This document shows positions 1-64,000 of a DNA stretch of 64,000 bases, one piece after another; position 1 is the stretch's first letter, and each line of letters starts with the position of its first letter. The translations under genes were made by a program, and so were the position numbers. Origin of the DNA: Microbacterium sp. SORGH_AS_0888 (GTDB lineage: Bacteria; Actinomycetota; Actinomycetes; Actinomycetales; Microbacteriaceae). The DNA lies in contig NZ_JAUTAZ010000001.1 of assembly GCF_030818905.1 (NCBI RefSeq), positions 372,001 to 436,000 of the forward strand. The letters are read 5' to 3'. The notes under the pieces are model-generated. The model was not told where the DNA came from. It did no database searches and saw only the letters and a list, made by a program, of their open reading frames with translations.

Positions 1-1
1 G

Positions 2-2029
2 GGGGCGGCGATCGCCGATCGGATGGTCGGCTCGCAGCTCGGTGTCGCGGCGGTGTCGGCCGCCGTCGTGCCGGATGTCGCGAAGCTCGAGGAGGTGCTG
101 TCGCGCGGTGTCGCGGCGGCCGAGGGCTGGCAGGCCCTCGGCGCCGATGGGCGCGCCCGCATCCTCTACCGTGCCGGGCAGGTCCTCGAGGAACATCGTG
201 CGGATCTGCTCGAGGTCATGGGGGCCGAGACCGGCAAGACGCTCGACCAGGGCGACCCCGAGGTGTCCGAAGCCATCGACTTCGCGAACTACTACGCGAT
301 GCTCGGCCAGCAGCTCGAGCGCACCGACGGAGCCGCGCCGCGCCCGCGGAAGCTCATCGCGGTGATCCCGCCGTGGAACTTCCCGGTCGCCATCCCGGCC
401 GGCGGCGTGCTGGCCGCGCTCGCGGCCGGCTCGGCCGTCGTGGTGAAGCCCGCGACGCACGCCGCGCGGTCGGGCGCCGTGCTGGTCGAGGCGCTCTGGG
501 AGGCAGGCGTTCCCCGCGACGTGCTGCAGCTCGTGCAGTTCGCCGACCGCGAGCTGGGCTCACGTCTGGTCGCGGACCGGCGCGTCGACCGGCTCATCCT
601 GACCGGTGCGTACGAGACCGCGACCGCGTTCCGGCGGTTGCGCACGGACCTCCCGATCCTCGCGGAGACGAGCGGCAAGAACGCGATCATCGTGACGCCG
701 CACGCGGACCTCGACCTCGCGGCCCGCGACGTCGCCGCCTCGGCGTTCGGCCACGCGGGACAGAAGTGCTCCGCGGCGTCCCTCGTCATCCTGGTCGGAT
801 CCGTCGCGCGCTCTCGGCGGTTCCGCACGCAGCTGCTGGATGCCGTCCGGTCGCTCCGTGTGGGCACCCCCGAGGACCGTGCGACGCATATGGGCCCGGT
901 CATCGCGGCACCGGAAGGGAAGCTGCGGCGGGGGCTCACCGAGCTCGGCCCGGGGGAGACGTGGCTCATCGAGCCGCGTCCGGTCTCCTCCGACAGCCCG
1001 CTCGCGCTGGATCGCGCGGGAAGGAATCGCCTGTGGTCCCCGGGCGTGCGCGACGGCGTGCGTCGAGGCGGGGAGTTCCACCTCACGGAGTACTTCGGGC
1101 CGGTGCTCGGCATCATGACGGCGGCGACCCTGGACGAGGCGATCGACATCGTGAACGAGATCGAGTACGGCCTCACGAGTGGGCTGCAGTCGCTCGATCG
1201 CGACGAGATCGCGCGGTGGCTCGAGCGTGTCGAAGCCGGAAACCTCTACGTCAATCGCGGCATCACGGGGGCGATCGTGCGGCGCCAGCCGTTCGGCGGC
1301 TGGAAGCGCTCGGCGATCGGCGCGGGAACCAAGGCGGGCGGTCCGAACTACCTGCACGGACTCGTCGACTGGGAGGACGCCGTGGTCGAGGAGCCGGGGC
1401 GCGACGTGAGACCACGGGCGGCCGCGCTGCTGACCGCGGCGGAGAGCGCCGGTCTCCCGGGGCCGGAGCTGGCCTGGCTGAGCGCCGCACTGGGGTCCGA
1501 CGGCGCGGCGTGGGAGGCGGAGTTCGGCGAGCGGCGCGATGTGTCCCAGCTCGGGGTCGAACGCAACGTCCTGCGCTATCTGCCGGTCCCGGTCGTGATC
1601 CGCGCGGCCGACGACGCCTCGCTCGTCCAGGTCGTCCGCGTCGTCGCCGCGGGACTCGCCGCGGAGGCGACCCCCGTGCTCAGCACGGCTGCTCCGCTGC
1701 CGGCGCCGGTCGCGGCCGCCTTCGCGCGTGCGGGCGTCGCCCTCGCGCAGGAGGGGGCCGACGCGTGGGCAGACCGCGTGCGGGCTCTGGCCGCGCAGGA
1801 GGGGCCGCGCGCCGGCGCGCGGGTCCGCGTGGTCGCGGGTGACTCGCGTGCGTCGGAGGTCGCCGGGGTGTATGCGGCGGCCGGCGGAAAGCCGGATGTC
1901 GCCGTCTACGGCGGCGCCGTGGTCTCGGCGGGGCGCGTGGAGATGCTGCCGTTCCTGCGAGAGCAGGCGGTGTCGATCACCGCGCACCGCTTCGGCACGC
2001 CGCACGACCTGAGCTCCGGCGTGCTCTGA
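2..2029 (+). CDS. putA: Bifunctional proline dehydrogenase / delta-1-pyrroline-5-carboxylate dehydrogenase PutA, C-terminal part
   Basis: The reading frame is open from base 2, so the 5' end of the gene lies outside the window; the ATG at 23 is internal. What remains is an aldehyde dehydrogenase domain that oxidises P5C/glutamate semialdehyde to glutamate with NAD+. Visible motifs are the nucleotide-binding PPWNFP segment, the catalytic-glutamate segment LAETSGKNA, the catalytic cysteine in GQKCSA, and a C-terminal PFGGWKRS. About 200 further C-terminal residues are poorly conserved, as in long actinobacterial PutA proteins. A ProP-like transporter follows directly, which fits proline use as carbon and nitrogen source. 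The proline dehydrogenase half is inferred, because only the ALDH half is visible. Confidence 0.85.
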   Translation, partial: GAAIADRMVGSQLGVAAVSAAVVPDVAKLEEVLSRGVAAAEGWQALGADGRARILYRAGQVLEEHRADLLEVMGAETGKTLDQGDPEVSEAIDFANYYAMLGQQLERTDGAAPRPRKLIAVIPPWNFPVAIPAGGVLAALAAGSAVVVKPATHAARSGAVLVEALWEAGVPRDVLQLVQFADRELGSRLVADRRVDRLILTGAYETATAFRRLRTDLPILAETSGKNAIIVTPHADLDLAARDVAASAFGHAGQKCSAASLVILVGSVARSRRFRTQLLDAVRSLRVGTPEDRATHMGPVIAAPEGKLRRGLTELGPGETWLIEPRPVSSDSPLALDRAGRNRLWSPGVRDGVRRGGEFHLTEYFGPVLGIMTAATLDEAIDIVNEIEYGLTSGLQSLDRDEIARWLERVEAGNLYVNRGITGAIVRRQPFGGWKRSAIGAGTKAGGPNYLHGLVDWEDAVVEEPGRDVRPRAAALLTAAESAGLPGPELAWLSAALGSDGAAWEAEFGERRDVSQLGVERNVLRYLPVPVVIRAADDASLVQVVRVVAAGLAAEATPVLSTAAPLPAPVAAAFARAGVALAQEGADAWADRVRALAAQEGPRAGARVRVVAGDSRASEVAGVYAAAGGKPDVAVYGGAVVSAGRVEMLPFLREQAVSITAHRFGTPHDLSSGVL

Positions 2030-2037
2030 CGGCGTCA

Positions 2038-2059
2038 CGTGCTCTGGACCGAGAGCACG
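2038..2059 (+). terminator. Short hairpin after putA
   Basis: An 8-bp perfect stem (CGTGCTCT / AGAGCACG) with a 6-nt loop lies 9 nt after the putA stop. It has no T-tract, so it is only a weak terminator candidate. A TATGCT box near 2084 may be the -10 of the downstream transporter. Confidence 0.3.
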
Positions 2060-2115
2060 GACGACGACACGATCGGAGCACCGTATGCTCCGCCTACCCG
2101 AGAGGAAGAACGACC

Positions 2116-3633
2116 ATGACCGACCACGAACCGCAGCCACCCAGCCGGCCCCCGACACGACGCCTGGAGGTCACGGACGTCATCGTCGTGCAGCGCGCGA
2201 AGATGCGCACGGCACTCACGGGGGCCTTCGTCGGCAACTTCATGGAGTGGTACGACTTCGGGATCTACGGCTATCTCGCCATCACGATGCACCACGTGTT
2301 CCTCAGCGGCTTCGGCGATGCGCTCGGTCTCACCCTGGCGCTCCTCGGGTTCGCGGTGTCGTTCCTGGTCCGACCCCTCGGCGGGCTGATCCTCGGCCCG
2401 ATCGGCGACCGCGTGGGCCGGCAGAAGGTCCTGTACTTCACGATGGCCGTCATGGCCGCCGCGACCGCCGTGATCGGCATGCTCCCCACGTCGGACCAGG
2501 TGGAGGGCTGGTTCGGCCCTGGCGCCGGTGTCTGGGTCATCGTTCCGCTGTACCTGCTCAAGATGCTGCAGGGCTTCTCGACCGGGGGCGAGTTCGCCGG
2601 TGCCTCCACGTACGTCGCCGAGTTCTCGCCCGATCGCTCGCGGGGATTCTGGGCCTCGATGCTGAACATGGGGTCCTACCTCGGGTTCGCCGCCGGCGCC
2701 GCGGTCGTGGCGCTGACGACGATCGCGCTCGGCGGCGAGGTCATGCGCGACTGGGGATGGCGCATCCCGTTCCTGCTCGCGCTGCCGCTCGGTGCCGTGG
2801 CCATCTGGTTCCGCATGCGGATACCCGAGACTCCGAGCTTCCAGGCGGCGGTCGGGACCGAGACCGCGTACACGGATCCGCGCGATCCGCGGGTCCGCCA
2901 CGGGCTCGGCGGGATCGTCCGCTACTACTGGAAGGCCGTTCTGATCGGCATCGCGCTCGTGGCGGCCGAGGGTTCGGCCGGGTACGCGCTCACCAGCTAC
3001 ATGCCGACGTACCTCGAGAACGAGATCGGCGTGTCGAACCTCGACGCGGCCGTCGCCACCATCCCCGTGCTGGTCGTGATGTCGCTGTGCCTGCCGCTGA
3101 TCGGCCGGCTGTCCGACCGGATCGGCCGCAAGCCGGTCTACGTCATCGCCGTGGTCGCGACCCTGACCCTCATGGTGCCGGCGTTCGCGATCCTGCAGAT
3201 CGGCGAGGAGTGGGCGGTCTTCCTCGCCCTGGGCCTGGTGGCGGTGCCGGTGGCGTTCTACGTCGCGATGACGGCGTCGGCCCTGCCCGCGCTGTTCCCG
3301 ACACCCTCGCGATTCGGCGGGATGGGACTGACCTACAACGTCGCCGCGTCGCTGTTCGGAGGCACGACGCCGCTGATCGCGAACGAGCTCGTGATGAGGA
3401 CGGGCGACAACTTCATGCCGGCCTACTACATCATGTTCTTCGCCGCGGTGGCCGGGGTCGCGCTGTTCGCGATGGCCGAGACCGGCAAGCGGCCGCTGCT
3501 CGGCTCGGTGCCGACCGTGGGCAGCGAGAACGAGGCGCAGGAGCTGGTCGCCGCGCAGGACGAGAACCCGTACATCGACACGAGCACCATGCCCCTGCCG
3601 GTCCTGTCGGGACGGGAGGCCGGTGCGTCCTGA
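2116..3633 (+). CDS. MFS transporter, metabolite:H+ symporter (ProP/ShiA-like)
   Basis: A 505-residue, twelve-helix major facilitator protein. The N-terminal GNFMEWYDFGIYGYLA segment and the loop after helix 2 (GPIGDRVGRQKVL) are typical of the metabolite:H+ symporter family, which includes the proline/betaine carrier ProP and the shikimate carrier ShiA. The mid-protein GRLSDRIGRKPVY repeat marks the second MFS half. AGAGGAAG lies just upstream of the ATG as ribosome site. Placement after putA suggests proline or a related osmolyte as substrate, but the substrate cannot be read from the sequence. Confidence 0.85.
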   Translation: MTDHEPQPPSRPPTRRLEVTDVIVVQRAKMRTALTGAFVGNFMEWYDFGIYGYLAITMHHVFLSGFGDALGLTLALLGFAVSFLVRPLGGLILGPIGDRVGRQKVLYFTMAVMAAATAVIGMLPTSDQVEGWFGPGAGVWVIVPLYLLKMLQGFSTGGEFAGASTYVAEFSPDRSRGFWASMLNMGSYLGFAAGAAVVALTTIALGGEVMRDWGWRIPFLLALPLGAVAIWFRMRIPETPSFQAAVGTETAYTDPRDPRVRHGLGGIVRYYWKAVLIGIALVAAEGSAGYALTSYMPTYLENEIGVSNLDAAVATIPVLVVMSLCLPLIGRLSDRIGRKPVYVIAVVATLTLMVPAFAILQIGEEWAVFLALGLVAVPVAFYVAMTASALPALFPTPSRFGGMGLTYNVAASLFGGTTPLIANELVMRTGDNFMPAYYIMFFAAVAGVALFAMAETGKRPLLGSVPTVGSENEAQELVAAQDENPYIDTSTMPLPVLSGREAGAS

Positions 3634-3644
3634 GGCGGCGCGCG

Positions 3645-3691
3645 AAAAGGCCCTCCGACCGGATAACTCCTGGTCGGAGGGCCTTTCTTTT
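3645..3691. terminator. Strong bidirectional rho-independent terminator
   Basis: A perfect 15-bp stem (3646-3660 with 3672-3686) with an 11-nt loop, flanked by AAAA on the left and CTTTT on the right. It can stop the transporter transcript on the plus strand and the tRNA-fMet transcript on the minus strand. Confidence 0.9.
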
Positions 3692-3692
3692 G

Positions 3693-3766
3693 TTGCGGGG
3701 ACAGGATTTGAACCTGCGACCTCTGGGTTATGAGCCCAGCGAGCTACCGAACTGCTCCACCCCGCG
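3693..3766 (-). tRNA. Initiator tRNA-fMet (CAU)
   Basis: Read on the minus strand it folds as a cloverleaf with the anticodon CAT inside CTGGG-CTCATAA-CCCAG. Two initiator hallmarks are present: a C1 x A72 mismatch at the acceptor end and three consecutive G-C pairs closing the anticodon stem. The CCA end is not encoded. Its transcript runs into the hairpin at 3645-3691. Confidence 0.93.
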
Positions 3767-3830
3767 GCACAAGAGATGAGCCTAGCACGGGTTGGAGCGG
3801 CACGCGAATCGGGCGTGGGATGATGGCGGC

Positions 3831-4628
3831 ATGACCGGTCCCGTCGTCGCCGTCGTCCAGTTCGCCCCGATCGCGGATGCGGCCGCCAACCGTGACAGCA
3901 TCGTCGCGCTCACGCGGCGCGCCCTCGACCGCGGCGCGACGCTCGTCGTGTTCCCCGAGTACTCGAGCTACTTCATCGATCCGTTCGACGGGTCGCTCGC
4001 GGCCGCGGCCGAGGAGCTCGACGGGGCTTTCACCGCGCAGCTGCACGAGCTCGCGGTCGAGCACGGCATCCACATCGTCGCGGGGCTGCTCGAGCGCGCC
4101 GACGGCGAGCGCGTGCACAACACGGTCGTCGCCGTCGGGCCGGAGGGCATCGTGGCGGTGTACCGCAAGCAGCACCTCTACGACGCGTTCGGGCAGCGTG
4201 AGTCGGACTGGGTCGCGCCGGGCGCCCTCGAGCCGGCCCAGGTGTTCGAGGCGGACGGGATGCGCTGCGGCGTCATGACCTGCTACGACCTGCGCTTCCC
4301 CGAGTCCGCACGGGTTCTCGTGGACGCGGGCGCCGATGTGCTGATCGTCCCGGCGGAGTGGGTACGCGGCCCGCTGAAGGAGGACCAGTGGAGCACGCTG
4401 CTGCGGGCGCGCGCGATCGAGAACACCGCCTTCGTCGCGGCCGCCGACCACCCCGCCCCGCTGGGGGTCGGGCGATCGGCGATCATCGATCCGCAGGGCG
4501 TGGTGCTCGCGGGGCTCGGCGCGACGACGGACATCGCGGTCGCGCCGCTCGATGCGGAGGCGATCGAGCGCGTGCGTCGGCTGAATCCCGCGCTGCAGCT
4601 GCGGCGCTACCGCGTCGTCCCCGACTGA
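3831..4628 (+). CDS. Carbon-nitrogen hydrolase (nitrilase superfamily)
   Basis: A 265-residue single-domain amidohydrolase, a normal length for the Nit/omega-amidase branch. The catalytic triad is visible: Glu in FPEYSSYF, Lys in YRKQHLYD and Cys in VMTCYDLRFPE. I chose the ATG at 3831 because the protein then begins directly with the conserved first strand (VVAVVQFAP); an in-frame start at 3792 would add an unconserved tail. Members hydrolyse small amides such as alpha-ketoglutaramate or deaminated glutathione, but the substrate here is not determinable. It converges with an aminotransferase gene four bases away, so a link to transamination by-products is possible. Confidence 0.85.
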   Translation: MTGPVVAVVQFAPIADAAANRDSIVALTRRALDRGATLVVFPEYSSYFIDPFDGSLAAAAEELDGAFTAQLHELAVEHGIHIVAGLLERADGERVHNTVVAVGPEGIVAVYRKQHLYDAFGQRESDWVAPGALEPAQVFEADGMRCGVMTCYDLRFPESARVLVDAGADVLIVPAEWVRGPLKEDQWSTLLRARAIENTAFVAAADHPAPLGVGRSAIIDPQGVVLAGLGATTDIAVAPLDAEAIERVRRLNPALQLRRYRVVPD

Positions 4629-4632
4629 GCGG

Positions 4633-5838
4633 TCACCGGGACAACGACGACAGGCGCACGGACGCCTCGGTCAGCACCTCGACCCGCTTGCACGCGGCGA
4701 ACCGGACGAGCGTGGCGTAGCGGGCGCGGTTCGCCGGTGTCACGAATGCCGTCAGCGGGATCGCCACGACGCCCGCCCGCTCCGGCAGTGCGCGGCAGAA
4801 CTCCTGCGCGTCGGTGGCGCCGAGGGATGCCGCATCCGCGACCGTGAAGTAGGAGCCGCGCGACACGGCGACCTCGAGGCCCGCCGCCCGGAGCCCGTCT
4901 CCGAGCAGGTCGCGTTTGCGCTGCAGCGTCGCGGCGATCTCCGCGAAGAACTCGTCCGGCAGGCGCAGGCCCGCGGCGATCGCGGGTTGGAACGGTGCGC
5001 CGTTCACGTACGTGAGGAACTGCTTGACCGCGAGGACCGCATCCACGAGCGCCGCCGGCCCGCTGACCCAGCCGATCTTCCACCCCGTCGCCGAGAACGT
5101 CTTGCCCCCCGACGAGATCGAGACCGTCCGCTGTGCCGCGCCGGGCTCCGCGGCGAGCGGCCGGTGCCGGACGCCGTCGAACACGAGGTGCTCGTAGACC
5201 TCGTCCGTGACGATGATCGCGTCGTGACGCTCGGCGAGCCGGACGATCTCGGTGCGGACCTCGTCCGAGAAGACGGCGCCGGTGGGATTGTGGGGATCGT
5301 TGACGAGGATGATCCGCGTGCGATCGGTGACGGCGCGTCGAAGGTCGTCGAGGTCCGGCTGGAAGTCGGGCCACGCGAGCGGCACCGGCACGAGCCGGGC
5401 ACCGGCCAGCGCGACGCAGGCGGCGTAGGAGTCGTAGAAGGGCTCGAAGACGACGACCTCGTCGTCGGGGCCGTCGAGGAGCGCCAGCAGCGTCGCCGCG
5501 AGGGCCTCGGTCGCGCCCGCCGTCACGAGCACCTCGCGCTCCGGATCGAGATCGATGCCGTAGAAGCGCTGCTGGTGCTCCGCGATGGCGGCGCGCAGAT
5601 CGCCGATGCCGCGACCCGGCGGGTACTGGTTGACACCGTCGGCGATCGCCTGTCGCGCGACCTCGAGGATCTGACTGGGGCCGTCCTCGTCGGGGAAGCC
5701 CTGACCCAGGTTGATCGCCCCGGTCCGAGCGGCGAGCGCCGTCATCTCGGCGAAGATCGTGGGGGCGGGGGAGCCGTCGGGGCCGAGGAGGCCCGCGCCG
5801 GTCGCTGTGCGCCGCCAGGCGCCGGGAATCGCTTGCAC
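4633..5838 (-). CDS. PLP-dependent class I/II aminotransferase
   Basis: A 401-residue fold-type I aminotransferase. The PLP lysine lies in SSGGKTFSATGWK, the cofactor-binding aspartate/asparagine segment is NDPHNPTGAVF, and the N-terminal INLGQGFPDEDGP is shared with kynurenine/methionine aminotransferases of the KAT/YbdL group. The frame continues upstream to 6063, but that part overlaps the start of the next, divergent gene and is low-complexity. I therefore place the start at the GTG (5838) just before QAIPGAW. A short divergent promoter region separates it from the protease gene. Confidence 0.82.
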   Translation of the reverse strand: MQAIPGAWRRTATGAGLLGPDGSPAPTIFAEMTALAARTGAINLGQGFPDEDGPSQILEVARQAIADGVNQYPPGRGIGDLRAAIAEHQQRFYGIDLDPEREVLVTAGATEALAATLLALLDGPDDEVVVFEPFYDSYAACVALAGARLVPVPLAWPDFQPDLDDLRRAVTDRTRIILVNDPHNPTGAVFSDEVRTEIVRLAERHDAIIVTDEVYEHLVFDGVRHRPLAAEPGAAQRTVSISSGGKTFSATGWKIGWVSGPAALVDAVLAVKQFLTYVNGAPFQPAIAAGLRLPDEFFAEIAATLQRKRDLLGDGLRAAGLEVAVSRGSYFTVADAASLGATDAQEFCRALPERAGVVAIPLTAFVTPANRARYATLVRFAACKRVEVLTEASVRLSSLSR

Positions 5839-5935
5839 CGCATACAGGTTAGTCGCATAGGGGCATCCCACACCGACCATAGGAAACGCACAGGACGCCC
5901 GGCCACAGTGAAGGTGCTTGTCAGAAGGAGCAATC

Positions 5936-7456
5936 ATGAGCGATCCCCAGGCCACCGGTCCCGAACAGCACCCCGCCGCCTCCGAGAACCCCGCTGTCCC
6001 CGACACGCAGGCGCAGACGCCGGTGGCGTCGCAGACCCCGGCGGTCCCCGCCGCGCCGCACATCCCGCCGCAGCCGCCGCTTCCCGCATCCGCAGGATCG
6101 CCGGTCCCGCCGCAGCAGCCCGCCTATCCCGGAGCGCCGCAGCACGTCGCCCCGCCCTACCCCGGCACCTACGCGGGACAGGGGCAGGCCTTCGGCGCGG
6201 CGGCTTCGACGCAGCCCACGACGCCCCTTGCTCCCGCGGCGCACCCCGAGACGAAGAAGAGCGGATCGGGCGCCGCACGCATCACCGCGCTGCTGGTGGC
6301 GGCGGCCCTCGTGGGCGGCGCGGCCGGCCTGGGGGGGATGTTCGTGGGCACCCAGCTGTGGAGCCCCGTCAGCTCGAACACCGTTGCCGGCCCTTCGACG
6401 GTCACGGTGAACGACACGGACGACGTCAACCAGACGACGGCTGTGGCCGCCAAGGTGACCCCGAGCGTGGTCACGATCTCGGTGAGCTCGGGCAGCAGCG
6501 GCGGCACCGGCTCCGGGGTGATCCTCACCGACGACGGGTACGTGCTCACCAACACGCACGTCGTGACGCTGGACGGTGCCACCGGCAACCCGACCATCCG
6601 CGTCACGACCTCGGATGGCCACGTCTACGCCGCCACCGTGGTGGGGACCGACCCGACCTATGACCTGGCGGTCATCAAGCTCACCAACGCCTCCGGGCTC
6701 ACGCCCATCCAGATGGGCGACTCGAGCAAGCTGAACGTCGGCGAGGACGTCATGGCCGTGGGTTCCCCGCTCGGTCTCGACAACACGGTGACCACCGGCA
6801 TCGTCAGCGCATTGAACCGCTCGATCGAGATCGCGTCGTCGCAGGCGCCGACCCAGGGCGCGGAAGGAGACGAGGGCGGCACGAGCCCGTTCCAGTTCGA
6901 CTTCGGGCAGGGTCAGGGCCAGTCGGGCTCCACGAAGGCGACGATCAAGATCGCGGTGATCCAGACGGATGCGGCGATCAACCCGGGCAACTCGGGCGGC
7001 GCGCTCGTGGACGACGAGGGCAAGCTCGTCGGCATCAACGTCGCGATCGCCTCTGCGGGCGGCAGCAGCGGATCGTCGGGCCAGGCCGGCAACATCGGCG
7101 TCGGCTTCTCTATCCCGTCCGACATCGCGAACCGCGTGGCTCAGGAGATCATCTCCAGCGGAAAGGCGACCCACGGCCTCCTCGGCGCGACGGTCGCGAA
7201 CGCCGCCTCCCAGGCCAACGCCACCACGCAGGGCGCACTGATCAACTCCGTCACGGCGGACGGCGGCGCTGCCGCTGCGGGCCTGCAGGCGGGCGACGTC
7301 GTGACCGCCTTCAACGGCGTGCCGATCACGAACGCGGTCGACCTCACGGCGCAGGTGCGCGCCGTCGCCGGCGGCGGCAAGGCCACGATCACCTATGTGC
7401 GCAACGGCCAGACGCACACGGCCGACGTGACGCTCGGCACGCTGCAGACCAGCTGA
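5936..7456 (+). CDS. HtrA/DegP-family membrane-anchored serine protease with PDZ domain
   Basis: A 506-residue protein. Residues 1-105 are a Pro/Gln-rich cytoplasmic tail, followed by one transmembrane helix (TALLVAAALVGGAAGLGGMF, about 118-138). Then comes an extracytoplasmic trypsin-like domain with His about 208 (LTNTHVV), Asp about 243 (TYDLAVIK) and Ser about 353 (NPGNSGGAL). A C-terminal PDZ domain covers about 415-500. The layout matches mycobacterial PepD/HtrA quality-control proteases. The segment between Asp and Ser is longer than in E. coli DegP and contains an acidic Gly/Gln-rich insert. AGAAGGAG precedes the ATG at 5936. Confidence 0.9.
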   Translation: MSDPQATGPEQHPAASENPAVPDTQAQTPVASQTPAVPAAPHIPPQPPLPASAGSPVPPQQPAYPGAPQHVAPPYPGTYAGQGQAFGAAASTQPTTPLAPAAHPETKKSGSGAARITALLVAAALVGGAAGLGGMFVGTQLWSPVSSNTVAGPSTVTVNDTDDVNQTTAVAAKVTPSVVTISVSSGSSGGTGSGVILTDDGYVLTNTHVVTLDGATGNPTIRVTTSDGHVYAATVVGTDPTYDLAVIKLTNASGLTPIQMGDSSKLNVGEDVMAVGSPLGLDNTVTTGIVSALNRSIEIASSQAPTQGAEGDEGGTSPFQFDFGQGQGQSGSTKATIKIAVIQTDAAINPGNSGGALVDDEGKLVGINVAIASAGGSSGSSGQAGNIGVGFSIPSDIANRVAQEIISSGKATHGLLGATVANAASQANATTQGALINSVTADGGAAAAGLQAGDVVTAFNGVPITNAVDLTAQVRAVAGGGKATITYVRNGQTHTADVTLGTLQTS

Positions 7457-8260
7457 TCAGCGTCGCAGCCGGCGCGGCCATCGCCGCGGCCGATCCCCAC
7501 GGGCCGGTTCCAGCTCTGCCGGAAGGAGAGCCGGAGCCGGCCCGAACGCGCGTCGAGAGGTCGTGAGGACGCGGCGCCCGAGAAGATGGTTGCCGGCTCC
7601 GCCGACGACGGCGCCGACCCCGAAGGGCAGCGCCTTGCCGAGCCAGGAGGCTCCGCCGCTGACGGCGAAGCGCCGGACAAACGTCGTCTTGAGGCGATCG
7701 ACGAGCGGACCGATCGCGGCGCGCGGGATCGTCTGAGTGATGAGCTCGCCCCAGTACGCCTGCCGCCCCGGCCCCTGTCCCGCCGCTTGCCTGCCGAGCT
7801 GGGCGACGAGGTCCACTCCCTGCTGGCCGAGCATCAGCGTCAGGACCAGTGCGCGTGCGCGGTCCGGGTCGGTCACGGGAAGTCCGTGGACCTCGGCCAT
7901 CGACTGCGCGAAGAGCGCCGTGGCCTCCAGGAATGCGGCGGTCTCCACCCCGCTGAGGGCGAGTGTCAGGCCGGTCCCGATGGCCGGCACGACCGCGGTG
8001 ACGCCCACCGCGGCGCCGCTGGTCGTCACGGCGGCGAGGTAGCGACGTTCGAGGATGCGGACGATCTGAGCGGGGGTCGCTTCGGGGTGCTGCGCCCGGA
8101 TGCCCCGGAGGTGTGCGAGGACGACCGGCCGCTGGAGCCCGAGCACGCGGTCGAGCACCCGGACCGTGAGCGGGTGCTCGGGCGATCCGGGCGGGGGGAG
8201 TCCGCCGTCCCAGGGTGCGTCGTCGGGCAGCGAGTGGATGCGGTGAACCTGCTCCGTCAC
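7457..8260 (-). CDS. Conserved hypothetical protein, EcsC-like
   Basis: A 267-residue protein read from a GTG at 8260; its stop abuts the stop of the protease gene. A Gly/Ala-rich segment near residues 80-105 (AAVGVTAVVPAIGTGLTLAL) and a second at about 205-225 could dip into the membrane. The pattern resembles the EcsC-like family, but no catalytic motif is visible and I assign no function. The C-terminus is Arg/Pro-rich. Confidence 0.6.
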   Translation of the reverse strand: MTEQVHRIHSLPDDAPWDGGLPPPGSPEHPLTVRVLDRVLGLQRPVVLAHLRGIRAQHPEATPAQIVRILERRYLAAVTTSGAAVGVTAVVPAIGTGLTLALSGVETAAFLEATALFAQSMAEVHGLPVTDPDRARALVLTLMLGQQGVDLVAQLGRQAAGQGPGRQAYWGELITQTIPRAAIGPLVDRLKTTFVRRFAVSGGASWLGKALPFGVGAVVGGAGNHLLGRRVLTTSRRAFGPAPALLPAELEPARGDRPRRWPRRLRR

Positions 8261-8356
8261 GCGTCGATCGTAGGCCTGGCTCGATGGGAGGGAGCCGGGC
8301 GCGCCGACACGGGCATGGTCCGGGGCTCTCCCGGGACCCCTTGATAGCGTGTCGGA

Positions 8357-9487
8357 GTGACAGCACCGCTGCCCGATCCCCCCACCCCCGCCTCGCAGCG
8401 CGGAGCAGCCGGCGATGACCGGCGCATCGACGCGCCCGCGGCCGTTCCGGAGAATCTGGTGATCCCGCCGAAGCCGCCCCTGCCGGCTGCGGCGGGCGCC
8501 TCGAAGCCCGCCGCAGGGCTCCCGGACGACGTCGACGACGACGCCGCCGTGCTCCCCGATCTCGCGGCGGGGCCGGATGCGGTCGCGGACCCTGAGCCTG
8601 TCGCGGATGCTGAGCCTGTCGCGGACCCTGACCCTGAGCCTGAGCCTGAGCCTGAGCCTGAGGCGAGCGAGTCGCGCTGGTTCGATCCGGAGGAGGACTC
8701 GGCGGACGCGCGGGATGCGAGCGAGGACGAGCCGGCACTGGTGCTCGAGAACGTCGTCAAGCGGTTCGGCACGAACATCGCGGTCGACGACGTGTCGCTG
8801 CGGATCGAGCGGGGCACGTTCTTCGGGCTCGTGGGCCCCAACGGCGCGGGCAAGACGACGACGTTGTCGATGATCGCGGGGCTCCTGCGCCCGGATGCCG
8901 GCACCATCCGGATCTGCGGAACGGACGCACGCGTGCACGAGCGCGAGGCGAAGCGGCTCATCGGTGTGCTGCCCGACCGGCTCCGCACCTTCGATCGGCT
9001 CACGGGCCGTCAGCTGCTGACCTACGCCGGCCTGCTCCGCGGCCTCGAGGGACGTGTCGTCGAGCATCGCGTCGACTCGCTCGCCCGCGCCCTCGACCTG
9101 GAGGACGCCCTCGGGCGGATCGTGGCCGACTACTCGGCGGGGATGACGAAGAAGGTCATGCTCGCGGCCGCCATGATCCACGCACCGCGCCTGCTCGTGC
9201 TCGACGAGCCGTTCGAAGCGCTGGACCCGGCGTCGGCGGCCGTCATCCTCGACATCCTCCGGGCGTTCACGGCGCAGGGTGGGACCGTGGTTCTCTCCAG
9301 CCACGGCATGGACCTGATCGAGCGCGTCTGCGATCGGGTGGCGGTGCTCGCTGCCGGCCGCGTGCTCGCGGCGGGCGCGATCGACGAGGTCCGCGGCGGA
9401 ACGACGCTCGCGGAGCGCTTCGTCGAGATCGTGGGCGGCGCGGGCGAAGTGGAGGGCCTGGAGTGGTTGCACACCTCGTCCGACTGA
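8357..9487 (+). CDS. ABC transporter ATP-binding protein with acidic N-terminal extension
   Basis: A 376-residue ATPase subunit. Residues 1-130 are a Pro/Asp/Glu-rich tail with a degenerate (PEPVAD)n and (PE)n run and no predicted fold. The ATPase follows, with Walker A GPNGAGKTTT, signature YSAGMTKK (a variant of LSGGQ) and Walker B LLVLDEPFEALDP. It belongs to the drug/multidrug (ABC-2) exporter group. The permease gene starts 25 nt inside its 3' end, so the two are translationally coupled. The GTG start follows a TAGCGT box by about 10 nt, suggesting a leaderless mRNA. The tail is unusual for this family. Confidence 0.85.
   Translation: MTAPLPDPPTPASQRGAAGDDRRIDAPAAVPENLVIPPKPPLPAAAGASKPAAGLPDDVDDDAAVLPDLAAGPDAVADPEPVADAEPVADPDPEPEPEPEPEASESRWFDPEEDSADARDASEDEPALVLENVVKRFGTNIAVDDVSLRIERGTFFGLVGPNGAGKTTTLSMIAGLLRPDAGTIRICGTDARVHEREAKRLIGVLPDRLRTFDRLTGRQLLTYAGLLRGLEGRVVEHRVDSLARALDLEDALGRIVADYSAGMTKKVMLAAAMIHAPRLLVLDEPFEALDPASAAVILDILRAFTAQGGTVVLSSHGMDLIERVCDRVAVLAAGRVLAAGAIDEVRGGTTLAERFVEIVGGAGEVEGLEWLHTSSD
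8584..8662 (+). repeat. In-frame tandem repeat in the ABC ATPase gene
   Basis: Three 18-bp units of the type GCGGACCCTGAGCCTGTC are followed by about five CCTGAG hexamers. They encode the acidic (V-A-D-P-E-P) and (P-E) run in the N-terminal tail. All units are multiples of three, so length changes would keep the frame. Confidence 0.8.
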
Positions 9488-11032
9488 GGCTCGCGCTCCT
9501 GCTCGCCTCCGTCCGCCCCGGTGCCCGCGAGCGTCCTCGGCTCGTGGCCGGTCTCGTCTTCGTCGTGCTCGGCGTCGCCGCGGCGTGGGCGGGTCTCCTC
9601 GCGCTGCGCACGACCTCCGACGTCGCCGCCCAGGCCGTCACCGTCGTCGGCGGCGCGGCCGTCGCACTGGGCTTCCTCGCGGCTCCGCTGGCCGTCGGCG
9701 GCCAGGACCAGCTCGATCCGCGTCGATTCCGTCCGTTCGGCGCGACATCCGGACCCCTGGCCGCCGGGGTCGCCGTCGCGAGCCTCGTGAGCGTGCCGAT
9801 GCTCGCGCTCATCGTCGTCGCCGTCGGAGTCGGCACGCTGTGGTCGACGAGCGACGCCGGTGCCGCGATGGTCGCCGGTCCCGCGCTGGGGGTGATGACG
9901 ACGGTGCTGCTCGCGCGCATCGGCTGGGCGGGCTCCACGCGTGTCCTGCGAGGGCACCGCTCGCGAGAGCTCTCCGGGCTGTTCCTCGTCGCGCTTCTCG
10001 TCGTGGTCGTGCCCGTCGGGGTGTTCTTCGCCTCGTTCGCGTGGCAGGGCGGCGTGCCGAGCGGCCTTCTCGGGGCCGTTCGCCTCGTGTCGTTCACGCC
10101 CCTCGGCGCCGGCTGGGCGCTCCCGGGGGCCGCCGCGACCGGCGATCCGCTCCTCTGGCTGGTCGCGCTGCTCGCGGTGGCATGGCCCGTGAGCCTCGCG
10201 ACGATCTGGTACGCGGTCGTGGACCGGATGCTGCACGCCCCCGACCGTCCGGCATCCTCCCGGCTGCGCAGCGGCATGTCGTGGTTCGCCGTGATGCCGG
10301 CGACACCCGCCGGGGCGATCGCGGCGCGGAGCCTCATCTACTGGCTCGGCGATCGGCGTTATCGGGTCAACGTCGTGATCGTGCCGGTCGCGGCCCTGCT
10401 CACGGCGGTGCCGCTGCTCATCGCGGGAGTCCCGGCAGAGATCGTCACCCTCGTCCCGCTGCCGATCGCCGCGCTGTTCCTGGGGTTGGCTGCCGCACAA
10501 CGACGTGGCCTACGACGCGACCGCCGTCTGGCTGCACATCGCCAGCGGTGTCCGAGGAATCTCCGATCGTGTCGGACGTCTCGTGCCGGTTCTGTTCGTC
10601 GGCGTGCCCGCGATCGCCGTCCTCGTGCCGGTGACGGCGATGCTGAGCGGACGCTGGGCGTTCGCGCCGGCGATCACCGGCGTGTGCATCTCGCTGTTCC
10701 TGAGCGGTCTCGGGCTGTCCTCTGTCGCCTCCGCGGCGGCTCCCTACCCTGTCTCCCGTCCGGGTGACAGCCCGTTCCACCAGCCGCAGCGCACCGGCAG
10801 CGCCGGTATGTGGGCGCAAGCGCTCGTCATGGTGGGAACCGTCGGGCTGAGTGCCCCGACCCTGTGGTGGGCGGGTGTCACGGTGACCCGTGACACATCC
10901 TTCGCCCTGGCTGCGCTCGCGGGCGGCATCGCGACCGGCGTCCTCGTGCTCGGGATCGGCCTGACGGCCGGGGCCGTCGTGTTCGAGCGGCGCAGCAGCG
11001 CCCTGATGGAGTTCGCCGAAACTGCCGCCTGA
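9463..11032 (+). pseudogene. ABC transporter permease, frameshifted
   Basis: A hydrophobic membrane protein of about 520 residues, read in frame from a GTG at 9463 to about 10485 and then continuing in the +1 frame to 11032. The junction lies at the GGGG run 10482-10485. Deleting one G restores a smooth LFLGWLPHNDVAYDATAVW. Both halves are rich in membrane helices and neither makes sense alone. It is the partner of the preceding ATPase, probably an exporter. The break may be a real mutation or a sequencing error, because the same kind of extra G occurs elsewhere in the window. Confidence 0.8.
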
Positions 11033-11060
11033 CGCGCGCCGCTCGGTAGAATCGTGCACC

Positions 11061-11327
11061 ATGAGCACGCCACTGGATCGACCGGATGCCGGGGGGACCA
11101 CCACCCTGGATCGCGAGCTCGAAGAGCTCCTGCGCGAAGAGAACATCGAGCCGGGCGACCACGAGCGGTTCTCGCACTACGTGAAGAAGGAGAAGATCCT
11201 CGAGTCGGCGATCACCGGCAAGCCGGTGAGGGCCCTGTGCGGCAAGAAGTGGACGCCGGGGCGCGATCCGGAGAAGTTCCCGGTCTGCCCGGCCTGCAAG
11301 GAGATCTACGAGTCGCTGCAGGGCTGA
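11061..11327 (+). CDS. DUF3039-family small protein
   Basis: An 88-residue acidic protein with two Cys pairs: a single Cys in ALCGKKW and CPAC near the C-terminus, a likely small zinc-binding fold. The sequence matches the actinobacterial DUF3039 family, found beside pncB in related genomes; its function is unknown. TAGAAT at 11046-11051 lies 10 nt before the ATG, which implies a leaderless transcript. Confidence 0.85.
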   Translation: MSTPLDRPDAGGTTTLDRELEELLREENIEPGDHERFSHYVKKEKILESAITGKPVRALCGKKWTPGRDPEKFPVCPACKEIYESLQG

Positions 11328-11331
11328 GCGC

Positions 11332-12621
11332 TCACACGTAGCGGGTCGGGACGGCGGGGTCCGATCTGCTCAGTCCGAGTGCGGACAGCGGAAGCTCGCG
11401 GCGCACCTCGGCGTGGTGGGCCCGCGCGCGACGCACCCCCTCGGCGCCCGCGAAGCCGGCGACCGGCTCACCGTCGACGACGAGGTCGACCTGGAGCGGC
11501 CGGCCCTCCGGCAGGCGGGCGTCCTCACCCACGGCGAGGACCTCCGCGACGGCGGTCCCGCCCTTCAGCTCGCGCACGGCACGCTTGCGCCCACCGTGCG
11601 TCGCCTTCTCCGCGGAGGCCTTCGCGACCGGGATCCACTCGCCGGAGGGTGCCTGTCGCGCCACCAGCTTGAAGACCATGCCCGCGGTCGGGCTGCCCGA
11701 TCCGGTGACGACGGAGGTGCCGACGCCGTAGGCGTCGACCGGGGCCGAGGCGAGTGCGGCGAGCGCATACTCGTCCAGGTCGCTCGTGACCGTGATGCGG
11801 GTGCCCGTCGCCCCGAGGCTGTCGAGCTGCGCGCGCACCCGTGCCGCCAGGACGGGGAGATCGCCGGAGTCCAGCCGCACGCCGCCGAGGTCGGGGCCCG
11901 CCACCCGCACGGCCGTCTCGACGCCGCGCTCGATGTCGTACGTGTCGACGAGCAGCGTCGTGCCGGCGCCGAGGGTCGAGACCTGTGCGCGGAACGCCTC
12001 CTCCTCGGTGTCGTGGAGAAGGGTCCACGCGTGCGCGGCGGTGCCCATGGTCGGCACGCCCCACGTCCTCCCGGCCTCGAGGTTGCTGGTGGAGGAGAAT
12101 CCGGCGATGTAGGCGGCGCGGGCCGCCGCGACCGCGGAGCGTTCGCCGGCCCGCCGCGACCCCATCTCGGCGAGCGGGCGGGGACCGGCCGCGATGCTCA
12201 TCCGGGCCGCGGCCGTCGCCACGGCGGAGTCGTGGTTGAGGACGCTGAGGACGAGGGTCTCGAGCAGCACCGCATCGGCGAACGTGCCGAGGACCGTCAG
12301 CACGGGGGAGTCGGGGAAGTACAGCTCGCCCTCGGCATAGCCGATGATCGTGCCCCGGAAGCGGTAGCCCGCGAGGTGGTCCAGCGTCGCGGCATCCACG
12401 ACGCGCTCATCCCGGAGGAATCGCAGCTGCTCGTCGCCGAAACGGAACTCGCGCAGCAGCTCGAGCAGCCGCCCCGTGCCGGCGACGACGCCGAACCGCC
12501 GGGCGCCGGGAAGACGCCGGGCGAACACCTCGAAGACGCAGGGGCGGTGGGCGGTGCCGTCGCGCAGCGCCGCCTCGACCATCGTCAGCTCGTATCGATC
12601 GGTCAGCAGGGCCGTGCTCAT
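11332..12621 (-). CDS. pncB: Nicotinate phosphoribosyltransferase
   Basis: A 429-residue enzyme that joins nicotinate to PRPP with ATP to give nicotinate mononucleotide, the entry to NAD salvage. The N-terminal [13 protein letters not shown] and the phosphoribosyl-binding segment [12 protein letters not shown] are characteristic. I used the ATG at 12621 because the conserved [11 protein letters not shown] begins right after it; the open frame upstream overlaps the divergent murI promoter. It converges with the DUF3039 gene (4-nt gap). Confidence 0.93.
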
Positions 12622-12679
12622 GCGGGCCACTCTATCCGCGGGGCGGCTGCGCGGCGGGCGGGGCGTAGGCTGGTGGATC

Positions 12680-13498
12680 GTGGATGACGCACCGATCGGG
12701 ATCTTCGACTCCGGCGTCGGGGGACTCACGGTCGCGCGGGCCGTCTCGCAGCTCCTGCCGCGCGAGTCGATCCTCTACATCGGCGACACGGCTCGCTCTC
12801 CCTACGGACCCAAGCCGATCGCCGACGTGCGGCGGTACGCGCTGGAGGTGCTCGACGATCTGGTCGCCCAGGGCGTCAAGATGCTCGTGATCGCCTGCAA
12901 CACGGCCTCGGCGGCGATGCTCCGCGACGCGCGTGAGCGCTACGACGTGCCGGTCGTCGAGGTGATCGGCCCGGCGGTGCGCACGGCGATGTCGACCACG
13001 CGCAACGGACGTATCGGCGTCATCGGCACGGCCGGCACGATCGGCTCCGGTGCGTACCAGGACATGCTCGAGGTCAACGCCGCTCTGACGGTCCACGCAC
13101 AGGCGTGCCCCCGCTTCGTGGACTTCGTCGAGGCGGGCGTGACCGACACGCCGGAGGTCCTCGCGGTCGCGGAGGAGTACCTGGCTCCGCTCCGCCACGC
13201 CGGGGTCGACACGCTCGTGCTCGGCTGCACGCACTACCCGTTCCTCGAGGGCGCCATCAGCTATGTCATGGGGCAGGGCGTGAGCCTCGTCTCGAGCGAC
13301 ACCGAGACCGCGAAGGACGTGTATCGACAGCTCGTCTCGCGTGACCTGCTCGCCGGGCCCGAGGCGTCGCCCCGTCACGTCTACGAGGCCACGGGTTCCT
13401 CGGCCGACGACTTCATCCGCCTCGCCCACCGCCTCATGGGCCGCGAGGTGCGCGACGTGCAGCTGGTCCAGACCGGCGCCATCGACATCCCCCGCTGA
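12680..13498 (+). CDS. murI: Glutamate racemase
   Basis: A 272-residue enzyme that converts L- to D-glutamate for peptidoglycan. It starts with the signature [17 protein letters not shown]. Both catalytic cysteines are visible, in [10 protein letters not shown] and [11 protein letters not shown] chose the GTG at 12680: TAGGCT lies 9-14 nt upstream, so the mRNA is probably leaderless. murI is followed by rph and rdgB on the same strand, a conserved actinobacterial order. Confidence 0.95.
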
Positions 13499-13513
13499 CC
13501 CCGCACCACCTCC

Positions 13514-13588
13514 ATGTCCCACTTCCGACCGAACGATGTCCCACTTCGGACCGCAGCAGGCCTCTGCAAGCGGTCCGAAGTGGGACAT
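13514..13588. repeat. Palindromic repeat unit between murI and rph
   Basis: Three copies of a motif beginning ATGTCCCACTTC lie in 75 bp. Two are direct (13514-13530 and 13536-13554) and one is inverted (13570-13588). The second and third form a perfect 19-bp inverted repeat with a 15-nt loop. There is no T-tract, so it does not look like an ordinary terminator. It resembles a REP/mini-palindrome element. Confidence 0.7.
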
Positions 13589-13617
13589 GCCGGCTTCTGA
13601 TCCCCACGAGGAGAACC

Positions 13618-14361
13618 ATGACCGACATCACCCGCGCCGACGGCCGCTCGATCGACGAGCTGCGCCCCGTGACGATAGAGCGCGGCTGGTCGAGCCAGGC
13701 CGAGGGCTCGGCGCTGATCTCGTTCGGCGGGACGAAGGTGCTGTGCACCGCCTCGTTCACGAACGGGGTGCCGCGCTGGCTCACCGGCAAGGGCACCGGC
13801 TGGGTGACGGCGGAGTACGCGATGCTGCCGCGTGCCACGAACTCGCGCAACGACAGAGAGAGCGTCAAGGGCCGCATCGGCGGTCGCACGCACGAGATCT
13901 CGCGACTGATCGGTCGTGCGCTGCGCGCCGTCGTGGACACGAAGGCGCTCGGAGAGAACACGATCGTGATCGACTGCGACGTCCTGCAGGCCGACGGCGG
14001 CACGCGCACGGCTGCGATCACGGGCGCGTACGTCGCCCTCGCCGACGCGATCGAGTGGGGCCGTCGCAAGAAGTTCATCGCGCAGCGTTCCACGGTGCTC
14101 CTGGACTCGGTCGCCGCCGTCTCGGTCGGCATCATCGACGGCGAGCCGATGCTCGACCTCGCCTACGTCGAGGACGTACGCGCCGAGACGGACATGAACG
14201 TCGTCGTCACCGGCCGCGGTCTGTTCGTCGAGGTGCAGGGCACGGCCGAGGGCGCCCCCTTCGACAAGCGCGAGCTCGACGCCCTGCTTGAGCTCGGCGT
14301 GGGCGGATGCGCCCGGCTCGCCGAGCTGCAGACCGCGGCGCTCGCGGAGCCTGCCGCGTGA
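13618..14361 (+). CDS. rph: Ribonuclease PH
   Basis: A 247-residue phosphorolytic 3'-5' exoribonuclease that trims tRNA 3' ends. The family segments [16 protein letters not shown], the [16 protein letters not shown] stretch, and the phosphate-binding region are intact and the length is normal. GAGGAG precedes the ATG. Its stop overlaps the GTG of rdgB, so the two are coupled. Confidence 0.95.
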
Positions 14362-14957
14362 GCGCCCGCGTCGTCCTCGCCACGCACAACCCGCACAAGG
14401 TCGAGGAGTTCCAGGCGATCGTGGCCACGGCTCGGCCGGACCTGGAGGTCGTGGCGTACGACGGGCCTGAGCCGGTCGAAGACGGCGTGACGTTCGCGGC
14501 GAACGCGCTCATCAAGGCGCGCGCAGCGGCGTCCCACACGGGCCTGGCCGCGCTGGCGGATGACTCGGGCATCTGCGTCGATGTGCTCGGCGGGGCGCCG
14601 GGCGTGTTCTCGGCGTACTGGGCGGGGCACCGCAAGGACGCGCGAGCGAACCTCGAGCTGCTGCTGGACCAGCTCTCGGACATCGCGGACCCGCACCGGG
14701 GCGCGCAGTTCGTCTCGACCATCGCGCTCGTGCGCGCGGACGGGTCCGAGGAGGTCGTCGAGGGCGTCTGGCCCGGACGTCTCGCGCACGCCCCGGCCGG
14801 CGCCGGCGGCTTCGGCTACGACCCGATCTTCGTGCCCGACGGTCAGCCGGCGGGCGCCGAGCGAACGGTCGGGGAGTGGGCGGCCGAGGAGAAGAACGCC
14901 GACTCGCACCGTGCCCGCGCCTTCGCCGCGCTGCTGCCGCTGCTCCACGCGCTCTGA
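14358..14957 (+). CDS. rdgB: Non-canonical purine NTP pyrophosphatase (RdgB/HAM1)
   Basis: A 199-residue enzyme that hydrolyses ITP, dITP and XTP to monophosphates and so cleans the nucleotide pool. Visible motifs are the N-terminal [24 protein letters not shown], and [11 protein letters not shown]. The GTG start forms a GTGA overlap with the rph stop. Confidence 0.93.
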
Positions 14958-14968
14958 GCCACTGCTGA

Positions 14969-14989
14969 GAACGATTTCCGAAGTCGTTC
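14969..14989. promoter_or_regulatory. Imperfect inverted repeat upstream of the CDF exporter gene
   Basis: GAACGATTT and AAGTCGTTC (14969-14977 and 14981-14989) form a 9-bp arm pair with a 3-nt spacer and one T-G pair, just after rdgB and 54 nt before the exporter. It could be the rdgB terminator hairpin or a metal-regulator site; TGAGAACGATTTCC has a distant Fur/Zur-box look. I cannot decide between these. Confidence 0.3.
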
Positions 14990-15042
14990 CCGACTAGGCG
15001 ATTTCCGCCTCACCGGGGCTTCTCGAACCCTACCCTGGGCAC

Positions 15043-15957
15043 ATGCACGATCACGCCCCGGCTGCCGGTCTCCGCGACGGCTCGAACCGCCGACTGCTCG
15101 CGACCTCACTCGCGATCACCTCCCTCGTGTTCGTCGTGCAGGTGGTCGGCGCCGTGCTGTCGGGCTCGCTGGCGCTGCTCGCGGATGCCGCGCACATGCT
15201 GACGGATGCCGCGGCGCTGGTGATCGCGCTCGTCGCCGGAGCGGTCGCCGCCCGCCCGGCGGACGACCGCCGGACCTTCGGGTACCAGCGGGCCGAGGTG
15301 TTCGGCGCGCTCGTGAACGGCATCCTGCTGCTCGTGCTCGCCGTGTGGGTCGCGGTGGAGGCGGTGCAGCGGCTGGTCGCGCCAGCCGAGACGGAGATCG
15401 CGGGGCCGCTCATGCTCGTCGTGGCGGCCGTCGGGCTGCTCGCGAACGCGGTCGCGATGTGGCTGCTCAGCTCGGCCCAGCGCCGCAGCATCAACGTGCG
15501 CGGTGCGTATCTTGAGGTGCTGGGCGACCTGCTCGGGTCGGCGGCCGTCATCGTCGCCGCGATCGTCATCCTCACGACGGGGTGGATGGCGGCGGATGCG
15601 GTGGCATCGCTCGCGATCGCCGCGATGATCGTGCCGCGCGCCATCGGCCTGCTGCGAGAGGTGTTCGGCGTCCTCAGCGAGGCGACTCCCGTCGGCATGC
15701 AGGTCGAGGAGATCCGCGCGCATCTGCTGGACACACCGGGGGTCGTCGCGGTGCACGACGTGCACGTGTGGTCGCTGACCCGGGGTGCCCCGGTGTTCAC
15801 GGCGCACGTCATCGTCGACGAAGAGACGTTCGCATCGGGGCGTGCGCCCGCCATGCTGACCGAGCTGCAGAAGTGCCTGGACGCGCACTTCGACGTCGAG
15901 CACTCCACGTTCCAGCTGGAGGCCGCGGGGCACGTCGAGCACGAGGCGCACGGCTGA
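15043..15957 (+). CDS. Cation diffusion facilitator (zinc/cadmium-type) exporter
   Basis: A 304-residue membrane protein with six predicted helices and a C-terminal cytoplasmic domain. The helix-2 metal site LLADAAHMLTDA carries the family HxxxD pattern, and helix 5 has the matching site in MAADAVASLAIA. The C-terminal domain (VVAVHDVHVWSLT) is the ferredoxin-like dimerisation fold. It is closest to the Zn-type ZitB/CzcD branch. The N- and C-termini are His-containing. Confidence 0.9.
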   Translation: MHDHAPAAGLRDGSNRRLLATSLAITSLVFVVQVVGAVLSGSLALLADAAHMLTDAAALVIALVAGAVAARPADDRRTFGYQRAEVFGALVNGILLLVLAVWVAVEAVQRLVAPAETEIAGPLMLVVAAVGLLANAVAMWLLSSAQRRSINVRGAYLEVLGDLLGSAAVIVAAIVILTTGWMAADAVASLAIAAMIVPRAIGLLREVFGVLSEATPVGMQVEEIRAHLLDTPGVVAVHDVHVWSLTRGAPVFTAHVIVDEETFASGRAPAMLTELQKCLDAHFDVEHSTFQLEAAGHVEHEAHG

Positions 15958-15960
15958 GCG

Positions 15961-18390
15961 CTACTCGCGCACGACATAGGCGGGGGACTTGTCGGGACGA
16001 AGGCCGCGCCAGCGGGCGTGGCGGAGGACGCCGCCGGGCGTGACGGAGCCGTACTCCACCTCGCCGACGACGCACGGTTCGACCCAGAGCGCGTCGCGGG
16101 CGTCGGCCGCGGGCACGTCCGTGAACGGCGCCCGATCGCTGCGCAGCGGCCGGAGGGTCCGATCGAGCAGGGCGAGCGCGCTGTCGCTGAATCCGGTGCC
16201 GACGCGGCCGAGGTAGCGCAAGCCGTCCGCCTCGGGGAGACCCACCAGGAGGGAGCCGATCGTGCCGGCTCGCGCTCCCTTGCCGGGACGGATGCCGCCG
16301 ATCACGACCTCCTGCGTCGCGGTGCGCTTGAGCTTCAGCCACTCCTCCGACCGGATGCCGCGGTACCTCGAGCTCGCGCGTTTGAGGACGACGCCCTCGA
16401 GATCGAACCGCTCGGCGGCTGCCAGCGCATCATCGAGGTCGTCGAACACGGGCGGCACGACGACCTCGGGGGCGGCGTGCCGGCCGAGCTCTTCGAGCGC
16501 CGCCCGGCGCTCCCGGAGCGGCCGCGACGTGAGATCGTGCCCGCCCGATCGCAGCGCGTCGAACAGGTAGTACCGCACCGGCGTGCGGCGCGCCTCGGCG
16601 TCGATCTCGGCGGAGCGCGTGAGGTTCATGCGCCGCTGGAGCAGCGCGAAGCTCGGCCGCCCCGACGCGTCCAGGGCGACGATCTCCCCATCCACGATCG
16701 TGGGCCCGGCGCCGAGCCGGGCGCTGCCGCGCGTCAGCTCGGGATAGCGGTCCGTGACGTCGGTTCCCGTGCGGGTGTGAAGGCGCAGACGTCGGCCGTC
16801 CCAGGAGCCGAGGGCTCGGATGCCGTCCCACTTCAGTTCCGCCCAGGCATCGCCGCGCCACCGTTCGGCCGCACGGCGCGCCTCGGTGACGGTGGCGGTG
16901 GTCGTGAGCATCGCGGCCCGGGCGGGCGCGGGCGGCGCGGGAGCGGGCTCATCGTCCGCGCGGGCGACCACGGGCGCTCCTCGCGGCTGCGGGGCGCCGT
17001 CGGCATCCGTCTTCGTGCGGTGCAGCAGCCACGACGACCTCTCGCCCGCGCCGGACGTGCGGATCAGCGCGAGGCGGACGTTCCCGAGCGGCCCTTCGGG
17101 GCGGCCACGGAGGGTCACGATGATCTCGTCCTCGTGCCACTTCTCGAGGTCGTAGGTGCCGGCATCCCAGATCCACACCTTTCCGCCGCCGTACTGGCCG
17201 CGGGGGATGGTGCCCTCGAACGATCCGTAGTCGAGAGGATGGTCCTCTGTCATGACCGCGAGACTGTTGCGCGCGCTGGTGGGCGGCACGCCCTTCGGCA
17301 CCGCCCACGACACGAGCACGCCGTCGCGTTCGAGTCGGAAGTCCCAGTGCAGTCGGCTCGCATGGTGCTCCTGGATGACGAAGCTCGGGCGTCCGGCGGG
17401 CGGGGTCGCCGCGCGCGGATCGCTCGGCACGGGCTCGGGAGTGGCTCCCGCGGCGCGCTTCGCGATGTAGGCGCGGAGCGGCCCGTCCCCCGCGTCCGGC
17501 ACGGTCGTCGACAGCGGCGCGAGGGGGTCGCCCTGAGTGGCCACCCGCGCGAGCACCTCGTCGAGACGGAGCTGCCCGAGGGCCGGGTCTTCGAGCTCGT
17601 CCCATGTGCGCGGCGCCGCGACCGTCGGAAGCGCACGCCCCCGCAAGGAGTAGGGCGCGATCGTGGTCTTGGCGCCGTTGTTCTGGCTCCAGTCGATGAG
17701 CACGCGGCCCTCGCGGCGCGCTTTGGACATGTCGCTCACGACGAGATCGCCATGGTCGGCCTCGATCGCGCGGGCCAGCTCGTGGGCCACGGCGGCGACC
17801 TCATCGCTCGGGCGGGGCTCGGGCAGTGCGGCGTAGAGGTGGAGACCCTTGCTCCCGCTCGTGACCGGGAAGGGGGCCAGGCCCATGTCGCCGAGGATGT
17901 CGCGCGCCCAGCGGGCGACATGGGCGCACTCGGCGAGCCCCGTGCCGGGGCCGGGGTCGAGGTCGAGCACGAGGCGGTCGGCGGGACCGCGGCCGCCGCC
18001 AGCGAGGAAGCGCCACTGCGGGACGTGCAGTTCCAGGCTCGCGACCTGTGCGAGGTAGACGAGGGCGGCGGTGTCCTCGACGAGCGGATAGTCCTTGTCC
18101 CCGGACGAGTGTGTGATCGGCATCCGCGGCAGCCAGTCGGGCGCGCTCTGCTCGAGCGATTTCGCGAAGAACGCGGCCTTCGGCTCGTTCTCGGTGCCGA
18201 CGCCCTCGGGCCATCGCTTACGCGTCACGGGACGTCCGGCGATGTGGGGGATGAGCACGTGCGCGACACGGCTGTAGTAGTCGATGACCTCCGCCTTCGT
18301 CGTGCCCGTGGCCGGGTAGAGCACCTTCTCGAGGTTCGACAGGCGCAGGCGACGGCCGTCGATGCGCACCAGCTGCGTGTCGCCTGCCAT
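15961..18390 (-). CDS. ligD: Multifunctional DNA ligase D (polymerase-phosphoesterase-ligase)
   Basis: An 809-residue NHEJ enzyme in the mycobacterial domain order. Residues 1 to about 300 are the primase-like polymerase (LVLDLDPGPGTG holds the metal-binding aspartates). Residues about 330-460 are the 3'-phosphoesterase (VIQEHHASRLHWDFRLERDG). Residues about 500-809 are the ATP-dependent ligase, with the nucleotidyl lysine near 517 in AELKWDGIRA. It is divergent from ku with a 68-bp shared promoter region, so the two-component end-joining system is complete here. Confidence 0.95.
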   Translation of the reverse strand: MAGDTQLVRIDGRRLRLSNLEKVLYPATGTTKAEVIDYYSRVAHVLIPHIAGRPVTRKRWPEGVGTENEPKAAFFAKSLEQSAPDWLPRMPITHSSGDKDYPLVEDTAALVYLAQVASLELHVPQWRFLAGGGRGPADRLVLDLDPGPGTGLAECAHVARWARDILGDMGLAPFPVTSGSKGLHLYAALPEPRPSDEVAAVAHELARAIEADHGDLVVSDMSKARREGRVLIDWSQNNGAKTTIAPYSLRGRALPTVAAPRTWDELEDPALGQLRLDEVLARVATQGDPLAPLSTTVPDAGDGPLRAYIAKRAAGATPEPVPSDPRAATPPAGRPSFVIQEHHASRLHWDFRLERDGVLVSWAVPKGVPPTSARNSLAVMTEDHPLDYGSFEGTIPRGQYGGGKVWIWDAGTYDLEKWHEDEIIVTLRGRPEGPLGNVRLALIRTSGAGERSSWLLHRTKTDADGAPQPRGAPVVARADDEPAPAPPAPARAAMLTTTATVTEARRAAERWRGDAWAELKWDGIRALGSWDGRRLRLHTRTGTDVTDRYPELTRGSARLGAGPTIVDGEIVALDASGRPSFALLQRRMNLTRSAEIDAEARRTPVRYYLFDALRSGGHDLTSRPLRERRAALEELGRHAAPEVVVPPVFDDLDDALAAAERFDLEGVVLKRASSRYRGIRSEEWLKLKRTATQEVVIGGIRPGKGARAGTIGSLLVGLPEADGLRYLGRVGTGFSDSALALLDRTLRPLRSDRAPFTDVPAADARDALWVEPCVVGEVEYGSVTPGGVLRHARWRGLRPDKSPAYVVRE

Positions 18391-18458
18391 GCAGTCAGGG
18401 TAGTCATGGGGTCCGCAACCCCTGGTGGGCGTGCGCGCGGACGGTGTCTACTGGCATC

Positions 18459-19259
18459 ATGAGGTCGATCTGGAAGGGCGCGCTCACGTTCGGGCTCGTC
18501 AATGTGCCGGTCAAGATGTACTCGGCGACCGAGGACCACGACGTGCCGCTGCATCAGGTGCACGCGGCCGATGGAGGACGCATCCGCTATCAGCGCGTGT
18601 GCGAGCTCGATGGCGAGGTCGTGCCGTACGCCGACATCGATCGGGCGTACGACGACGGCGAGCGGACCGTGGTGCTGACGAAGGAGGATCTCGAGGCGCT
18701 GCCGTCCGAGCGCAGTCGCGAGATCGAGGTCGTGGAGTTCGTGCCGAGCGATCAGGTCGATCCGCTCACCTTCGACAAGGCGTACTACCTGGAGCCGGAC
18801 TCGGCGTCGCCGAAGGCGTATGTGCTGCTGCGGCGCACGCTGGAGCAGACGGATCGCACCGCGATCGTGCGCTTCTCGCTCCGACAGAAGACGCGGCTCG
18901 CAGCGCTCCGGGTGCGGGGCGACGTTCTGGTGCTGCAGACGCTCCTGTGGGCCGACGAGGTGCGGGAGGTGTCGTTCCCGAGCCTGTCGGAGTCCGTGAA
19001 GATCTCGGACAAGGAGCTGGAGCTGTCGGCGGCGCTCGTCGAGAGCTTCGCGGGCGACTTCGACGCCGACCAGTTCACGGACGAGTATCAGGCCGAGCTG
19101 CGGACGCTGATCGAGGCGAAGCTCGAGAAGGGCGATGCGCTGGACACGGCCGAGACCTTCGGCGAGCGTGCCGAGTCCTCCGAGCGCGGAGAGGTCATCG
19201 ACCTGATGGCCGCCCTGCGCGCGAGCGTCGAGCGGTCGCGCGCGGCGCGCGGCGCCTGA
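18459..19259 (+). CDS. ku: DNA-end-binding protein Ku
   Basis: A 266-residue homodimeric Ku that loads on double-strand ends and recruits LigD. The N-terminal MRSIWKGALTFGLVNVPVKMY segment and the HQVHAADGGRIRYQRVCE region are family hallmarks. I use the ATG at 18459, because the conserved protein starts there; a GTG at 18444 would add five residues. The C-terminal tail is short, with few lysines. It is divergent to ligD. Confidence 0.95.
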   Translation: MRSIWKGALTFGLVNVPVKMYSATEDHDVPLHQVHAADGGRIRYQRVCELDGEVVPYADIDRAYDDGERTVVLTKEDLEALPSERSREIEVVEFVPSDQVDPLTFDKAYYLEPDSASPKAYVLLRRTLEQTDRTAIVRFSLRQKTRLAALRVRGDVLVLQTLLWADEVREVSFPSLSESVKISDKELELSAALVESFAGDFDADQFTDEYQAELRTLIEAKLEKGDALDTAETFGERAESSERGEVIDLMAALRASVERSRAARGA

Positions 19260-19946
19260 TCACTCGGCGTCGCCGGCCGCGGCTTCCTTCTTGACCTTCG
19301 CGCGCTCGCGCAGGTAGTGCCAGATCGTGACGGCGGCGGTGAGCACGACGACGCCGATGAGGATGACGTCGATGTACTCGGTGACGATGTGGGCGACCCA
19401 GGGGATGTAGCCGATGACGTAGCCGAGCATCGTGAGGCCGATGCCCCACAGGATCGCGCCGATGAGGTTGTAGATCGTGTAGCGGCGCCACGGCATGTGA
19501 CCGACGCCCGCGGCGACCGGCGCGAAGGTGCGCACGATCGGCACGAAGCGGGCGAGGATGACGGTGAGACCGCCGAATCGCTCGAAGAACGCGTTCGTGC
19601 GCTCGACGTTCTTGCGGCTGAACAGCCCGGAGTCCTTGCGCTCGAAGATCGCGGGGCCCGCCTTGTGCCCGATGTAGTAGCCGACCTCGCCGCCGATGAA
19701 CGCCGCGAGACCGATCAGGAGGGCGACGATCCACACGTTGATGCCGAACACCCCGTTCGGCGCCGTGTCGCTGGAGTGCGAGAGGAGCCCGGAGATGACC
19801 AGCAGGGTGTCGCCGGGGAGCAGGAACCCGATGAGCAGCCCCGTCTCGGCGAAGATGATGAAGCACACCACGAGCAGGGCCCAGGGGCCGGCCGAGGAGA
19901 TGATGGTGGCCGGGTCCAGCCAGGGGATGAGGCCGAGGTGCTGCAC
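19260..19946 (-). CDS. DedA-family membrane protein
   Basis: A 228-residue integral membrane protein. The features FAETGLLIGFLLPGDTLL, GYYIGHKAGPAIF, and RFVPIVRTFAPVAAGVGHM are typical of DedA/VTT flippases that move polyprenyl or phospholipid carriers. I chose the GTG at 19946; the upstream part of the frame overlaps tRNA-Leu and must be untranslated. The stop codon abuts the ku stop. Confidence 0.9.
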   Translation of the reverse strand: MQHLGLIPWLDPATIISSAGPWALLVVCFIIFAETGLLIGFLLPGDTLLVISGLLSHSSDTAPNGVFGINVWIVALLIGLAAFIGGEVGYYIGHKAGPAIFERKDSGLFSRKNVERTNAFFERFGGLTVILARFVPIVRTFAPVAAGVGHMPWRRYTIYNLIGAILWGIGLTMLGYVIGYIPWVAHIVTEYIDVILIGVVVLTAAVTIWHYLRERAKVKKEAAAGDAE

Positions 19947-20003
19947 GTGCGTCCCGTCGTCGAAGGCGGATGGAATCGCCGGAGGGGTTCGCCGGCATCC
20001 CTG

Positions 20004-20085
20004 TGCGGAAGGGGGGAGTCGAACCCCCACGCCCGAAGGCACAGGAACCTAAATCCTGCGTGTCTGCCGGTTTCACCACTCCCGC
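20004..20085 (-). tRNA. tRNA-Leu (UAG)
   Basis: On the minus strand it forms a class II cloverleaf with anticodon TAG in CAGGA-TTTAGGT-TCCTG and a long variable arm (TGCCTTCGGGCGT). The acceptor stem GCGGGAG pairs with CTTCCGC. CCA is not encoded. Confidence 0.93.
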
Positions 20086-20229
20086 GCAGAGCCAGTCTAG
20101 AGGGACGCGGTCCGGCGCCGTGCGCGGTTCGGGATCTTGTCAGGATGCGGTGCCCCAGGCGGCGGGACCGGCGCGCGGCCGGGGAGGAAGGTGCGGTGTG
20201 CGCCGACTCTCACATCGTCGCGCAGCGGC

Positions 20230-20580
20230 TCAGTGAGCCGTGGGAGGCCGCCGGTTCTCGGCTCCTGCGGAGCGGCTCGCCGTGACGAGCGAGACCACGA
20301 TGGTCAGGGCGAACACGACGACCACGGCGATTCCGGCGATGGCGGCCGCGAGGCCGGTGAGCAGGAGCGCCGCGACGCACGCCACGGCGCTGAGAGCGAA
20401 CCCGATCCAGGTCCAGGGTGCGGCGGCGCGGTGACCGGCGACCCAGGCCCCGGGTGAGCGCAGGGTCGAGCGGACGCGGATGCCGGCGATCGGGTTCTTG
20501 CCCAGCACGCCGCTGGCGGCGAGCTGTGTCAGCACGGCCGTGAGCAGGAGCAGGGCGGGGACCACGACGACGATCGGCAC
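20230..20580 (-). CDS. Small SdpI-like membrane protein
   Basis: A 116-residue protein with three hydrophobic helices. The loop NPIAGIRVRSTLRSPGAW followed by a conserved-type His (AGHRAAA) matches the SdpI family, named for the Bacillus SDP-toxin immunity protein. It is divergent from a GntR/DUF1648 pair, and SdpI and DUF1648 domains are fused or adjacent in other bacteria. A toxin-immunity role is not shown here. Confidence 0.7.
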   Translation of the reverse strand: MPIVVVVPALLLLTAVLTQLAASGVLGKNPIAGIRVRSTLRSPGAWVAGHRAAAPWTWIGFALSAVACVAALLLTGLAAAIAGIAVVVVFALTIVVSLVTASRSAGAENRRPPTAH

Positions 20581-20598
20581 GGCTCCAGGCTATCCCAT

Positions 20599-20620
20599 TG
20601 TTCTACTAGCATTAGGAACA
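20599..20620. promoter_or_regulatory. Palindromic operator overlapping the GntR gene start
   Basis: TGTTCTA (20599-20605) and TAGGAACA (20613-20620) form an imperfect dyad that ends on the A of the GntR start codon. TAGCAT at 20607-20612 sits between the arms as a possible -10. The layout suggests autorepression of a leaderless transcript by the YtrA-type regulator. Confidence 0.55.
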
Positions 20621-20967
20621 TGTTGTTTCGCGTCGATCAAGCATCCGCGACCTCGCTCGCCGATCAGATCGCTCTCCAGGTCCGGGCCGGGATCGTCTCC
20701 GGCGACCTCTCACCGGGGGAGCGGCTTCCCGCCGCCCGTGATCTCGCGAAAGCGCTGCGGGTGAACATGCACACGGTGCTGCGTGCCTACGCGCGTCTCC
20801 GCGAGGAGGGCATGATCGAGATGCGCCAAGGGCGCGGTGCGTGGGTGCGGCCGGAGGCGAACGCGACGATGACGAGGATCGCCGAGCTCGCCGGACAGCT
20901 CGCAGCCGAGGCGCGCAAGATCGGCCTGACTCCGCAGCAGCTCGCCCGGCTGGTCGAGCTCTCGTGA
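20620..20967 (+). CDS. GntR-family regulator, YtrA subfamily
   Basis: A 115-residue repressor made of one winged helix plus a short dimerisation tail. SLADQIALQVRAGIVSGDLSPGERLPAARDLA and the recognition helix NMHTVLRAYARL are typical. The small size places it in the YtrA branch, whose members usually control neighbouring membrane-protein genes. It overlaps the next gene by GTGA, so both are expressed together. Confidence 0.88.
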   Translation: MLFRVDQASATSLADQIALQVRAGIVSGDLSPGERLPAARDLAKALRVNMHTVLRAYARLREEGMIEMRQGRGAWVRPEANATMTRIAELAGQLAAEARKIGLTPQQLARLVELS

Positions 20968-21932
20968 GGCCGTCGTCGCGCTGGGCCATCGCGCTCATCC
21001 TCCTCTCCCTCCCGCCGGTCGGGATCCTCGTCTCGGGACTCCTCTGGCGCGATGCGATGCCGGAGCAGGTGGCCACGCACTGGTCCGACCTCGGTGCGGC
21101 CGACGGCAGCGCGCCGACCCGAGTGGTGTTCCTCATGACCCTCGCCGTCGCCGGTGCGGTGGCGATCGCCGGCACGGTGACCGTCGCCGTTCCGTGCCTT
21201 CGCAGGAGAGCCACGCGGGCCATCCTGTTCTGGCTCGGCGTGCCTGCCGGTCTCGCCGCCGCATGCTGGCTGATCCCGGCGTGGTTGACGCTGCGGGCGG
21301 GGTCGCCCGAGGGGGCGGTCCTCGGCATCTGGATCATCCCGTTGGTCGTCTGTGTCCTCGCGGGCGCCGCTCCGTACGCGATCGCTCCGCCACCGGGCGG
21401 CGCCGACGCCGCCCTCGTGCCCGGCATGCCGCTGGCGCCCGGGGAGGTCGGCGCGTGGTCGCGCACCGTCACGGCGAACGTCTTCGTCTACGCCACGATC
21501 GCCTTGCTCGTGATCGCGGGCATCGTCTACGTCCCGCTCCTGCTGTCCAGCCGGCTCGGGGCGGTGTGGCCCGGTCTGGTCGTCCTGGTGACGGTGAGCC
21601 TGGTCACCGCGGCGTTCATGCGACTCCGGGTGACCGTGGACTGGCGGGGTCTGCGGATCATCTCCGTGCCGCTCGGGATCCCGCTCATGCGCATACCGCT
21701 GAACCGGGTTCGCCATGCCGAGGCCGCGCACCTGCGTCCCGGCGAGTGGGGTGGCTGGGGCTACCGCATCATGCCCGGACGTTCTGCGCTGATCCTCCGT
21801 GGCGGACCGGGACTGATCGTCACCAGGACCAACGACAGGCTGTTCGCGATCACGCTCGCCGATCCGGAGATTCCCGCGGGACTGCTCAACACACTCCGGG
21901 CCCAGGAGGCGACCCCCGAGCGCCTCGCCTGA
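20964..21932 (+). CDS. DUF1648-containing membrane protein
   Basis: A 322-residue protein starting at a GTG that overlaps the GntR stop. It has about six helices. Residues 30-60 carry the DUF1648 motif (DAMPEQVATHW). A C-terminal soluble part of about 100 residues has a PH-like pattern (VTVDWRGLRIISVPLGIPL). Its role is unknown; linkage to a YtrA regulator and an SdpI-like gene suggests an envelope-stress or peptide-immunity module. Confidence 0.75.
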   Translation: MRPSSRWAIALILLSLPPVGILVSGLLWRDAMPEQVATHWSDLGAADGSAPTRVVFLMTLAVAGAVAIAGTVTVAVPCLRRRATRAILFWLGVPAGLAAACWLIPAWLTLRAGSPEGAVLGIWIIPLVVCVLAGAAPYAIAPPPGGADAALVPGMPLAPGEVGAWSRTVTANVFVYATIALLVIAGIVYVPLLLSSRLGAVWPGLVVLVTVSLVTAAFMRLRVTVDWRGLRIISVPLGIPLMRIPLNRVRHAEAAHLRPGEWGGWGYRIMPGRSALILRGGPGLIVTRTNDRLFAITLADPEIPAGLLNTLRAQEATPERLA

Positions 21933-22010
21933 CCTGCTCGACGCGCCTGCCCGGCGCGGGACTGTGGATAACCGCTGAGGGCGGCGAGGGCGGCTTGCCA
22001 GAATGCGGGC

Positions 22011-23168
22011 ATGCCGGCCGTCCCGTTCGTGTCCTCCGCGCCCGAGGCGCTGGCCGAGCGCGTGCGCGAACGGCTGCGGCGTGAGGGCACGGATCCGACG
22101 CGCGATCCGGACCGGGCAGGTCGGATCGTGCGGGCCGAGCTCGGGCGGCACAACGACGCGGCCCTCGCGCGGGGCGAGGCGACGATCGACGACGAGGAGT
22201 CGTGCGTTCGCGATGTGCTGGCCGCCGTCGGCGGATACGGTCCGCTCCAGCCCTATCTCGACGACCCAGGTGTGGAAGAGATCTGGATCAACGGTCCGCA
22301 GTCCGTGTTCGTCGCGCGCGGCGGACGCAACGAGCGCGTGTCCCTCGTGCTGAGCGACACTGCCGTGCAGGAGCTGGTCGAACGGATGCTGCATGCCACC
22401 GGCCGGCGGGTGGATCTGAGTCAGCCGTTCGTCGACGCGTCGCTCCCGGACGGGTCGCGCCTTCACGTCGTGATCACCGGGATCACCCGCCGTCACTGGG
22501 CGGTGAACATCCGCAAGTTCCTCCCCGCGTTCCGCACTCTCGACGATCTCGTCGCGGCGGGTGCGCTGCCGCGGCCGGCCGCGGAGCTCCTGGGAGACGC
22601 GATGCGCGAGGGACGCAGCGTCCTCGTCTCCGGCGCCACCCATGCCGGGAAGACGACGCTCCTCGGCGCGCTCATCGACGCGTGCGCGGCGCAGCAGCGG
22701 ATCGTCACGGTCGAGGAGACCTTCGAGCTCGCCGTGGACGCCCCGGACCTGGTCGCGCTGCAGGGGCGACAGCCCAGTCTGGAGGGCACCGGTGAGGTGA
22801 CGCTCCGGCGGCTCGTGAAGGAAGCGTTGCGGATGCGTCCGGACCGCATCGTGGTCGGCGAGGTGCGTGACGCCGAGGCACTCGACCTCCTGCTCGCCCT
22901 CAACACGGGTGTTCCCTGCGCCGCGTCGCTCCACGCGAGCAGTGCCGCGGATGCGCTGGTCAAGCTGGCGGCCCTGCCGCTGCTGGCAGGGCGCAACATC
23001 GATCGCGACTTCGTGGTGCCTGCGATCGCTCGCGGTGTCGACATCGTCGCGCACTGCGCGAAGGGTGTGGACGGCACGCGGCGGGTCGTCGAGATCGTCG
23101 AGGTGACGGGCGAGGTCGACGACGGGGTCGTGCGCACCCGCCCGCTTCTTCGCTGGCGGGCATCATGA
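22011..23168 (+). CDS. tadA: Tad pilus assembly ATPase (TadA/CpaF)
   Basis: A 385-residue hexameric secretion ATPase. Walker A is GATHAGKTTLLGAL (about residues 207-220), the Asp/Glu-box segment is TVEETFEL, and RMRPDRIVVGEVRDAEA followed by a His-box (AASLHASSAADAL) completes the core. It powers assembly of a Flp-type pilus. It begins a run of seven tightly packed or overlapping genes. No TadZ, secretin or prepilin peptidase is visible in the window, as is usual for split actinobacterial Tad loci. Confidence 0.92.
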   Translation: MPAVPFVSSAPEALAERVRERLRREGTDPTRDPDRAGRIVRAELGRHNDAALARGEATIDDEESCVRDVLAAVGGYGPLQPYLDDPGVEEIWINGPQSVFVARGGRNERVSLVLSDTAVQELVERMLHATGRRVDLSQPFVDASLPDGSRLHVVITGITRRHWAVNIRKFLPAFRTLDDLVAAGALPRPAAELLGDAMREGRSVLVSGATHAGKTTLLGALIDACAAQQRIVTVEETFELAVDAPDLVALQGRQPSLEGTGEVTLRRLVKEALRMRPDRIVVGEVRDAEALDLLLALNTGVPCAASLHASSAADALVKLAALPLLAGRNIDRDFVVPAIARGVDIVAHCAKGVDGTRRVVEIVEVTGEVDDGVVRTRPLLRWRAS

Positions 23169-24019
23169 CGGTGCTGTGGGGAGCGCTGCTCGCCGCCGGG
23201 ATCCTGCTGATGCTGGCTCCCCGGTGGTGGCCGGCCGGCGGTGCAGGCCAGGCGCGTCGTCGGACCGGCGGGAACGGGCTCCTGGCTGCGGCTGGCCTCG
23301 CCCGGTTCCCGGCTGCGGCGCTGTACGTGGCGTGCGCCGCATCCGCGCTGGTGGCCGGCGCGATCACCTGGCTGCTCACGGGCGTGCCCGTGATCTCGCT
23401 CGCGGCGCTGCTGGCCGGAGCAGCGGCGCCCGTTCTCTGGCTCCGCGGGCGCGTGCGGACGATCCGCAAGGCGCGCCGCATGCTCTGGCCCGACGTGTGC
23501 GATCTGCTGATCGGGTCGGTCCGGGCCGGGCTCTCGCTGCCGGATGCGGTCGCGACCCTGCGCACGTCCGCGCCGCAGGCCTTGCGACCGGCGTTCGCCG
23601 CCTTCGCGACCGACCTCGCGGCGTCCGGCCACTTCGGAAGCAGCGTCGATCGGCTGAAGGCGACGCTGGCGGACCCGGTGGCGGACCGCATCCTCGAGAC
23701 GCTGCGGATGGCACGCGAGGTCGGCGGCACGGAGCTCGTGCCCGTGCTTCGTGCCTTGGCCGCCGCGGTCCGCGCGGAGGCGAACGTACGGGCAGAGGCC
23801 GAGGCGCGTCAGTCCTGGGTCCGGGGCGCGGCGGTGCTGGGTGTCGTGGCGCCCTGGGTCGTCATGGTGCTCCTCGCGATGCGCCCGGAGGGCGCACGCG
23901 CCTACTCCAGCCCGGAGGGCATCGTCCTCATCGTCGTGAGCGCGGTGGTCTCGGTCGTCGCCTTCCGGCTGATGCTCCGCATCGGCCGGCTGGCGGAGCA
24001 GCGGCGGTGGTTCGGATGA
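23165..24019 (+). CDS. tadB: Tad pilus platform protein TadB
   Basis: A 284-residue type II secretion F-domain protein with two N-terminal helices, a cytoplasmic helical domain (RRMLWPDVCDLLIGSVRAGLSL), and two C-terminal helices. It starts at an ATGA overlap with tadA. Confidence 0.85.
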   Translation: MTVLWGALLAAGILLMLAPRWWPAGGAGQARRRTGGNGLLAAAGLARFPAAALYVACAASALVAGAITWLLTGVPVISLAALLAGAAAPVLWLRGRVRTIRKARRMLWPDVCDLLIGSVRAGLSLPDAVATLRTSAPQALRPAFAAFATDLAASGHFGSSVDRLKATLADPVADRILETLRMAREVGGTELVPVLRALAAAVRAEANVRAEAEARQSWVRGAAVLGVVAPWVVMVLLAMRPEGARAYSSPEGIVLIVVSAVVSVVAFRLMLRIGRLAEQRRWFG

Positions 24020-24933
24020 TCGAGCTTCCGCTGCTCACGCAGGCAGCGCTCGGGGTTCTGCTGGGCGGCGCGTTCGGGGTGGGCTGCTGCGTGATGCTCT
24101 GGGCGCTTCCCCGATGGCGGGCGACGCCGCTCGACCGTCGTCTCGCGCCGTATGTGCGCGATGTCGCCGATCCGCTGGGCCTGACCCCGCTCGCCCCCGG
24201 TGCCCGCCGCTGGCGTGACCGCGCCGCAGACGCAGCCCGCCGCGTGGGCGGTGCCGATGCGCTCGCTCGTCGACTGCGGCGCGCGGGGATCGATGGTGAT
24301 CCGGCGGAGTTCCGCCTGCGGCAGCTCTCCTGGCTCATCGGCGGTCTCATCGTGGGGGCGGCGACGGCCGTCGGGGCAGTGCTCGCGGGCGGCAGCACAG
24401 CAGCGCTCGGGGTCCTGCCGTTGGTGGGCGCCTTCGCGGGCGCGCTGGTTCCCGAGGTGCGGCTCTCCTCCGCGGTGCGGACGCGCGAGCGGCGCGTGAC
24501 GGAAGAGCTGCCGGTCGTGCTGGAGTTCCTCGCCCTGTGCCTGGCGGCAGGCGAGGGCGTCTTCGATGCCGTCCGCCGCGTCGCCGCCGTGGGGGAGGGC
24601 GAGCTCGCCCGCCTGTTGCGGAACGTCGTCGTGCAGGTCGGCACGGGCGACTCGCTCGCCGACGCGCTGCGCGGGCTCGCGGCCGACATCCGCATGCCCG
24701 CCGTACAGCGCAGCATCGATCAGATCGTCGCGGCGATGGATCGTGGTGCGCCGCTCGCGCACGTTCTGCAGGCGCAGGCGGTCGACGCTCAGGACGATGC
24801 CCGCCGGGCTCTGATCGAGCAGGCGGGACGCAAGGAGATCGGGATGCTGTTCCCGCTGGTCTTCCTGATCCTGCCGCTCAGCGTCCTCATCGCAGTCTTT
24901 CCCGGGGTGCTCATGCTCCGGCTCGGTTCGTGA
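24016..24933 (+). CDS. tadC: Tad pilus platform protein TadC
   Basis: A 305-residue second F-domain protein. EELPVVLEFLALCLAAGEG and the C-terminal KEIGMLFPLVFLILPLSVLI are typical. The ATG at 24016 overlaps the tadB stop; the longer open frame upstream is a shadow of tadB. Confidence 0.87.
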   Translation: MIELPLLTQAALGVLLGGAFGVGCCVMLWALPRWRATPLDRRLAPYVRDVADPLGLTPLAPGARRWRDRAADAARRVGGADALARRLRRAGIDGDPAEFRLRQLSWLIGGLIVGAATAVGAVLAGGSTAALGVLPLVGAFAGALVPEVRLSSAVRTRERRVTEELPVVLEFLALCLAAGEGVFDAVRRVAAVGEGELARLLRNVVVQVGTGDSLADALRGLAADIRMPAVQRSIDQIVAAMDRGAPLAHVLQAQAVDAQDDARRALIEQAGRKEIGMLFPLVFLILPLSVLIAVFPGVLMLRLGS

Positions 24934-24954
24934 AACAGAAGAAGGGGCAGAACC

Positions 24955-25155
24955 ATGACCGTGAGACGAGGACGGATAACGCGGGCCGTCAGGGATGTGT
25001 GGGCGCGGTTGATCGGGGACGACCGCGGCGATGTGCCGGGCTGGGTGCTCATCACCCTCATGACCGCCGGGCTCGTCGTGGTCATCTGGGCGCTCGCGGG
25101 GCCCGCGCTGTCGGGACTGTTCGAACAGGCGATCTCGCGCGTCGGGGGACTGTGA
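24955..25155 (+). CDS. Flp-pilin-like small membrane protein
   Basis: A 66-residue protein with a basic N-terminus, then DDRGDVPGWVLITLMTAGL and one transmembrane helix. The segment DRGDVPG followed by a helix is where a Tad prepilin would be cleaved (G before a hydrophobic stretch). Its position right after tadC is that of the major pilin, but it lacks the common Glu-Tyr pair of Flp. GAAGGGGCAG precedes the ATG. Confidence 0.7.
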   Translation: MTVRRGRITRAVRDVWARLIGDDRGDVPGWVLITLMTAGLVVVIWALAGPALSGLFEQAISRVGGL

Positions 25156-25158
25156 CGG

Positions 25159-25551
25159 ATGTCGCTGCCGGCACCCTGGGAGGACCGCGGTTCGGCGCCC
25201 GTCGAGTTCGTCCTCGTCGGGACGCTGCTGACGGTTCTGACGCTCGGGGTCATCCAGCTCGCGCTCGGGGTGTACGTGCGAAACGTGGCGCACGATGCCG
25301 CAGTCGAAGGCGCGTATCACGCGGCGCTGGCCGACACCTCGCTCGATGACGGCGCGGATCGCACGCGTGCGGTGATCGAGCGGGCCATCGGCGCCGACTA
25401 CGCGAACGAGGTACGCGTCGATGAGGAGGAGGTGCGCGGCCACCGGATGGTGGTCGTCACGGTGCGCACGCCCATGCCGGTGATCGGGCTCATCGGCGTC
25501 CCCGCAGCCTGGGAGGTGACGGGTCGTGCGCCGGCCGAGTCGCTCGACTGA
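25159..25551 (+). CDS. TadE-like pseudopilin
   Basis: A 130-residue protein: a short cytoplasmic N-terminus, RGSAPVEFVLVGTLLTVLTL as the TadE membrane segment (it resembles GAAAVEFALV), and an extracytoplasmic domain. It starts three bases after the pilin-like gene and overlaps the next gene. Confidence 0.8.
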   Translation: MSLPAPWEDRGSAPVEFVLVGTLLTVLTLGVIQLALGVYVRNVAHDAAVEGAYHAALADTSLDDGADRTRAVIERAIGADYANEVRVDEEEVRGHRMVVVTVRTPMPVIGLIGVPAAWEVTGRAPAESLD

Positions 25552-26008
25552 CCTGTCGCGTCCTCGGGAGATCACGGTCACGGACGACGACGGCTCGGCG
25601 TCGTTGGAGTTCCTCGTGGCCGGGCTCGTCCTGCTGGTCCCGATCGTCTACCTCGTCGTGACGCTCGGGATGATCCAGCACGCGGCGCTCGGGGTGGAGG
25701 CCGCGGCTCGGCACATCGCGAGGGCGGCGAGCCTGGCGGAGGACCCCGAGGACGCGGCGGAACGAGTGCAGGTCGTCCGCGCGGAGATCGCTGCCGAGTA
25801 CGGCCTGGACGCCGATCGGCTGCAGATCGAGCTGGTGTGCGTCGGGGGCGGGTCGGTCTGCCCCGTCGCCGGCGCGACCGTGCGGGTGACGGCACGCTCG
25901 GAGGTCGCGCTGCCGCTCGTGCCGCCCGTGCTGGGGCTCGACGACCTCGCGGCCGTCCCCGTCGAGGCCAGTGCCGTGCAGAAGGTGTCGCGATCGTGGG
26001 GACCATGA
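25526..26008 (+). CDS. TadE/TadF-like pilus protein
   Basis: A 160-residue protein with DDGSASLEFLVAGLVLLVPI as its pseudopilin helix and an exported domain with two cysteines (ELVCVGGGSVCPV) that may form a disulfide. It starts with a GTG inside the previous gene. Confidence 0.8.
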   Translation: MRRPSRSTDLSRPREITVTDDDGSASLEFLVAGLVLLVPIVYLVVTLGMIQHAALGVEAAARHIARAASLAEDPEDAAERVQVVRAEIAAEYGLDADRLQIELVCVGGGSVCPVAGATVRVTARSEVALPLVPPVLGLDDLAAVPVEASAVQKVSRSWGP

Positions 26009-26424
26009 GACGCGGAGCGTGCGGGACCGACGACGAGGGGAGCATCCTTCCGCTCGTGATCGGCTACGCCCTCGTCGCGCTCACACTCGTGTTCGTGTGC
26101 GCCTGTGCGACGAGCCTCTATCTGGCGCAGAAGCGGGTCGACGCTGCGGCGGATGCGGCTGCTCTCGCGGGCGCGGACGGCTTCGCGCTGCGCGTCGACG
26201 ACGGGACGCCGCGCGCGGTGCTGACGGCGGCAGCGGTGACGGAGCAGGCCGCCGCGGTCGTGGCGGTGGAGGGCGGCATCGCCCTCGTATCCGCCGAGAC
26301 GCCGGACGGCGTGTCCGCGCGCGTGACGGTCGAGGGCCGCTGGCATCCGCCGCTGGTCTCCGTGTTCGTGCGAGAGGGTGTGCGGCTGACCGCGACCGCG
26401 ACCAGCCGCACCGCTCTGCGGTGA
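26005..26424 (+). CDS. TadG-like Tad-neighbourhood protein
   Basis: A 139-residue protein starting at the ATG overlapping the previous stop. EGSILPLVIGYALVALTLVF is the membrane segment and QKRVDAAADAAALAGADGF matches the alanine-rich TadG/Rv3660c-neighbour family. It is the last gene of the Tad run. Confidence 0.8.
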   Translation: MRRGACGTDDEGSILPLVIGYALVALTLVFVCACATSLYLAQKRVDAAADAAALAGADGFALRVDDGTPRAVLTAAAVTEQAAAVVAVEGGIALVSAETPDGVSARVTVEGRWHPPLVSVFVREGVRLTATATSRTALR

Positions 26425-26473
26425 CCGCGGCGACGTTTGACATCCCGCTCTGGTCTGTGACAGGTTGATAGGC

Positions 26474-26494
26474 AATTGATAACCATTATCAATT
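26474..26494. promoter_or_regulatory. Zur-type operator (perfect palindrome)
   Basis: Arms AATTGATAA (26474-26482) and TTATCAATT (26486-26494) form a perfect 9-3-9 palindrome containing TGATAA-N3-TTATCA, the core of Zur/Fur-family boxes. It lies 44 nt before the first gene of a metal-uptake cluster. A GTGACA / TAACCA pair (17-nt gap) would put the -10 inside the palindrome, so bound repressor would block transcription. Zinc rather than iron is inferred from the transporter type. Confidence 0.82.
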
Positions 26495-26538
26495 AAGCCC
26501 TCAGATCCGCCGCGTGTCGGCTAGATGGAGTACTGCTC

Positions 26539-27141
26539 ATGTCCACTCTCACCACGGAACGAAAGATCGGCGGCGCGGTCCTCGCGTTCGTCGCGGCCGT
26601 CGCCCTCTCGCTCGGCATGTCCACGCCGGCCTTCGCCGCCACAGGCGCGCAGACCGGCGAATGGGACATCCTCGCCACGAGCCAGTCGCAGTCTCCGCGA
26701 CTGCAGAGCTACAACCACGAGACCGAGACCTGGGACACGGTCCTCGACCCGTCGGCATCCTTCGCCGTCGGAAGCGGGAAGCGCATCGACGGCGACGACG
26801 CGACCGCGTCCTCGCCGGTGCAGGGAGGCGGTGTGCGCTTCGCCAACACCGCCTCGACCGCGAAGACCGCGGTGTTCACGCTCTCGGTGCCCTCGGGCAC
26901 CGGGCTGCAGATCACGGACCCGGAGACGGGCGCCGTGCTGTACGAGGTCACCGAGTCGGCCTCGTCGCGCACCATCACGATCTCGACCGGCGCGGTGGCC
27001 GCGGGCAGCAGCTACCACCGTCACCTCAGCTGGGAGTTCAGCGGCTCCAGCACGGCGGTGAACGTGAACGTGTCCGTGAGCGTCAGCGGCGCGGGAGCGG
27101 GAAGCTACACCGCATCGGGAACCTACCGGTTCACGTTCTGA
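26539..27141 (+). CDS. Secreted protein of the anchored-repeat transporter cluster
   Basis: A 200-residue protein with a clear signal peptide (AVLAFVAAVALSLGMSTPAFA, cleavage near residue 33). The mature part is one beta-rich domain with a HRHLSWEF segment that parallels the HTHLSWAFTAPGVY and HTHANWAFTAPGVY segments of the two downstream proteins. It is therefore probably a short relative of the actinobacterial surface-anchored repeat. No LPXTG motif or membrane anchor is present, so it may be released. It is the first gene behind the Zur-type box. The His-rich segment could bind zinc; that is inference. Confidence 0.72.
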   Translation: MSTLTTERKIGGAVLAFVAAVALSLGMSTPAFAATGAQTGEWDILATSQSQSPRLQSYNHETETWDTVLDPSASFAVGSGKRIDGDDATASSPVQGGGVRFANTASTAKTAVFTLSVPSGTGLQITDPETGAVLYEVTESASSRTITISTGAVAAGSSYHRHLSWEFSGSSTAVNVNVSVSVSGAGAGSYTASGTYRFTF

Positions 27142-27146
27142 TCCCT

Positions 27147-27189
27147 CGGGGCTGTCGGGGCACTCGCAGCGGGTGCCCCGACAGCCCCG
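27147..27189 (+). terminator. Strong hairpin between the first two metal-cluster genes
   Basis: A perfect 17-bp GC-rich stem (27147-27163 with 27173-27189) and a 9-nt loop starts six bases after the first stop codon. There is no T-tract. It could stop part of the transcripts, or stabilise the first message and make the secreted protein more abundant than the transporter. Confidence 0.7.
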
Positions 27190-27217
27190 TCCTGTCGGCC
27201 CTCTCCCGAAAGCCCTC

Positions 27218-28810
27218 ATGCCCTCGTCCGCCCTGCCTCGTGGTGCCCGGATCGCGGTGATCGTGCCGCTGGTGGCGCTGCTGTTCGCGACCGGCTGCGC
27301 CGCCAAGCCGCTGCTGTCGCCCGAGAGCGACCGGTTGCGCGTCGTCACGACGACAGGCCTCCTACGCGATCTCGTGGCACAGGTCGGCGGAGATCGCGTC
27401 GACGTCGTCTCGATCGTGCCCGACGGCGCCGATCCGCACACCTACGAGCCCACGCTGCGCGATGCGCGCAATGTCGTCTACGCCGACGTCGCGTTCAGCA
27501 ACTACGCCCTGCTGGAGGAGCACTCGATCATCAAGACGCTCGACGCGAACCTCCGTTCGGATGCGGTGAACGTGTCGCTCGCGGAGGAATCGATCAAGTA
27601 CGCGGCCGAGATCATCCCGCTCGTGGAGAACGCGAACCTCGACACCGTCTGGCTGGGCCTGCGTGCGCAGGGGGACGGCGCCGCGCGCTACGGCGCGACC
27701 CGCACCTCGGACGTCCTGCTGTCGGCGGTCGCGGCGTCCGGGCCCGGGCAGATCTACGGCTACCTCACCGGCTCGTTCGGCGACACCGACGTGTACTTCG
27801 ACTCCTCCGACGGGTTCGACGCCGCAAACGGCTATCGCGACGACACCGTGTCGCTCCCCGCGGACGCCCACACCCACCTGTCCTGGGCGTTCACGGCGCC
27901 CGGCGTCTACACGCTGACCGTGGCCGCGAGCGTCCAGGTGACGGACAGCGCACGCCCGCAGCGCGTGGGCGAGGCCACCTTCACGTTCGCGGTCGGGGTG
28001 AATCCCGCCGATGCGGGGCGCCCGGGCGCCGTCGTGCTCGACCAGGGGCACGCCGACCTCGCCGCCGACCTCGACGCGGGTGCGCTCGAGGTGCGTTACG
28101 ACCCGGGCGGCGGGGGAGAGCACTCACAGGTGTCCTACGCACCGGAGGACGTCGTGATCTCGGTGCCCCCCAAGGCGTTGTCCGAGGTGCCCGCCGGATC
28201 CGCGTTCGGGTTCCTGGGACGCGCCGGCACGCGCGTCTATCAGCTCCCCCAGGCGGTCCTCGGCAAGCACGTGCACGGCGAGATCGATCCGCACCTCTGG
28301 CAGGACGCGCGCAACGGCATGGCCTATGCGCAGCTCATCCGCGACACGCTGATCGGCGCCGACCCGGCCGGGGCACGCGTCTACACCGCGAACACGTCCG
28401 CATATCTCGGCGTCCTCGAGCAGACGGACGCGTATCTGCACGACACGCTCGGTGCGATCCCGGCATCCGACCGCCATCTGATCACGACGCATGACGCCTT
28501 CGGATACCTCGCGCACGCCTATGACCTCGACATCGCGGGCTTCGTGACGCCCAACCCGGCCGCCGAGCCCTCGCTCGCCGACCGGCGGAAGCTCGCCGAG
28601 ACGATCCGCTCGCTCCACGTGCCGGCCGTGTTCCTCGAGCCGAACCTCGCCGCCCGCTCGTCGACCCTCACCGAGGTCGCCGCGGAACAGGGCGTGCGCG
28701 TGTGTCCCATCTACGGCGACACCCTCGACGACCGCGTCGCCTCGTACGTCGCGCTCCTGCGTTTCAACGCCGACAGCATCCGCGCCTGTCTGACCCAGAA
28801 AGCCCCGTGA
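27218..28810 (+). CDS. Anchored-repeat ABC transporter, metal-binding lipoprotein with inserted surface domain
   Basis: A 530-residue lipoprotein (lipobox LFATGCAAK). Two ZnuA/TroA-type lobes are split by a surface-repeat domain of about 150 residues (about 135-290, with HTHLSWAFTAPGVYTL). Candidate metal ligands are His in GADPHTYEP, the HVHGEIDPHLW cluster, His/Asp in LITTHDAFGYLAHAYD, and acidic residues near the C-terminus. It would deliver zinc or manganese to the downstream permease. I chose the ATG at 27218 because the signal peptide follows it; the GTG at 27173 lies inside the hairpin. Confidence 0.87.
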   Translation: MPSSALPRGARIAVIVPLVALLFATGCAAKPLLSPESDRLRVVTTTGLLRDLVAQVGGDRVDVVSIVPDGADPHTYEPTLRDARNVVYADVAFSNYALLEEHSIIKTLDANLRSDAVNVSLAEESIKYAAEIIPLVENANLDTVWLGLRAQGDGAARYGATRTSDVLLSAVAASGPGQIYGYLTGSFGDTDVYFDSSDGFDAANGYRDDTVSLPADAHTHLSWAFTAPGVYTLTVAASVQVTDSARPQRVGEATFTFAVGVNPADAGRPGAVVLDQGHADLAADLDAGALEVRYDPGGGGEHSQVSYAPEDVVISVPPKALSEVPAGSAFGFLGRAGTRVYQLPQAVLGKHVHGEIDPHLWQDARNGMAYAQLIRDTLIGADPAGARVYTANTSAYLGVLEQTDAYLHDTLGAIPASDRHLITTHDAFGYLAHAYDLDIAGFVTPNPAAEPSLADRRKLAETIRSLHVPAVFLEPNLAARSSTLTEVAAEQGVRVCPIYGDTLDDRVASYVALLRFNADSIRACLTQKAP

Positions 28811-29782
28811 CCGTGACCCGACCTCGCACATCCTCTCGTCCTCTCCGCACCCTCGGCGGTGTCCTCCTTGCTGCCGTCGCGCTGGTGCTGGGTCCGGCCG
28901 CAGCGTTCGCCGCGGACGATCCGAACCTCGATCAGCAGATCCAGCAGGGCCAAGCCATCGTGCACGGCGAGCGCACCCTCGAGGGCCGGTCACGTCGACA
29001 TGGGGCCGCGCTTCGTCGACGGTCGATGGACCTTCCTGATCCACGACGACGTCGCGAAGGCGGACGCGTCGGCCACGAGCGTCTGGCGATACCCGGACGA
29101 GACCGTGTTCCACGTCGTCGACGCCGGAGAGCTGACGGCCCCCGACGACCCCGCTTATGCCTTCCTCGGCGCGGCGCCGGGGTCGACCGTGTGGGTGTCC
29201 CCGCAGACGCAGAACCCGCAGGTGGTGTGGATCGGCTGGAACACGCAGGACCCCGACGTCATGGCACAGATCGACCGTGGCATCACACTGACGCTCCACC
29301 GCGTCGAAGGGCCGGGGACCATGACCGTGTTCCTGCAGTCGGGAAGCTTCGGCGAGCCACAGGTGCTGTGGGACTCCCGCACGCAGGACCCCCAGCCGGT
29401 GTGGGTGGATGTCAACACGCACACCCACGCGAACTGGGCCTTCACCGCGCCCGGGGTGTACCTCGTCGAGCTCGAGGCCTCCGCCGACCTCATCGACGGC
29501 TCGACCGTGAGCGACACGCAGACGATCCGTCTCGCCGTCGGCAGCCGCACCGCTCCGGACGACGCCCTGGCGGCGGCCTGGAGCGGCCCGCGCGCGACCG
29601 CGGCGGAGGCGGCTTCGCACGCAGCGGAGTCCTCCGACGCCCAGGACCCGCTCGTTCCCGTGCTCGTGGGCGCGATCGTGGTCGTCGCGGCGGGCCTCGT
29701 CGCGGGCGTGGTCGTGGTCGTCGTGCGCGGGAACCGTGCGCGTCGCCGTGCCCTGGCGCGGTCGACGGAGGGGCGCTCGTGA
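28807..29782 (+). pseudogene. Anchored-repeat surface protein, frameshifted
   Basis: The GTG at 28807 opens a signal peptide (VLLAAVALVLGPAAAFAADD). The frame breaks at the G run 28983-28985: deleting one G joins TLE to AGHVDMGPRFVDGRWTF. The rest, in the second frame, is a surface-repeat domain (HTHANWAFTAPGVY) and a C-terminal transmembrane helix with a basic tail. Repaired length is about 325 residues. Both flanking genes overlap it by 4 nt, so a working gene would be part of the operon. A sequencing error is as likely as decay. Confidence 0.82.
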
Positions 29783-30540
29783 GCGCGGCGCCCGCCGTCG
29801 AGATCGTCGACCTCGCGGTCGACCTCGGCGGACGACGTGTGCTCGAGCACGCCGACCTCGTCGTCACGGCGGGCGAGCTCACCGGGCTCGTCGGGCCCAA
29901 CGGGGCGGGGAAGACCACTCTGCTGCGCGCCGTGCTCGGGCTCCTGCGTCCGGCAGCAGGAACCGTGCGGGTGGCGGGCCGATCGACGCGCCCGGGGCGC
30001 GCGCCGATCGGATACGTGCCGCAGCGACACGACTTCGCCTTCGACTTCCCTCTCTCCGTGGCGCACGTCGTCGTCACGGGGATGACCGGCGCACTCGGCC
30101 TCCTCCGCCGGCCCCGTGCCGCGGACTGGGAGCGGGTCGCGGAGGCGCTCGACCGCGTCCGCATGGGAGCCTTCGCCGACCGGCCCGTGGGCCAGCTCTC
30201 GGGTGGACAGCGGCAACGGGTGCTGGTGGCTCGCGCACTGGTGAGCCAGCCTGCCGTGCTGCTGCTCGACGAGCCCTTCACCGGGCTCGACGTGCCCACC
30301 CAGGAGCTGCTCACCGAGCTGTTCCGCGACCTCGCGCACGAAGGACGAGCGGTGCTCATGACGACACACGACCTCGTGGGGGCGGTCGACGGCTGCGATC
30401 GGATCGCGATGCTCAACCGCACGGTCATCGCCGTCGGCGAGCCGTCGCAGCTCGCCGCGGACGCGGCGCTGTGGATGCGGGCGTTCGGAGTCGGGCCCGA
30501 GTCGGCGCTCTTGCGCGCCGTGGCGGCGGCGGCGCGATGA
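29779..30540 (+). CDS. Anchored-repeat-type metal ABC transporter, ATP-binding subunit
   Basis: A 253-residue ATPase of the zinc/manganese uptake group: Walker A GPNGAGKTTLLRAV, Q-loop region YVPQRHDF, signature LSGGQRQRVLVARAL and Walker B LLLDEPFTGLD. It starts with a GTG overlapping the previous stop and overlaps the permease gene. Confidence 0.9.
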   Translation: MSAAPAVEIVDLAVDLGGRRVLEHADLVVTAGELTGLVGPNGAGKTTLLRAVLGLLRPAAGTVRVAGRSTRPGRAPIGYVPQRHDFAFDFPLSVAHVVVTGMTGALGLLRRPRAADWERVAEALDRVRMGAFADRPVGQLSGGQRQRVLVARALVSQPAVLLLDEPFTGLDVPTQELLTELFRDLAHEGRAVLMTTHDLVGAVDGCDRIAMLNRTVIAVGEPSQLAADAALWMRAFGVGPESALLRAVAAAAR

Positions 30541-31403
30541 ACCCGCTGGACTTCCTCCTCGACCTCCTCAACCCCGAGCTCGCCTTCCTGCCCAAGGCGC
30601 TCGCGGTGGCGGTGATGTCCTCGATCGTCTGCGGCGTCGTCGGCACCTTCGTGGCGCTGCGGGGGATGGCGTTCATCGGGGACGCCGTCGCGCACGCCGT
30701 GTTCCCCGGTCTCGCTGTCGCGTTCGTCGTGTCCGGCAACCTCGTGCTCGGCGGCACGGTGGCCGGCATCCTGACCGCCGTGCTCGTCGCCGTGTTCTCG
30801 CAGAACCGCCGACTGAAGGAGGACTCCATCATCGGCGTCTTCTTCGTCGCCGCCTTCGCGCTGGGGATCGTCGTGATCTCGCAGGCTCCCGGCTACGCCG
30901 GTTCGTTGCAGCAGTTCCTGTTCGGCTCGATCACCGGCATCCCGGACTCTGATGTCCTGGTGGTCGCCGTGACGGGGCTGCTCGTGCTGACCGCGATGTT
31001 CCTCTTCCACAAGGAGTTCGTCACGATCAGTCTCGACCGCGAGTCGGCGCGAGCGATGGGCGTGCGCGTGTTCTGGCTCGACCTCGTGCTCTACGTCCTC
31101 GTGACACTGGCGGTCGTTATCAGCGTGCAGACGATCGGCAACATCCTCGTCCTCGCGCTGCTGATCACGCCGGCGGCGACCGCCCGGCTCCTGACCGACC
31201 GCCTGGGCGTCATGATGACGATCGCCCCGCTCCTCGGCGCGGGGGCGGCGCTGCTCGGCCTCTACGTCTCGTGGTCCTGGGACCTGCCGACCGGCGGCAC
31301 GATCGTCCTCGTGCTCACCGCCGCGTTCCTGGCGGCGTGGTGCTTCGCGCCCCGCGCGGGGCTTCTGGCCCGGAGACGTCGCCTGCGCACGGCCGCCGCG
31401 TGA
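30537..31403 (+). CDS. Anchored-repeat-type metal ABC transporter, permease subunit
   Basis: A 288-residue ABC-3 family permease (ZnuB/MntB type) with eight or nine helices. GMAFIGDAVAHAVFPGLA and VSVQTIGNILVLALLITPAATARLL are family motifs. It starts at an ATGA overlap and ends the metal cluster. Confidence 0.9.
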   Translation: MNPLDFLLDLLNPELAFLPKALAVAVMSSIVCGVVGTFVALRGMAFIGDAVAHAVFPGLAVAFVVSGNLVLGGTVAGILTAVLVAVFSQNRRLKEDSIIGVFFVAAFALGIVVISQAPGYAGSLQQFLFGSITGIPDSDVLVVAVTGLLVLTAMFLFHKEFVTISLDRESARAMGVRVFWLDLVLYVLVTLAVVISVQTIGNILVLALLITPAATARLLTDRLGVMMTIAPLLGAGAALLGLYVSWSWDLPTGGTIVLVLTAAFLAAWCFAPRAGLLARRRRLRTAAA

Positions 31404-31433
31404 GGCGCCGTATCCGCGATAGTCTGAATCGCT

Positions 31434-32546
31434 ATGCTCGAACTCGATCTCTCCGCCGACATCCAGGCGCTGCGCGCCACCTTCGCCGACATCCTCGCGG
31501 TGGTGGACGTCGACACCCTCCGCGCCGACATCGCTCGGCTGAGCGAGGAGGCCGGCGCCCCCGACCTCTGGGACGACGTCGAGAAGGCGCAGAAGGTCAC
31601 CAGCGCGCTCAGTCACCGTCAGGCGGAGCTGAAGCGGGTCACGGAGGTGGAGCGACGCCTCGACGACCTCGAGGTGCTCGTCGACCTCGCCAACGAGATG
31701 GAGGACGAGGAGTCGGCGGCAGAGGCGCGCTCCGAGCTCGCCGAGCTCACGAAGACGATCGGCGACCTCGAGGTCCAGACCCTCCTCGACGGCGAGTACG
31801 ACGACCGCGCCGCGGTCGTGACGATCCGCTCCGGCGCGGGCGGGGACGACGCGACGGACTTCGCCGAGATGCTCCTGCGGATGTATCTGCGCTGGGCCGA
31901 GCGTCACAAGTACCCGGTCAAGGTCATGGACACCTCCTACGCCGAGGGAGCGGGCATCAAGTCCGCGACGTTCGAGATCGACGCGCCCTATGCCTACGGC
32001 ACGCTCTCGGTCGAGGCGGGCACCCACCGCCTCGCGCGCATCAGCCCGTTCGGCGGCGCCGACAAGCGGCAGACGAGCTTCGCAGCGGTGGAGGTCATCC
32101 CCGTCATGGAGGAGGCTCAGGAGGTCGACGTCCCCGAGAGCGACATCCGGGTCGACGTCTTCCGCTCCTCCGGTCCGGGCGGCCAGTCGGTCAACACCAC
32201 CGACTCCGCCGTGCGCATCACGCACCTTCCCACCGGCATCGTCGTCTCGATGCAGAACGAGAAGTCGCAGATCCAGAACCGCGCCGCCGCCATGCGCGTG
32301 CTGCAGACCCGTCTCATGCTGCTCCAGAAGGAGCAGGAGGCGGCCACCAAGAAGGAGCTCGCCGGGGTCATCACGGCGAGCTGGGGCGACCAGATGCGCT
32401 CCTACTTCCTCTACGGTCAGCAGCTCGTCAAAGACCTCCGCACCGGCTACGAGGTCGGCAACCCCGCCCCGGTCTTCGACGGCGACATCGATGGCTTCAT
32501 CTCGGCCGGCATCCGCTGGCGCAAGCGCAAGGACGACGACGACTGA
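31434..32546 (+). CDS. prfB: Peptide chain release factor 2
   Basis: A 370-residue RF2 that ends translation at UGA and UAA. The codon-recognition tripeptide SPF is in [12 protein letters not shown], and the catalytic GGQ is in [16 protein letters not shown]. The frame is continuous, with no programmed frameshift of the E. coli type. TAGTCT at 31420-31425 lies 9-14 nt before the ATG, which suggests a leaderless mRNA. Confidence 0.95.
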
Positions 32547-32632
32547 TCGCCGCCGTGTCGGCGGACGATGGATGCGGCGCGCCGCATGTTCTGCGCTGAT
32601 TCATCGACTCGCACGCTTAGGCTGATCCGGCC

Positions 32633-33582
<950 letters not shown>

Positions 33583-33586
<4 letters not shown>

Positions 33587-34500
33587 GGTTCGGACTCATC
33601 CTCGGCGAGGCGCTGAGCGGCCTGCGCCGCAACGCCTCGATGGTCATCTCGGTGGTCCTCGTGACCTTCGTGTCGCTGACGTTCGTCGGCGCCGCCGTGC
33701 TCATGCAGATGCAGATCGGCCAGATGAAGGACTTCTGGCAGGGCCGTGCCCAGGTGGCGGTCTACATGTGCACGACCGTCTCCACCGCGTCCACGTGCGA
33801 TCAGGGCAAGGCGGCCACACAGGACCAGATCGATGCCGTGAAGGCCGAGCTGGAGGGGCCGGCGCTCGCCCCGCTCATCCGTGGCTACACGTTCGAGACC
33901 AGCGACCAGGCGTACGAGGACGCGCTCAATCTCCTCGGCTCCGAGTACAAGGGCGTCATCACGCCGGATCAGATCAACGCGACGTTCTCGGTGAACATGG
34001 TCGATCCGACCGACTCGGATGTGATCGCCGAGGCGTTCAGCGGCATGAAGGGCGTCGAGCAGGTCCAGAACCAGCTGCAGTACCTCGAGCCGCTGTTCTC
34101 CGCGCTCACGATCGCGACCTACATCGCCGTCGGCATCGCCGCGCTGATGCTGATCGCCGCCGTCCTGCTCATCTCCACCACGATCCGGCTGTCGGCGTTC
34201 GCACGGCGACGCGAGATCGGCATCATGCGGCTCGTCGGCGCCTCCAACCGTTTCATCCAGACGCCGTTCGTGCTGGAGGGCGTGTTCGCGGCCTTCATCG
34301 GCTCGGTGCTCGCGAGCGCGGCGATCTGGGCGGGCGTCCAGTTCGGTATCAACGGCTACCTGCGCGATCGGATCGCCTTCATCACGACCTGGGTCGGGCC
34401 GAGCGATCTCCTGGTCGTGATCCCGGTCATGGTCGCGATCGGAATCGTGCTGGCTGCGCTGTCGGCGGGCTTCGCGATCCGCCGTTGGCTCCGCGCCTGA
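33583..34500 (+). CDS. ftsX: Cell-division permease FtsX
   Basis: A 305-residue membrane protein with four helices: one N-terminal, a large extracytoplasmic loop (about residues 45-170) with a Cys pair ([14 protein letters not shown]), and three C-terminal helices. [23 protein letters not shown] is the FtsX signature. ATGA overlap with ftsE. Confidence 0.95.
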
Positions 34501-34516
34501 CGTAGACTGTTCGGCT

Positions 34517-34993
34517 ATGCCCAGAGAACGCGGAGAGAAGGTCGTCGCGACCAACCGCCGCGCGCGTCACGACTACCTCATCGAGAAGACCTACGAGGCG
34601 GGACTCGTCCTCACCGGCACCGAGGTGAAGTCGCTGCGGCAGGGACGCGCGAACCTGACGGACGGATACGCGTACATCGACGGCGGCGAGGCCTATCTCG
34701 ATGCGGTCCACATCCCGGAGTACTCGCAGGGTCACTGGACCAATCACGCCGCGAAGCGGACGCGCAAGCTTCTGCTGCACCGCGAGGAGATCGTCAAGCT
34801 CTCGCACGCCATCTCGGCGGGCGGCTACACGCTCGTGCCGCTCAAGCTGTACTTCTCGGACGGGCGCGCCAAGGTCGAGATCGCGGTCGCGAAGGGAAAG
34901 CGCGAGTTCGACAAGCGCCAGACGTTGCGTGAGCGGCAGGACAAGCGCGAAGCCGAGCGCGCCATGCGCACCCGCAACCGGATGGGCGACTGA
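34517..34993 (+). CDS. smpB: SsrA-binding protein SmpB
   Basis: A 158-residue tmRNA partner in trans-translation. [29 protein letters not shown] and the basic C-terminal tail are typical. tmRNA itself lies 2.9 kb downstream. It follows ftsX by 16 nt. Confidence 0.96.
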
Positions 34994-34999
34994 TCCGGC

Positions 35000-36430
35000 T
35001 CAGTCGGTGAAGGCGGTCTTCGGCACGAACAGGAGAAGGACCGCGGCGACCAGCGCGGCGAGTCCGCACACGAGCCACACCGTGACGTAGCCCGAGAACG
35101 AGCCGGCCGTCCCCGTCGGCTCTCCCGCGGCGGCGGCCGTCCCCGCGAACAACGCGATCCCGAACGTGCACGAGGCGATGGCTCCGCCGACCGTCTTCAC
35201 CGAGTTCGTGAGTCCGGTGGCGACGCCGGTCTGCGTCGGCGGCGCGGCGGCTGCAGCGGCGGCGGGAAGCGCGGCGACGAGGGCGCCCGAGCCGAGTCCC
35301 ACGATGATCATGTTCGTGATCACCTGCGCGTAGGCGGAGTGGAAGGGGAGGAAGAGCAGGAATCCGATCCCGACCATCACGGCGGCGATGAGCAGCGTGA
35401 CGCGGGGCGTCAGCATCCGTGCACCTCGGGGGAAGAGGAGGGCTCCGACGATCATCGCCACGAGGTAGATCCCGATGATGAGCGAGGTGGCGAACCCGCT
35501 CGTGCCGAGGCCGTAACCGTAGACGGCGGGATCCGTGCGCGCGAACGTCGACAGGGGCGCTTGAGCGCCGAGGACGCTGACGCCGAACAGCCCCGCGGTG
35601 ACGAAGACAGGACCGAGCGCGGGCGAGCGGAACATGCGCACGTCGATGAGCGGGTCCGGCTGCCGCAGCTCCCACCGCGCGAACGGCACGACCAGGATGA
35701 CCCCGAGCGCGACCACGGCCCAGGCGAGAAGGCTTCCCGGCCCCGAGAGCCGTAGCAGGCTGAGGCCGCCCGTGAAGGCGACGAGGGCGAGCGAGATGAG
35801 CACGAGACCCACCGTGTCCAGCCGGCCGCCGACCGGGTCCGGGGACTCGACCACGCCGAAGACGATGACGACGAGGCAGACCACGACGAGAACGGCCGGC
35901 ACGAGCAGCACGATCGTGAGCGGGAAGAAGCCGATGAGCGCCCCTCCTGCGAGGGCCCCGACGATCGCGCCGGTCTCGAGCGCCGCGACGAGGAGGCCGG
36001 CCGCTCGCGCCGTGATGAGCGACGGCGCGCCGGAGCGGCGGGCGCGCGACCAGATGAGGGCGATCTCCAGCGGCAGCCAGACGACGTAGAACCCCTGCAG
36101 CGCCCAGGCGGCCAGGAAGAGCGGGAAGAAGGTCGTGAAGGGGAGCACCATCGACGCCACGGCCGTGATCGCCGTGGCGACCACGAGCATGCGCTTGTGA
36201 CCGACCATGTCGCCGAGCTTGGCCATCGCCGGAACGACGAGGGCCGACAGCATGAGCTGGGTGCCTTCGAGCCAGTTGACGTCGGCGTCGGGGATGCCGA
36301 GGGCACGGGCGATGTCGGTGAGGATGGGCGTGTAGTAGCCCTGGATGACGCCGCTCGTGAACTCGACGAACGCGAGGAACCCGATGACCCCGGCGAGGGC
36401 GCCGAGCGAGAGCCTGGTCGGCGCGCTCAT
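35000..36430 (-). CDS. MFS drug-efflux-type transporter
   Basis: A 476-residue membrane protein with about 14 predicted helices, in the DHA2-like range. GDMVGHKRMLVVATAIT is the loop after helix 2. Its start codon overlaps the stop of the M20 peptidase gene, so both are in one operon with the peptidase first. The substrate is unknown. Confidence 0.82.
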   Translation of the reverse strand: MSAPTRLSLGALAGVIGFLAFVEFTSGVIQGYYTPILTDIARALGIPDADVNWLEGTQLMLSALVVPAMAKLGDMVGHKRMLVVATAITAVASMVLPFTTFFPLFLAAWALQGFYVVWLPLEIALIWSRARRSGAPSLITARAAGLLVAALETGAIVGALAGGALIGFFPLTIVLLVPAVLVVVCLVVIVFGVVESPDPVGGRLDTVGLVLISLALVAFTGGLSLLRLSGPGSLLAWAVVALGVILVVPFARWELRQPDPLIDVRMFRSPALGPVFVTAGLFGVSVLGAQAPLSTFARTDPAVYGYGLGTSGFATSLIIGIYLVAMIVGALLFPRGARMLTPRVTLLIAAVMVGIGFLLFLPFHSAYAQVITNMIIVGLGSGALVAALPAAAAAAAPPTQTGVATGLTNSVKTVGGAIASCTFGIALFAGTAAAAGEPTGTAGSFSGYVTVWLVCGLAALVAAVLLLFVPKTAFTD

Positions 36431-37767
36431 CCGAGGCTCTGCAGCAGATGGCGGTAGAACAGCTCGCCGCGCTCGAGGGAGTCGATCGAGACGGCCTCGT
36501 CGACGCCGTGGATCGTGGCCCGCTGCGCCGCGTTCATGAACAGCGGTGAGAACCGGTACACGGCGGGGGAGTAGCGGTGGTAGAACCGGGAGTCGCTGGC
36601 CTGCATCATGATGTACGGCACCGTGGACGCGTCCGGGTACGAGGCGGCGACCGCCTGGCTGATGAGTGCGAACGGGCCGCCGTCGACGGGCGACTCGGGC
36701 GACGGATCGCTGCCCTGCACGATGGTGACGTCGATCTCCGGGTCGTCGATGCGTCGCACGACGCGTTCGATGGTGCTCTCGACCGTCTCGCCGAGAGCGA
36801 TCCGCAGGTTGAGGGTCGCCGAGGCGTGGGCGGGCAGCACGTTGCCCGCGGTGCCGCCGGCGACCATGGTGGCTGCCACCGTGGTGCGCACGAGCGCTGC
36901 GGGCTCACCTCCCATCGCTGCGAACACGCGGGCGTTGAGCCACGGCAGCGCGGACAGGATGCGGTAGGCGAGGCGTGCCACTCCGCGGGCCCGGACGGCG
37001 AGCGACCCGATCATGCGACTGACCGCCGCCGGGGTTCGGGCGCGGAAGGTGGACGCGTCGAGCCTGTCGACGGCCTGAGCGATGCGGCGGATCGCGGTCA
37101 TGTCGGGCGGTGCGGAGGCATGTCCGCCGCTGCCGCGCGCCGTCAGCACGAGGGTCAGCACTCCCTTCTCACCCACTCCGACCATCGCCGCGGTGCCCTC
37201 GACACCTGGCAGCGGGGCGTCGATGACGGCGCCGCCCTCGTCGAGCACGAGCCACGGCGTGACGCCGCGCTCGTGGAGGGCGCGGGATGTCGCGTCGGCG
37301 CCGAGACTGCGCATCTCCTCGTCTGCGCCGAAGGCGAGGTAGACGTCTCGTGCGGGTGTGAAGCCCGCTGCGAGCAGGTTCTCGACGGCCCCCATGACGG
37401 TGGCGACCGAGCCCTTGTCATCGAGCGCGCCGCGTCCGTGCACGAGGCCGTCGGCGATGCGTCCTTCGAACGCGGGATAGGTCCAGCCGTCCGCCGTGTC
37501 CGCGGGCACGACGTCGTAGTGGCCCATGAGCACGACGGGGTCTGCGTCCGCCCGTCCTCGCCAGCGGTAGAGCAGGCTCAGGTCGGCGTGCCGCTCGAGC
37601 TCGAGCGCGGCGTGCGCGAGGGGGTAGAGCTCGGCGAGAAGGGCGATGAACTCCTCGAAGGGCGCCGCGCCGCGCGTTGCGAACTCCGCGGAGACCGTGG
37701 GGATGCGGATCATCCGCGACAGACGCTCGGCGATTCCGGGGAGAGCGGTCGGTGCGGGCGAGGGCAT
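36427..37767 (-). CDS. M20-family metallopeptidase / aminoacylase
   Basis: A 446-residue di-zinc hydrolase. Zinc and catalytic residues are visible in LMGHYDVVPAD, HGRGALDDKG, FGADEEMRS, and LVLDEGGA. A dimerisation domain sits at about 195-320. The length and ADEEMRS motif place it near PM20D1/carboxypeptidase PM20-like N-acyl amino acid hydrolases. Coupling to an MFS transporter suggests processing of an imported or exported conjugate. Confidence 0.87.
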   Translation of the reverse strand: MPSPAPTALPGIAERLSRMIRIPTVSAEFATRGAAPFEEFIALLAELYPLAHAALELERHADLSLLYRWRGRADADPVVLMGHYDVVPADTADGWTYPAFEGRIADGLVHGRGALDDKGSVATVMGAVENLLAAGFTPARDVYLAFGADEEMRSLGADATSRALHERGVTPWLVLDEGGAVIDAPLPGVEGTAAMVGVGEKGVLTLVLTARGSGGHASAPPDMTAIRRIAQAVDRLDASTFRARTPAAVSRMIGSLAVRARGVARLAYRILSALPWLNARVFAAMGGEPAALVRTTVAATMVAGGTAGNVLPAHASATLNLRIALGETVESTIERVVRRIDDPEIDVTIVQGSDPSPESPVDGGPFALISQAVAASYPDASTVPYIMMQASDSRFYHRYSPAVYRFSPLFMNAAQRATIHGVDEAVSIDSLERGELFYRHLLQSLG

Positions 37768-37854
37768 GGGCTGAGCCTACTCATCCGGGCCCTTCGCGGC
37801 GCGTCCATGTAGAATGAAATGCTGGGATGTCGCGGCATCCCGGTTGGCAACTCC

Positions 37855-38276
37855 ACAGTGTGACAGCGGCTCCTTCGTGAGAAGGCCACGGGGCTGATCG
37901 GTTTCGACAGCGCCTGTGAATCCACGAGAAGCGGGCCGAGGATGCAGGGTTATCTCGTAAACGCCCCCTGCGAACCAATAAGTGCCGATGCAAAGCGCAC
38001 TGACTTCGCCCTCGCTGCCTAAGCGAGCCCGATAGTCCGTCAGACCGTGTGTGATCCCGCCACGGACCCTGGCGTCATCTAGGGATCTTGCTGCGCGGCG
38101 GCGTCTGGACGCCGCGCGGGACTCTTCCCAGGCTGGGCCTGTCGACTTAGGTGTCTGTGACAAAGGTCGGGGCCGAGCAGAACGTCTCTACAGACTGCGC
38201 CCGGAGAAGGCGTGGTATCTCAGCGCTGGACGGGGGTTCGATTCCCCCCAGCTCCACGATGTCGCTGTCACACTGT
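37855..38276. repeat. Long-range inverted repeat enclosing tmRNA
   Basis: ACAGTGTGACAGCG at 37855-37868 is exactly complementary to CGCTGTCACACTGT at 38263-38276, and two more pairs (one G-T) extend it inward. The arms lie 21 nt before the tmRNA 5' end and 6 nt after its 3' end, so the precursor RNA can close into a single processing stem. Confidence 0.75.
37890..38256 (+). ncRNA. ssrA: Transfer-messenger RNA (tmRNA)
   Basis: The 5' end GGGGCTGATCGGTTTCGAC and 3' end GGTTCGATTCCCCCCAGCTCCA form the tRNA-like domain; acceptor arm GGGGCTG pairs with CAGCTCC. The proteolysis tag frame ends at TAA 38020-38022 with the residues ...DAKRTDFALAA, the usual hydrophobic degron. A TAGAAT box at 37810-37815 is a likely promoter, giving a 5' leader of about 70 nt that must be removed. 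The resume codon cannot be fixed from sequence alone. Confidence 0.95.
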
Positions 38277-38282
38277 CGGAGG

Positions 38283-38316
38283 GCAGAATGACCGCCCTTC
38301 GGGGCGGTCATTCTGC
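38283..38316 (+). terminator. tmRNA terminator
   Basis: A perfect 15-bp stem (38283-38297 with 38302-38316) closed by a TTCG tetraloop, 27 nt after the tmRNA 3' end. Confidence 0.88.
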
Positions 38317-38425
38317 GTTGTCCCCGTGTCTCCGGGGTGCGCACACCGGAAACGCATCGCTGTGCAGGTGGTGTTCGGCCACCGAAGCTTTCGGTAGTGA
38401 GTCCCGATGAGGGTAGCGTGAGCGC

Positions 38426-38473
38426 ATGCGTTTCACCGTCTCGTCGTGGTGGTGGCTGCCCGAGCAGCCGTAG
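38426..38473 (+). CDS. Trp-rich leader peptide of trpS
   Basis: A 15-codon ORF, MRFTVSSWWWLPEQP, with three consecutive tryptophan codons (38447-38455). It lies 81 nt upstream of trpS. TAGCGT at 38414-38419 is seven nt before the ATG, so the leader is probably translated from a leaderless RNA. Ribosome stalling at these codons during Trp-tRNA shortage would control the hairpins that follow. Confidence 0.88.
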   Translation: MRFTVSSWWWLPEQP

Positions 38474-38505
38474 CGCACATTCGCGGGCTGCACGGCAGCC
38501 CGCGA
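38454..38505 (+). promoter_or_regulatory. Ribosome-mediated attenuator of trpS
   Basis: Four mutually complementary segments are visible: 1 GGCTGC (38454-38459, starting inside the third Trp codon), 2 GCAGCC (38464-38469), 3 GGCTGC (38486-38491), 4 GCAGCC (38495-38500). Segments 3:4 sit in a perfect 11-bp stem (38481-38491 with 38495-38505), while 2:3 can form the competing antiterminator. A stalled ribosome on the Trp codons masks segment 1 and favours 2:3. There is no T-run after 3:4, so termination may depend on a GC-rich hairpin or on Rho. Confidence 0.85.
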
Positions 38506-38554
38506 ACCCCGCGGTGACCTCTCTCCGTGCAGCTCCCTCGATCTAGGAGCACAC

Positions 38555-39589
38555 ATGGACTCATTCACCGCCACCGCCGCGCGCATGCCCGAACTGCGCG
38601 CTGAGATCGCGCGGCACCCCGAACGGTTCCGGGTCCTGACGGGGGAGCGCCCCACGGGCCGGCTTCATCTCGGGCACTACTTCGGCACCATACGGGAACG
38701 GGTCCGACTCCAGTCGCTCGGGGTCGAGACGTTCGTCGTCGTGGCCGACTACCAGGTCATCACCGACCGCGACGTGGCGAGAGACATCCGTGAGAATGTC
38801 TATGAGGCGGTGCTCGACTATCTCGCGGCAGGTCTCGATCCGCGGTCGACGACGATCTTCACTCACTCGGCAGTGCCTGCTTTGAATCAGCTCGTGCTTC
38901 CGTTCCTCAGCCTGGTCACCGAGGCGGAGCTGCATCGCAACCCGACGGTGAAGGCAGAACTGGCGGCATCGGGCCGTGCATTGAGCGGACTGCTGCTGAC
39001 GTACCCGGTGCACCAAGCCGCGGACATCCTCTTCTGCAAGGGCAATCTCGTCCCGGTCGGCAAGGACAACCTGCCGCACGTGGAGGTCACGCGCACGATC
39101 GCCCGTCGGTTCAACGAGCGCTACGGTGCCGTGTTTCCGGAGCCCGTCGGCCTGGTCACCAGCGCCCCCGAGTTGCCTGGGCTCGACGGGCGCAAGATGT
39201 CGAAGAGCTACGGCAACGCCATCGCACTCGGTATGACGGCCGACGAGACCGCCGCCGTCATCAGGCGTGCCCGCACCGACTCCGAGCGCACCATCACCTA
39301 CGACCCCGAGAATCGTCCGGAGGTGGCCGGCTTGCTCGCGACGGCCGCGGTCGTCCTGGGACGCACCCCCGCCGACATCGCAGACGAGATATGCGGCGCC
39401 GGGGCCGTCGCGCTCAAACGCCTCACCACCGAAGCCGTCAACGAGTTCCTTTCCGCGCACCGCGCCCGCCGCGCCGCTCTCAGCATCGAGGATGCGGCCG
39501 CCGTTCTACGAGCGGGGAACGAGCGAGCGCAGAACATCGCGAACGACACCCTGCACGAGGTCAGGAGCGCAATGGGGATGCTCTACTGA
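38555..39589 (+). CDS. trpS: Tryptophanyl-tRNA synthetase
   Basis: A 344-residue class I synthetase. The ATP-binding HIGH motif is GHYF in GRLHLGHYFG (about residues 34-41) and KMSKS is intact at about 213-217 (GRKMSKSYGN). AGGAG lies 4 nt before the ACAC-ATG start. It is preceded by a Trp leader peptide and attenuator. In Streptomyces an auxiliary, indolmycin-resistant TrpRS is controlled this way, so this copy could be the inducible one; whether the genome has a second trpS cannot be seen. Confidence 0.95.
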   Translation: MDSFTATAARMPELRAEIARHPERFRVLTGERPTGRLHLGHYFGTIRERVRLQSLGVETFVVVADYQVITDRDVARDIRENVYEAVLDYLAAGLDPRSTTIFTHSAVPALNQLVLPFLSLVTEAELHRNPTVKAELAASGRALSGLLLTYPVHQAADILFCKGNLVPVGKDNLPHVEVTRTIARRFNERYGAVFPEPVGLVTSAPELPGLDGRKMSKSYGNAIALGMTADETAAVIRRARTDSERTITYDPENRPEVAGLLATAAVVLGRTPADIADEICGAGAVALKRLTTEAVNEFLSAHRARRAALSIEDAAAVLRAGNERAQNIANDTLHEVRSAMGMLY

Positions 39590-39717
39590 CCTCGCCGCGC
39601 CTTCTGTCCACGTTGAGCGCTGCGCACAGTCGGTGGTGCCTCGGGTCCTTCTCCTCTCGTTCCGTGGTGGGGTCCCGCTCTCGCGAGTCGTCGTCCGGTG
39701 CCGGTGGGTCCGCGTCG

Positions 39718-40524
39718 CTAGAACAGCGCGTTCAGTTCGGAGTAGTCGATGGCCGGAGCCATGCGGCTGTATGTGCCGGCCCTCAGTAGCTCGGTGGCGG
39801 CGCCTCTGGCGACGGCGTATGCGGCTTGGGCGACGCCGGAGCCGAGGCTCACGCGAGCGACACCCACCCGTGCGAGCTCCGCGACGCTCGGCGCGCCGGG
39901 TCCGACCATGACGTTGAGCGGACCATCGACGGATTCGACGACCGACTCGATCGTGGCGACGTCGCGAAGCCCGGGCACGAACACGCCATTCGCTCCTGCG
40001 TCCAGGTAGCGGCGTGCACGGCCGACGGTCTCCCTCAGGAGATGATCGGGAGCGACGAGGTCAGCGAGGTACACGTCCGTCCGGGCATTGATGAACAGCG
40101 GGATCCCGACGCGATCCGCGCCCCGTCGCGCCGCTTTGATTCGATCGACGAGTTCGTCCGGCGCCAGCGCACCGTCCTCGATGTTGATCCCGACGGCGCC
40201 GGCTTCGAGCACAGCGTTCACCGTGCGCTCCACTCCGTCTGCATCGTCTGCGTAGCCGGCCTCTATGTCCACTGTGACCGGCACCGAGAGGGCGGCGGTG
40301 ATCCGTGCGGTCGCTGCGACAGCCTCCTCGCGCAGCAGCGAGTTGCCGTCCGGGCGTCCGAGTGCCCAAGCGATACCAGCGCTGGTCGTCGCGACGGCGT
40401 GGGCGCCGGCGCTCTCGACGAGTCGAGCGCTGGCGACGTCCCAGACGTTGGCGAGGAGGAGAGGCTGGTTCTGGTTCGTGTGGAGTGCGTGGAAGGCGGT
40501 GGCCCGCGCTGTCGTGTTCGTCAT
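39718..40524 (-). CDS. Isocitrate lyase / PEP-mutase family protein
   Basis: A 268-residue TIM-barrel enzyme of the phosphoenolpyruvate mutase/methylisocitrate lyase superfamily. PLLLANVWDVASARLVESAGA and the metal-binding VTVDIEAGYADD are typical, and INIEDGA follows. Superfamily members make or break C-C or C-P bonds; many such actinobacterial paralogues are annotated as carboxyphosphonoenolpyruvate phosphonomutase-like without proof. No phosphonate genes are nearby. The 39590-39717 gap holds nothing recognisable. Confidence 0.83.
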   Translation of the reverse strand: MTNTTARATAFHALHTNQNQPLLLANVWDVASARLVESAGAHAVATTSAGIAWALGRPDGNSLLREEAVAATARITAALSVPVTVDIEAGYADDADGVERTVNAVLEAGAVGINIEDGALAPDELVDRIKAARRGADRVGIPLFINARTDVYLADLVAPDHLLRETVGRARRYLDAGANGVFVPGLRDVATIESVVESVDGPLNVMVGPGAPSVAELARVGVARVSLGSGVAQAAYAVARGAATELLRAGTYSRMAPAIDYSELNALF

Positions 40525-40661
40525 CCGGCTAGTCCAGCCGAGTCCGCCGGCTGGCTCTGGCGGATTTCAGACGAGACGGGAGCGGTGCTGCGCCTGTCCC
40601 GACGGCGCGTCATCCACGATCTGCCGGCGATAGCGAGAGCATCTGCCGGCTGAGGTCGGCG

Positions 40662-41294
40662 TCAGCTCTTGGAGCCGGTGAAAGCGAGGGTGCCGCCGAG
40701 CCCGATCATCATCACGCCCCCCGCCCCGGACAGGGTCGAGACGCGCCGCGGCGACCTCGCGAACCACGCGCGAGCAGTGCCCGCCGTGACAGCCCACACG
40801 CTGTCGCATGCGAGGGCGAGAAGCTGGAAGGCCAGTCCGAGCAGGAGAAGCTGCGCCCAGACCGCGCCGGCGGCCGGGTCCACGAACTGCGGGAGCACGG
40901 CGACGAAGAACGCGATGGTCTTCGGGTTCGTGAGGCCCACGATGAACCCCTGTCGGAGGAGCTTCGCGGCTGACGCGGGCGCCCCCTGGGCGCTTCCCAC
41001 GTGCGCGTGGCGATGACGGATGGCTTGGACGCCGAGGTAGATCAGGTACAGGGCTCCGACGATCTTGATGACCGTGAAGGCGACGACGGATGCGGCGACG
41101 ATCGCTCCGAGCCCGAAGGCCACGGCGATCACCGCCGGCACCGTGCCAAGCGCGTTGCCGACCACACTCAGCACGCCGGCGCGTCGTCCGAGCGCGATGG
41201 AGCGGCCGATCACGAAGAGCACGCTGGGGCCGGGGATCACGATGATGACGACCGACGCGATCGCGAACGCCATCAGGTTCTCAATCGGGATCAC
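40662..41294 (-). CDS. LysE/RhtB-family amino-acid exporter
   Basis: A 210-residue six-helix exporter starting at a GTG. PGPSVLFVIGRSIALGRRAG and GFIVGLTNPKTIAFFVAVLPQF are family signatures. It is in the same direction as, and upstream of, the PEP-mutase-like gene, with a 137-nt gap. Confidence 0.88.
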   Translation of the reverse strand: MIPIENLMAFAIASVVIIVIPGPSVLFVIGRSIALGRRAGVLSVVGNALGTVPAVIAVAFGLGAIVAASVVAFTVIKIVGALYLIYLGVQAIRHRHAHVGSAQGAPASAAKLLRQGFIVGLTNPKTIAFFVAVLPQFVDPAAGAVWAQLLLLGLAFQLLALACDSVWAVTAGTARAWFARSPRRVSTLSGAGGVMMIGLGGTLAFTGSKS

Positions 41295-41459
41295 GCCCGA
41301 ACACTATCGCAATCCGCGTCCGCAGCACGCCGCTCCAGGGCCCCGCGACCGCCGGGTACCGGTCGGTGTCGGAATCGCTGCTCCCGCGCCGTCAAAGGAG
41401 AGACAGCGTGAGAGATCGTTGCCGAAGGGCACGTCCCGCGGAGAGCGACGTCCTGCGCT

Positions 41460-41914
41460 TCACAAACCGCTCAGGTCGAAGCCGAGATCTCGAACTCGCT
41501 GCGCGACGATCCGGATATCCGCTTCGGGGGTCGTTCGCCGGACCAAGCCGCCCGATCGTATGGGGATGAGCGCCAGGGCGTGCTCGACACCGTCGGATAG
41601 CCACCAGATCATGAATCGCGTGGGGAAGTGTTCGTCGTCTAAACGGATTGCGCGGCTGCGCTGGTCTGCGTGAATCGCCATCCTTCGTTCGACGCTGCCG
41701 CGATGCCACGCCCACACCTCGATCGTGTGTTGGCGCACGACGAGTTCCAACGCCGATGATCCCGAGAACAGTCGTTGTCGTCATCAGCACGCCCACCAGA
41801 AGAGGTGTCCGATCGCGACCGCCGGACGCGGCAAGCAAGGCACCCAAGGATGCGATGAAGATCACGCCCAGCACAAGACGCTGTCACGCAGAGCACGATC
41901 GCGCGCTTCTTCAA
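41460..41914 (-). pseudogene. Small membrane protein with two frameshifts beside IS481
   Basis: Three frames together read as one protein of about 150 residues: a start at TTG 41914 (KKRAIVLCVTA), a first transmembrane segment (LVLGVIFIASLGALLA), a second (LVGVLMTTTTVLGII), and a soluble tail (ELVVRQHTIEVWAWHRG to RDLGFDLSGL). Each join needs deletion of one G on the minus strand, near 41880 and at 41753-41754. The IS481 copy begins 8 bp upstream of the TTG, so the true start or promoter may have been lost. The family is not recognised. Confidence 0.6.
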
Positions 41915-41921
41915 CGGCTAG

Positions 41922-43026
41922 GTGTGCTGTCCGGGGACGTTGGTTGAGGTGTGACGCGATAGACGGGTGAGGACCTCCCGGTCGAGAGTGGAGCTGTCTA
42001 GTTCCCGCACTCGATGACCAAGGAGGTCCTCGTGACCCACGCTAACGCTGCGCTGACCCCTCGCCAACGCCTCCGCCTGGCCCGCCAAGTCGTCGACGAC
42101 GGCTGGTCTGTCGCTGCGGCGGCGACCTGCTTCCGAGTGTCATGGCGCACCGCGGACCGATGGGCTCGTCGTTACGTGGAGATGGGCGAGGCGGGGATGC
42201 TGGACCGTTCGTCACGGCCGCATCACAGCCCGAACAAGACCCCGCGAAGATTGGTCCGCAAAGTCGTGCACCTGCGGTGGAAGAAGCGGCTGGGACCAGT
42301 CGGTATCGGCGCTCAGCTCGGCATGCCCGCCTCGACCGTTCACGCGGTCCTCGCCCGGTGCCGGATCAATCGACTCAGCCATGTCGACGTCCGCACCGGT
42401 GAGCCCGCCCGCCGCTATGAGCACGAGCATCCCGGCTCGATGATCCATGTCGACGTCAAGAAGCTCGGCAACATCCCCGACGGCGGCGGCTGGCGCTACG
42501 TCGGACGTCTCCAGGGAGAGCGGAACAAGGCCATCACCGCGAAGAGGACCGGCAAACGCGGGATCGCCGGCGACATGATCACCGGCACGGCGTTCGTTCA
42601 TACCGTCATCGACGATCACTCCCGTGTCGCTTACGCCGAGATCCACGAGGACGAAACCGCCGCCACCGCCATCGCTGTTCTGCGTCGTGCGGTCGGCTGG
42701 TTCGCCGGCCGTGGCGTCACCGTCGAACGGGTGCTCTCCGACAACGGCTCCGCTTACCGCTCACACGCCTGGCGCGACGCCTGCGCCGAGCTCAGCATCC
42801 GACCGCAACGGACCCGGCCCTACCGTCCGCAGACGAACGGAAAGATCGAACGCTTCCACCGCACCCTCGCCGACGGCTGGGCATACGCACGGCACTACAA
42901 CTCCGAATCAGCCCGCCGCAACGCACTCCCGGCCTGGCTGCACTCCTACAATCACCACAGGCCCCACACCGCCATCGGCGGCCAACCACCCATCAGCAGA
43001 TTGACCAACCTGCCTGAACAGCACAG
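41922..43026 (+). mobile_element. IS481-family insertion sequence, copy A
   Basis: About 1.1 kb, with imperfect 22-bp ends (left GTGTGCTGTCCGGGGACG, right CTGTGCTGTTCAGGCAGG on the complementary strand) and CTAG on both sides (41918-41921 and 43027-43030). CTAG is the known target of IS481. It is oriented towards copy B. Confidence 0.87.
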
Positions 43027-43030
43027 CTAG
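42032..43030 (+). CDS. IS481-family transposase A
   Basis: A 332-residue DDE transposase with an N-terminal helix-turn-helix (SVAAAATCFRVSWRTADRWARRY) and an rve catalytic core: Asp in IHVDVKKLGNI, Asp in TVIDDHSRVAYAEI and Glu in GKIERFHRTLADGW. I chose the GTG at 42032 because AAGGAGG lies 5 nt upstream; copy B has the same arrangement and the same length. The stop codon TAG (43028-43030) lies in the CTAG target, outside the terminal repeat. Confidence 0.9.
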   Translation: MTHANAALTPRQRLRLARQVVDDGWSVAAAATCFRVSWRTADRWARRYVEMGEAGMLDRSSRPHHSPNKTPRRLVRKVVHLRWKKRLGPVGIGAQLGMPASTVHAVLARCRINRLSHVDVRTGEPARRYEHEHPGSMIHVDVKKLGNIPDGGGWRYVGRLQGERNKAITAKRTGKRGIAGDMITGTAFVHTVIDDHSRVAYAEIHEDETAATAIAVLRRAVGWFAGRGVTVERVLSDNGSAYRSHAWRDACAELSIRPQRTRPYRPQTNGKIERFHRTLADGWAYARHYNSESARRNALPAWLHSYNHHRPHTAIGGQPPISRLTNLPEQHS

Positions 43031-43967
43031 GGCGTGTTTGACAAAGGTTGGCGGCTTGGGCTGGGAGTCTCGGCGGGTGTCGCGGTTTCGGTTGCTCTCG
43101 GATGGTCAGTGGTCGTTGATCGAGGGGATGTTGCCTCGTCCTACGGGGCGGCCGGGTCGGAAGTTTTCTGATGCTCGGACGGTGGTGGAGGGGATCGTGT
43201 ATCGGTATCGGACGGGGATCGCGTGGCGTGATCTGCCGGAGGTGTTCGGGCCGTGGCAGACGGTATGGACCTGGCATCGTCGGATGGCGTTCGATGGGAC
43301 GTGGGATCGGGTGGCGGCGAAGATCACGGCGGCGGCGGATGCTGCGGGGATGGTCGACTGGTCGTTGTCGGTGGATTCCACGATCGCGCGTGCGCATCAG
43401 CATGTGACGAACACGACCCGCCTCACAGGGGGCTGGATCGAACTACAAGGATCTGACGCTCGAGTCGCCTGATCATGGCATCGGTCGCTCCCGAGGCGGT
43501 TTGTCGACGAAGATTCATCAGCTCGTCGATGGCAACGGACTCCCACTGGTCACGCTGATCACCCCGGGCCAGGCCGGGGACTCGCCGATGTTCCTGCCGC
43601 TGATGGCGCAGTTGCGCGTCGCCCGCGCCACCGGATGTCCGCGGACACGGCCGGACGCGGTCCGAGCCGACAAGGCGTACTCGTCTCGCGCGATCCGCGG
43701 GCATTTGCGCGACCGGCGGATCAAGGCCGTGATCCCCGAACCTGACGATCAGAAGGGACACCGCAAGCGACGCGGATCGCGAGGCGGACGCCCGGTCGCA
43801 CTCGACGCCGCCGACTACAAGAACCGAAACGTGATCGAGCGCGGCTACTGCCGAATCAAGCAGTGGCGGGGACTCGCGACCCGCTACGACAAGCACGCCG
43901 TGATCTACCGCGCCGCCGTCGTCCTCAACGCCGTCATCGCATGGACCAAGACATTGTCAGACACGCC
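43031..43967 (+). mobile_element. IS5-family insertion sequence (IS427-like) between the two IS481 copies
   Basis: 937 bp with 14-bp ends GGCGTGTTTGACAA and, inverted, GGCGTGTCTGACAA. It is flanked by CTAG at 43027-43030 and 43968-43971. It sits exactly at the junction of the two convergent IS481 elements. YTAR-type targets are usual for IS5 relatives. Confidence 0.88.
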
Positions 43968-43971
43968 CTAG
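43077..43971 (+). CDS. IS5-family transposase in two frames (OrfA/OrfB)
   Basis: OrfA runs to 43472 (SDGQWSLIEGMLPRPTGRPGR, a DUF4096-type N-terminus, with the first Asp in SVDSTIARAHQH). OrfB continues in the +1 frame through GIGRSRGGLSTKIHQLVDG to the Glu region VIERGYCRIKQWRGLATRYDK, with a stop at 43969-43971. The switch falls near the GGGGG run at 43427-43431 (TGAGSNYKDL after repair). Many IS427 relatives use programmed frameshifting here, so this may be natural. It could equally be another extra G. The TAG stop is supplied by the CTAG target. Confidence 0.8.
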
Positions 43972-44966
43972 CTGTGATGTCCGGGCAGGTTGTTCGCGAT
44001 TCTGCTGATGGGTGGGGCTCCGAGTGCGGAGTGGCGCCTGTGGTGATTGTAGAAGTGCAACCAGCCCGGGAGTGCTTCGCGGCGTGCGGCCTCTGAGGGG
44101 TAGAGCCTCGCGTAGGCCCAGCCATCGGCAAGAGTGCGGTGGAAGCGTTCGATCTTCCCGTTGGTTTGTGGCCGGTAGGGGCGGGTTTTCTTCGCGGTGA
44201 TCCCGAGCTCTGCGCAGGCGTCGCGCCAGGCATAGGACTTGTAGGCCGAACCGTTGTCGGAGAGGACGCGCTCGACAATGACACCTCGGTCGGCGAACCA
44301 GGTCACCGCGCGGTGCAGGACGCCGATCGCGGTCTGGGCTCTCTCGTCAGAGCAGATCTCCGCATAGGCGACGCGGGAGTGGTCGTCGATGACGGTGTGG
44401 ACGAACGCGGTGCCCAATCGTGGCTCGTAGCGGTCGTTCCTGCTCTTCATGCGGGTGGCGGTAGCCTCGCGGTTGCGCTCGCCCTGGACGCGGCCGACGA
44501 AGCGCCAACCGCCACCGTCAGGGATGTTGCCGAACTTCGTGACATCGACGTGGATCAGCGATCCAGGATGGTCGTGCTCGTAACGTCGGATCGGCTCTCC
44601 CGTGACCCGATCGATTGCGGAGAGCCGGTTGATGTGGCAGCGCACCAAGACCGCGTGGACAGTCGAGGCGGGCAAACCGAGCTCACCGGCGATCTGCACC
44701 GGCCCCAGTCGGCGCCGCCATCTTGCCTTCACGATCCGCTTGACCACTGGTAACGGCGTCTTCGTCGGCATCGAACGTGGACGGCTCGACCTGTCGGTCA
44801 TCCCTCCCGCGCCCTCAGTGCGGAATCTCGCCGCCCATTTGCGGGCAGTGACGGGCGAGACCATGAACATCTTCGCCGCGACCGATGGGGGCCAACCGCC
44901 CTCCACGATCAGGCGCGCCAACCGGAGTCGAGCGCGCGGGGTCAGAGCAGCGTGAGCGTGGGACAC
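43968..44966 (-). CDS. IS481-family transposase B
   Basis: A 332-residue DDE transposase: N-terminal HTH (PPSVAAKMFMVSPVTARKWAARF), then LIHVDVTKFGNI, TVIDDHSRVAYAEI and GKIERFHRTLADGW. The GTG at 44966 has AGGAGG 5 nt upstream; the longer frame to 45014 would run into the terminal repeat region. Its TAG stop is the complement of 43968-43970 and so is again provided by the target CTAG. Confidence 0.9.
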   Translation of the reverse strand: MSHAHAALTPRARLRLARLIVEGGWPPSVAAKMFMVSPVTARKWAARFRTEGAGGMTDRSSRPRSMPTKTPLPVVKRIVKARWRRRLGPVQIAGELGLPASTVHAVLVRCHINRLSAIDRVTGEPIRRYEHDHPGSLIHVDVTKFGNIPDGGGWRFVGRVQGERNREATATRMKSRNDRYEPRLGTAFVHTVIDDHSRVAYAEICSDERAQTAIGVLHRAVTWFADRGVIVERVLSDNGSAYKSYAWRDACAELGITAKKTRPYRPQTNGKIERFHRTLADGWAYARLYPSEAARREALPGWLHFYNHHRRHSALGAPPISRIANNLPGHHS

Positions 44967-45082
44967 GAGGGCCTCCTGGTTCGTGAAGCGGTTCCTTGAA
45001 CAGCTCCACTTCACAACCGGAGGTCCTCGCCCCTCAGCTCTTCACGACCGTGTCACCGAAACAACGTCCCTGGACATCACAC
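43972..45082 (-). mobile_element. IS481-family insertion sequence, copy B
   Basis: About 1.1 kb on the minus strand with ends of the type GTGTGATGTCCAGGGACG and CTGTGATGTCCGGGCAGG, flanked by CTAG (43968-43971 and 45083-45086). It is clearly diverged from copy A, so it is a different IS481 type and not a recent duplicate. Confidence 0.87.
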
Positions 45083-45086
45083 CTAG

Positions 45087-45378
45087 CCGCCTCGGGCTCT
45101 CGCGTCCGGTCGTCCCCTGCCGGACATCGTGTACAGAGTACCGAGCCGAAGGGGCGGGGCTGGTGTGTGGCGTGGCCATCGGCGTCGGACCCGCATCAGA
45201 GAGGTTCTGGCGGCGCGAGAAAAGTGTCAATGATCCTTGACGCGACCTTCGCTGCGCAACGGTCGAGGGATCGCCTCCGTAACCTCCTGTCATTGTCCGA
45301 CCACTGCTGTCACGCGTGATCGCTCTCCGGGTCGGCGGGGTCAATCTGGGTCTCCCGAGCAACGAAAGCGAGAGACCC
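45087..45378. other. 292-bp gap between the IS cluster and the monooxygenase gene
   Basis: No convincing gene. The last part holds an 8-bp hairpin TGGGTCTC (45347-45354) with GAGACCCA (45372-45379) that ends on the start codon of the next gene and could mask it. No recognised riboswitch pattern was seen. Confidence 0.5.
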
Positions 45379-46777
45379 ATGTCGACTTCTGTGTCGTCTT
45401 CCCCGGGCCGCCCTCTGCACTTCGCCGCGTTCGTGCAGAACACCCCGGGACACGTCGTGCACGGCACCTGGCGTCGGCTGACCGGCCGGCAGGCGGACGC
45501 GAATGACCTGCGCCTCTGGGTCGAGCTTGCCCGCACTCTCGAACGCGGCACGTTCGACGCGATCTTCTTCGCCGACATCATCGGCCTGTACAACGCGCAC
45601 AAGGGCGGCACCCGCAAGTTCATCCAATCGGGCGTGGGCATTCCCGCCAACGACCCGGCCGCGCTCGTCAGCGCCCTGGCCTACGCCACGGAACACCTCG
45701 GCATCGCCTACACGTCGTCGATCCTGCAGGAGCATCCGTTCAGCTTCGCCCGCCGCATCAGCACGCTCGACCACCTGACCCAGGGGCGGGTCGCGTGGAA
45801 CATCGTGACCAACACCCTCAGCAATGCGGCACGCAACTTCGGCTACGACGACCTCACCGAGCATGACGAGCGGTACCGCTGGGCCGACGAGTACGTGGAT
45901 GTCGTCTACAAGCTGTGGGAGGGCTCATGGGAGGACGACGCGCTCGTGATCGACCGCGAGAACGGCGTGTTCAACGACCCCGACAAGGTGCATCGCATCA
46001 ACCACGAGGGTCCGCGATACCGGGTCGAGGGCCCGCACCTCGTGAGTCCCTCACCGCAGCGCAGCCCGTTCCTCTTCCAGGCGGGGGCCTCTCCTGCCGG
46101 GCGTGACTTCGCGGCGCGCAATGCCGAGGCGGTGTTCCTGACCTCCGCGAACGTCGAGACGATCGCGGAGGACGCCGCCGACTTCCGTCGCCGCGCCGCC
46201 GCCTACGGTCGGGACGGCTCCGACATCAAGCTCTTCCAGGGGCTCCAGTTCGTCGTGGCGTCCACCGACGAAGAAGCCCGCCGTAAGGCGGCCGAGATCG
46301 ACGAGTGGATCGATGGCGAGGCTCAGCTCGCGCAGATGGGCGGAGTGGCGGGGGTCGACTTCGGTGATTTCGAGCTGGACTCGCCGATCGGCGAGGTCAA
46401 GGCGGAAGGAATGCAGTCGATCATCGACTGGGTGAACGCCGGCACCAAGGGTCGAGAGGCGACGGTGGGCGATCTCGGCCGCTTCCCTCGCGACCGGAAA
46501 CCGCCTGGTCGGGTCGCCCGAGACCATCGCCGATCAGCTCGCCCGATGGCGCGACGCGGGCGCGGACGGCATCCTCGTGATGAACAACGAGATCCCGGGC
46601 ACCTACAACGACTTCGTGGACTATCTCATCCCCGTGCTGCGCGAGCGCGGGCTGGCCCAGAAGGAGTACGCGCCGGGAACGTTGCGGCAGAAGCTGTTCG
46701 GTCGCGACCACCTGCCGGCGACCCATCCGGCCGCCGCATACCGCGGCGCCTTCGCCGAGGCCCCGGTCGCCGTCTGA
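45379..46777 (+). pseudogene. Flavin-dependent monooxygenase (NtaA/SnaA/DszA type), frameshifted
   Basis: A bacterial-luciferase-like FMNH2-dependent monooxygenase of about 465 residues. The N-terminal part is intact (RGTFDAIFFADIIGLYN, LDHLTQGRVAWNIVTN, RYRWADEYVDVVYKLW). The frame breaks at GG 46477-46478; deleting one G restores LAASLATGNRLVGSPETIAD and joins to the C-terminal NNEIPGTYNDFVDYLIPVLRERG. Relatives oxidise aminopolycarboxylates, sulfur heterocycles or streptogramin; the substrate is unknown. It is followed by a StyA-like monooxygenase and an exporter. Confidence 0.85.
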
Positions 46778-46810
46778 CCTCCACCGCTGAACAGAAAAGG
46801 AGAACTCGTC

Positions 46811-48166
46811 ATGTCCACACGTAAAGCCGCTGTCGTCGGCGCGGGCCAGACGGGCGCCACTGTGGCGCTCGGGCTGCTCGATGCCGGATTCGACGTCACC
46901 GTCTACAGCGAGCGCGCGCAGCAAGAACTGCGCGACGCAGTGCCCCCGACCGGCACCGCGCTCATCTTCGGCGACGCGCTGAACGCCGAACGGGCTCTGG
47001 GGCTCGACACCTTCGGCGACCGGGCGCCCCATCACGAGGGCCTGCACGCACGCCTCGTCGCCCCGGACGGGTCGGAGCTTCTGGAGTTCGACTCGCCCTT
47101 CTCCGACTTCTGGGGCGTCGCGGTCGACACTCGGCTGAAGGCCGATGAGCGGCTGACCGTATTCCAGGAGCGCGGAGGCCGTTTCGTGGTGGATGCCGTC
47201 ACGCCGGCGTCGCTCGACGGCATCGCCGCGGCGAACGATCTGACCCTCGTCGCAACCGGTCGAAGCGGTCTCTCTGAGCTGTTCCCCGTCGACCCGACAC
47301 GCAGCCCGTACGACCGTCCACAGCGGAGCGTGATCAGCGTCGCCGCACGCGGCCTCGGTTTCGGCCCAGAGGTGTTCGGTCATCGCGGCGGCGGGACCCA
47401 CAGCGCGTTCACGGTCGTCTCGAACGAGGGGGAAGGCTGGTGGGGACCGTTCCTGCACAAGGACGCCGGCCCGGTGTGGTCGTTCCTCGGGTGGGCGCGG
47501 CCCGGCAGCGAGTTCGAGCGGCGCTTCGCGACCGCCGATTCGGCGGCGTCGGCGCTGCGGGTCGTGCAGGACCTCTACCGCGACCATGCCGAGTGGGATC
47601 TGCCGGAGGTGCTGGCTCTCGAGCCGATCGAGGAGGACCCGAAGTCGTGGCTGCGGGGTGCCGTGCGACCTGTCGTGCGGGAGGGGGTCGCGGTCACCTC
47701 CGGCGGTCACCCGGTCGCCGCGATCGGAGACGCGGCCGCCGCCTACGATCCGATCGGAGGGCAGGGCGCCCAAGCAGGCCTGCTCTATGCGCGTCTGCTG
47801 GTGGATGCGGCCACCGAGCACACCGGCGAGTTCGACGCGGACTGGATCCGGCGCCAGTACTCCCGCCATCTCGCGGAGCGTTCCGACCAGGCCAACCGTT
47901 TCACCCGCATCTTCCTGGGCGATCCGGAGTTCGCGGACATCGCGAACGTCCTCTTCGTGGCCGCCGCGGTCTCACCGGTCTTCGCGTCGACCGTGACCGA
48001 CATCATCAAGACCCCGAACCTCATCGAGAACGTCCGCTCAGAACGCGATGCCCTCGCTTTCGTGAGCGACGTGACCGGCACCGATGCAGGCGAGCTGCTG
48101 GCGGGCTTCGCACCCGCAGGCCGTTTCACGCGTTCGAACTACCCGATCGCGTCGCCCGTGTCCTGA
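46811..48166 (+). CDS. StyA-like FAD-dependent monooxygenase
   Basis: A 451-residue flavoprotein of the styrene/indole monooxygenase group. The N-terminal FAD dinucleotide fold is AAVVGAGQTGATVALGLLDAGFDVTVYSE, and the second FAD motif is VAAIGDAAAAYDPIGGQGAQ. SMO enzymes need a separate FAD reductase; none is visible next to it. AAAAGGAG precedes the ATG. It probably forms a unit with the upstream FMN monooxygenase. The 3' end overlaps the convergent MFS gene by 28 bp. Confidence 0.83.
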   Translation: MSTRKAAVVGAGQTGATVALGLLDAGFDVTVYSERAQQELRDAVPPTGTALIFGDALNAERALGLDTFGDRAPHHEGLHARLVAPDGSELLEFDSPFSDFWGVAVDTRLKADERLTVFQERGGRFVVDAVTPASLDGIAAANDLTLVATGRSGLSELFPVDPTRSPYDRPQRSVISVAARGLGFGPEVFGHRGGGTHSAFTVVSNEGEGWWGPFLHKDAGPVWSFLGWARPGSEFERRFATADSAASALRVVQDLYRDHAEWDLPEVLALEPIEEDPKSWLRGAVRPVVREGVAVTSGGHPVAAIGDAAAAYDPIGGQGAQAGLLYARLLVDAATEHTGEFDADWIRRQYSRHLAERSDQANRFTRIFLGDPEFADIANVLFVAAAVSPVFASTVTDIIKTPNLIENVRSERDALAFVSDVTGTDAGELLAGFAPAGRFTRSNYPIASPVS

Positions 48167-49359
48167 CCGGGGGTGGCGGTGGCCGATCGCGCGGCCGCCG
48201 CCACCGCAGCAGCTCCCGTGCTCGTGATGAGGAGTGCGGTCAGAAGGAGCGAGGTCTGCCCGTGGGGGAGGGCGAGCCCACCGGCGGTGGCACCCGCGGC
48301 GACTCCGAGGTTGAGGACCGTCACGACGATGCTTCCGGCGAGAGGGCGGAACGCCGGGCTCGAGAGCCGGAGCACCCGGGCCTGCAGGATCGGGGGGAAC
48401 GCTCCGATCGCGAACCCCCAGACGACGATCCCGGCGATGAAGACCGCCGGCTCGTGGCCGAGGAGGAGGAACGCCAGTCCGACGGCGACGAGTGCGGACG
48501 CACAGAAGAGGGCGGTGCGGGGGAGCCGGTCCGCGGCGACGCCGGAGACGATGACGCCGGCGCCGCCGGTCACCCCAAGGATGAGCAGGATGGCTGGGAT
48601 CGCTGCCGCGCTCAGCCCGTTCCGTCCCGTGACGAGCGCGGTGACGTACGTGAACGCGGCGAAGTGCCCGACCAGCACGAGTCCGCCGCCGACCGCGACG
48701 AACACCACGGCTCGGGCGCTACCGTCCCATGTCGCGGTCGGCTCTCCGACAGCGGGGTCGACGCGGCGGCGGGGCAGGGTCAGCCAGAGCACGGCCGCTG
48801 TGACGGCGAGGATCAGCGAGAGCCCGATCGACACCCAACGCCATCCGGTGTATTCCGCGATCAGTGCGGCAGCGGGGAGACCTGCCAGGCCTGCGAGGGT
48901 GGGCCCGGCCAGCACCAGCGACAGGGCGCGGCCGAGGCGCTGCGGCGCGACGATCGTGGCGACGTACGACACGACGAGCGCCCAGAACAGGCCGTGCGCC
49001 GTCGCCGCGAGGATACGACCCACCAGCGCCACAGTGAAGTCGGGAGCAAGGGCCGTGACGAGGTTCGCCGGGGCGGTCGCCGCGAGGCTGACGGTCAGCA
49101 GCACGGTGCGTGGGACTCTCATGGTGAGCTTGACCAGAGGGATCCCGACGATCGCGATCGTCACGGCCCACGCGCTGACCAGTACCCCGATCGCTCCTTC
49201 GGTGACACCCAGCCCCTGACTCATCGCGCGAAGGAGTCCCGACGGCAGCACCTCGGCGGTGACGGTCCAGAACGTCGCGGCAGTGAGCATCCCCAGCGCT
49301 GGACGCACACGTCGGGCGAGCGGGACGGAACGGGGGTCGGACGGAGCTGTCTGGGTCAC
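48139..49359 (-). CDS. MFS exporter (arabinose-efflux / Cmx type)
   Basis: A 406-residue twelve-helix transporter starting at a GTG. The N-terminal half has VPRTVLLTVSLAATAPANLVTAL and the family pattern of DHA1 drug exporters. It is divergent from a MerR regulator, which probably controls it. Confidence 0.83.
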   Translation of the reverse strand: MTQTAPSDPRSVPLARRVRPALGMLTAATFWTVTAEVLPSGLLRAMSQGLGVTEGAIGVLVSAWAVTIAIVGIPLVKLTMRVPRTVLLTVSLAATAPANLVTALAPDFTVALVGRILAATAHGLFWALVVSYVATIVAPQRLGRALSLVLAGPTLAGLAGLPAAALIAEYTGWRWVSIGLSLILAVTAAVLWLTLPRRRVDPAVGEPTATWDGSARAVVFVAVGGGLVLVGHFAAFTYVTALVTGRNGLSAAAIPAILLILGVTGGAGVIVSGVAADRLPRTALFCASALVAVGLAFLLLGHEPAVFIAGIVVWGFAIGAFPPILQARVLRLSSPAFRPLAGSIVVTVLNLGVAAGATAGGLALPHGQTSLLLTALLITSTGAAAVAAAARSATATPGQDTGDAIG

Positions 49360-49382
49360 GTTGCTACGCTAAACATTCACAT

Positions 49383-49402
49383 CACTGTCAAGGTCAAGGG
49401 TG
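49383..49402. promoter_or_regulatory. MerR-type operator between the exporter and its regulator
   Basis: On the minus strand it reads CACCCTTGACCTTGACAGTG, a dyad with two TTGAC half-sites. Such motifs, read towards the MFS gene, are typical of MerR-regulated promoters with an over-long spacer. It lies in the 70-bp divergent region. Confidence 0.6.
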
Positions 49403-49429
49403 ATGGTGACGGCGGTAGGAAGGGGCGGG

Positions 49430-49807
49430 ATGCGGATCGGCGAGGTGTCACGGCGCACGGGCGTGGCCGCGAGGATGCTGCGCTACTACGAGGAGCAGGA
49501 CCTCCTGCGACCCAGGCGACATCCCAACGGATACCGGGACTACACGGACGTCGACCTCGAACAGGTGGCCACGATCCGGGACCTCAGCAGCGCCGGCGTG
49601 CCGACCCGATTCATCAAGATCGTGCTGGAGCGTCAAGCCGGCACCACCGTATGGACCAGTGCATGCGACGACATCCTCGCCGGCATGGTCCGCGAACAGA
49701 TCGCCGACCTGGACGTCAAGATCGCCAGCCTGACCACGAGCAAGCACGCTCTCTCCCAGTTCCTCGACGAGGCGGCTTCCGGGACCGGCGGTGCAGCGAG
49801 GCGCTGA
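49430..49807 (+). CDS. MerR-family transcriptional regulator
   Basis: A 125-residue protein with the winged-helix IGEVSRRTGVAARMLRYYEEQDLLRPRR at the N-terminus and a C-terminal coiled coil (REQIADLDVKIASLTTSKHALSQFL). There is one Cys, in TSACDDILAG, so this is not a classic metal sensor; it looks like a drug- or aromatic-responsive member. I chose the ATG at 49430; starts at 49400 and 49403 overlap the operator. Confidence 0.87.
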   Translation: MRIGEVSRRTGVAARMLRYYEEQDLLRPRRHPNGYRDYTDVDLEQVATIRDLSSAGVPTRFIKIVLERQAGTTVWTSACDDILAGMVREQIADLDVKIASLTTSKHALSQFLDEAASGTGGAARR

Positions 49808-49935
49808 GCGTCGCGCCACCGCCATGGCAAGCCGACGCGATTGCGGACCCCGGATCCCCGCTGACGAACGCGATCCCGGCGCGCGTGGAGCATGAGAAGG
49901 CTGCGCAGCGTCACGGGAAGCGAGAGACTGGAGGC

Positions 49936-50208
49936 ATGTCCTCCTCGCGTGAGATCCGTCCGTCCAACCCCACGGCATGGGCCGCCTTCTGGTTCGCCCT
50001 CGCCGGTCTCGTGCTCATGCCCATCCCGCTGTTCATCGGCCTGGTCCTCGGCGGCGGTCTCTCGGTCGTGGCCGCCGTGCTCGGCGTGATCGCGCTGCTC
50101 AAGGGGCTCGCGCGCAGTGGCAAGGGCATCGCTCCCGTCGTGTTCGCCGCGATCTTCATCGCTCTCACCTGGGGCGGGATCTCGGTGGGCGGCGGGATCG
50201 TCTGGTGA
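49936..50208 (+). CDS. DUF4190-like small membrane protein
   Basis: A 90-residue protein with two strongly hydrophobic regions (AFWFALAGLVLMPIPLFIGL and PVVFAAIFIALTWGG). GGAGG directly precedes the ATG. The function is unknown. A 922-residue open frame covering it is a non-coding shadow. Confidence 0.7.
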   Translation: MSSSREIRPSNPTAWAAFWFALAGLVLMPIPLFIGLVLGGGLSVVAAVLGVIALLKGLARSGKGIAPVVFAAIFIALTWGGISVGGGIVW

Positions 50209-50212
50209 CGGC

Positions 50213-51220
50213 TCAGCGGCCCCCGCGGTGACGGCGAGGCCCTGCCGTTGCGCGGACGACATCCAGGAGCGCCTCCTCGAGCTCGGGATGGCGGAACCGA
50301 TAACCGGCCATGGTGAGAACCTCGGGTGAGACCCACCTGCTCTTGAGGACGAGCTCCGGCTCGGTGCGCAGGACCCACATGGCCGGTTCCAGCATCCATC
50401 GGAGGGCCGGGAGCCCGATCGGAGCATGGACGGTCCGGCGCAGCGCTCGCATGAGGCCCCGATTGTCGGTCGACTGCGGGCTGACGACGTTGACGGGACC
50501 GGAGATGTCGTCACGGTCTCGGAGGAAGCGCACAGCCCCCACCACGTCGTCGACATGTACCCAGCTGAAGCGTTGGCGTCCGCCGGCGCGATGCCCGCGG
50601 GCTCGGCCGTTGCCGGAGGGATCGCTGCCGATCCCGCGATAGCGGTTGTGGGGGAACCACCAGCCGTCGTACTGCGGTCCGCCCAGGCCTATCCGTGCGA
50701 GTGTGACGAGCGCTCGCGTAGCGGGACCATCGCCGAGGACGATCGCGATCCGAAGCGCGACTCGGCGCGTGCGGGGGAGCTCGCCGTCGAACAGCTCGTG
50801 TTCCCAGTCGCGTGCCACGTCCACCGAGAAGCCCTCGCCGATGACCCCCGTGGTCTCCGTGTTGGCCTGCTCCGTCTCGTGCCGGTAGATCGTGGCGGTG
50901 GACGCATTCAGCCACACCCGCACCGGATGATCGGACGTCGTGATCGCCTCGCGCAGCGCGCGGGTCGTGGTCACCCGGGAGCGGAGGATCTCGTCGCGAT
51001 TGCGGTCGGTGTAGCGGCAGTTGACGGACTTTCCGGCAAGGTTGACGAGCACGTCCGCCCCATCGAGTGCGCGGGCGATGCCGTCCGGGTCATCCCAGCG
51101 GACCGGCCCCGTGCGACCGATGTGGCGTATCTCGTAGCCGTCGTCCTCGAACGCGGCGCTGATGGCGCGCCCGAGGAAGCCCGAGCCGCCGGCGACGACC
51201 GCGAGAGGACGCGTGCTCAC
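50213..51220 (-). CDS. TIGR01777-type NAD(P)-dependent epimerase
   Basis: A 335-residue short-chain epimerase-like protein. The Rossmann start is VVAGGSGFLGRAISAAF and the family motif LVNLAGKSVNCRYTDRNRDEI is clear; the active-site region is NASTATIYRH. A DUF1731 C-terminal segment (VLKSRWVSPEVLTMAGYRFRHP) completes it. GTG at 51220 was chosen as start. The reaction is unknown for this family. Confidence 0.87.
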   Translation of the reverse strand: MSTRPLAVVAGGSGFLGRAISAAFEDDGYEIRHIGRTGPVRWDDPDGIARALDGADVLVNLAGKSVNCRYTDRNRDEILRSRVTTTRALREAITTSDHPVRVWLNASTATIYRHETEQANTETTGVIGEGFSVDVARDWEHELFDGELPRTRRVALRIAIVLGDGPATRALVTLARIGLGGPQYDGWWFPHNRYRGIGSDPSGNGRARGHRAGGRQRFSWVHVDDVVGAVRFLRDRDDISGPVNVVSPQSTDNRGLMRALRRTVHAPIGLPALRWMLEPAMWVLRTEPELVLKSRWVSPEVLTMAGYRFRHPELEEALLDVVRATAGPRRHRGGR

Positions 51221-51237
51221 GATGCCGAGCCTCCCGT

Positions 51238-51762
51238 TCAGCTCGCGGGACGCTGGATCACCAGCAGCCCCTGCTTCGTGTCGGAGACGGTGACCCACCC
51301 GTCACCGAACTGGTAGGTCATGCCGTAGCCGTCGGCGTCCGTGTTGAAGGTCGTGGCGGAGTCCTGCGTCACGTATCCACCGTCCAGCTCGTGCCAGCCG
51401 TCCTTGAGCAGCTGGGCGCGGGCCGCGTCGGCGTCGGCCGCGTCGATCCGCGCCCAGCCGTAGATCTGGACGTGGTCGCTCGCGACGGAGTAGTCGCCCC
51501 ATTGGCACCAGAGCCCGCCGGGCACCTCGATGTTCCCGATGCGGAACGTGTCGGTCTCGGCGGTCCAGTTGTGCGAGGTCAGGCTCTCGACCAGGTCGGA
51601 GCGGATGAGCGTCTCGCACGTCGGAGCGGGCACGGCGTCCGGCGTCGGCGTCACGGTCACTCCGGACGAGCCGTGGACGACCGGCGGCTGGCTCGTGCAG
51701 CCTGCGACCAGGACGAGGGATGCGGCGACCGCGGCGACGACCACGGCCCGCCGGAGGATCAT
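51238..51762 (-). CDS. Hypothetical lipoprotein
   Basis: A 174-residue secreted lipoprotein: signal RAVVVAAVAASLVLVAGC with the lipobox cysteine at about residue 22, a Thr/Pro linker, then a small globular domain with two cysteines (APTCETLI and GGLWCQWGD). The start overlaps the stop of the hisN-like gene. The family is not recognised. Confidence 0.75.
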   Translation of the reverse strand: MILRRAVVVAAVAASLVLVAGCTSQPPVVHGSSGVTVTPTPDAVPAPTCETLIRSDLVESLTSHNWTAETDTFRIGNIEVPGGLWCQWGDYSVASDHVQIYGWARIDAADADAARAQLLKDGWHELDGGYVTQDSATTFNTDADGYGMTYQFGDGWVTVSDTKQGLLVIQRPAS

Positions 51763-52565
51763 CCGGCGTCCGTCTCTGCGGCGAAGAAACGGAGGAACGG
51801 CTCGTGCAGCGCGCCGTTGGTCGCGAGGACCGAGCGTGCGCCGATCGTGTCGGCGCCGTCGAAGGCGGTGATGCGTCCGCCCGCCTCGGTGACGATGGGC
51901 CACTGGGCTGCGATGTCGTACTCCTTGACGTCGAACTCCGCCACCATCTCCAGGCGACCCTCCGCGAGCAGCATGTAGGGCCAGGCGTCGCCGTAGCCGC
52001 GGTCACGCCACACCGCACGGCTCAGACGGATCAGATCGTCGGCGCGGCCGACCTCATCCCACTGCTCGATGCTCTGGAAGCTCACGCTCGCGCGGGCGAG
52101 CGTGTCGACGTCGGATACATGGATGCGTCGCGCACCGTCGGAGGAGTTCGTCCAGGAGCCGAGGCTCGTCGCCGCCCACCAGCGACGCCCGATCGCGGGC
52201 TGGCTGACCACACCCACCTGCGGCACGCCGTCGATCGCCAGCGCGATGAGCGTCGTCCACATGGGGATGCCGCGCATGTAGTTGTGGGTGCCGTCGATCG
52301 GATCGATGATCCATCGGCGCGAGCCCTCGCCCTCGGAACCGAACTCCTCGCCGAACACGCCGTCCGACGGGCGTTCGGCATGCAGCACATCGCGGATCGC
52401 GCGCTCTGCGGCGATGTCCGCCGCGGTCACGAACGTGGCATCCGGCTTGGCCTGGACGTCGAGATCGTCGGCATCGAAGCTGGCCATCGTCACGGCGTCG
52501 GCGGCATCCGCGAGGCGCAGGGCGAGATCGAGATCGGCGGCGAGCGAGTCGTGGGGGGACGTCAC
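51759..52565 (-). CDS. hisN: Inositol-monophosphatase-family phosphatase, HisN-like
   Basis: A 268-residue Mg-dependent phosphatase. FGEEFGSEGEGSRRWIIDPIDGTHNYMRG holds the metal site (Glu and the DPIDGT aspartates), and WPIVTEAGGRITAFDG the C-terminal motif. It most resembles actinobacterial histidinol-phosphatase HisN, but a role as myo-inositol phosphatase cannot be excluded. GTG start at 52565. Confidence 0.82.
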   Translation of the reverse strand: MTSPHDSLAADLDLALRLADAADAVTMASFDADDLDVQAKPDATFVTAADIAAERAIRDVLHAERPSDGVFGEEFGSEGEGSRRWIIDPIDGTHNYMRGIPMWTTLIALAIDGVPQVGVVSQPAIGRRWWAATSLGSWTNSSDGARRIHVSDVDTLARASVSFQSIEQWDEVGRADDLIRLSRAVWRDRGYGDAWPYMLLAEGRLEMVAEFDVKEYDIAAQWPIVTEAGGRITAFDGADTIGARSVLATNGALHEPFLRFFAAETDAG

Positions 52566-52686
52566 CGTGCCAGACTACCCGGCCCTTCCGACGCGCCGAG
52601 GGCTCATCCCCGGCTCGATTCGCGCCGACGCGAACTCGATGCTAGTGTTGACCCTCGGTTCGCCTCGCTCCACCGAGGCGGATCAT

Positions 52687-52762
52687 GCACCTCTAGCTCA
52701 ATCGGCAGAGCAACTGACTCTTAATCAGTGGGTTCTGGGTTCGAGTCCCAGGGGGTGCACCA
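52687..52762 (+). tRNA. tRNA-Lys (CUU), used as integration site
   Basis: Cloverleaf with anticodon CTT in ACTGA-CTCTTAA-TCAGT, acceptor GCACCTC with GGGGTGC, and an encoded CCA (52760-52762). The 3' part from 52715 is duplicated at 63232-63277, so an element has integrated here and regenerated the gene. Confidence 0.95.
52715..52760 (+). repeat. Attachment site attL
   Basis: 46 bp covering the anticodon arm to the acceptor end of tRNA-Lys, identical to 63232-63277. Identity ends after GTGCAC, where this copy continues CACC and the other TACC. Confidence 0.93.
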
Positions 52763-52766
52763 CCCT

Positions 52767-52810
52767 AGAAACGCCCGGTCAGATGAGTATTCGTCTGGCT
52801 GGGTGTTTCT
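52767..52810. terminator. Terminator inside the element, next to attL
   Basis: An 18-bp stem (52767-52784 with 52793-52810, four G-T pairs) and an 8-nt loop. It can terminate tRNA-Lys from the left and, on the other strand, the integrase transcript. Confidence 0.75.
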
Positions 52811-52825
52811 GCTTTCTCGGTGCTC

Positions 52826-54070
52826 TCATGCCCCTGCGGGCACAGTTGCGGGCACACCTGTGCGCGCAGAGGGCGGGAGGAGGGCCAGGCCGCCCATCAC
52901 CGCGGTGCGGGCACGGTCGCCCACGAGGTGCGCGTACAGGTCGCGCGTGATCTGCGAGTTGGAGTGACCCATAACCTTGGACACCACGGTCAGGTCCTCC
53001 CCGGACGCCAGCATGAGCGAGGCGAACAGGTGCCGCAGATCGTGCAGGCGCTGAGGCCGCAGCCCTGCCTGCTTCACCAGCGGGCCGAGCACTCGCGACG
53101 GGTATTCGGGGAAGCAGTCCGAGCCATCGGCCATCGTGAACACGCGGTCACCGGTCACCTCGATGCCTGCCGCCACCGCTGCGTCGCGCTCCTGCGCCTG
53201 GCGTAGCTGCCACGCGAGGAGAGCGCCCACGGCGCGGTCGGTCAGCGGCACGGTGCGGTCCTGGCCCGCGTCGGTCTTGACCGTCTGTTCCAGCACCTTG
53301 TCGCCGACGCGCACGAGCTGCTGCCGAACCACGAGCTGCGGAGCGTCGCCACCCAGTCGCACGTCGCGCCACCGCAGGCCGACCAGCTCACCGCGGCGCA
53401 TGCCGGTCATCACCGCCAGCTCGAACAGAGCGCCCAGCCGGTGCTGTGCTGCGGTGTCCAGGAATCGCCCCGCCTCCTCCAGCGTCCAGGGCTCCACGCG
53501 CCTCGTGGTGACCTTGGGGAGCTTCACCGAGGCCGCGGGGTTCGTCTCGATGAGATCGAGCTGCACGGCGGCAGCCAGACCGCTGCGGAGAGTCGCATGC
53601 GCTCGGCGGATGGCCACCGATCCGCGCCCCGCCTCGGCCATGTGATCGACCCACTGCGCGACGTGCGCGCGCCGGATCGTGTCCAGCTTCATCGCGCCCA
53701 GTTCGGGCACCACGTAGTCGTCGGCGTAGCGGCGGTACTCCCGCAGCGTGGTCGCTTTCAGCTCCTCGGTGCGCTCGGCTCGTGCCAGCCAAGTGGTCAT
53801 GTGCTCGGCGAGCGTGGGCACCTCGAACCGCAGCACACCGCGCCGCAGCTTGCGCACCACCTCGTCGCGGGCGGCCTCGGCCTCGGCCTTGGTCGCAAAC
53901 CCACTGCGCTTCACCATGCGCCGCTTGCCCGTCGCCGGGTCGCTGCCCGCGCTCACGCGGAACTCCCAGACGCCGTGGCGCGAGCCGCCCAGCTTGGTGC
54001 AGCGGGAGCCCAGCGCCTTGCCCTCGTCGTCGCGGCAGTAGCAGCGGCGGCCTATCCCGTCACGCGCCAT
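52826..54070 (-). CDS. Tyrosine integrase
   Basis: A 414-residue site-specific recombinase. An N-terminal Cys/His-containing AP2-like arm-binding region (RRCYCRDDEGKALGSRC) is followed by a SAM-like core-binding domain. The catalytic domain has Arg in GMRRGELVGLRW, the His-x-x-Arg-type segment LHDLRHLFASLML, and the nucleophile Tyr in QITRDLYAHL. I place the start at ATG 54070, because AGGAGG lies 8 nt upstream; a GTG at 54079 is too close to it. It lies beside attL, as usual. Confidence 0.93.
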   Translation of the reverse strand: MARDGIGRRCYCRDDEGKALGSRCTKLGGSRHGVWEFRVSAGSDPATGKRRMVKRSGFATKAEAEAARDEVVRKLRRGVLRFEVPTLAEHMTTWLARAERTEELKATTLREYRRYADDYVVPELGAMKLDTIRRAHVAQWVDHMAEAGRGSVAIRRAHATLRSGLAAAVQLDLIETNPAASVKLPKVTTRRVEPWTLEEAGRFLDTAAQHRLGALFELAVMTGMRRGELVGLRWRDVRLGGDAPQLVVRQQLVRVGDKVLEQTVKTDAGQDRTVPLTDRAVGALLAWQLRQAQERDAAVAAGIEVTGDRVFTMADGSDCFPEYPSRVLGPLVKQAGLRPQRLHDLRHLFASLMLASGEDLTVVSKVMGHSNSQITRDLYAHLVGDRARTAVMGGLALLPPSARTGVPATVPAGA

Positions 54071-54138
54071 CGCCGTCACCTCCTCTTGTGGTCGTGTTCT
54101 CGTGCATTGCGTGCTCCTCTCTCGGTTGGTTTCCGGGT

Positions 54139-54651
54139 TTACTTGCGGTCGGTCGTGCGCTCGGGTGTGCTGCCTTGGGACTGGCGCAGCGACTGAACGC
54201 GCAGACGCATCGCCCCGCTGTGCAGTTCGTCCAGGCTCTCGGTCAGGGCCTCTGCTCGGCTTACGGCGTCGGCGGCGAGCTGCGCGAGGTGGTCCACCCC
54301 GTCCGCGTCGTGGGGAAGTGGCTGCACCTCGTCCCGCGTCACGACCGTGCCACCCAGCACCTCGTCGCCCTTTCCTCGCTTGCCGCCGATCACCACGGCG
54401 TCGATGTCGTCGGGCACCAGCAGCAGTGCGCCGGGCAGCACGCCAAGCTCTACCGCCAGCGCGACGATCTCGGCGGCCGTGAACTCGCGTCGGCCGTTCT
54501 CGGCCGCCGACATCGTGGCTGACGACCAGGCGGCAACTCCCAGGCGGTCGGCGACTCTCGCGCCCAGCTCGACTTGAGACAGACCCTCCCGTGCAGAGCG
54601 CAGTCGGCGGACGTTTCGCCCGACCACCTCCTGTATCAGCGTTGCACTCAT
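54139..54651 (-). CDS. XRE-family repressor of the element
   Basis: A 170-residue protein. NVRRLRSAREGLSQVELGARVADRLG followed by TMSAAENGRREFTAAEIVALA is an HTH_3 domain; the C-terminal part is helical, with no LexA-like protease motif. AGGTGAG precedes the ATG at 54651. It is divergent from the AlpA-like genes and probably keeps the element silent. Confidence 0.82.
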   Translation of the reverse strand: MSATLIQEVVGRNVRRLRSAREGLSQVELGARVADRLGVAAWSSATMSAAENGRREFTAAEIVALAVELGVLPGALLLVPDDIDAVVIGGKRGKGDEVLGGTVVTRDEVQPLPHDADGVDHLAQLAADAVSRAEALTESLDELHSGAMRLRVQSLRQSQGSTPERTTDRK

Positions 54652-54669
54652 CTCACCTCCAGCAATATG

Positions 54670-54713
54670 TGTGTAGACACAGCTTGACACAGATGCATGA
54701 CCCGTGCCAGCAT
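54670..54713. promoter_or_regulatory. Divergent control region of the element
   Basis: TGTGTAGACACA (54670-54681) is a dyad with a central AG, and the half-site GACACAG occurs again in overlapping form downstream. TTGACA (54684-54689) and CAGCAT (54708-54713), 18 nt apart, form a plausible promoter for the rightward genes. The layout suits a repressor operator. Confidence 0.55.
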
Positions 54714-54819
54714 TGATCTCGCCGCAAGATGCCAGTGCAGGGACGGGAGCCCTACTGGTGAGACGCCGGGCGCGCTCGTGGCTTCGTTGATTCATTTCCG
54801 AAGCTGAGAGGACTCCCGC

Positions 54820-55047
54820 ATGGGCACCACAGATGCCACTCCTGCGGCCAAGCGCCCACTGGCGCTCTCCGAGATCGCGGGGCGCGCCACCATCAGCGTG
54901 GAGGAGGCGGGCCGCGTGTTCGGCCTTTCCCGCCCCGCCGCGTACGCCGCTGTCCATCGGGGCGAGATTCCGGTGCGCCGGTTCGGTCGCCGCATGGTCG
55001 TGCCCGTCCCGGCGTTGCTGACCCTCCTGGAAGCGGGCGAGCAGTGA
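54820..55047 (+). CDS. Small HTH protein, AlpA/excisionase-like (1)
   Basis: A 75-residue winged-helix protein: ISVEEAGRVFGLSRPAAYAAVHRGEIPVRRFGRRMVVPVPALLTLL is an HTH_17 fold. Such proteins act as excisionases or as AlpA-type activators in satellites. It overlaps the next gene by GTGA. Confidence 0.8.
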   Translation: MGTTDATPAAKRPLALSEIAGRATISVEEAGRVFGLSRPAAYAAVHRGEIPVRRFGRRMVVPVPALLTLLEAGEQ

Positions 55048-55301
55048 CCACCGCGGCACCCAATCCGCAGCTCTCGCTCTCTGTGGAGGAGACGGCGACC
55101 CTGCTGGGGGCTGGGCTGCGTCAGACCTATGAGGCGGTCCGCAGGGGTGACATCCCCGCCGTGAAGATCGGCGCGCGCTGGTACGTCAAGGCCGCCGCGC
55201 TCTACGCGATGTTCGGCACTGACGAGGCTGCGCTGCGCCCGCAGAGTGCCCGCAGCGCCGCAGAACCGCATGATTCCGGGCCTATCGAGCCCACCGTCTG
55301 A
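55044..55301 (+). CDS. Small HTH protein, AlpA/excisionase-like (2)
   Basis: An 85-residue HTH_17 protein: LSVEETATLLGAGLRQTYEAVRRGDIPAVKIGARWYVKAAAL. It is similar in design to the preceding one, so one may be the excisionase and the other an activator. The gap 55302-55411 holds no gene. Confidence 0.8.
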   Translation: MTTAAPNPQLSLSVEETATLLGAGLRQTYEAVRRGDIPAVKIGARWYVKAAALYAMFGTDEAALRPQSARSAAEPHDSGPIEPTV

Positions 55302-55411
55302 CCACCGATCAGATACCGACTACCCAGTGCACGCGCCATCGACCACCACCACGAGGAGCACCAACGGTGAACGAGACGCGAGCCAACACGAGCGCGGAGA
55401 GGAGGGCTGAC

Positions 55412-56185
55412 ATGCATGGGATCGAGGTGGACGGCGCACGCCCCGCCGTCGCGGCAGTCACGTCGCTCCCGCGCGCTTACGGCCTGAACACCGCCGACCG
55501 GCTCGTGCTCTTGGCCCTGGCCTGTGACTCGTTCGACGGCGAGACGAGCGCGCCAGGCTACGACGCTCTGGCCGAGTGGACCGGGATGCTGCGCAGCTCG
55601 GTGGCCGAAGTGCTCCGACGCCTCGCCCACCCCGTCGATGGTGTGCGGCCCGCCCTCATCGAGCGAGCTGCGACCAAGCGCGGCCGTGACCGGACCACCT
55701 GGAGGCTGCTGCTGCAACCGTCCGGTGACGCCGACCTGTTGGTAACTGTGGATGAACCGTCCGGCGATACCGACTGGTTCGAGCTGCAACCGTCCGGCGA
55801 ACCGTCCGGCGAACCGTCCGGTGACGCCGGACCACTCCCTTTCCCTAACCCTGGAGGGGGTAATCCTCCAGAGGAATCAGCCATAGAGCGCGAGCGCGCG
55901 ACGACAGATCAGCAGCCGCAGCATCGTCACGAGCCGAACGCGCGCCGGGCGCTCCAGACGATCATCGGCGAGCGTCGTCTGCCGTTCGGCGTCGAGGAGC
56001 TGCTGGCTGCTTCCTACGCTCTCGGCGGCGGTGACCCGTGGACCGGCTACAAGCTCGTGAGCGAGGCCACCGCCCGCTCGCTCGACAGCGTGGACCACCC
56101 CCGCGCCGTCGTCGCCAAGCGCCTGAGCGACGCCGGGCTGACCGACGCCCCGCTGCTGGCTCGTCTGCGACGGAGGGCGGCATGA
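55412..56185 (+). CDS. Replication-type protein with N-terminal winged helix
   Basis: A 257-residue protein. ATG 55412 is preferred over GTG 55367 because AGAGGAGG lies just before it. Residues about 20-85 form a winged helix (LNTADRLVLLALACDSFDG, MLRSSVAEVLRRLAHP) like primosomal/replication initiators of phages and plasmids. The centre has repeated PSG(D/E) units encoded by iteron-like DNA, then a Pro/Gly linker and a C-terminal helical domain (EELLAASYALGGGDPW). No ATPase or primase motif is visible. The replication role is inferred from position and fold. Confidence 0.6.
   Translation: MHGIEVDGARPAVAAVTSLPRAYGLNTADRLVLLALACDSFDGETSAPGYDALAEWTGMLRSSVAEVLRRLAHPVDGVRPALIERAATKRGRDRTTWRLLLQPSGDADLLVTVDEPSGDTDWFELQPSGEPSGEPSGDAGPLPFPNPGGGNPPEESAIERERATTDQQPQHRHEPNARRALQTIIGERRLPFGVEELLAASYALGGGDPWTGYKLVSEATARSLDSVDHPRAVVAKRLSDAGLTDAPLLARLRRRAA
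55716..55824 (+). repeat. Five iteron-like repeats inside the replication-type gene
   Basis: AACCGTCCGG-Y-GA (13 bp) occurs at 55716, 55755, 55788, 55800 and 55812; the last three are in tandem. A hairpin CTGGAGG/CCTCCAG (55851-55871) follows. They encode PSG(D/E) units but could also be an origin. Confidence 0.65.
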
Positions 56186-56388
56186 GCGCCCTGGACTGCC
56201 GCCCCGGCCGCGCGCATCGGTTCGACTCGCCGAGCGGGTACTGCCGCTGGGGGTGCGGCGTGAGGGACGACGGGCGCGTGGTGTCGCGAGCTGGCGACGT
56301 GATCTATCCCGGGCCACTGGAGCGTCCGCAGCAGCAGCCCGCCCTGGAGGGCATGTCCGAGTACGTCGAGAGGATCGCAGACCTATGA
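56182..56388 (+). CDS. Small Cys-containing protein
   Basis: A 68-residue protein. Cys6, His12, Cys21 and Cys25 (DCRPGRAHRFD and GYCRWGCGVRDDGR) could hold a zinc ion. ATGA overlap with the previous gene. The family is not recognised; such Cys knots are common in actinophage early regions. Confidence 0.6.
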   Translation: MSALDCRPGRAHRFDSPSGYCRWGCGVRDDGRVVSRAGDVIYPGPLERPQQQPALEGMSEYVERIADL

Positions 56389-56492
56389 CCATCGCCGAGG
56401 CCGAGGACCACCTGGACCAGGCCACCGACCTGCGAGCGGCGTTCGTCGCTGCCGCCGATCTCATCGACACGACCCTGGAGGACCAGCGATGA
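56385..56492 (+). CDS. Very small acidic protein
   Basis: A 35-residue ORF (MTIAEAEDHLDQATDL to DTTLEDQR), predicted to be a single amphipathic helix. It overlaps both neighbours by 4 nt, which supports translation. Confidence 0.5.
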   Translation: MTIAEAEDHLDQATDLRAAFVAAADLIDTTLEDQR

Positions 56493-56770
56493 CCACCGAG
56501 CCGAATCAGTGGGACGCCGCCGTGTTCGAGCTGCTGTGGCGCTCGAACATCGAGACGCTGCCCCGCTTGATCCGCGAGCCTGGACTGCCAGTCCGTGCCC
56601 TGCACTCGATCCCCGGCAAGCACTGGGCGGACGGTCGAGCGCGCGTCGTGCTCGGCGTCGAGACGCCACTGCCCGAGGGGGACGTGCCGGACCTCGTGGC
56701 GATGCTCGCGACGATGGACACGGCAACTGCCACGGGTGAGCCGCCCGCGCTCGCCGGGGGTGCCTCGTGA
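56489..56770 (+). CDS. Hypothetical protein of the element
   Basis: A 93-residue protein (NQWDAAVFELLWRSNIETLPRLIREPGLPVRAL). Overlaps of 4 nt on both sides place it in the early operon. The family is not recognised. Confidence 0.55.
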   Translation: MTTEPNQWDAAVFELLWRSNIETLPRLIREPGLPVRALHSIPGKHWADGRARVVLGVETPLPEGDVPDLVAMLATMDTATATGEPPALAGGAS

Positions 56771-57150
56771 TCGGCCTGACGACCAAGGGCGCGCGCGAGC
56801 TGCGCGAGCTGCACGACGCGCTGCGGACCAGCTCAGCAGCCTGCGACGGTGACGAACGGTTCATCGCCGACCACGACGAGCTGGAGCACGACGAGGCGAC
56901 CGCGCTACGCCGCATCTGCCTCGGCTGCGACCTGTTCGACCTGTGCCGCGCCTACGCCGTCAAGGCCCGGCCCACCGGGGGCGTGTGGGCCGGACGGCGC
57001 TATGGCGGTCGCCCCGCTCGCAAGCAATCGGCCACAGGCGGCGCTCCAGGGGGCCCAGGAGTTAACGAGGGCCCTCGGGCGGTGTCCGAACCCCTGCCGA
57101 CCATCGAGACGGCCGCAAACGGCCACACAGCGGAAAGGACCAGCGCATGA
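56767..57150 (+). CDS. WhiB-family iron-sulfur regulator
   Basis: A 127-residue protein with four cysteines at 26, 51, 54 and 60 (C-x24-C-x2-C-x5-C) that bind a 4Fe-4S cluster, followed by the family turn GGVWAGR and a basic tail. Phage-borne WhiB proteins such as that of mycobacteriophage TM4 interfere with host WhiB2 and block superinfection. GTG start overlapping the previous gene. Confidence 0.88.
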   Translation: MIGLTTKGARELRELHDALRTSSAACDGDERFIADHDELEHDEATALRRICLGCDLFDLCRAYAVKARPTGGVWAGRRYGGRPARKQSATGGAPGGPGVNEGPRAVSEPLPTIETAANGHTAERTSA

Positions 57151-57422
57151 CCATGCCGACCCGGGAGCAGATGTTCGCAGCTCTCGCACCCCAGACACCT
57201 GAGGACTACGCCGCTCACGAGCGCGAGCGGCAGGAGGTGGGCCGCCAGCACGCGGTCGGCCTGCGTCTCGCGCAGATCGTGGCGCTGGCGTCGCCCACTC
57301 GCATCGCGGCCATGGTGCACGCGCCGCACCTCGCTGAGGTGGACGCCACCGACCCGGCAGCCGCCGAGCACATCCGCAACGTGTGCCACCAGCGCCTCAT
57401 CGAGCTGAGCACCAGCGACTGA
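57147..57422 (+). CDS. Hypothetical helical protein, related to the next two
   Basis: A 91-residue protein: ERERQEVGRQHAVG and AQIVALASPTRIAAMV parallel REREKVAELLAAG and DIVSEASDVRVAALI in the next gene, followed by a shared TDPAxAxEH segment. Function unknown. Confidence 0.6.
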   Translation: MTMPTREQMFAALAPQTPEDYAAHERERQEVGRQHAVGLRLAQIVALASPTRIAAMVHAPHLAEVDATDPAAAEHIRNVCHQRLIELSTSD

Positions 57423-57494
57423 CCAAAGACCCCCGCGGCGCGCCGCATCGCGGGTAACCCCGGCCGACAGGCCACCAAGAGAACGGATCACACC

Positions 57495-58160
57495 ATGACC
57501 ACCACCACCGCGGCGAACCCCGCCGCCAGCGCATACCGCGCGTACCGCGAGGCCCTGGTGGCCGCGCCGACGTACACCGACCCGCGCCTGACCAGCGCGG
57601 CGAACGGCGAGGAGCGCGGCAAGCTCATCCGCACCGCCCGTGCCACGCTCGCCGCCGCCATCCCGGCCGTGCCCCAGCGAACGGTCACCCGCGCCGACGT
57701 GCTTGCCTCCCGCGCACCGCGGACGGCCGATGAGGTGGCCGTGCAGTCGCGAGAGCGCGAGAAGGTCGCCGAGCTGCTGGCCGCGGGCCGCCAGTTCGAG
57801 GACATCGTGAGCGAGGCCAGCGACGTGCGCGTGGCCGCCCTCATCGACAGGCTGGAGATCACCGCGGCGACCGACCCGGCCGAGGCCGCCGAGCACGAGG
57901 AGTTGCTGTTCGGGCGGCTCGTGGCTCTCGGCGCACAGGACGCGATCACCGCGGCGACCGAGGAGAGCGAGACGGCGGCGACCGCTGCCTGGCACGACGT
58001 GCTCACCGAGGCGCTGGAGTCCGGCGAGGTAAGCGTGGGCACCCGAACCGCGGTCTACCACGCCGACCCGGAGGGCTACGGCCAGGCGTTCGACGCGGGC
58101 GACACCCCGGTGGACTGGGCCACGGTCAACCGCATCGCACCGCGCGAGGTGACGGCATGA
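57495..58160 (+). CDS. Hypothetical helical protein of the element
   Basis: A 221-residue Ala/Glu-rich protein. The middle (about 80-145) repeats the domain of the preceding gene. The C-terminal part (YHADPEGYGQAFDAGDTPVDW) is unique. A gap of 72 nt without features precedes it. The end overlaps the next gene by 4 nt. Confidence 0.6.
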   Translation: MTTTTAANPAASAYRAYREALVAAPTYTDPRLTSAANGEERGKLIRTARATLAAAIPAVPQRTVTRADVLASRAPRTADEVAVQSREREKVAELLAAGRQFEDIVSEASDVRVAALIDRLEITAATDPAEAAEHEELLFGRLVALGAQDAITAATEESETAATAAWHDVLTEALESGEVSVGTRTAVYHADPEGYGQAFDAGDTPVDWATVNRIAPREVTA

Positions 58161-58462
58161 CCGCCGCCGAGGTGGACGCGCTGGTGACAGCGCTCCTGGC
58201 CAACCTCCCCGCCGTGACCCAGGAGGATCGCGACGATCTGACGAGGCGACTCGCCGACGCCGCGGGTCAGCCGCTCGCGAATCTGCTGGACACGGCCCCC
58301 GTGGCTCGTGTCGCGGCGCTCGCCGAGCTGTACCCCGCGGATGCCGCAGTGCGTCGCCGCCTCGCCCGTCGTCTCGCGGTGCTGCGGTTCCCCGCGGCCG
58401 TCTCGGTGGCTGACGCCATCGCCGAGCAGGAGCGCGACGCCGAACTGGACGCCCTCGCCTGA
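58157..58462 (+). CDS. Hypothetical protein of the element
   Basis: A 101-residue helical protein. TAPVARVAALAELYPADAAVRRRLARRL resembles the R(V/I)AA(L/M) segments of the two preceding proteins, so three related domains may be expressed together. Confidence 0.55.
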   Translation: MTAAEVDALVTALLANLPAVTQEDRDDLTRRLADAAGQPLANLLDTAPVARVAALAELYPADAAVRRRLARRLAVLRFPAAVSVADAIAEQERDAELDALA

Positions 58463-58483
58463 CCACCACGCAGTGCACGCGCA

Positions 58484-58517
58484 GAGCGCCCCGAGCCGAT
58501 GACCGGCCGGGGCGCTC
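58484..58517. terminator. Bidirectional hairpin between convergent genes
   Basis: A 10-bp stem GAGCGCCCCG (58484-58493) with CGGGGCGCTC (58508-58517) and a 14-nt loop, between the early operon and the minus-strand membrane gene. Confidence 0.7.
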
Positions 58518-58522
58518 GCTCG

Positions 58523-59005
58523 TCACCGCCCTCCGGCTTGTGCCCGCCATTCGTCCAGCTCGGGGTTCGGGCGGCGCACCATAGCCAGTGCTCGCCGACG
58601 ATCTGCCAGGTAGACCAGCAGCACGCCGCTGACCTCGGCGGAACGCTCCACCATTGGCTCGGCCTCCATCGGCAGCGTCTCGACCTTCCAGGCCACCCAG
58701 TCCGCCAGCGCATAGTCGCGCCGGGGCAGCGCGCCATAGAGCGCCGTCGATGCGCTCGCCACGTCCATGAACGTCCGCAAGCCCCGGCGTTGACCGCGCA
58801 GCAGCGAGAACGGCAGGCGGTCCAGCAGCGTCCGTAGCGCCCAGTCCGGCAGCTCGCGCAGCGCAGCGAGCACGAGGCCCACGGCGGTGGCGCGGCGCTC
58901 GGCACGATCACGAGCCAGCCGGATCAGCTCACCGGCCAGAAACGTCGCGGCCACGACCGCCCCGGTGATGCCCGCCGCGAGGATCGATGCCACTCCAGAG
59001 TCCAT
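58523..59005 (-). CDS. Minus-strand membrane protein, possible moron
   Basis: A 160-residue protein. One N-terminal helix (GVASILAAGITGAVVAATFLAGEL) precedes a cytoplasmic helical domain (RDRAERRATAVGLVLAALRELPDW). It is transcribed against its neighbours, as cargo or immunity genes often are. I use ATG 59005 because the helix begins there. Family not recognised. Confidence 0.6.
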   Translation of the reverse strand: MDSGVASILAAGITGAVVAATFLAGELIRLARDRAERRATAVGLVLAALRELPDWALRTLLDRLPFSLLRGQRRGLRTFMDVASASTALYGALPRRDYALADWVAWKVETLPMEAEPMVERSAEVSGVLLVYLADRRRALAMVRRPNPELDEWRAQAGGR

Positions 59006-59292
59006 GCCCCGACCGTATCGGCGTGTCCCGGCTGCCGCGGTGTGCCCGCGCCGTGCCCGCAGCGGTCGCGGCCCGCGAAATCCCGCGGCGCACGAGGCGG
59101 GCGGCTGATCCTCAATCAGATGCCCAGGGCGGCGGCCGGCCGCTTGGCGGTAGCCCGGAAACCACGCCAGCACTGGGATCGCGGCCCTTCCGCTGTCGGT
59201 GGTCGGGCGTAGGATCGCGGCACACGCATCGCACGGCGGGCTCCGCGCGAACCACGACCAACACCGCTGCCCGCCGTCGTGCGGGCCTCCTC

Positions 59293-61542
59293 GTGGAGGG
59301 CAGAGCCATCGCGCTCGACTTGGGAACGCTGACCGGGTATCTGGACCTGGACGACAAGCAGTACGACGACGTGCTGGGCAAGCTGCCCGGCAAGATCGAC
59401 GTGAGCGGCGCGGCGATGAAGCTGGCCGCTGGAGCTGCTGCGCTCGGCGTCGGGATGGCTCTGGCTGGAGGTATCTCCTCGGCCATCGAGCTGGACGACG
59501 CCAGCCACAAGATCACCGCCCAGCTCGGCCTCACCGAGCAGGAGTCGGCGCGCATCGGCGGCGTGGCGGGCAAGCTCTACGCCGACGCCTATGGCGAGTC
59601 GGTGGAGGAGGTGAACACCGCGGTTCAGAACGTCGTGTCCAGCATCGACGGGATGCGAGACGCCAGCGCCGGGGCCATCGAGGACATGACTGCCAAGGCG
59701 CTGAACTTCGGAACGGCGTTCGAGGTGGATACGGCCCGGTCCACCCAGGTGGTGGGGCAGCTCATCAAGGGCGGGCTGGTGGCGGACGCGAACGAGGGGT
59801 TCGACCTCCTGGCCGCCGCGATGCAACGCGTCCCGGCCGGGGTGCGCGAGGACATCCTGGACGCCGCCGACGAGTACGGCCCGTTCTTCCAGCAGCTCGG
59901 TATCTCGGGCGAGGAGGCGATGGCCAAGCTGGTCACCGCGGCCGATAAGGGCACTTTCGGCATCGACAAGACCGGCGACGCGGTGAAGGAATTCAGCATC
60001 CGGGCCACCGACATGTCGGCCGCGAGCAAGACCGCGTACGACGCGCTGGGGCTGTCCCAGGAGGACATGACCCGCAAGCTGCTGGCCGGTGGGGACGAGG
60101 CCGCGGGCGCTTTCGATCAGATTGTGTCGGGCCTCCGCGGCGTGCAGGACCCCGCCGCCCAGTCTCAGGCCGCGCTCGCCCTGTTCGGCACCCCGCTGGA
60201 GGACCTGGGCACGGGCGAGATTCCCCAGTTCCTCGCGGGCCTCCAGGAGACAACAGGCGCGCTCGGCGAGGTGAACGGCACGATGTCCAAGGTCGGCGAC
60301 ACCCTGAACGGATCGGCCAAGACCGGCTGGACCGACCTCACCCGCACCTGGGACTCGATCATCGGCACGGTGGGGGCCGGGCTGCTGCCGGTTCTCACGA
60401 CGCTGCTGGACTGGCTGAACGAGAACCCCGCCATCCTCAGCGCGGTGGCCATCGGCCTCGGCGTGCTCGCCGCCGCGTTCGTGGTCCTCACCGCGGCCCA
60501 GTGGGCCATGAACGTCGCGATGCTCGCCAGCCCGGTCACCTGGATCATCCTCGGCATCGTCGCGCTGATCGCCGCGGTGGTGCTCCTCATCGCCAACTGG
60601 GACGCCGTAGTTTCCTTCCTTACTGACGTGTGGAACGGCTTCATTTCCTGGTTCACGGGGGTGATGGACGGATTCATCGCCTGGTGGAACGGCATGTGGG
60701 AGGGGTTCGCGTCCTGGGTCACCGAGGTGTGGAACGGCTTCATCGGCTGGATCGTCGGCGTCTGGAACGGCTTCATCGCGCTGCTGGTCGCGGGCGGCGA
60801 CGCCATCGCAGCCTGGTGGAGCGGCCTGTGGTCCGGCATCGGCTCGTTCTTCACCGGCATTTGGGAGGGGATCGTGGCCTGGGCCGCCTCGGTCATCGTG
60901 AACTTCATCCGCGGCTGGCAGATCATCTGGGGCGGACTCACTTCGTTCTTCGCCGGGCTCTGGTCGGGCATCAGCGGCGGGATCACCGGGGCGTGGAATG
61001 GCATCCTCTCGTTCTTCACCGGCATCCCCGGCACGATCATGGGGTTTTTCGCAGGCATCGGCTCGTGGCTCTGGAACGCCGGACGTGACCTGATCTCTGG
61101 CCTGCTGAACGGCATCAAGTCGCTGGCCGGGACCATCGGGAACTTCTTCCTGGGCCTGCTGCCCGACTGGATCGTCGGGCCCTTCAAGGCGGCGCTGGGG
61201 ATCGCCTCCCCGTCCAAGGTGTTCCGCGGCTACGGGCGCAACATCGTGGAGGGTCTGGCGCTGGGACTCGGTGACGAGCAGAGCGAGCTGGACCGGCGCA
61301 TGGCGGGGCTCGTGGGCACTCAGGACTACTCGACACAGGGCGGCGTGGCTGCGGCACTCCTGGGCGGTCAGAGCGGCCCCCAGCCCATCCACGTCACCAA
61401 CTCCCTGGCCGGGGCCACCGTCGTGCTCGACCTCGGCGACGGCAAGACCGTCATGGCCCTGGTGCGCGAGGAGATCGTGGACGCTGGCGAGCAGCGGCGC
61501 GGCGAGGTAGTCGTGGGCGCTGGAGAGGTGGTGTTCTCGTGA
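59293..61542 (+). CDS. Phage tail tape-measure protein
   Basis: About 749 residues. The N-terminal LDLGTLTGYLDLDDKQYDDVLGKLPGK is typical of actinophage tape measures. A TP901-core domain covers about 60-330 (DDASHKITAQLGLTEQE). Then follow two hydrophobic helices (ILSAVAIGLGVLAAAFVVL, WIILGIVALIAAVVLLIANW), a long run of W/F-rich repeats (WNGFISWFTGV, WNGMWEGF and similar), and the C-terminal motif GIASPSKVFRGYGRNIVEGL. It sets tail length in siphophages. Start uncertain: GTG 59293 is in frame, but the best ribosome site (GGAGGG 59296-59301) points to an ATC at 59308. No other tail gene is present. Confidence 0.9.
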   Translation: MEGRAIALDLGTLTGYLDLDDKQYDDVLGKLPGKIDVSGAAMKLAAGAAALGVGMALAGGISSAIELDDASHKITAQLGLTEQESARIGGVAGKLYADAYGESVEEVNTAVQNVVSSIDGMRDASAGAIEDMTAKALNFGTAFEVDTARSTQVVGQLIKGGLVADANEGFDLLAAAMQRVPAGVREDILDAADEYGPFFQQLGISGEEAMAKLVTAADKGTFGIDKTGDAVKEFSIRATDMSAASKTAYDALGLSQEDMTRKLLAGGDEAAGAFDQIVSGLRGVQDPAAQSQAALALFGTPLEDLGTGEIPQFLAGLQETTGALGEVNGTMSKVGDTLNGSAKTGWTDLTRTWDSIIGTVGAGLLPVLTTLLDWLNENPAILSAVAIGLGVLAAAFVVLTAAQWAMNVAMLASPVTWIILGIVALIAAVVLLIANWDAVVSFLTDVWNGFISWFTGVMDGFIAWWNGMWEGFASWVTEVWNGFIGWIVGVWNGFIALLVAGGDAIAAWWSGLWSGIGSFFTGIWEGIVAWAASVIVNFIRGWQIIWGGLTSFFAGLWSGISGGITGAWNGILSFFTGIPGTIMGFFAGIGSWLWNAGRDLISGLLNGIKSLAGTIGNFFLGLLPDWIVGPFKAALGIASPSKVFRGYGRNIVEGLALGLGDEQSELDRRMAGLVGTQDYSTQGGVAAALLGGQSGPQPIHVTNSLAGATVVLDLGDGKTVMALVREEIVDAGEQRRGEVVVGAGEVVFS

Positions 61543-61628
61543 GCGCCTGGAACGCCATCGTGCAGCCGCTCCAGCGCCCGTGGAACGCGCTCGTGGGCGT
61601 CGTAGTGCGGTGGTGGCGACATGGCTGA
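61539..61628 (+). CDS. Tiny Trp-rich ORF after the tape measure
   Basis: A 29-codon ORF from a GTG overlapping the tape-measure stop (GTGA). It encodes SAWNAIVQPLQRPWNALVG and ends RWWRHG, overlapping the next gene by 8 nt. The tight spacing suggests it is translated, perhaps as a remnant of a distal-tail gene. Confidence 0.45.
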   Translation: MSAWNAIVQPLQRPWNALVGVVVRWWRHG

Positions 61629-62142
61629 GAAGGACGCGCCTACGGGTGGCCGAGCGCCGATAGACGAGGCGACGCGGGAGCGCATCGTGCAGCTCGCTCG
61701 CGAGGGCATGAGCCGCAACGGGATCGCCCGGGAGACAGGCGTGGGGGCCACGACCGTCTCGCGCATCTGCAAGGCCGAGGGCGTCACCTTCGACCGCACC
61801 CAGACCGCCCAGGCCACCGAGGCCCACCGGATGGATGTGAAAGCCGAGCGCGAGCGCCTGGCCGAGCGGCTGCTGATTGAGGCGAACACCGCCCTGGACC
61901 AGCTCCACGTACCCACCGTCGTCGTCGGCTGGTACCAGGGCGAGGCCACCGAGCACACGCTGGACCGGCCCACCTCGGGCGACGTGAAGAACTACATGCT
62001 GGCCGCCGCAATCGCGCTGGACAAGCACATCGCCATCCACCAGCTCGACGGCAACGAGCGCGACGCCGCAGCGGTGGACCTCTGGCTGGCTCACGTCATG
62101 GGCGGCGGCGACCCCAACGCCTACACCGTCGAGATTCCGTAG
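61621..62142 (+). CDS. HTH protein, possible small terminase
   Basis: A 173-residue protein. An N-terminal resolvase-type HTH (TRERIVQLAREGMSRNGIARETGVGATTVSRIC) is followed by a helical central region and a C-terminal helix (NYMLAAAIALDKHIAIHQLDG). HTH plus oligomerising helices is the design of small terminase subunits. Satellites often encode their own to redirect packaging. A plain regulator is the other option. Confidence 0.55.
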   Translation: MAEKDAPTGGRAPIDEATRERIVQLAREGMSRNGIARETGVGATTVSRICKAEGVTFDRTQTAQATEAHRMDVKAERERLAERLLIEANTALDQLHVPTVVVGWYQGEATEHTLDRPTSGDVKNYMLAAAIALDKHIAIHQLDGNERDAAAVDLWLAHVMGGGDPNAYTVEIP

Positions 62143-62144
62143 AA

Positions 62145-62194
62145 CGCCCGGGGGCACTCGGGCGGCGACCAAGCCAGACCGGCACCCCCGGGCG
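62145..62194 (+). terminator. Terminator after the HTH gene
   Basis: A 10-bp GC stem CGCCCGGGGG (62145-62154) with CCCCCGGGCG (62185-62194), starting two bases after the stop codon; the loop is 30 nt and no T-tract follows. Confidence 0.55.
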
Positions 62195-62260
62195 AGGGAC
62201 CAACACGCGGGAGCGAGCCTACGCCCGCCCAGCGACATCGGTGGCGGGCATCCCCGCCAG

Positions 62261-62566
62261 TCACTCGCGGGCGAACCCCGCCGTTCCGTGCGCCCGCTCA
62301 CCGCGCCGCTGCCGCCCGAGTGCCACCCACGCCTCGGCTCCCTCGATCTCGGCGACCAGAGCGGCGCACAGAGCGTGCGTGTGTTCGCCGTCGTAGAACC
62401 CCGACACCCGGCCCGCGACCTCGGCCAGGATGTCCACCCAGTCCCCGGCCACGGCGCGCAGCTCGGCGATGACCGGGGCTGGGTCCTGGGTGTACTGGTT
62501 GCGCGTGCAGATCGCGCTCAGGTGGACGTTCAGCGCCACCTCGGGGGTGAGTCCTCGCCGGGGCAT
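62261..62566 (-). CDS. Hypothetical protein of the element (minus strand)
   Basis: A 101-residue protein from ATG 62566 (MPRRGLTPEVALNVHLSAIC). It is mainly helical, with HTHALCAALVAEIEGAEAW. It is opposite in direction to its neighbours. Family not recognised. Confidence 0.5.
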   Translation of the reverse strand: MPRRGLTPEVALNVHLSAICTRNQYTQDPAPVIAELRAVAGDWVDILAEVAGRVSGFYDGEHTHALCAALVAEIEGAEAWVALGRQRRGERAHGTAGFARE

Positions 62567-62690
62567 GACCGCACAGTAGAGCCGACCGCCGACAGCTCGG
62601 CGAGCCTCAGCGGTCGCGCCGCTGATCTCGGCTGTACTGGTCACCTCGCCATAGGGGCGAGAGCACGACCGACGCCTGTAGGAGGCACCA

Positions 62691-63035
62691 ATGAGCACGA
62701 CCCTGAGCACCATCGCCCAACGTCTCGCCGACGAGATCAAGGCACAGGACTGGTCCGACGCCCACACCCGCCCGGATGGAGCGCGGCACGACCGGCAGGT
62801 GGACCGCAAGGCGACCGACACCCTGACGGCCGAGCAGACCGAGCTGGTGCGGCTGAACGTCGTGTGGGTGACCGGCCAGGCCCTCCTGGAGGATGATCCG
62901 CGGTTCGACATCCGCGCCTACGCCGAGGCGTGTGGCGTCTCTACGAGCTGGCTGCTGACCAAGCGCGGCGCACCGAACCGCGGCATCGAGTCGGGCCTAC
63001 GTCCGCGCCGCTCGCGCGTCGTCTGGGACGACTGA
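62691..63035 (+). CDS. Hypothetical protein, last gene of the element
   Basis: A 114-residue protein (IAQRLADEIKAQDWSDAHTRPDG), helical, with a C-terminal HTH-like stretch (IRAYAEACGVSTSWLLTKRGAPNRG) that could contact DNA. TAGGAGG lies 7 nt before the ATG. Confidence 0.6.
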   Translation: MSTTLSTIAQRLADEIKAQDWSDAHTRPDGARHDRQVDRKATDTLTAEQTELVRLNVVWVTGQALLEDDPRFDIRAYAEACGVSTSWLLTKRGAPNRGIESGLRPRRSRVVWDD

Positions 63036-63153
63036 GCCCCACCCCCTGGCCTGATGGTCCTGGCCCGGTCCATTCACTAAAACGCGCGGGCGCAGCGCGG
63101 GCACACCGCGGGCACGCGACGCAGGACAGAGCCGGATAGTGGGGGAGAAGGAC

Positions 63154-63202
63154 AGCGCCCGCTGCCACCATTCTCGTGCGGAGTAGGGCGGCAGCGGGCG
63201 CT
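63154..63202. terminator. Hairpin near attR
   Basis: A perfect 13-bp stem AGCGCCCGCTGCC (63154-63166) with GGCAGCGGGCGCT (63190-63202). CGGATAG-type repeats lie around it (near 63133, 63205 and 63214) and could be integrase arm sites. The region 63036-63231 has no gene. Confidence 0.6.
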
Positions 63203-63231
63203 ATCGGATAGGGCCGGATGGGGCAGTCCCG

Positions 63232-63277
63232 TGACTCTTAATCAGTGGGTTCTGGGTTCGAGTCCCAGGGGGTGCAC
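63232..63277 (+). repeat. Attachment site attR
   Basis: 46-bp exact copy of the tRNA-Lys 3' part at 52715-52760. It lacks the 5' half of the tRNA and so is not a gene. Confidence 0.93.
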
Positions 63278-63282
63278 TACCA

Positions 63283-63326
63283 GGAAGGCCCGGAATCACT
63301 GAGCAAGATCAGTGACCGGGCCTTCC
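63283..63326 (+). terminator. Displaced original terminator of tRNA-Lys
   Basis: An 11-bp stem (63283-63293 with 63316-63326), then a second 7-bp stem (TCACTGA with TCAGTGA) after a small bulge. It starts six bases after attR, where the tRNA terminator would lie before integration. Confidence 0.75.
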
Positions 63327-63414
63327 GCCGTTTCTGGCCAGAGCGGGCAACAGCGCGAAAACAGCGCGTGTGTCTCAGCGGCGCGGTGTCGGGGCGCTGC
63401 GGCAGGATAAGAGC

Positions 63415-64000
63415 GTGGCGACGAAGTGGCATAAGCGGGGGGCAGATCCTGTCGAACTCAAGGCGCTGTACGCTGGCGTGCCCTCGTGGCTGGAGCGTTA
63501 CCTCGTCGCCTGGGTGAAGGCGGTTTCCTACAAGAACGACATGGGGGTGTGGGGCAACGAAGCCAAGCCGAACCCCGAATACATACTTGAGTACGAGACT
63601 GCGGTACGCCGCCCAGTTTCGATGGAACTGACGTTCGTTGCAGGTGGGGCAGAGCGTCTGCTTCGTGACATGGGTGAGGACGAGTTCCTAGACTTCGTTG
63701 ACTTTCTGCTCTTCCGGGTGAGCGAGGAGAGCTCCCAGCGGAGTGGGCCACTTGTGCGCAAGCTGGAGGAGATTCTTCTTGACGCGGGGTCGGAATGGCG
63801 CGTCGGTAAGCGCGCGGGGTTCGTCTCCTTGGAAAAGCGAGTGCCTGACGGCGTCGCACTTGCTGCTGAGCAGGCGATCGCGGCATCAGGCGACGCTGGT
63901 CAACTCCTGGCGGAAGCTTGGCACGCTGCGTTCGGGAAGTCTCCCGACGCTGAAGAGGCATACGAGAAGGCGATCAAGGCCGTCGAGGAGGCGGGGGCGC
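63415..64000 (+). CDS. Conserved hypothetical protein, truncated by the window end
   Basis: At least 195 residues from GTG 63415, running off the window. The order is an N-terminal helical part (VPSWLERYLVAWVKAVSYKN), a central acidic part (GEDEFLDFVDFLLF), and a C-terminal segment (LLAEAWHAAFGKSPDAEEAY) in which an AEAW...FGxxPD pattern precedes EKAIKAVEEA. I recognise the last pattern from actinobacterial hypothetical proteins near mobile elements, without a known function. Codon use is less GC-biased than in the neighbours, which suggests transfer. Confidence 0.7.
   Translation, partial: MATKWHKRGADPVELKALYAGVPSWLERYLVAWVKAVSYKNDMGVWGNEAKPNPEYILEYETAVRRPVSMELTFVAGGAERLLRDMGEDEFLDFVDFLLFRVSEESSQRSGPLVRKLEEILLDAGSEWRVGKRAGFVSLEKRVPDGVALAAEQAIAASGDAGQLLAEAWHAAFGKSPDAEEAYEKAIKAVEEAGA

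Follow-up and report, generated by a model that had tools for sequence, protein, structure and literature searches.

A tape-measure gene and a TerS-like gene in a candidate phage satellite of Microbacterium

What use might an integrated element make of a phage tail tape-measure protein (TMP) when it carries no other recognizable virion structural gene? This question is raised by a 10.5-kb element at positions 52715-63277 of the window, the 64,000-nucleotide stretch of the Microbacterium sp. SORGH_AS_0888 genome analyzed here. An earlier note on this DNA had proposed a satellite whose TMP might change the tail length or tail specificity of a helper phage. With a probability of roughly 0.6, we favor reading the element as an intact phage satellite, integrated at a tRNA gene and dependent on infection by a siphophage, that replaces the TMP of the helper with its own and redirects packaging through a TerS-like protein.

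Gene content of the tRNA-Lys element

The element is flanked by exact 46-bp repeats at tRNA-Lys. The attL (52715-52760, +) and attR (63232-63277, +) cores are identical at 46 of 46 bp, and attL lies within the tRNA-Lys(ctt) gene located by ARAGORN (52687-52762, +), which is the integration target. These repeats bear out the earlier note, as do Pfam and PHROG matches for its integrase, AlpA-like pair, WhiB, and 749-residue TMP calls. The tyrosine integrase (52826-54079, -; PF00589, 7.6e-20; phrog_1, 4.4e-71) is followed by an XRE-like regulator (54139-54651, -) divergent from alpA1 (54820-55047, +), an arrangement of integrase and divergent regulator/AlpA pair as in PICIs. The XRE call stands on a weak match (HTH_3 at 0.003, below the Pfam cut-off; phrog_8, 3e-5), and the protein is 84% identical in the sister element L174. 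AlpA1, an AlpA-like excisionase/regulator (HTH_17, 3.9e-7), is 91% identical in L174 and is followed by a second AlpA-like regulator (55044-55301, +; HTH_17, 1.1e-9; phrog_7506, 4.7e-6). The replication-type gene, encoding a replication-initiator-like protein (55367-56185, +), is likewise weak when taken alone (HTH_36, 5e-4, below the cut-off), but its positional counterpart in element L096 matches replication-initiation families at 8e-10. Matches to this protein occurred in 10 of 366 Microbacterium genomes, its own genome counted.

Downstream are three small ORFs with no assigned function (56182-56388, 56385-56492, and 56489-56770, all +; no PHROG match below 0.007), a WhiB-like protein (56767-57150, +; PF02467, 2.4e-7), g10 (57147-57422, +), which is a short paralog of g11 (39% over 88 aa), g11 itself (57495-58160, +), the small ORF g12 (58157-58462, +; no PHROG match), and g13 (58523-59005, -), whose N terminus appears hydrophobic by eye and which has no Pfam, PHROG, or PADLOC match. 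The TMP gene (59293-61542, +; PF10145, 4.8e-19; phrog_58, 5.4e-66) is a frame of 749 codons uninterrupted by stops. Its matches also include phrog_971, labeled endolysin, among the 25 of its 36 PHROG families that were listed. A 29-codon ORF of uncertain coding status overlaps the TMP stop (61539-61628, +; no PHROG match) and precedes a TerS-like HTH protein of 173 aa (61621-62142, +; phrog_5536, 2e-33). The last genes are g17, of unassigned function (62261-62566, -; no PHROG or PADLOC match), and g18, encoding an HTH-like protein (62691-63035, +; phrog_2328, 0.0011; 74% identity in L174). A sigma-70 promoter scan found no promoter, the plasmid collection held no match to the element, and the exact attP junction of a circular form was absent from viral contigs, a collection that may omit records of the source genome.

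Apart from the tail labels and the phrog_971 label on the TMP itself, PHROG scans at E values up to 1 with the 18 predicted element genes and one downstream gene detected none of the families for capsid, portal, large terminase, tube, baseplate, or lysis proteins. In tblastn searches at an E value of 1e-4 with 80 phage proteins, TMP queries alone gave matches within the element. Across the four tyrosine-integrase TMP elements (the window element, L094, L095, and L096), this set gave matches only to TMP queries, plus TerS queries in three of the four. The control prophages and phages (L097, L099, L101, L004, and L005) gave many matches, those of L097 partly by construction since it supplied some of the 80 references. 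The four tail chaperone (TAC) queries of the set and PHROG yielded no TAC match, although a very divergent TAC is possible, and no hub gene was detected in the window element. The gene absences listed in the earlier note were thus confirmed. Its view that the TMP is the only structural gene holds for recognizable virion structural genes, but it overlooked the TerS-like gene behind the TMP.

In all three phage records opened, homologs of this TerS-like gene are gene 1 and overlap the terminase gene. Homology and phage gene position together qualify 61621-62142 as a putative packaging-redirection (TerS) gene as in PICIs. The protein has a weak match to a family named terminase small subunit (phrog_1482, 0.0012) and also matches generic DNA-binding families (CENP-B_N, 4e-8; a DNA invertase family, 3.9e-6). 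We discarded identification by fold because the TerS match of the protein model was not significant, with SPP1-like and P22 TerS ranking 6 to 7 at an E value of 0.17. When the genus was searched with the TerS profile A4, 193 of the 366 genomes gave matches, most of them short and confined to the HTH; we therefore counted as the TerS family only strong A4 matches (E below about 1e-20), with gene surroundings opened for L174 only. In viral contigs, queries with the TerS-like and rep proteins returned no locus. No cos or pac phage end sequences were found in the satellites, and as candidates for shared phage ends the only matches stronger than an E value of 0.007 fell within the L094 TerS gene and were rejected. 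A TerS role is suggested for the phage families phrog_645 (labeled Rnase E) and phrog_5536 (nameless).

Relatives of the element in Microbacterium

The earlier note had advised searching for the same gene set elsewhere, and related elements of 5 to 12 kb with an integrase, AlpA, rep, a TerS-like gene, g11, and exact tRNA repeats do recur in Microbacterium. The all-helical protein g11, a hallmark of this satellite family with 90 homologs, was found in 37 of 366 Microbacterium genomes. Its structure model (pLDDT 93.9) had no PDB match at an E value of 0.001. Exact repeats of 43 to 51 bp flank all four tyrosine-integrase elements tested (L094, L095, L096, and L109), and exact tRNA-gene repeats of 33 to 68 bp flank 13 of 14 further tyrosine-integrase g11 loci. 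An alignment query for g11 detected one locus in viral contigs, which is a copy of the L096 element. Three features of a satellite were therefore found: a discrete element with exact att ends, an incomplete set of virion and lysis genes, and conserved relatives with the same core, which argue for a self-standing element rather than a deletion remnant.

TMP is linked to g11 in 10 of the 37 genomes, and the TMP-bearing elements form two separate groups. L174, the closest sister of the window element, has no TMP, and G691, a relative that shares the tRNA-Lys site, has only a TMP fragment. TMP is dispensable for this element class, as these two elements demonstrate.

Phage affinities of the TMP and TerS and alternative explanations

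We compared the TMP and TerS of the elements with 50,697 phage records. For L094, the best match of both proteins was phage Phonegingi (TMP, 85.9% over the full length; TerS, 60.0%), and the TerS gene is called terminase small subunit in 7 of 10 matching records. The top three TMPs for L095 were those of DelaGarza (74.5% over 91%, in two pieces; only 59% as one piece), Lesiram (74.0%), and Gingerbug (58.6%), and the top three TerS matches came from the same three phages (49.5, 49.5, and 47.4%; bit scores of 96 to 97). By sequence similarity, TMP and TerS thus indicate the same phages wherever named phages permit testing. The window element fits this pairing less well, as only uncultured phages are available: three of these with 50 to 55% TMP identity also have its TerS type. 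Appa-type TMPs are about equally close (57.8% over 82%), and L002, a putative Appa-type record, lacks the TerS type of the window element. This type had a strong match in 3 of 17 records and a weak match in 4 more, with a profile that includes the protein of one matched record; a single-sequence search also found that protein (46%, 4e-30).

The genome yielded no second TMP and no portal with two Pfam models, which may miss Appa-type portals, so that a helper resident in the genome is unlikely. The co-resident prophage with a related TMP that the earlier note had suggested looking for was not found, and the single large-terminase match in the genome is sited in another small element.

Purifying selection on satellite TMPs, the absence of which the earlier note had named as counting against its proposal, is indicated by dN/dS values well under 1 for L095 versus L096 (0.24 over 715 codons) and for L094 versus Phonegingi (about 0.33). 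Satellite TMPs were interspersed with phage TMPs at several positions in a tree from which L006 and L011 were left out since no frame was found; L010, whose TMP matches at 73% over the first ~300 residues, was kept despite a poor row (145 aa, end branch 6.95), and its placement was ignored. We rejected a hypervariable segment under arms-race selection (L094 residues 150 to 350 versus Phonegingi) as ordinary recombination because other TMPs match this segment at 83% and its dS is 0.74 versus 0.15 to 0.38 elsewhere.

That recombination between satellites and phages is so clear in the mosaic L094 TMP would suit an explanation that we consider unlikely, in which a phage TMP was captured as passenger cargo through recombination with a helper and contributes little or nothing to the satellite. 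The lack of a TMP in L174, its decay at the same site in G691, and the 27 of 37 g11 genomes without a g11-linked TMP within the sequence searched also agree with cargo. However, frames are complete in all four tyrosine-integrase TMP elements, TMP elements fall into two separate groups, and TMPs were acquired from several phage lineages. Since these complete frames, repeated acquisitions, the agreement of TMP and TerS, and the dN/dS of 0.24 would be unexpected of neutral cargo, we disfavor it.

We also regard as improbable that the TMP is an interference weapon, a look-alike that jams tail assembly of the helper to the protection of the host, with the helper TMP retained in satellite particles. 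Divergence of the TMPs is mosaic, and satellite TMPs are near but not equal to those of the best phages (86% for L094; for L095, 74.5% over 91%, or 59% when aligned as a single piece), as a look-alike might be. Defense against tail assembly also has precedent in excerpts of PMC11364771 and, for Rta, of PMC12987554. However, a fragment could suffice as an inhibitor, whereas a full-length TMP has been retained with dN/dS well under 1, and the PLE precedent is one of TMP incorporation, with Rta encoded there by a separate gene (PMC12987554, in excerpt). Finally, although its TMP and TerS are phage derived, the element is very improbable as a defective prophage that kept int, TMP, and TerS after deletion, since the same core and exact att ends recur in many elements, g11 and rep of the window element had no match in the 50,697 phage records at an E value of 0.01 and are therefore not phage leftovers, and no full prophage with an int-xre-alpA-g11 core at tRNA-Lys occurred among the loci opened.

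Proposed satellite cycle and comparison with known satellites

A tail role for the TMP, as in our preferred reading of a satellite replacing the helper TMP, is the most economical, and the tail that carries the satellite probably contains a satellite-encoded component. The change in helper tail length suggested earlier was dropped as the main idea: replacement would be likeliest because the best-matched satellite and phage TMPs are equal in length (753 and 753 aa), with similar lengths in other comparisons (716 versus 744 aa; 749 aa for the window element versus 755 to 831 aa). Judged from these sequences, replacement or specificity appears likelier than a length change.

In such a cycle, helper infection would trip the divergent XRE/AlpA switch, the integrase and AlpA would excise the element, and the rep protein would replicate it. 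The TerS-like protein would then direct the helper large terminase onto satellite DNA, with headful packaging from a pac site suggested because Appa, which represents the type of phage suspected as helper, is given as lytic with a circularly permuted genome (PMC7302621). The satellite TMP would take the place of the helper TMP in tails for which the helper would provide the chaperone, tube, terminator, and tip. TMP and TerS may be exchanged as helper-specific modules, which would account for the resemblance of both to one phage lineage. The satellite would probably benefit from tails reserved for it, or resistant on its behalf, with no length change necessary.

The earlier statement that such a mode of action was undescribed among satellites has been overtaken by the PLE satellites of Vibrio, which build chimeric tails containing their own TMP (Nature 2026; PMC12987554, cited throughout from excerpts). 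Like the element proposed here, PLE1, PLE4, and PLE11 (V. cholerae, helper ICP1) are integrated satellites of a lytic phage with their own TMP, and deletion of tmp lowered their transduction by 96, 99, and about 99.9%, respectively (PMC12987554). By the account of its authors, manipulation of tail assembly by a satellite was first recognized in PLEs, which belong to a contractile-tail system in a pathogen, and TMP entry into chimeric tails was demonstrated for PLE11 and a requirement for efficient transduction for three PLEs (PMC12987554). PLEs encode a TAC, with tmp and tac conserved across variants, and some encode a baseplate hub (PMC12987554), whereas neither was detected in the window element. 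Between PLE11 and its helper, TMP identity is only 20% (PMC12987554), in contrast to 86% for L094, 59 to 74.5% for L095, and ~57% for the window element relative to the best named phage. Relative to PLEs, the suspected tail type here is siphoviral, the host is an actinobacterium, and the element has a phage-like TerS gene. This actinobacterial variant of satellite TMP use, with no detectable chaperone or hub gene, is new.

More tentatively, and at slightly under even odds, these elements may represent a large actinobacterial satellite family with a swappable two-part helper key, in which TerS claims the packaging motor and TMP claims tail assembly, both taken from the parasitized lineage. Satellite DNA would travel in tails whose ruler is encoded by the satellite, without a satellite chaperone, and TMP piracy would have had several origins among siphophage satellites in Gram-positive hosts, whether their integrase is of the tyrosine or the serine type. 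If true, satellites pirate tails more widely than the PLEs alone show, do so in siphophages too, and evolve this trait with exchangeable parts.

PICIs are recognized by Int, regulators, rep, TerS-type redirection, and the lack of lysis genes, and P4-like satellites by hallmark genes of the Sid/Psu/Delta type. The window element resembles SaPI and Gram-negative PICIs, whose features are described in part in PMC10690885 (also cited from excerpts), in Int, divergent AlpA-like regulators, a putative rep, putative TerS-type redirection, and the absence of lysis genes, a likeness of gene content; it differs in its TMP, the g11 family, and a suspected lytic helper. cf-PICIs are likewise satellites with some structural genes, and putative tmp genes have been noted in some of them and in PLE-like elements (PMC12987554, Extended Data Fig. 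10 legend). However, cf-PICIs encode the capsid, portal, and both terminase subunits (PMC10690885), of which the window element has only the TerS-like gene, with no capsid, portal, or large terminase of its own. MulchRoom and MiniFlayer of Streptomyces are also actinobacterial satellites, with named helpers, but encode capsid and packaging genes, and MulchRoom is believed to rely on the tails of its helper; the term "tape measure" is absent from the main text of that paper (PMC10690885). P4 redirects helper morphogenesis through Sid (PMC10690885), altering capsid size via the scaffold, whereas the window element would supply a tail ruler that need not change length.

Gene content of the tRNA-Lys element

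The 10.5-kb putative satellite (52715-63277) is bounded by identical 46-bp repeats, and the left copy falls within tRNA-Lys(ctt); this bears out the exact att repeats at tRNA-Lys claimed in the earlier note. A tyrosine integrase and an XRE-like regulator occupy the minus strand in the left part, and divergent from them run, in order, two AlpA-like proteins, a replication-initiator-like protein, small ORFs, WhiB, g10, g11, and g12, with g10 being a smaller paralog of g11 (39% over 88 aa). The minus-strand gene g13 lies between g12 and the tape-measure protein (TMP; 749 aa), which is closely followed on the plus strand by a 29-codon ORF overlapping the TMP stop and a 173-aa HTH protein; g17 (minus strand) and then g18 lie beyond. 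The same note had described a TMP without any other structural or lysis gene, and indeed, PHROG scans covering the 18 element genes and a tblastn search using 80 reference proteins from phages revealed no capsid, portal, large terminase (TerL), tube, baseplate, or lysis gene. The TMP itself bears one "endolysin" PHROG label. We also observed an imperfect 29-nt inverted repeat (86%; 59190-59218 and 62213-62241) flanking the block from the TMP to the HTH protein, which is possibly a shared operator or promoter. TGCGGGCAC occurs six times in the window versus 1.5 expected, and five copies are in the element (52835, 52847, 52906, 55246, and 59053), three near attL and one before the TMP; these are possible candidates for integrase arm sites.

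A small-terminase (TerS)-like gene downstream of the TMP had been overlooked. The 173-aa HTH protein matched phrog_5536 (2e-33), generic HTH families and, weakly, the terminase-small-subunit family phrog_1482 (0.0012). Matches occurred in 34 phage records, and among the 25 listed, the site was the record start in 15, the record end in 8, and internal in 2. In the three records opened for gene order (phages Theresita, Olihed, and TinyDot), the homolog is gene 1 and overlaps gene 2, annotated as terminase, with portal and capsid genes following. Two uncultured phages, L211 and L212, encode it upstream of a 449-aa frame, with about eight small frames in between; we take this frame, which has the position of TerL in phages Phonegingi and DelaGarza, to be TerL. 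The stretch extracted from a third phage, L210, stops short of any TerL-like frame. An AlphaFold model (pLDDT 88.5) with an N-terminal HTH, two long helices, and a beta-hairpin is compatible with TerS, and a Foldseek search with it returned nothing significant. By homology and gene position, we regard the protein as TerS-like. The counterpart gene in three related elements (L094 to L096) belongs to another family, phrog_645, labeled "Rnase E," and 7 of 10 phage records matching the L094 protein name the gene terminase small subunit. phrog_645 includes a phage gene-1 protein whose homologs bear that same name in other records; phrog_5536 is unnamed and has the same gene position as the phrog_645 type.

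Related elements and the g11 family

TMP homologs were sought in 398 genomes of the family and 366 of the genus (Microbacterium), and matches, many of them weak, came from 49 and 71, respectively. Among the first 20 neighborhoods, L097 to L102 were prophages by our reading of gene order, with L099 and L101 confirmed by the 80-protein reference set, and L094, L095, and L096 were small elements with integrase, AlpA-like, TerS-like, and g11-like genes and a TMP (L094 also has an XRE regulator). Exact repeats were present at L094 (12.4 kb; 43 bp at tRNA-Val), L095 (8.9 kb; 47 bp at tRNA-Gly), and L096 (10.5 kb; 51 bp at tRNA-Ala). In genome G691, the same tRNA-Lys as that of the window element is occupied by an element of 6.5 kb; its att core is similar, and it contains a relic of an integrase and a broken piece of a TMP. 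PADLOC identified cargo in two elements, a type II restriction-modification set (L096:6280-8827; REase_II, 2.3e-103) and a PDC-M63A candidate defense protein (L094:13635-14126; 6.5e-20).

The hallmark of this satellite family is g11. At least 90 members were detected, the named ones from Microbacterium or Agromyces (7,997 best candidates scored), and the window g11 had no match among 50,697 phage records. The earlier note had advised looking for the same gene set in other genomes, and a core of integrase, AlpA, rep, HNH-like, TerS-like, and g11 genes does recur, of which individual elements may have only some; the g11 profile matched 37 of 366 Microbacterium genomes. We took 28 further g11 neighborhoods (L159 to L186, including three re-takes), and some elements, L159 and L162 for example, contain little beyond the core in our reading of frames. 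Exact repeats of 33 to 68 bp were found at 13 of 14 tyrosine-integrase loci tested, L183 being the only one where no exact repeat was found. L174 is the nearest sister to the window element (integrase, 78%; XRE, 84%; AlpA1, 91%; g18, 74%; TerS-like, 45%; g11, 51%) and has a ParA-like gene by reading of frames. Because L174 shares the core yet is without a TMP, the TMP is an add-on module. In L173 and L178, a large terminase (42 to 43% to TerL of phage Appa) and, by reading or weak profile match, a TerS-like gene adjoin g11, which suggests that g11 is part of the packaging module.

A second TMP-bearing group comprises, by reading of frames, serine-integrase elements (L103 to L107 and those of G539 and G720), several with a primase-like protein; their TMPs have 599 to 637 aa (five measured). 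No att repeats were found at five of these loci tested, one of which showed a 14-bp match. By reading of frames, Flp/Tad-type pilin genes adjoin several among L103 to L107 and are apparently a fixed target. In 10 of the 37 g11 genomes, g11 was linked to a TMP: six genomes of the serine-integrase group with both on one contig (G431, G533, G695, G521, G539, and G720) and those of the four tyrosine-integrase elements. Linkage was scored when a homolog of any of six TMP queries stood no more than ~10 kb from g11, a criterion by which divergent TMPs could escape. In G715, TMP and g11 are on separate contigs. Contigs of equal size common to two homolog lists, 12 for TMP and g11 (two being the genomes of L094 and L095) and 5 for TMP and TerS, own genome aside, suggest linkage on further contigs, matched by size alone. 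A small conserved Cys/His-containing protein, 41 to 47% identical to the L094 copy, lies beside or near the TMP in both satellite groups (L094:11740-12084, L103:11300-11650, L104:7361-7720, L106:11818-12225, and L107:8093-8398) and had no match in the window element; it may act as a partner or switch in taking over tails.

Phage counterparts of the satellite TMPs and TerS

Among 50,697 phage records, Phonegingi was the best match of L094 for both TMP (85.9%, whole length) and TerS (60.0%). For L095, the three best phages were DelaGarza, Lesiram, and Gingerbug, both for TMP (74.5% in two pieces that cover 91%, or 59% as a one-piece alignment with DelaGarza; 74.0%; and 58.6%) and for TerS (49.5, 49.5, and 47.4%, the bit scores being almost the same). 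None of the named phages fits the window element in both proteins. The window TMP is 50 to 58% identical to Appa-type TMPs, from phages carrying another TerS type, and 50 to 55% to those of L003 to L005, uncultured 38- to 39-kb phages in which the window TerS type is present. On 17 phage records, the profile of this type matched strongly in those 3, weakly in 4, and not in 10; the profile contains the L005 protein, which a single-sequence search found independently (46%, 4e-30).

Fifty-six TMPs were placed in a tree (quick method, with support from SH-aLRT only), in which the satellite TMPs that were read fall in four places. The L094 TMP, a mosaic, pairs with Phonegingi (100), those of L095 and L096 are in a clade also containing Gingerbug and phage L007, the window TMP is in a clade near L003 to L005, and the serine-integrase TMPs are apart. 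Further TMPs, assigned to g11 contigs by size match only, pair with Gingerbug (99), phage L004 (99), and phage L007 (100). Satellite and phage TMP lengths were 753/753, 716/744, and 749/755-831 aa. Single pairwise estimates gave a dN/dS of 0.24 over 715 codons between L095 and L096, and a dN of 0.109 and dS of 0.33 between L094 and Phonegingi.

Proposed helper exploitation and precedent

In the reading that we consider most likely, the element would be excised and mobilized, and its TMP would enter particles. The satellite TerS would redirect the packaging motor of a helper to satellite DNA, as some SaPIs are described as doing (PMC10690885), and packaging would probably be headful from a pac site because Appa, a lytic siphovirus, is listed as circularly permuted (PMC7302621, Table 1). 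The satellite TMP would work with the chaperone, tube, and tip of the helper, and this would account for its sequence having remained near that of the helper. The earlier note knew of no satellite described as working this way; the Vibrio satellites PLE provide proven precedent, with chimeric tails from their own TMP and a tmp deletion costing 96 to 99.9% of transduction (PMC12987554). Of the open-access papers examined on tape-measure-bearing satellites, chimeric tails, or satellites in Microbacterium, this was the one that described satellite TMPs, and the titles and abstracts listed on these subjects held no description of the window-element family.

A co-resident prophage with a related TMP, which the earlier note suggested seeking, did not emerge: no second TMP was found in the own genome, and no portal by two Pfam models, which may not cover every portal type, making a resident helper unlikely. 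A second small element in this genome (G000:C1 ~2890780-2899349; L209:2780-11349) has a large terminase (phrog_2, 1.1e-18), and no capsid or portal gene was seen in its frames. By our reading, these frames include an integrase, XRE, AlpA-like, and rep-like genes and three identical tandem 66-aa ORFs, and the element is possibly another satellite type.
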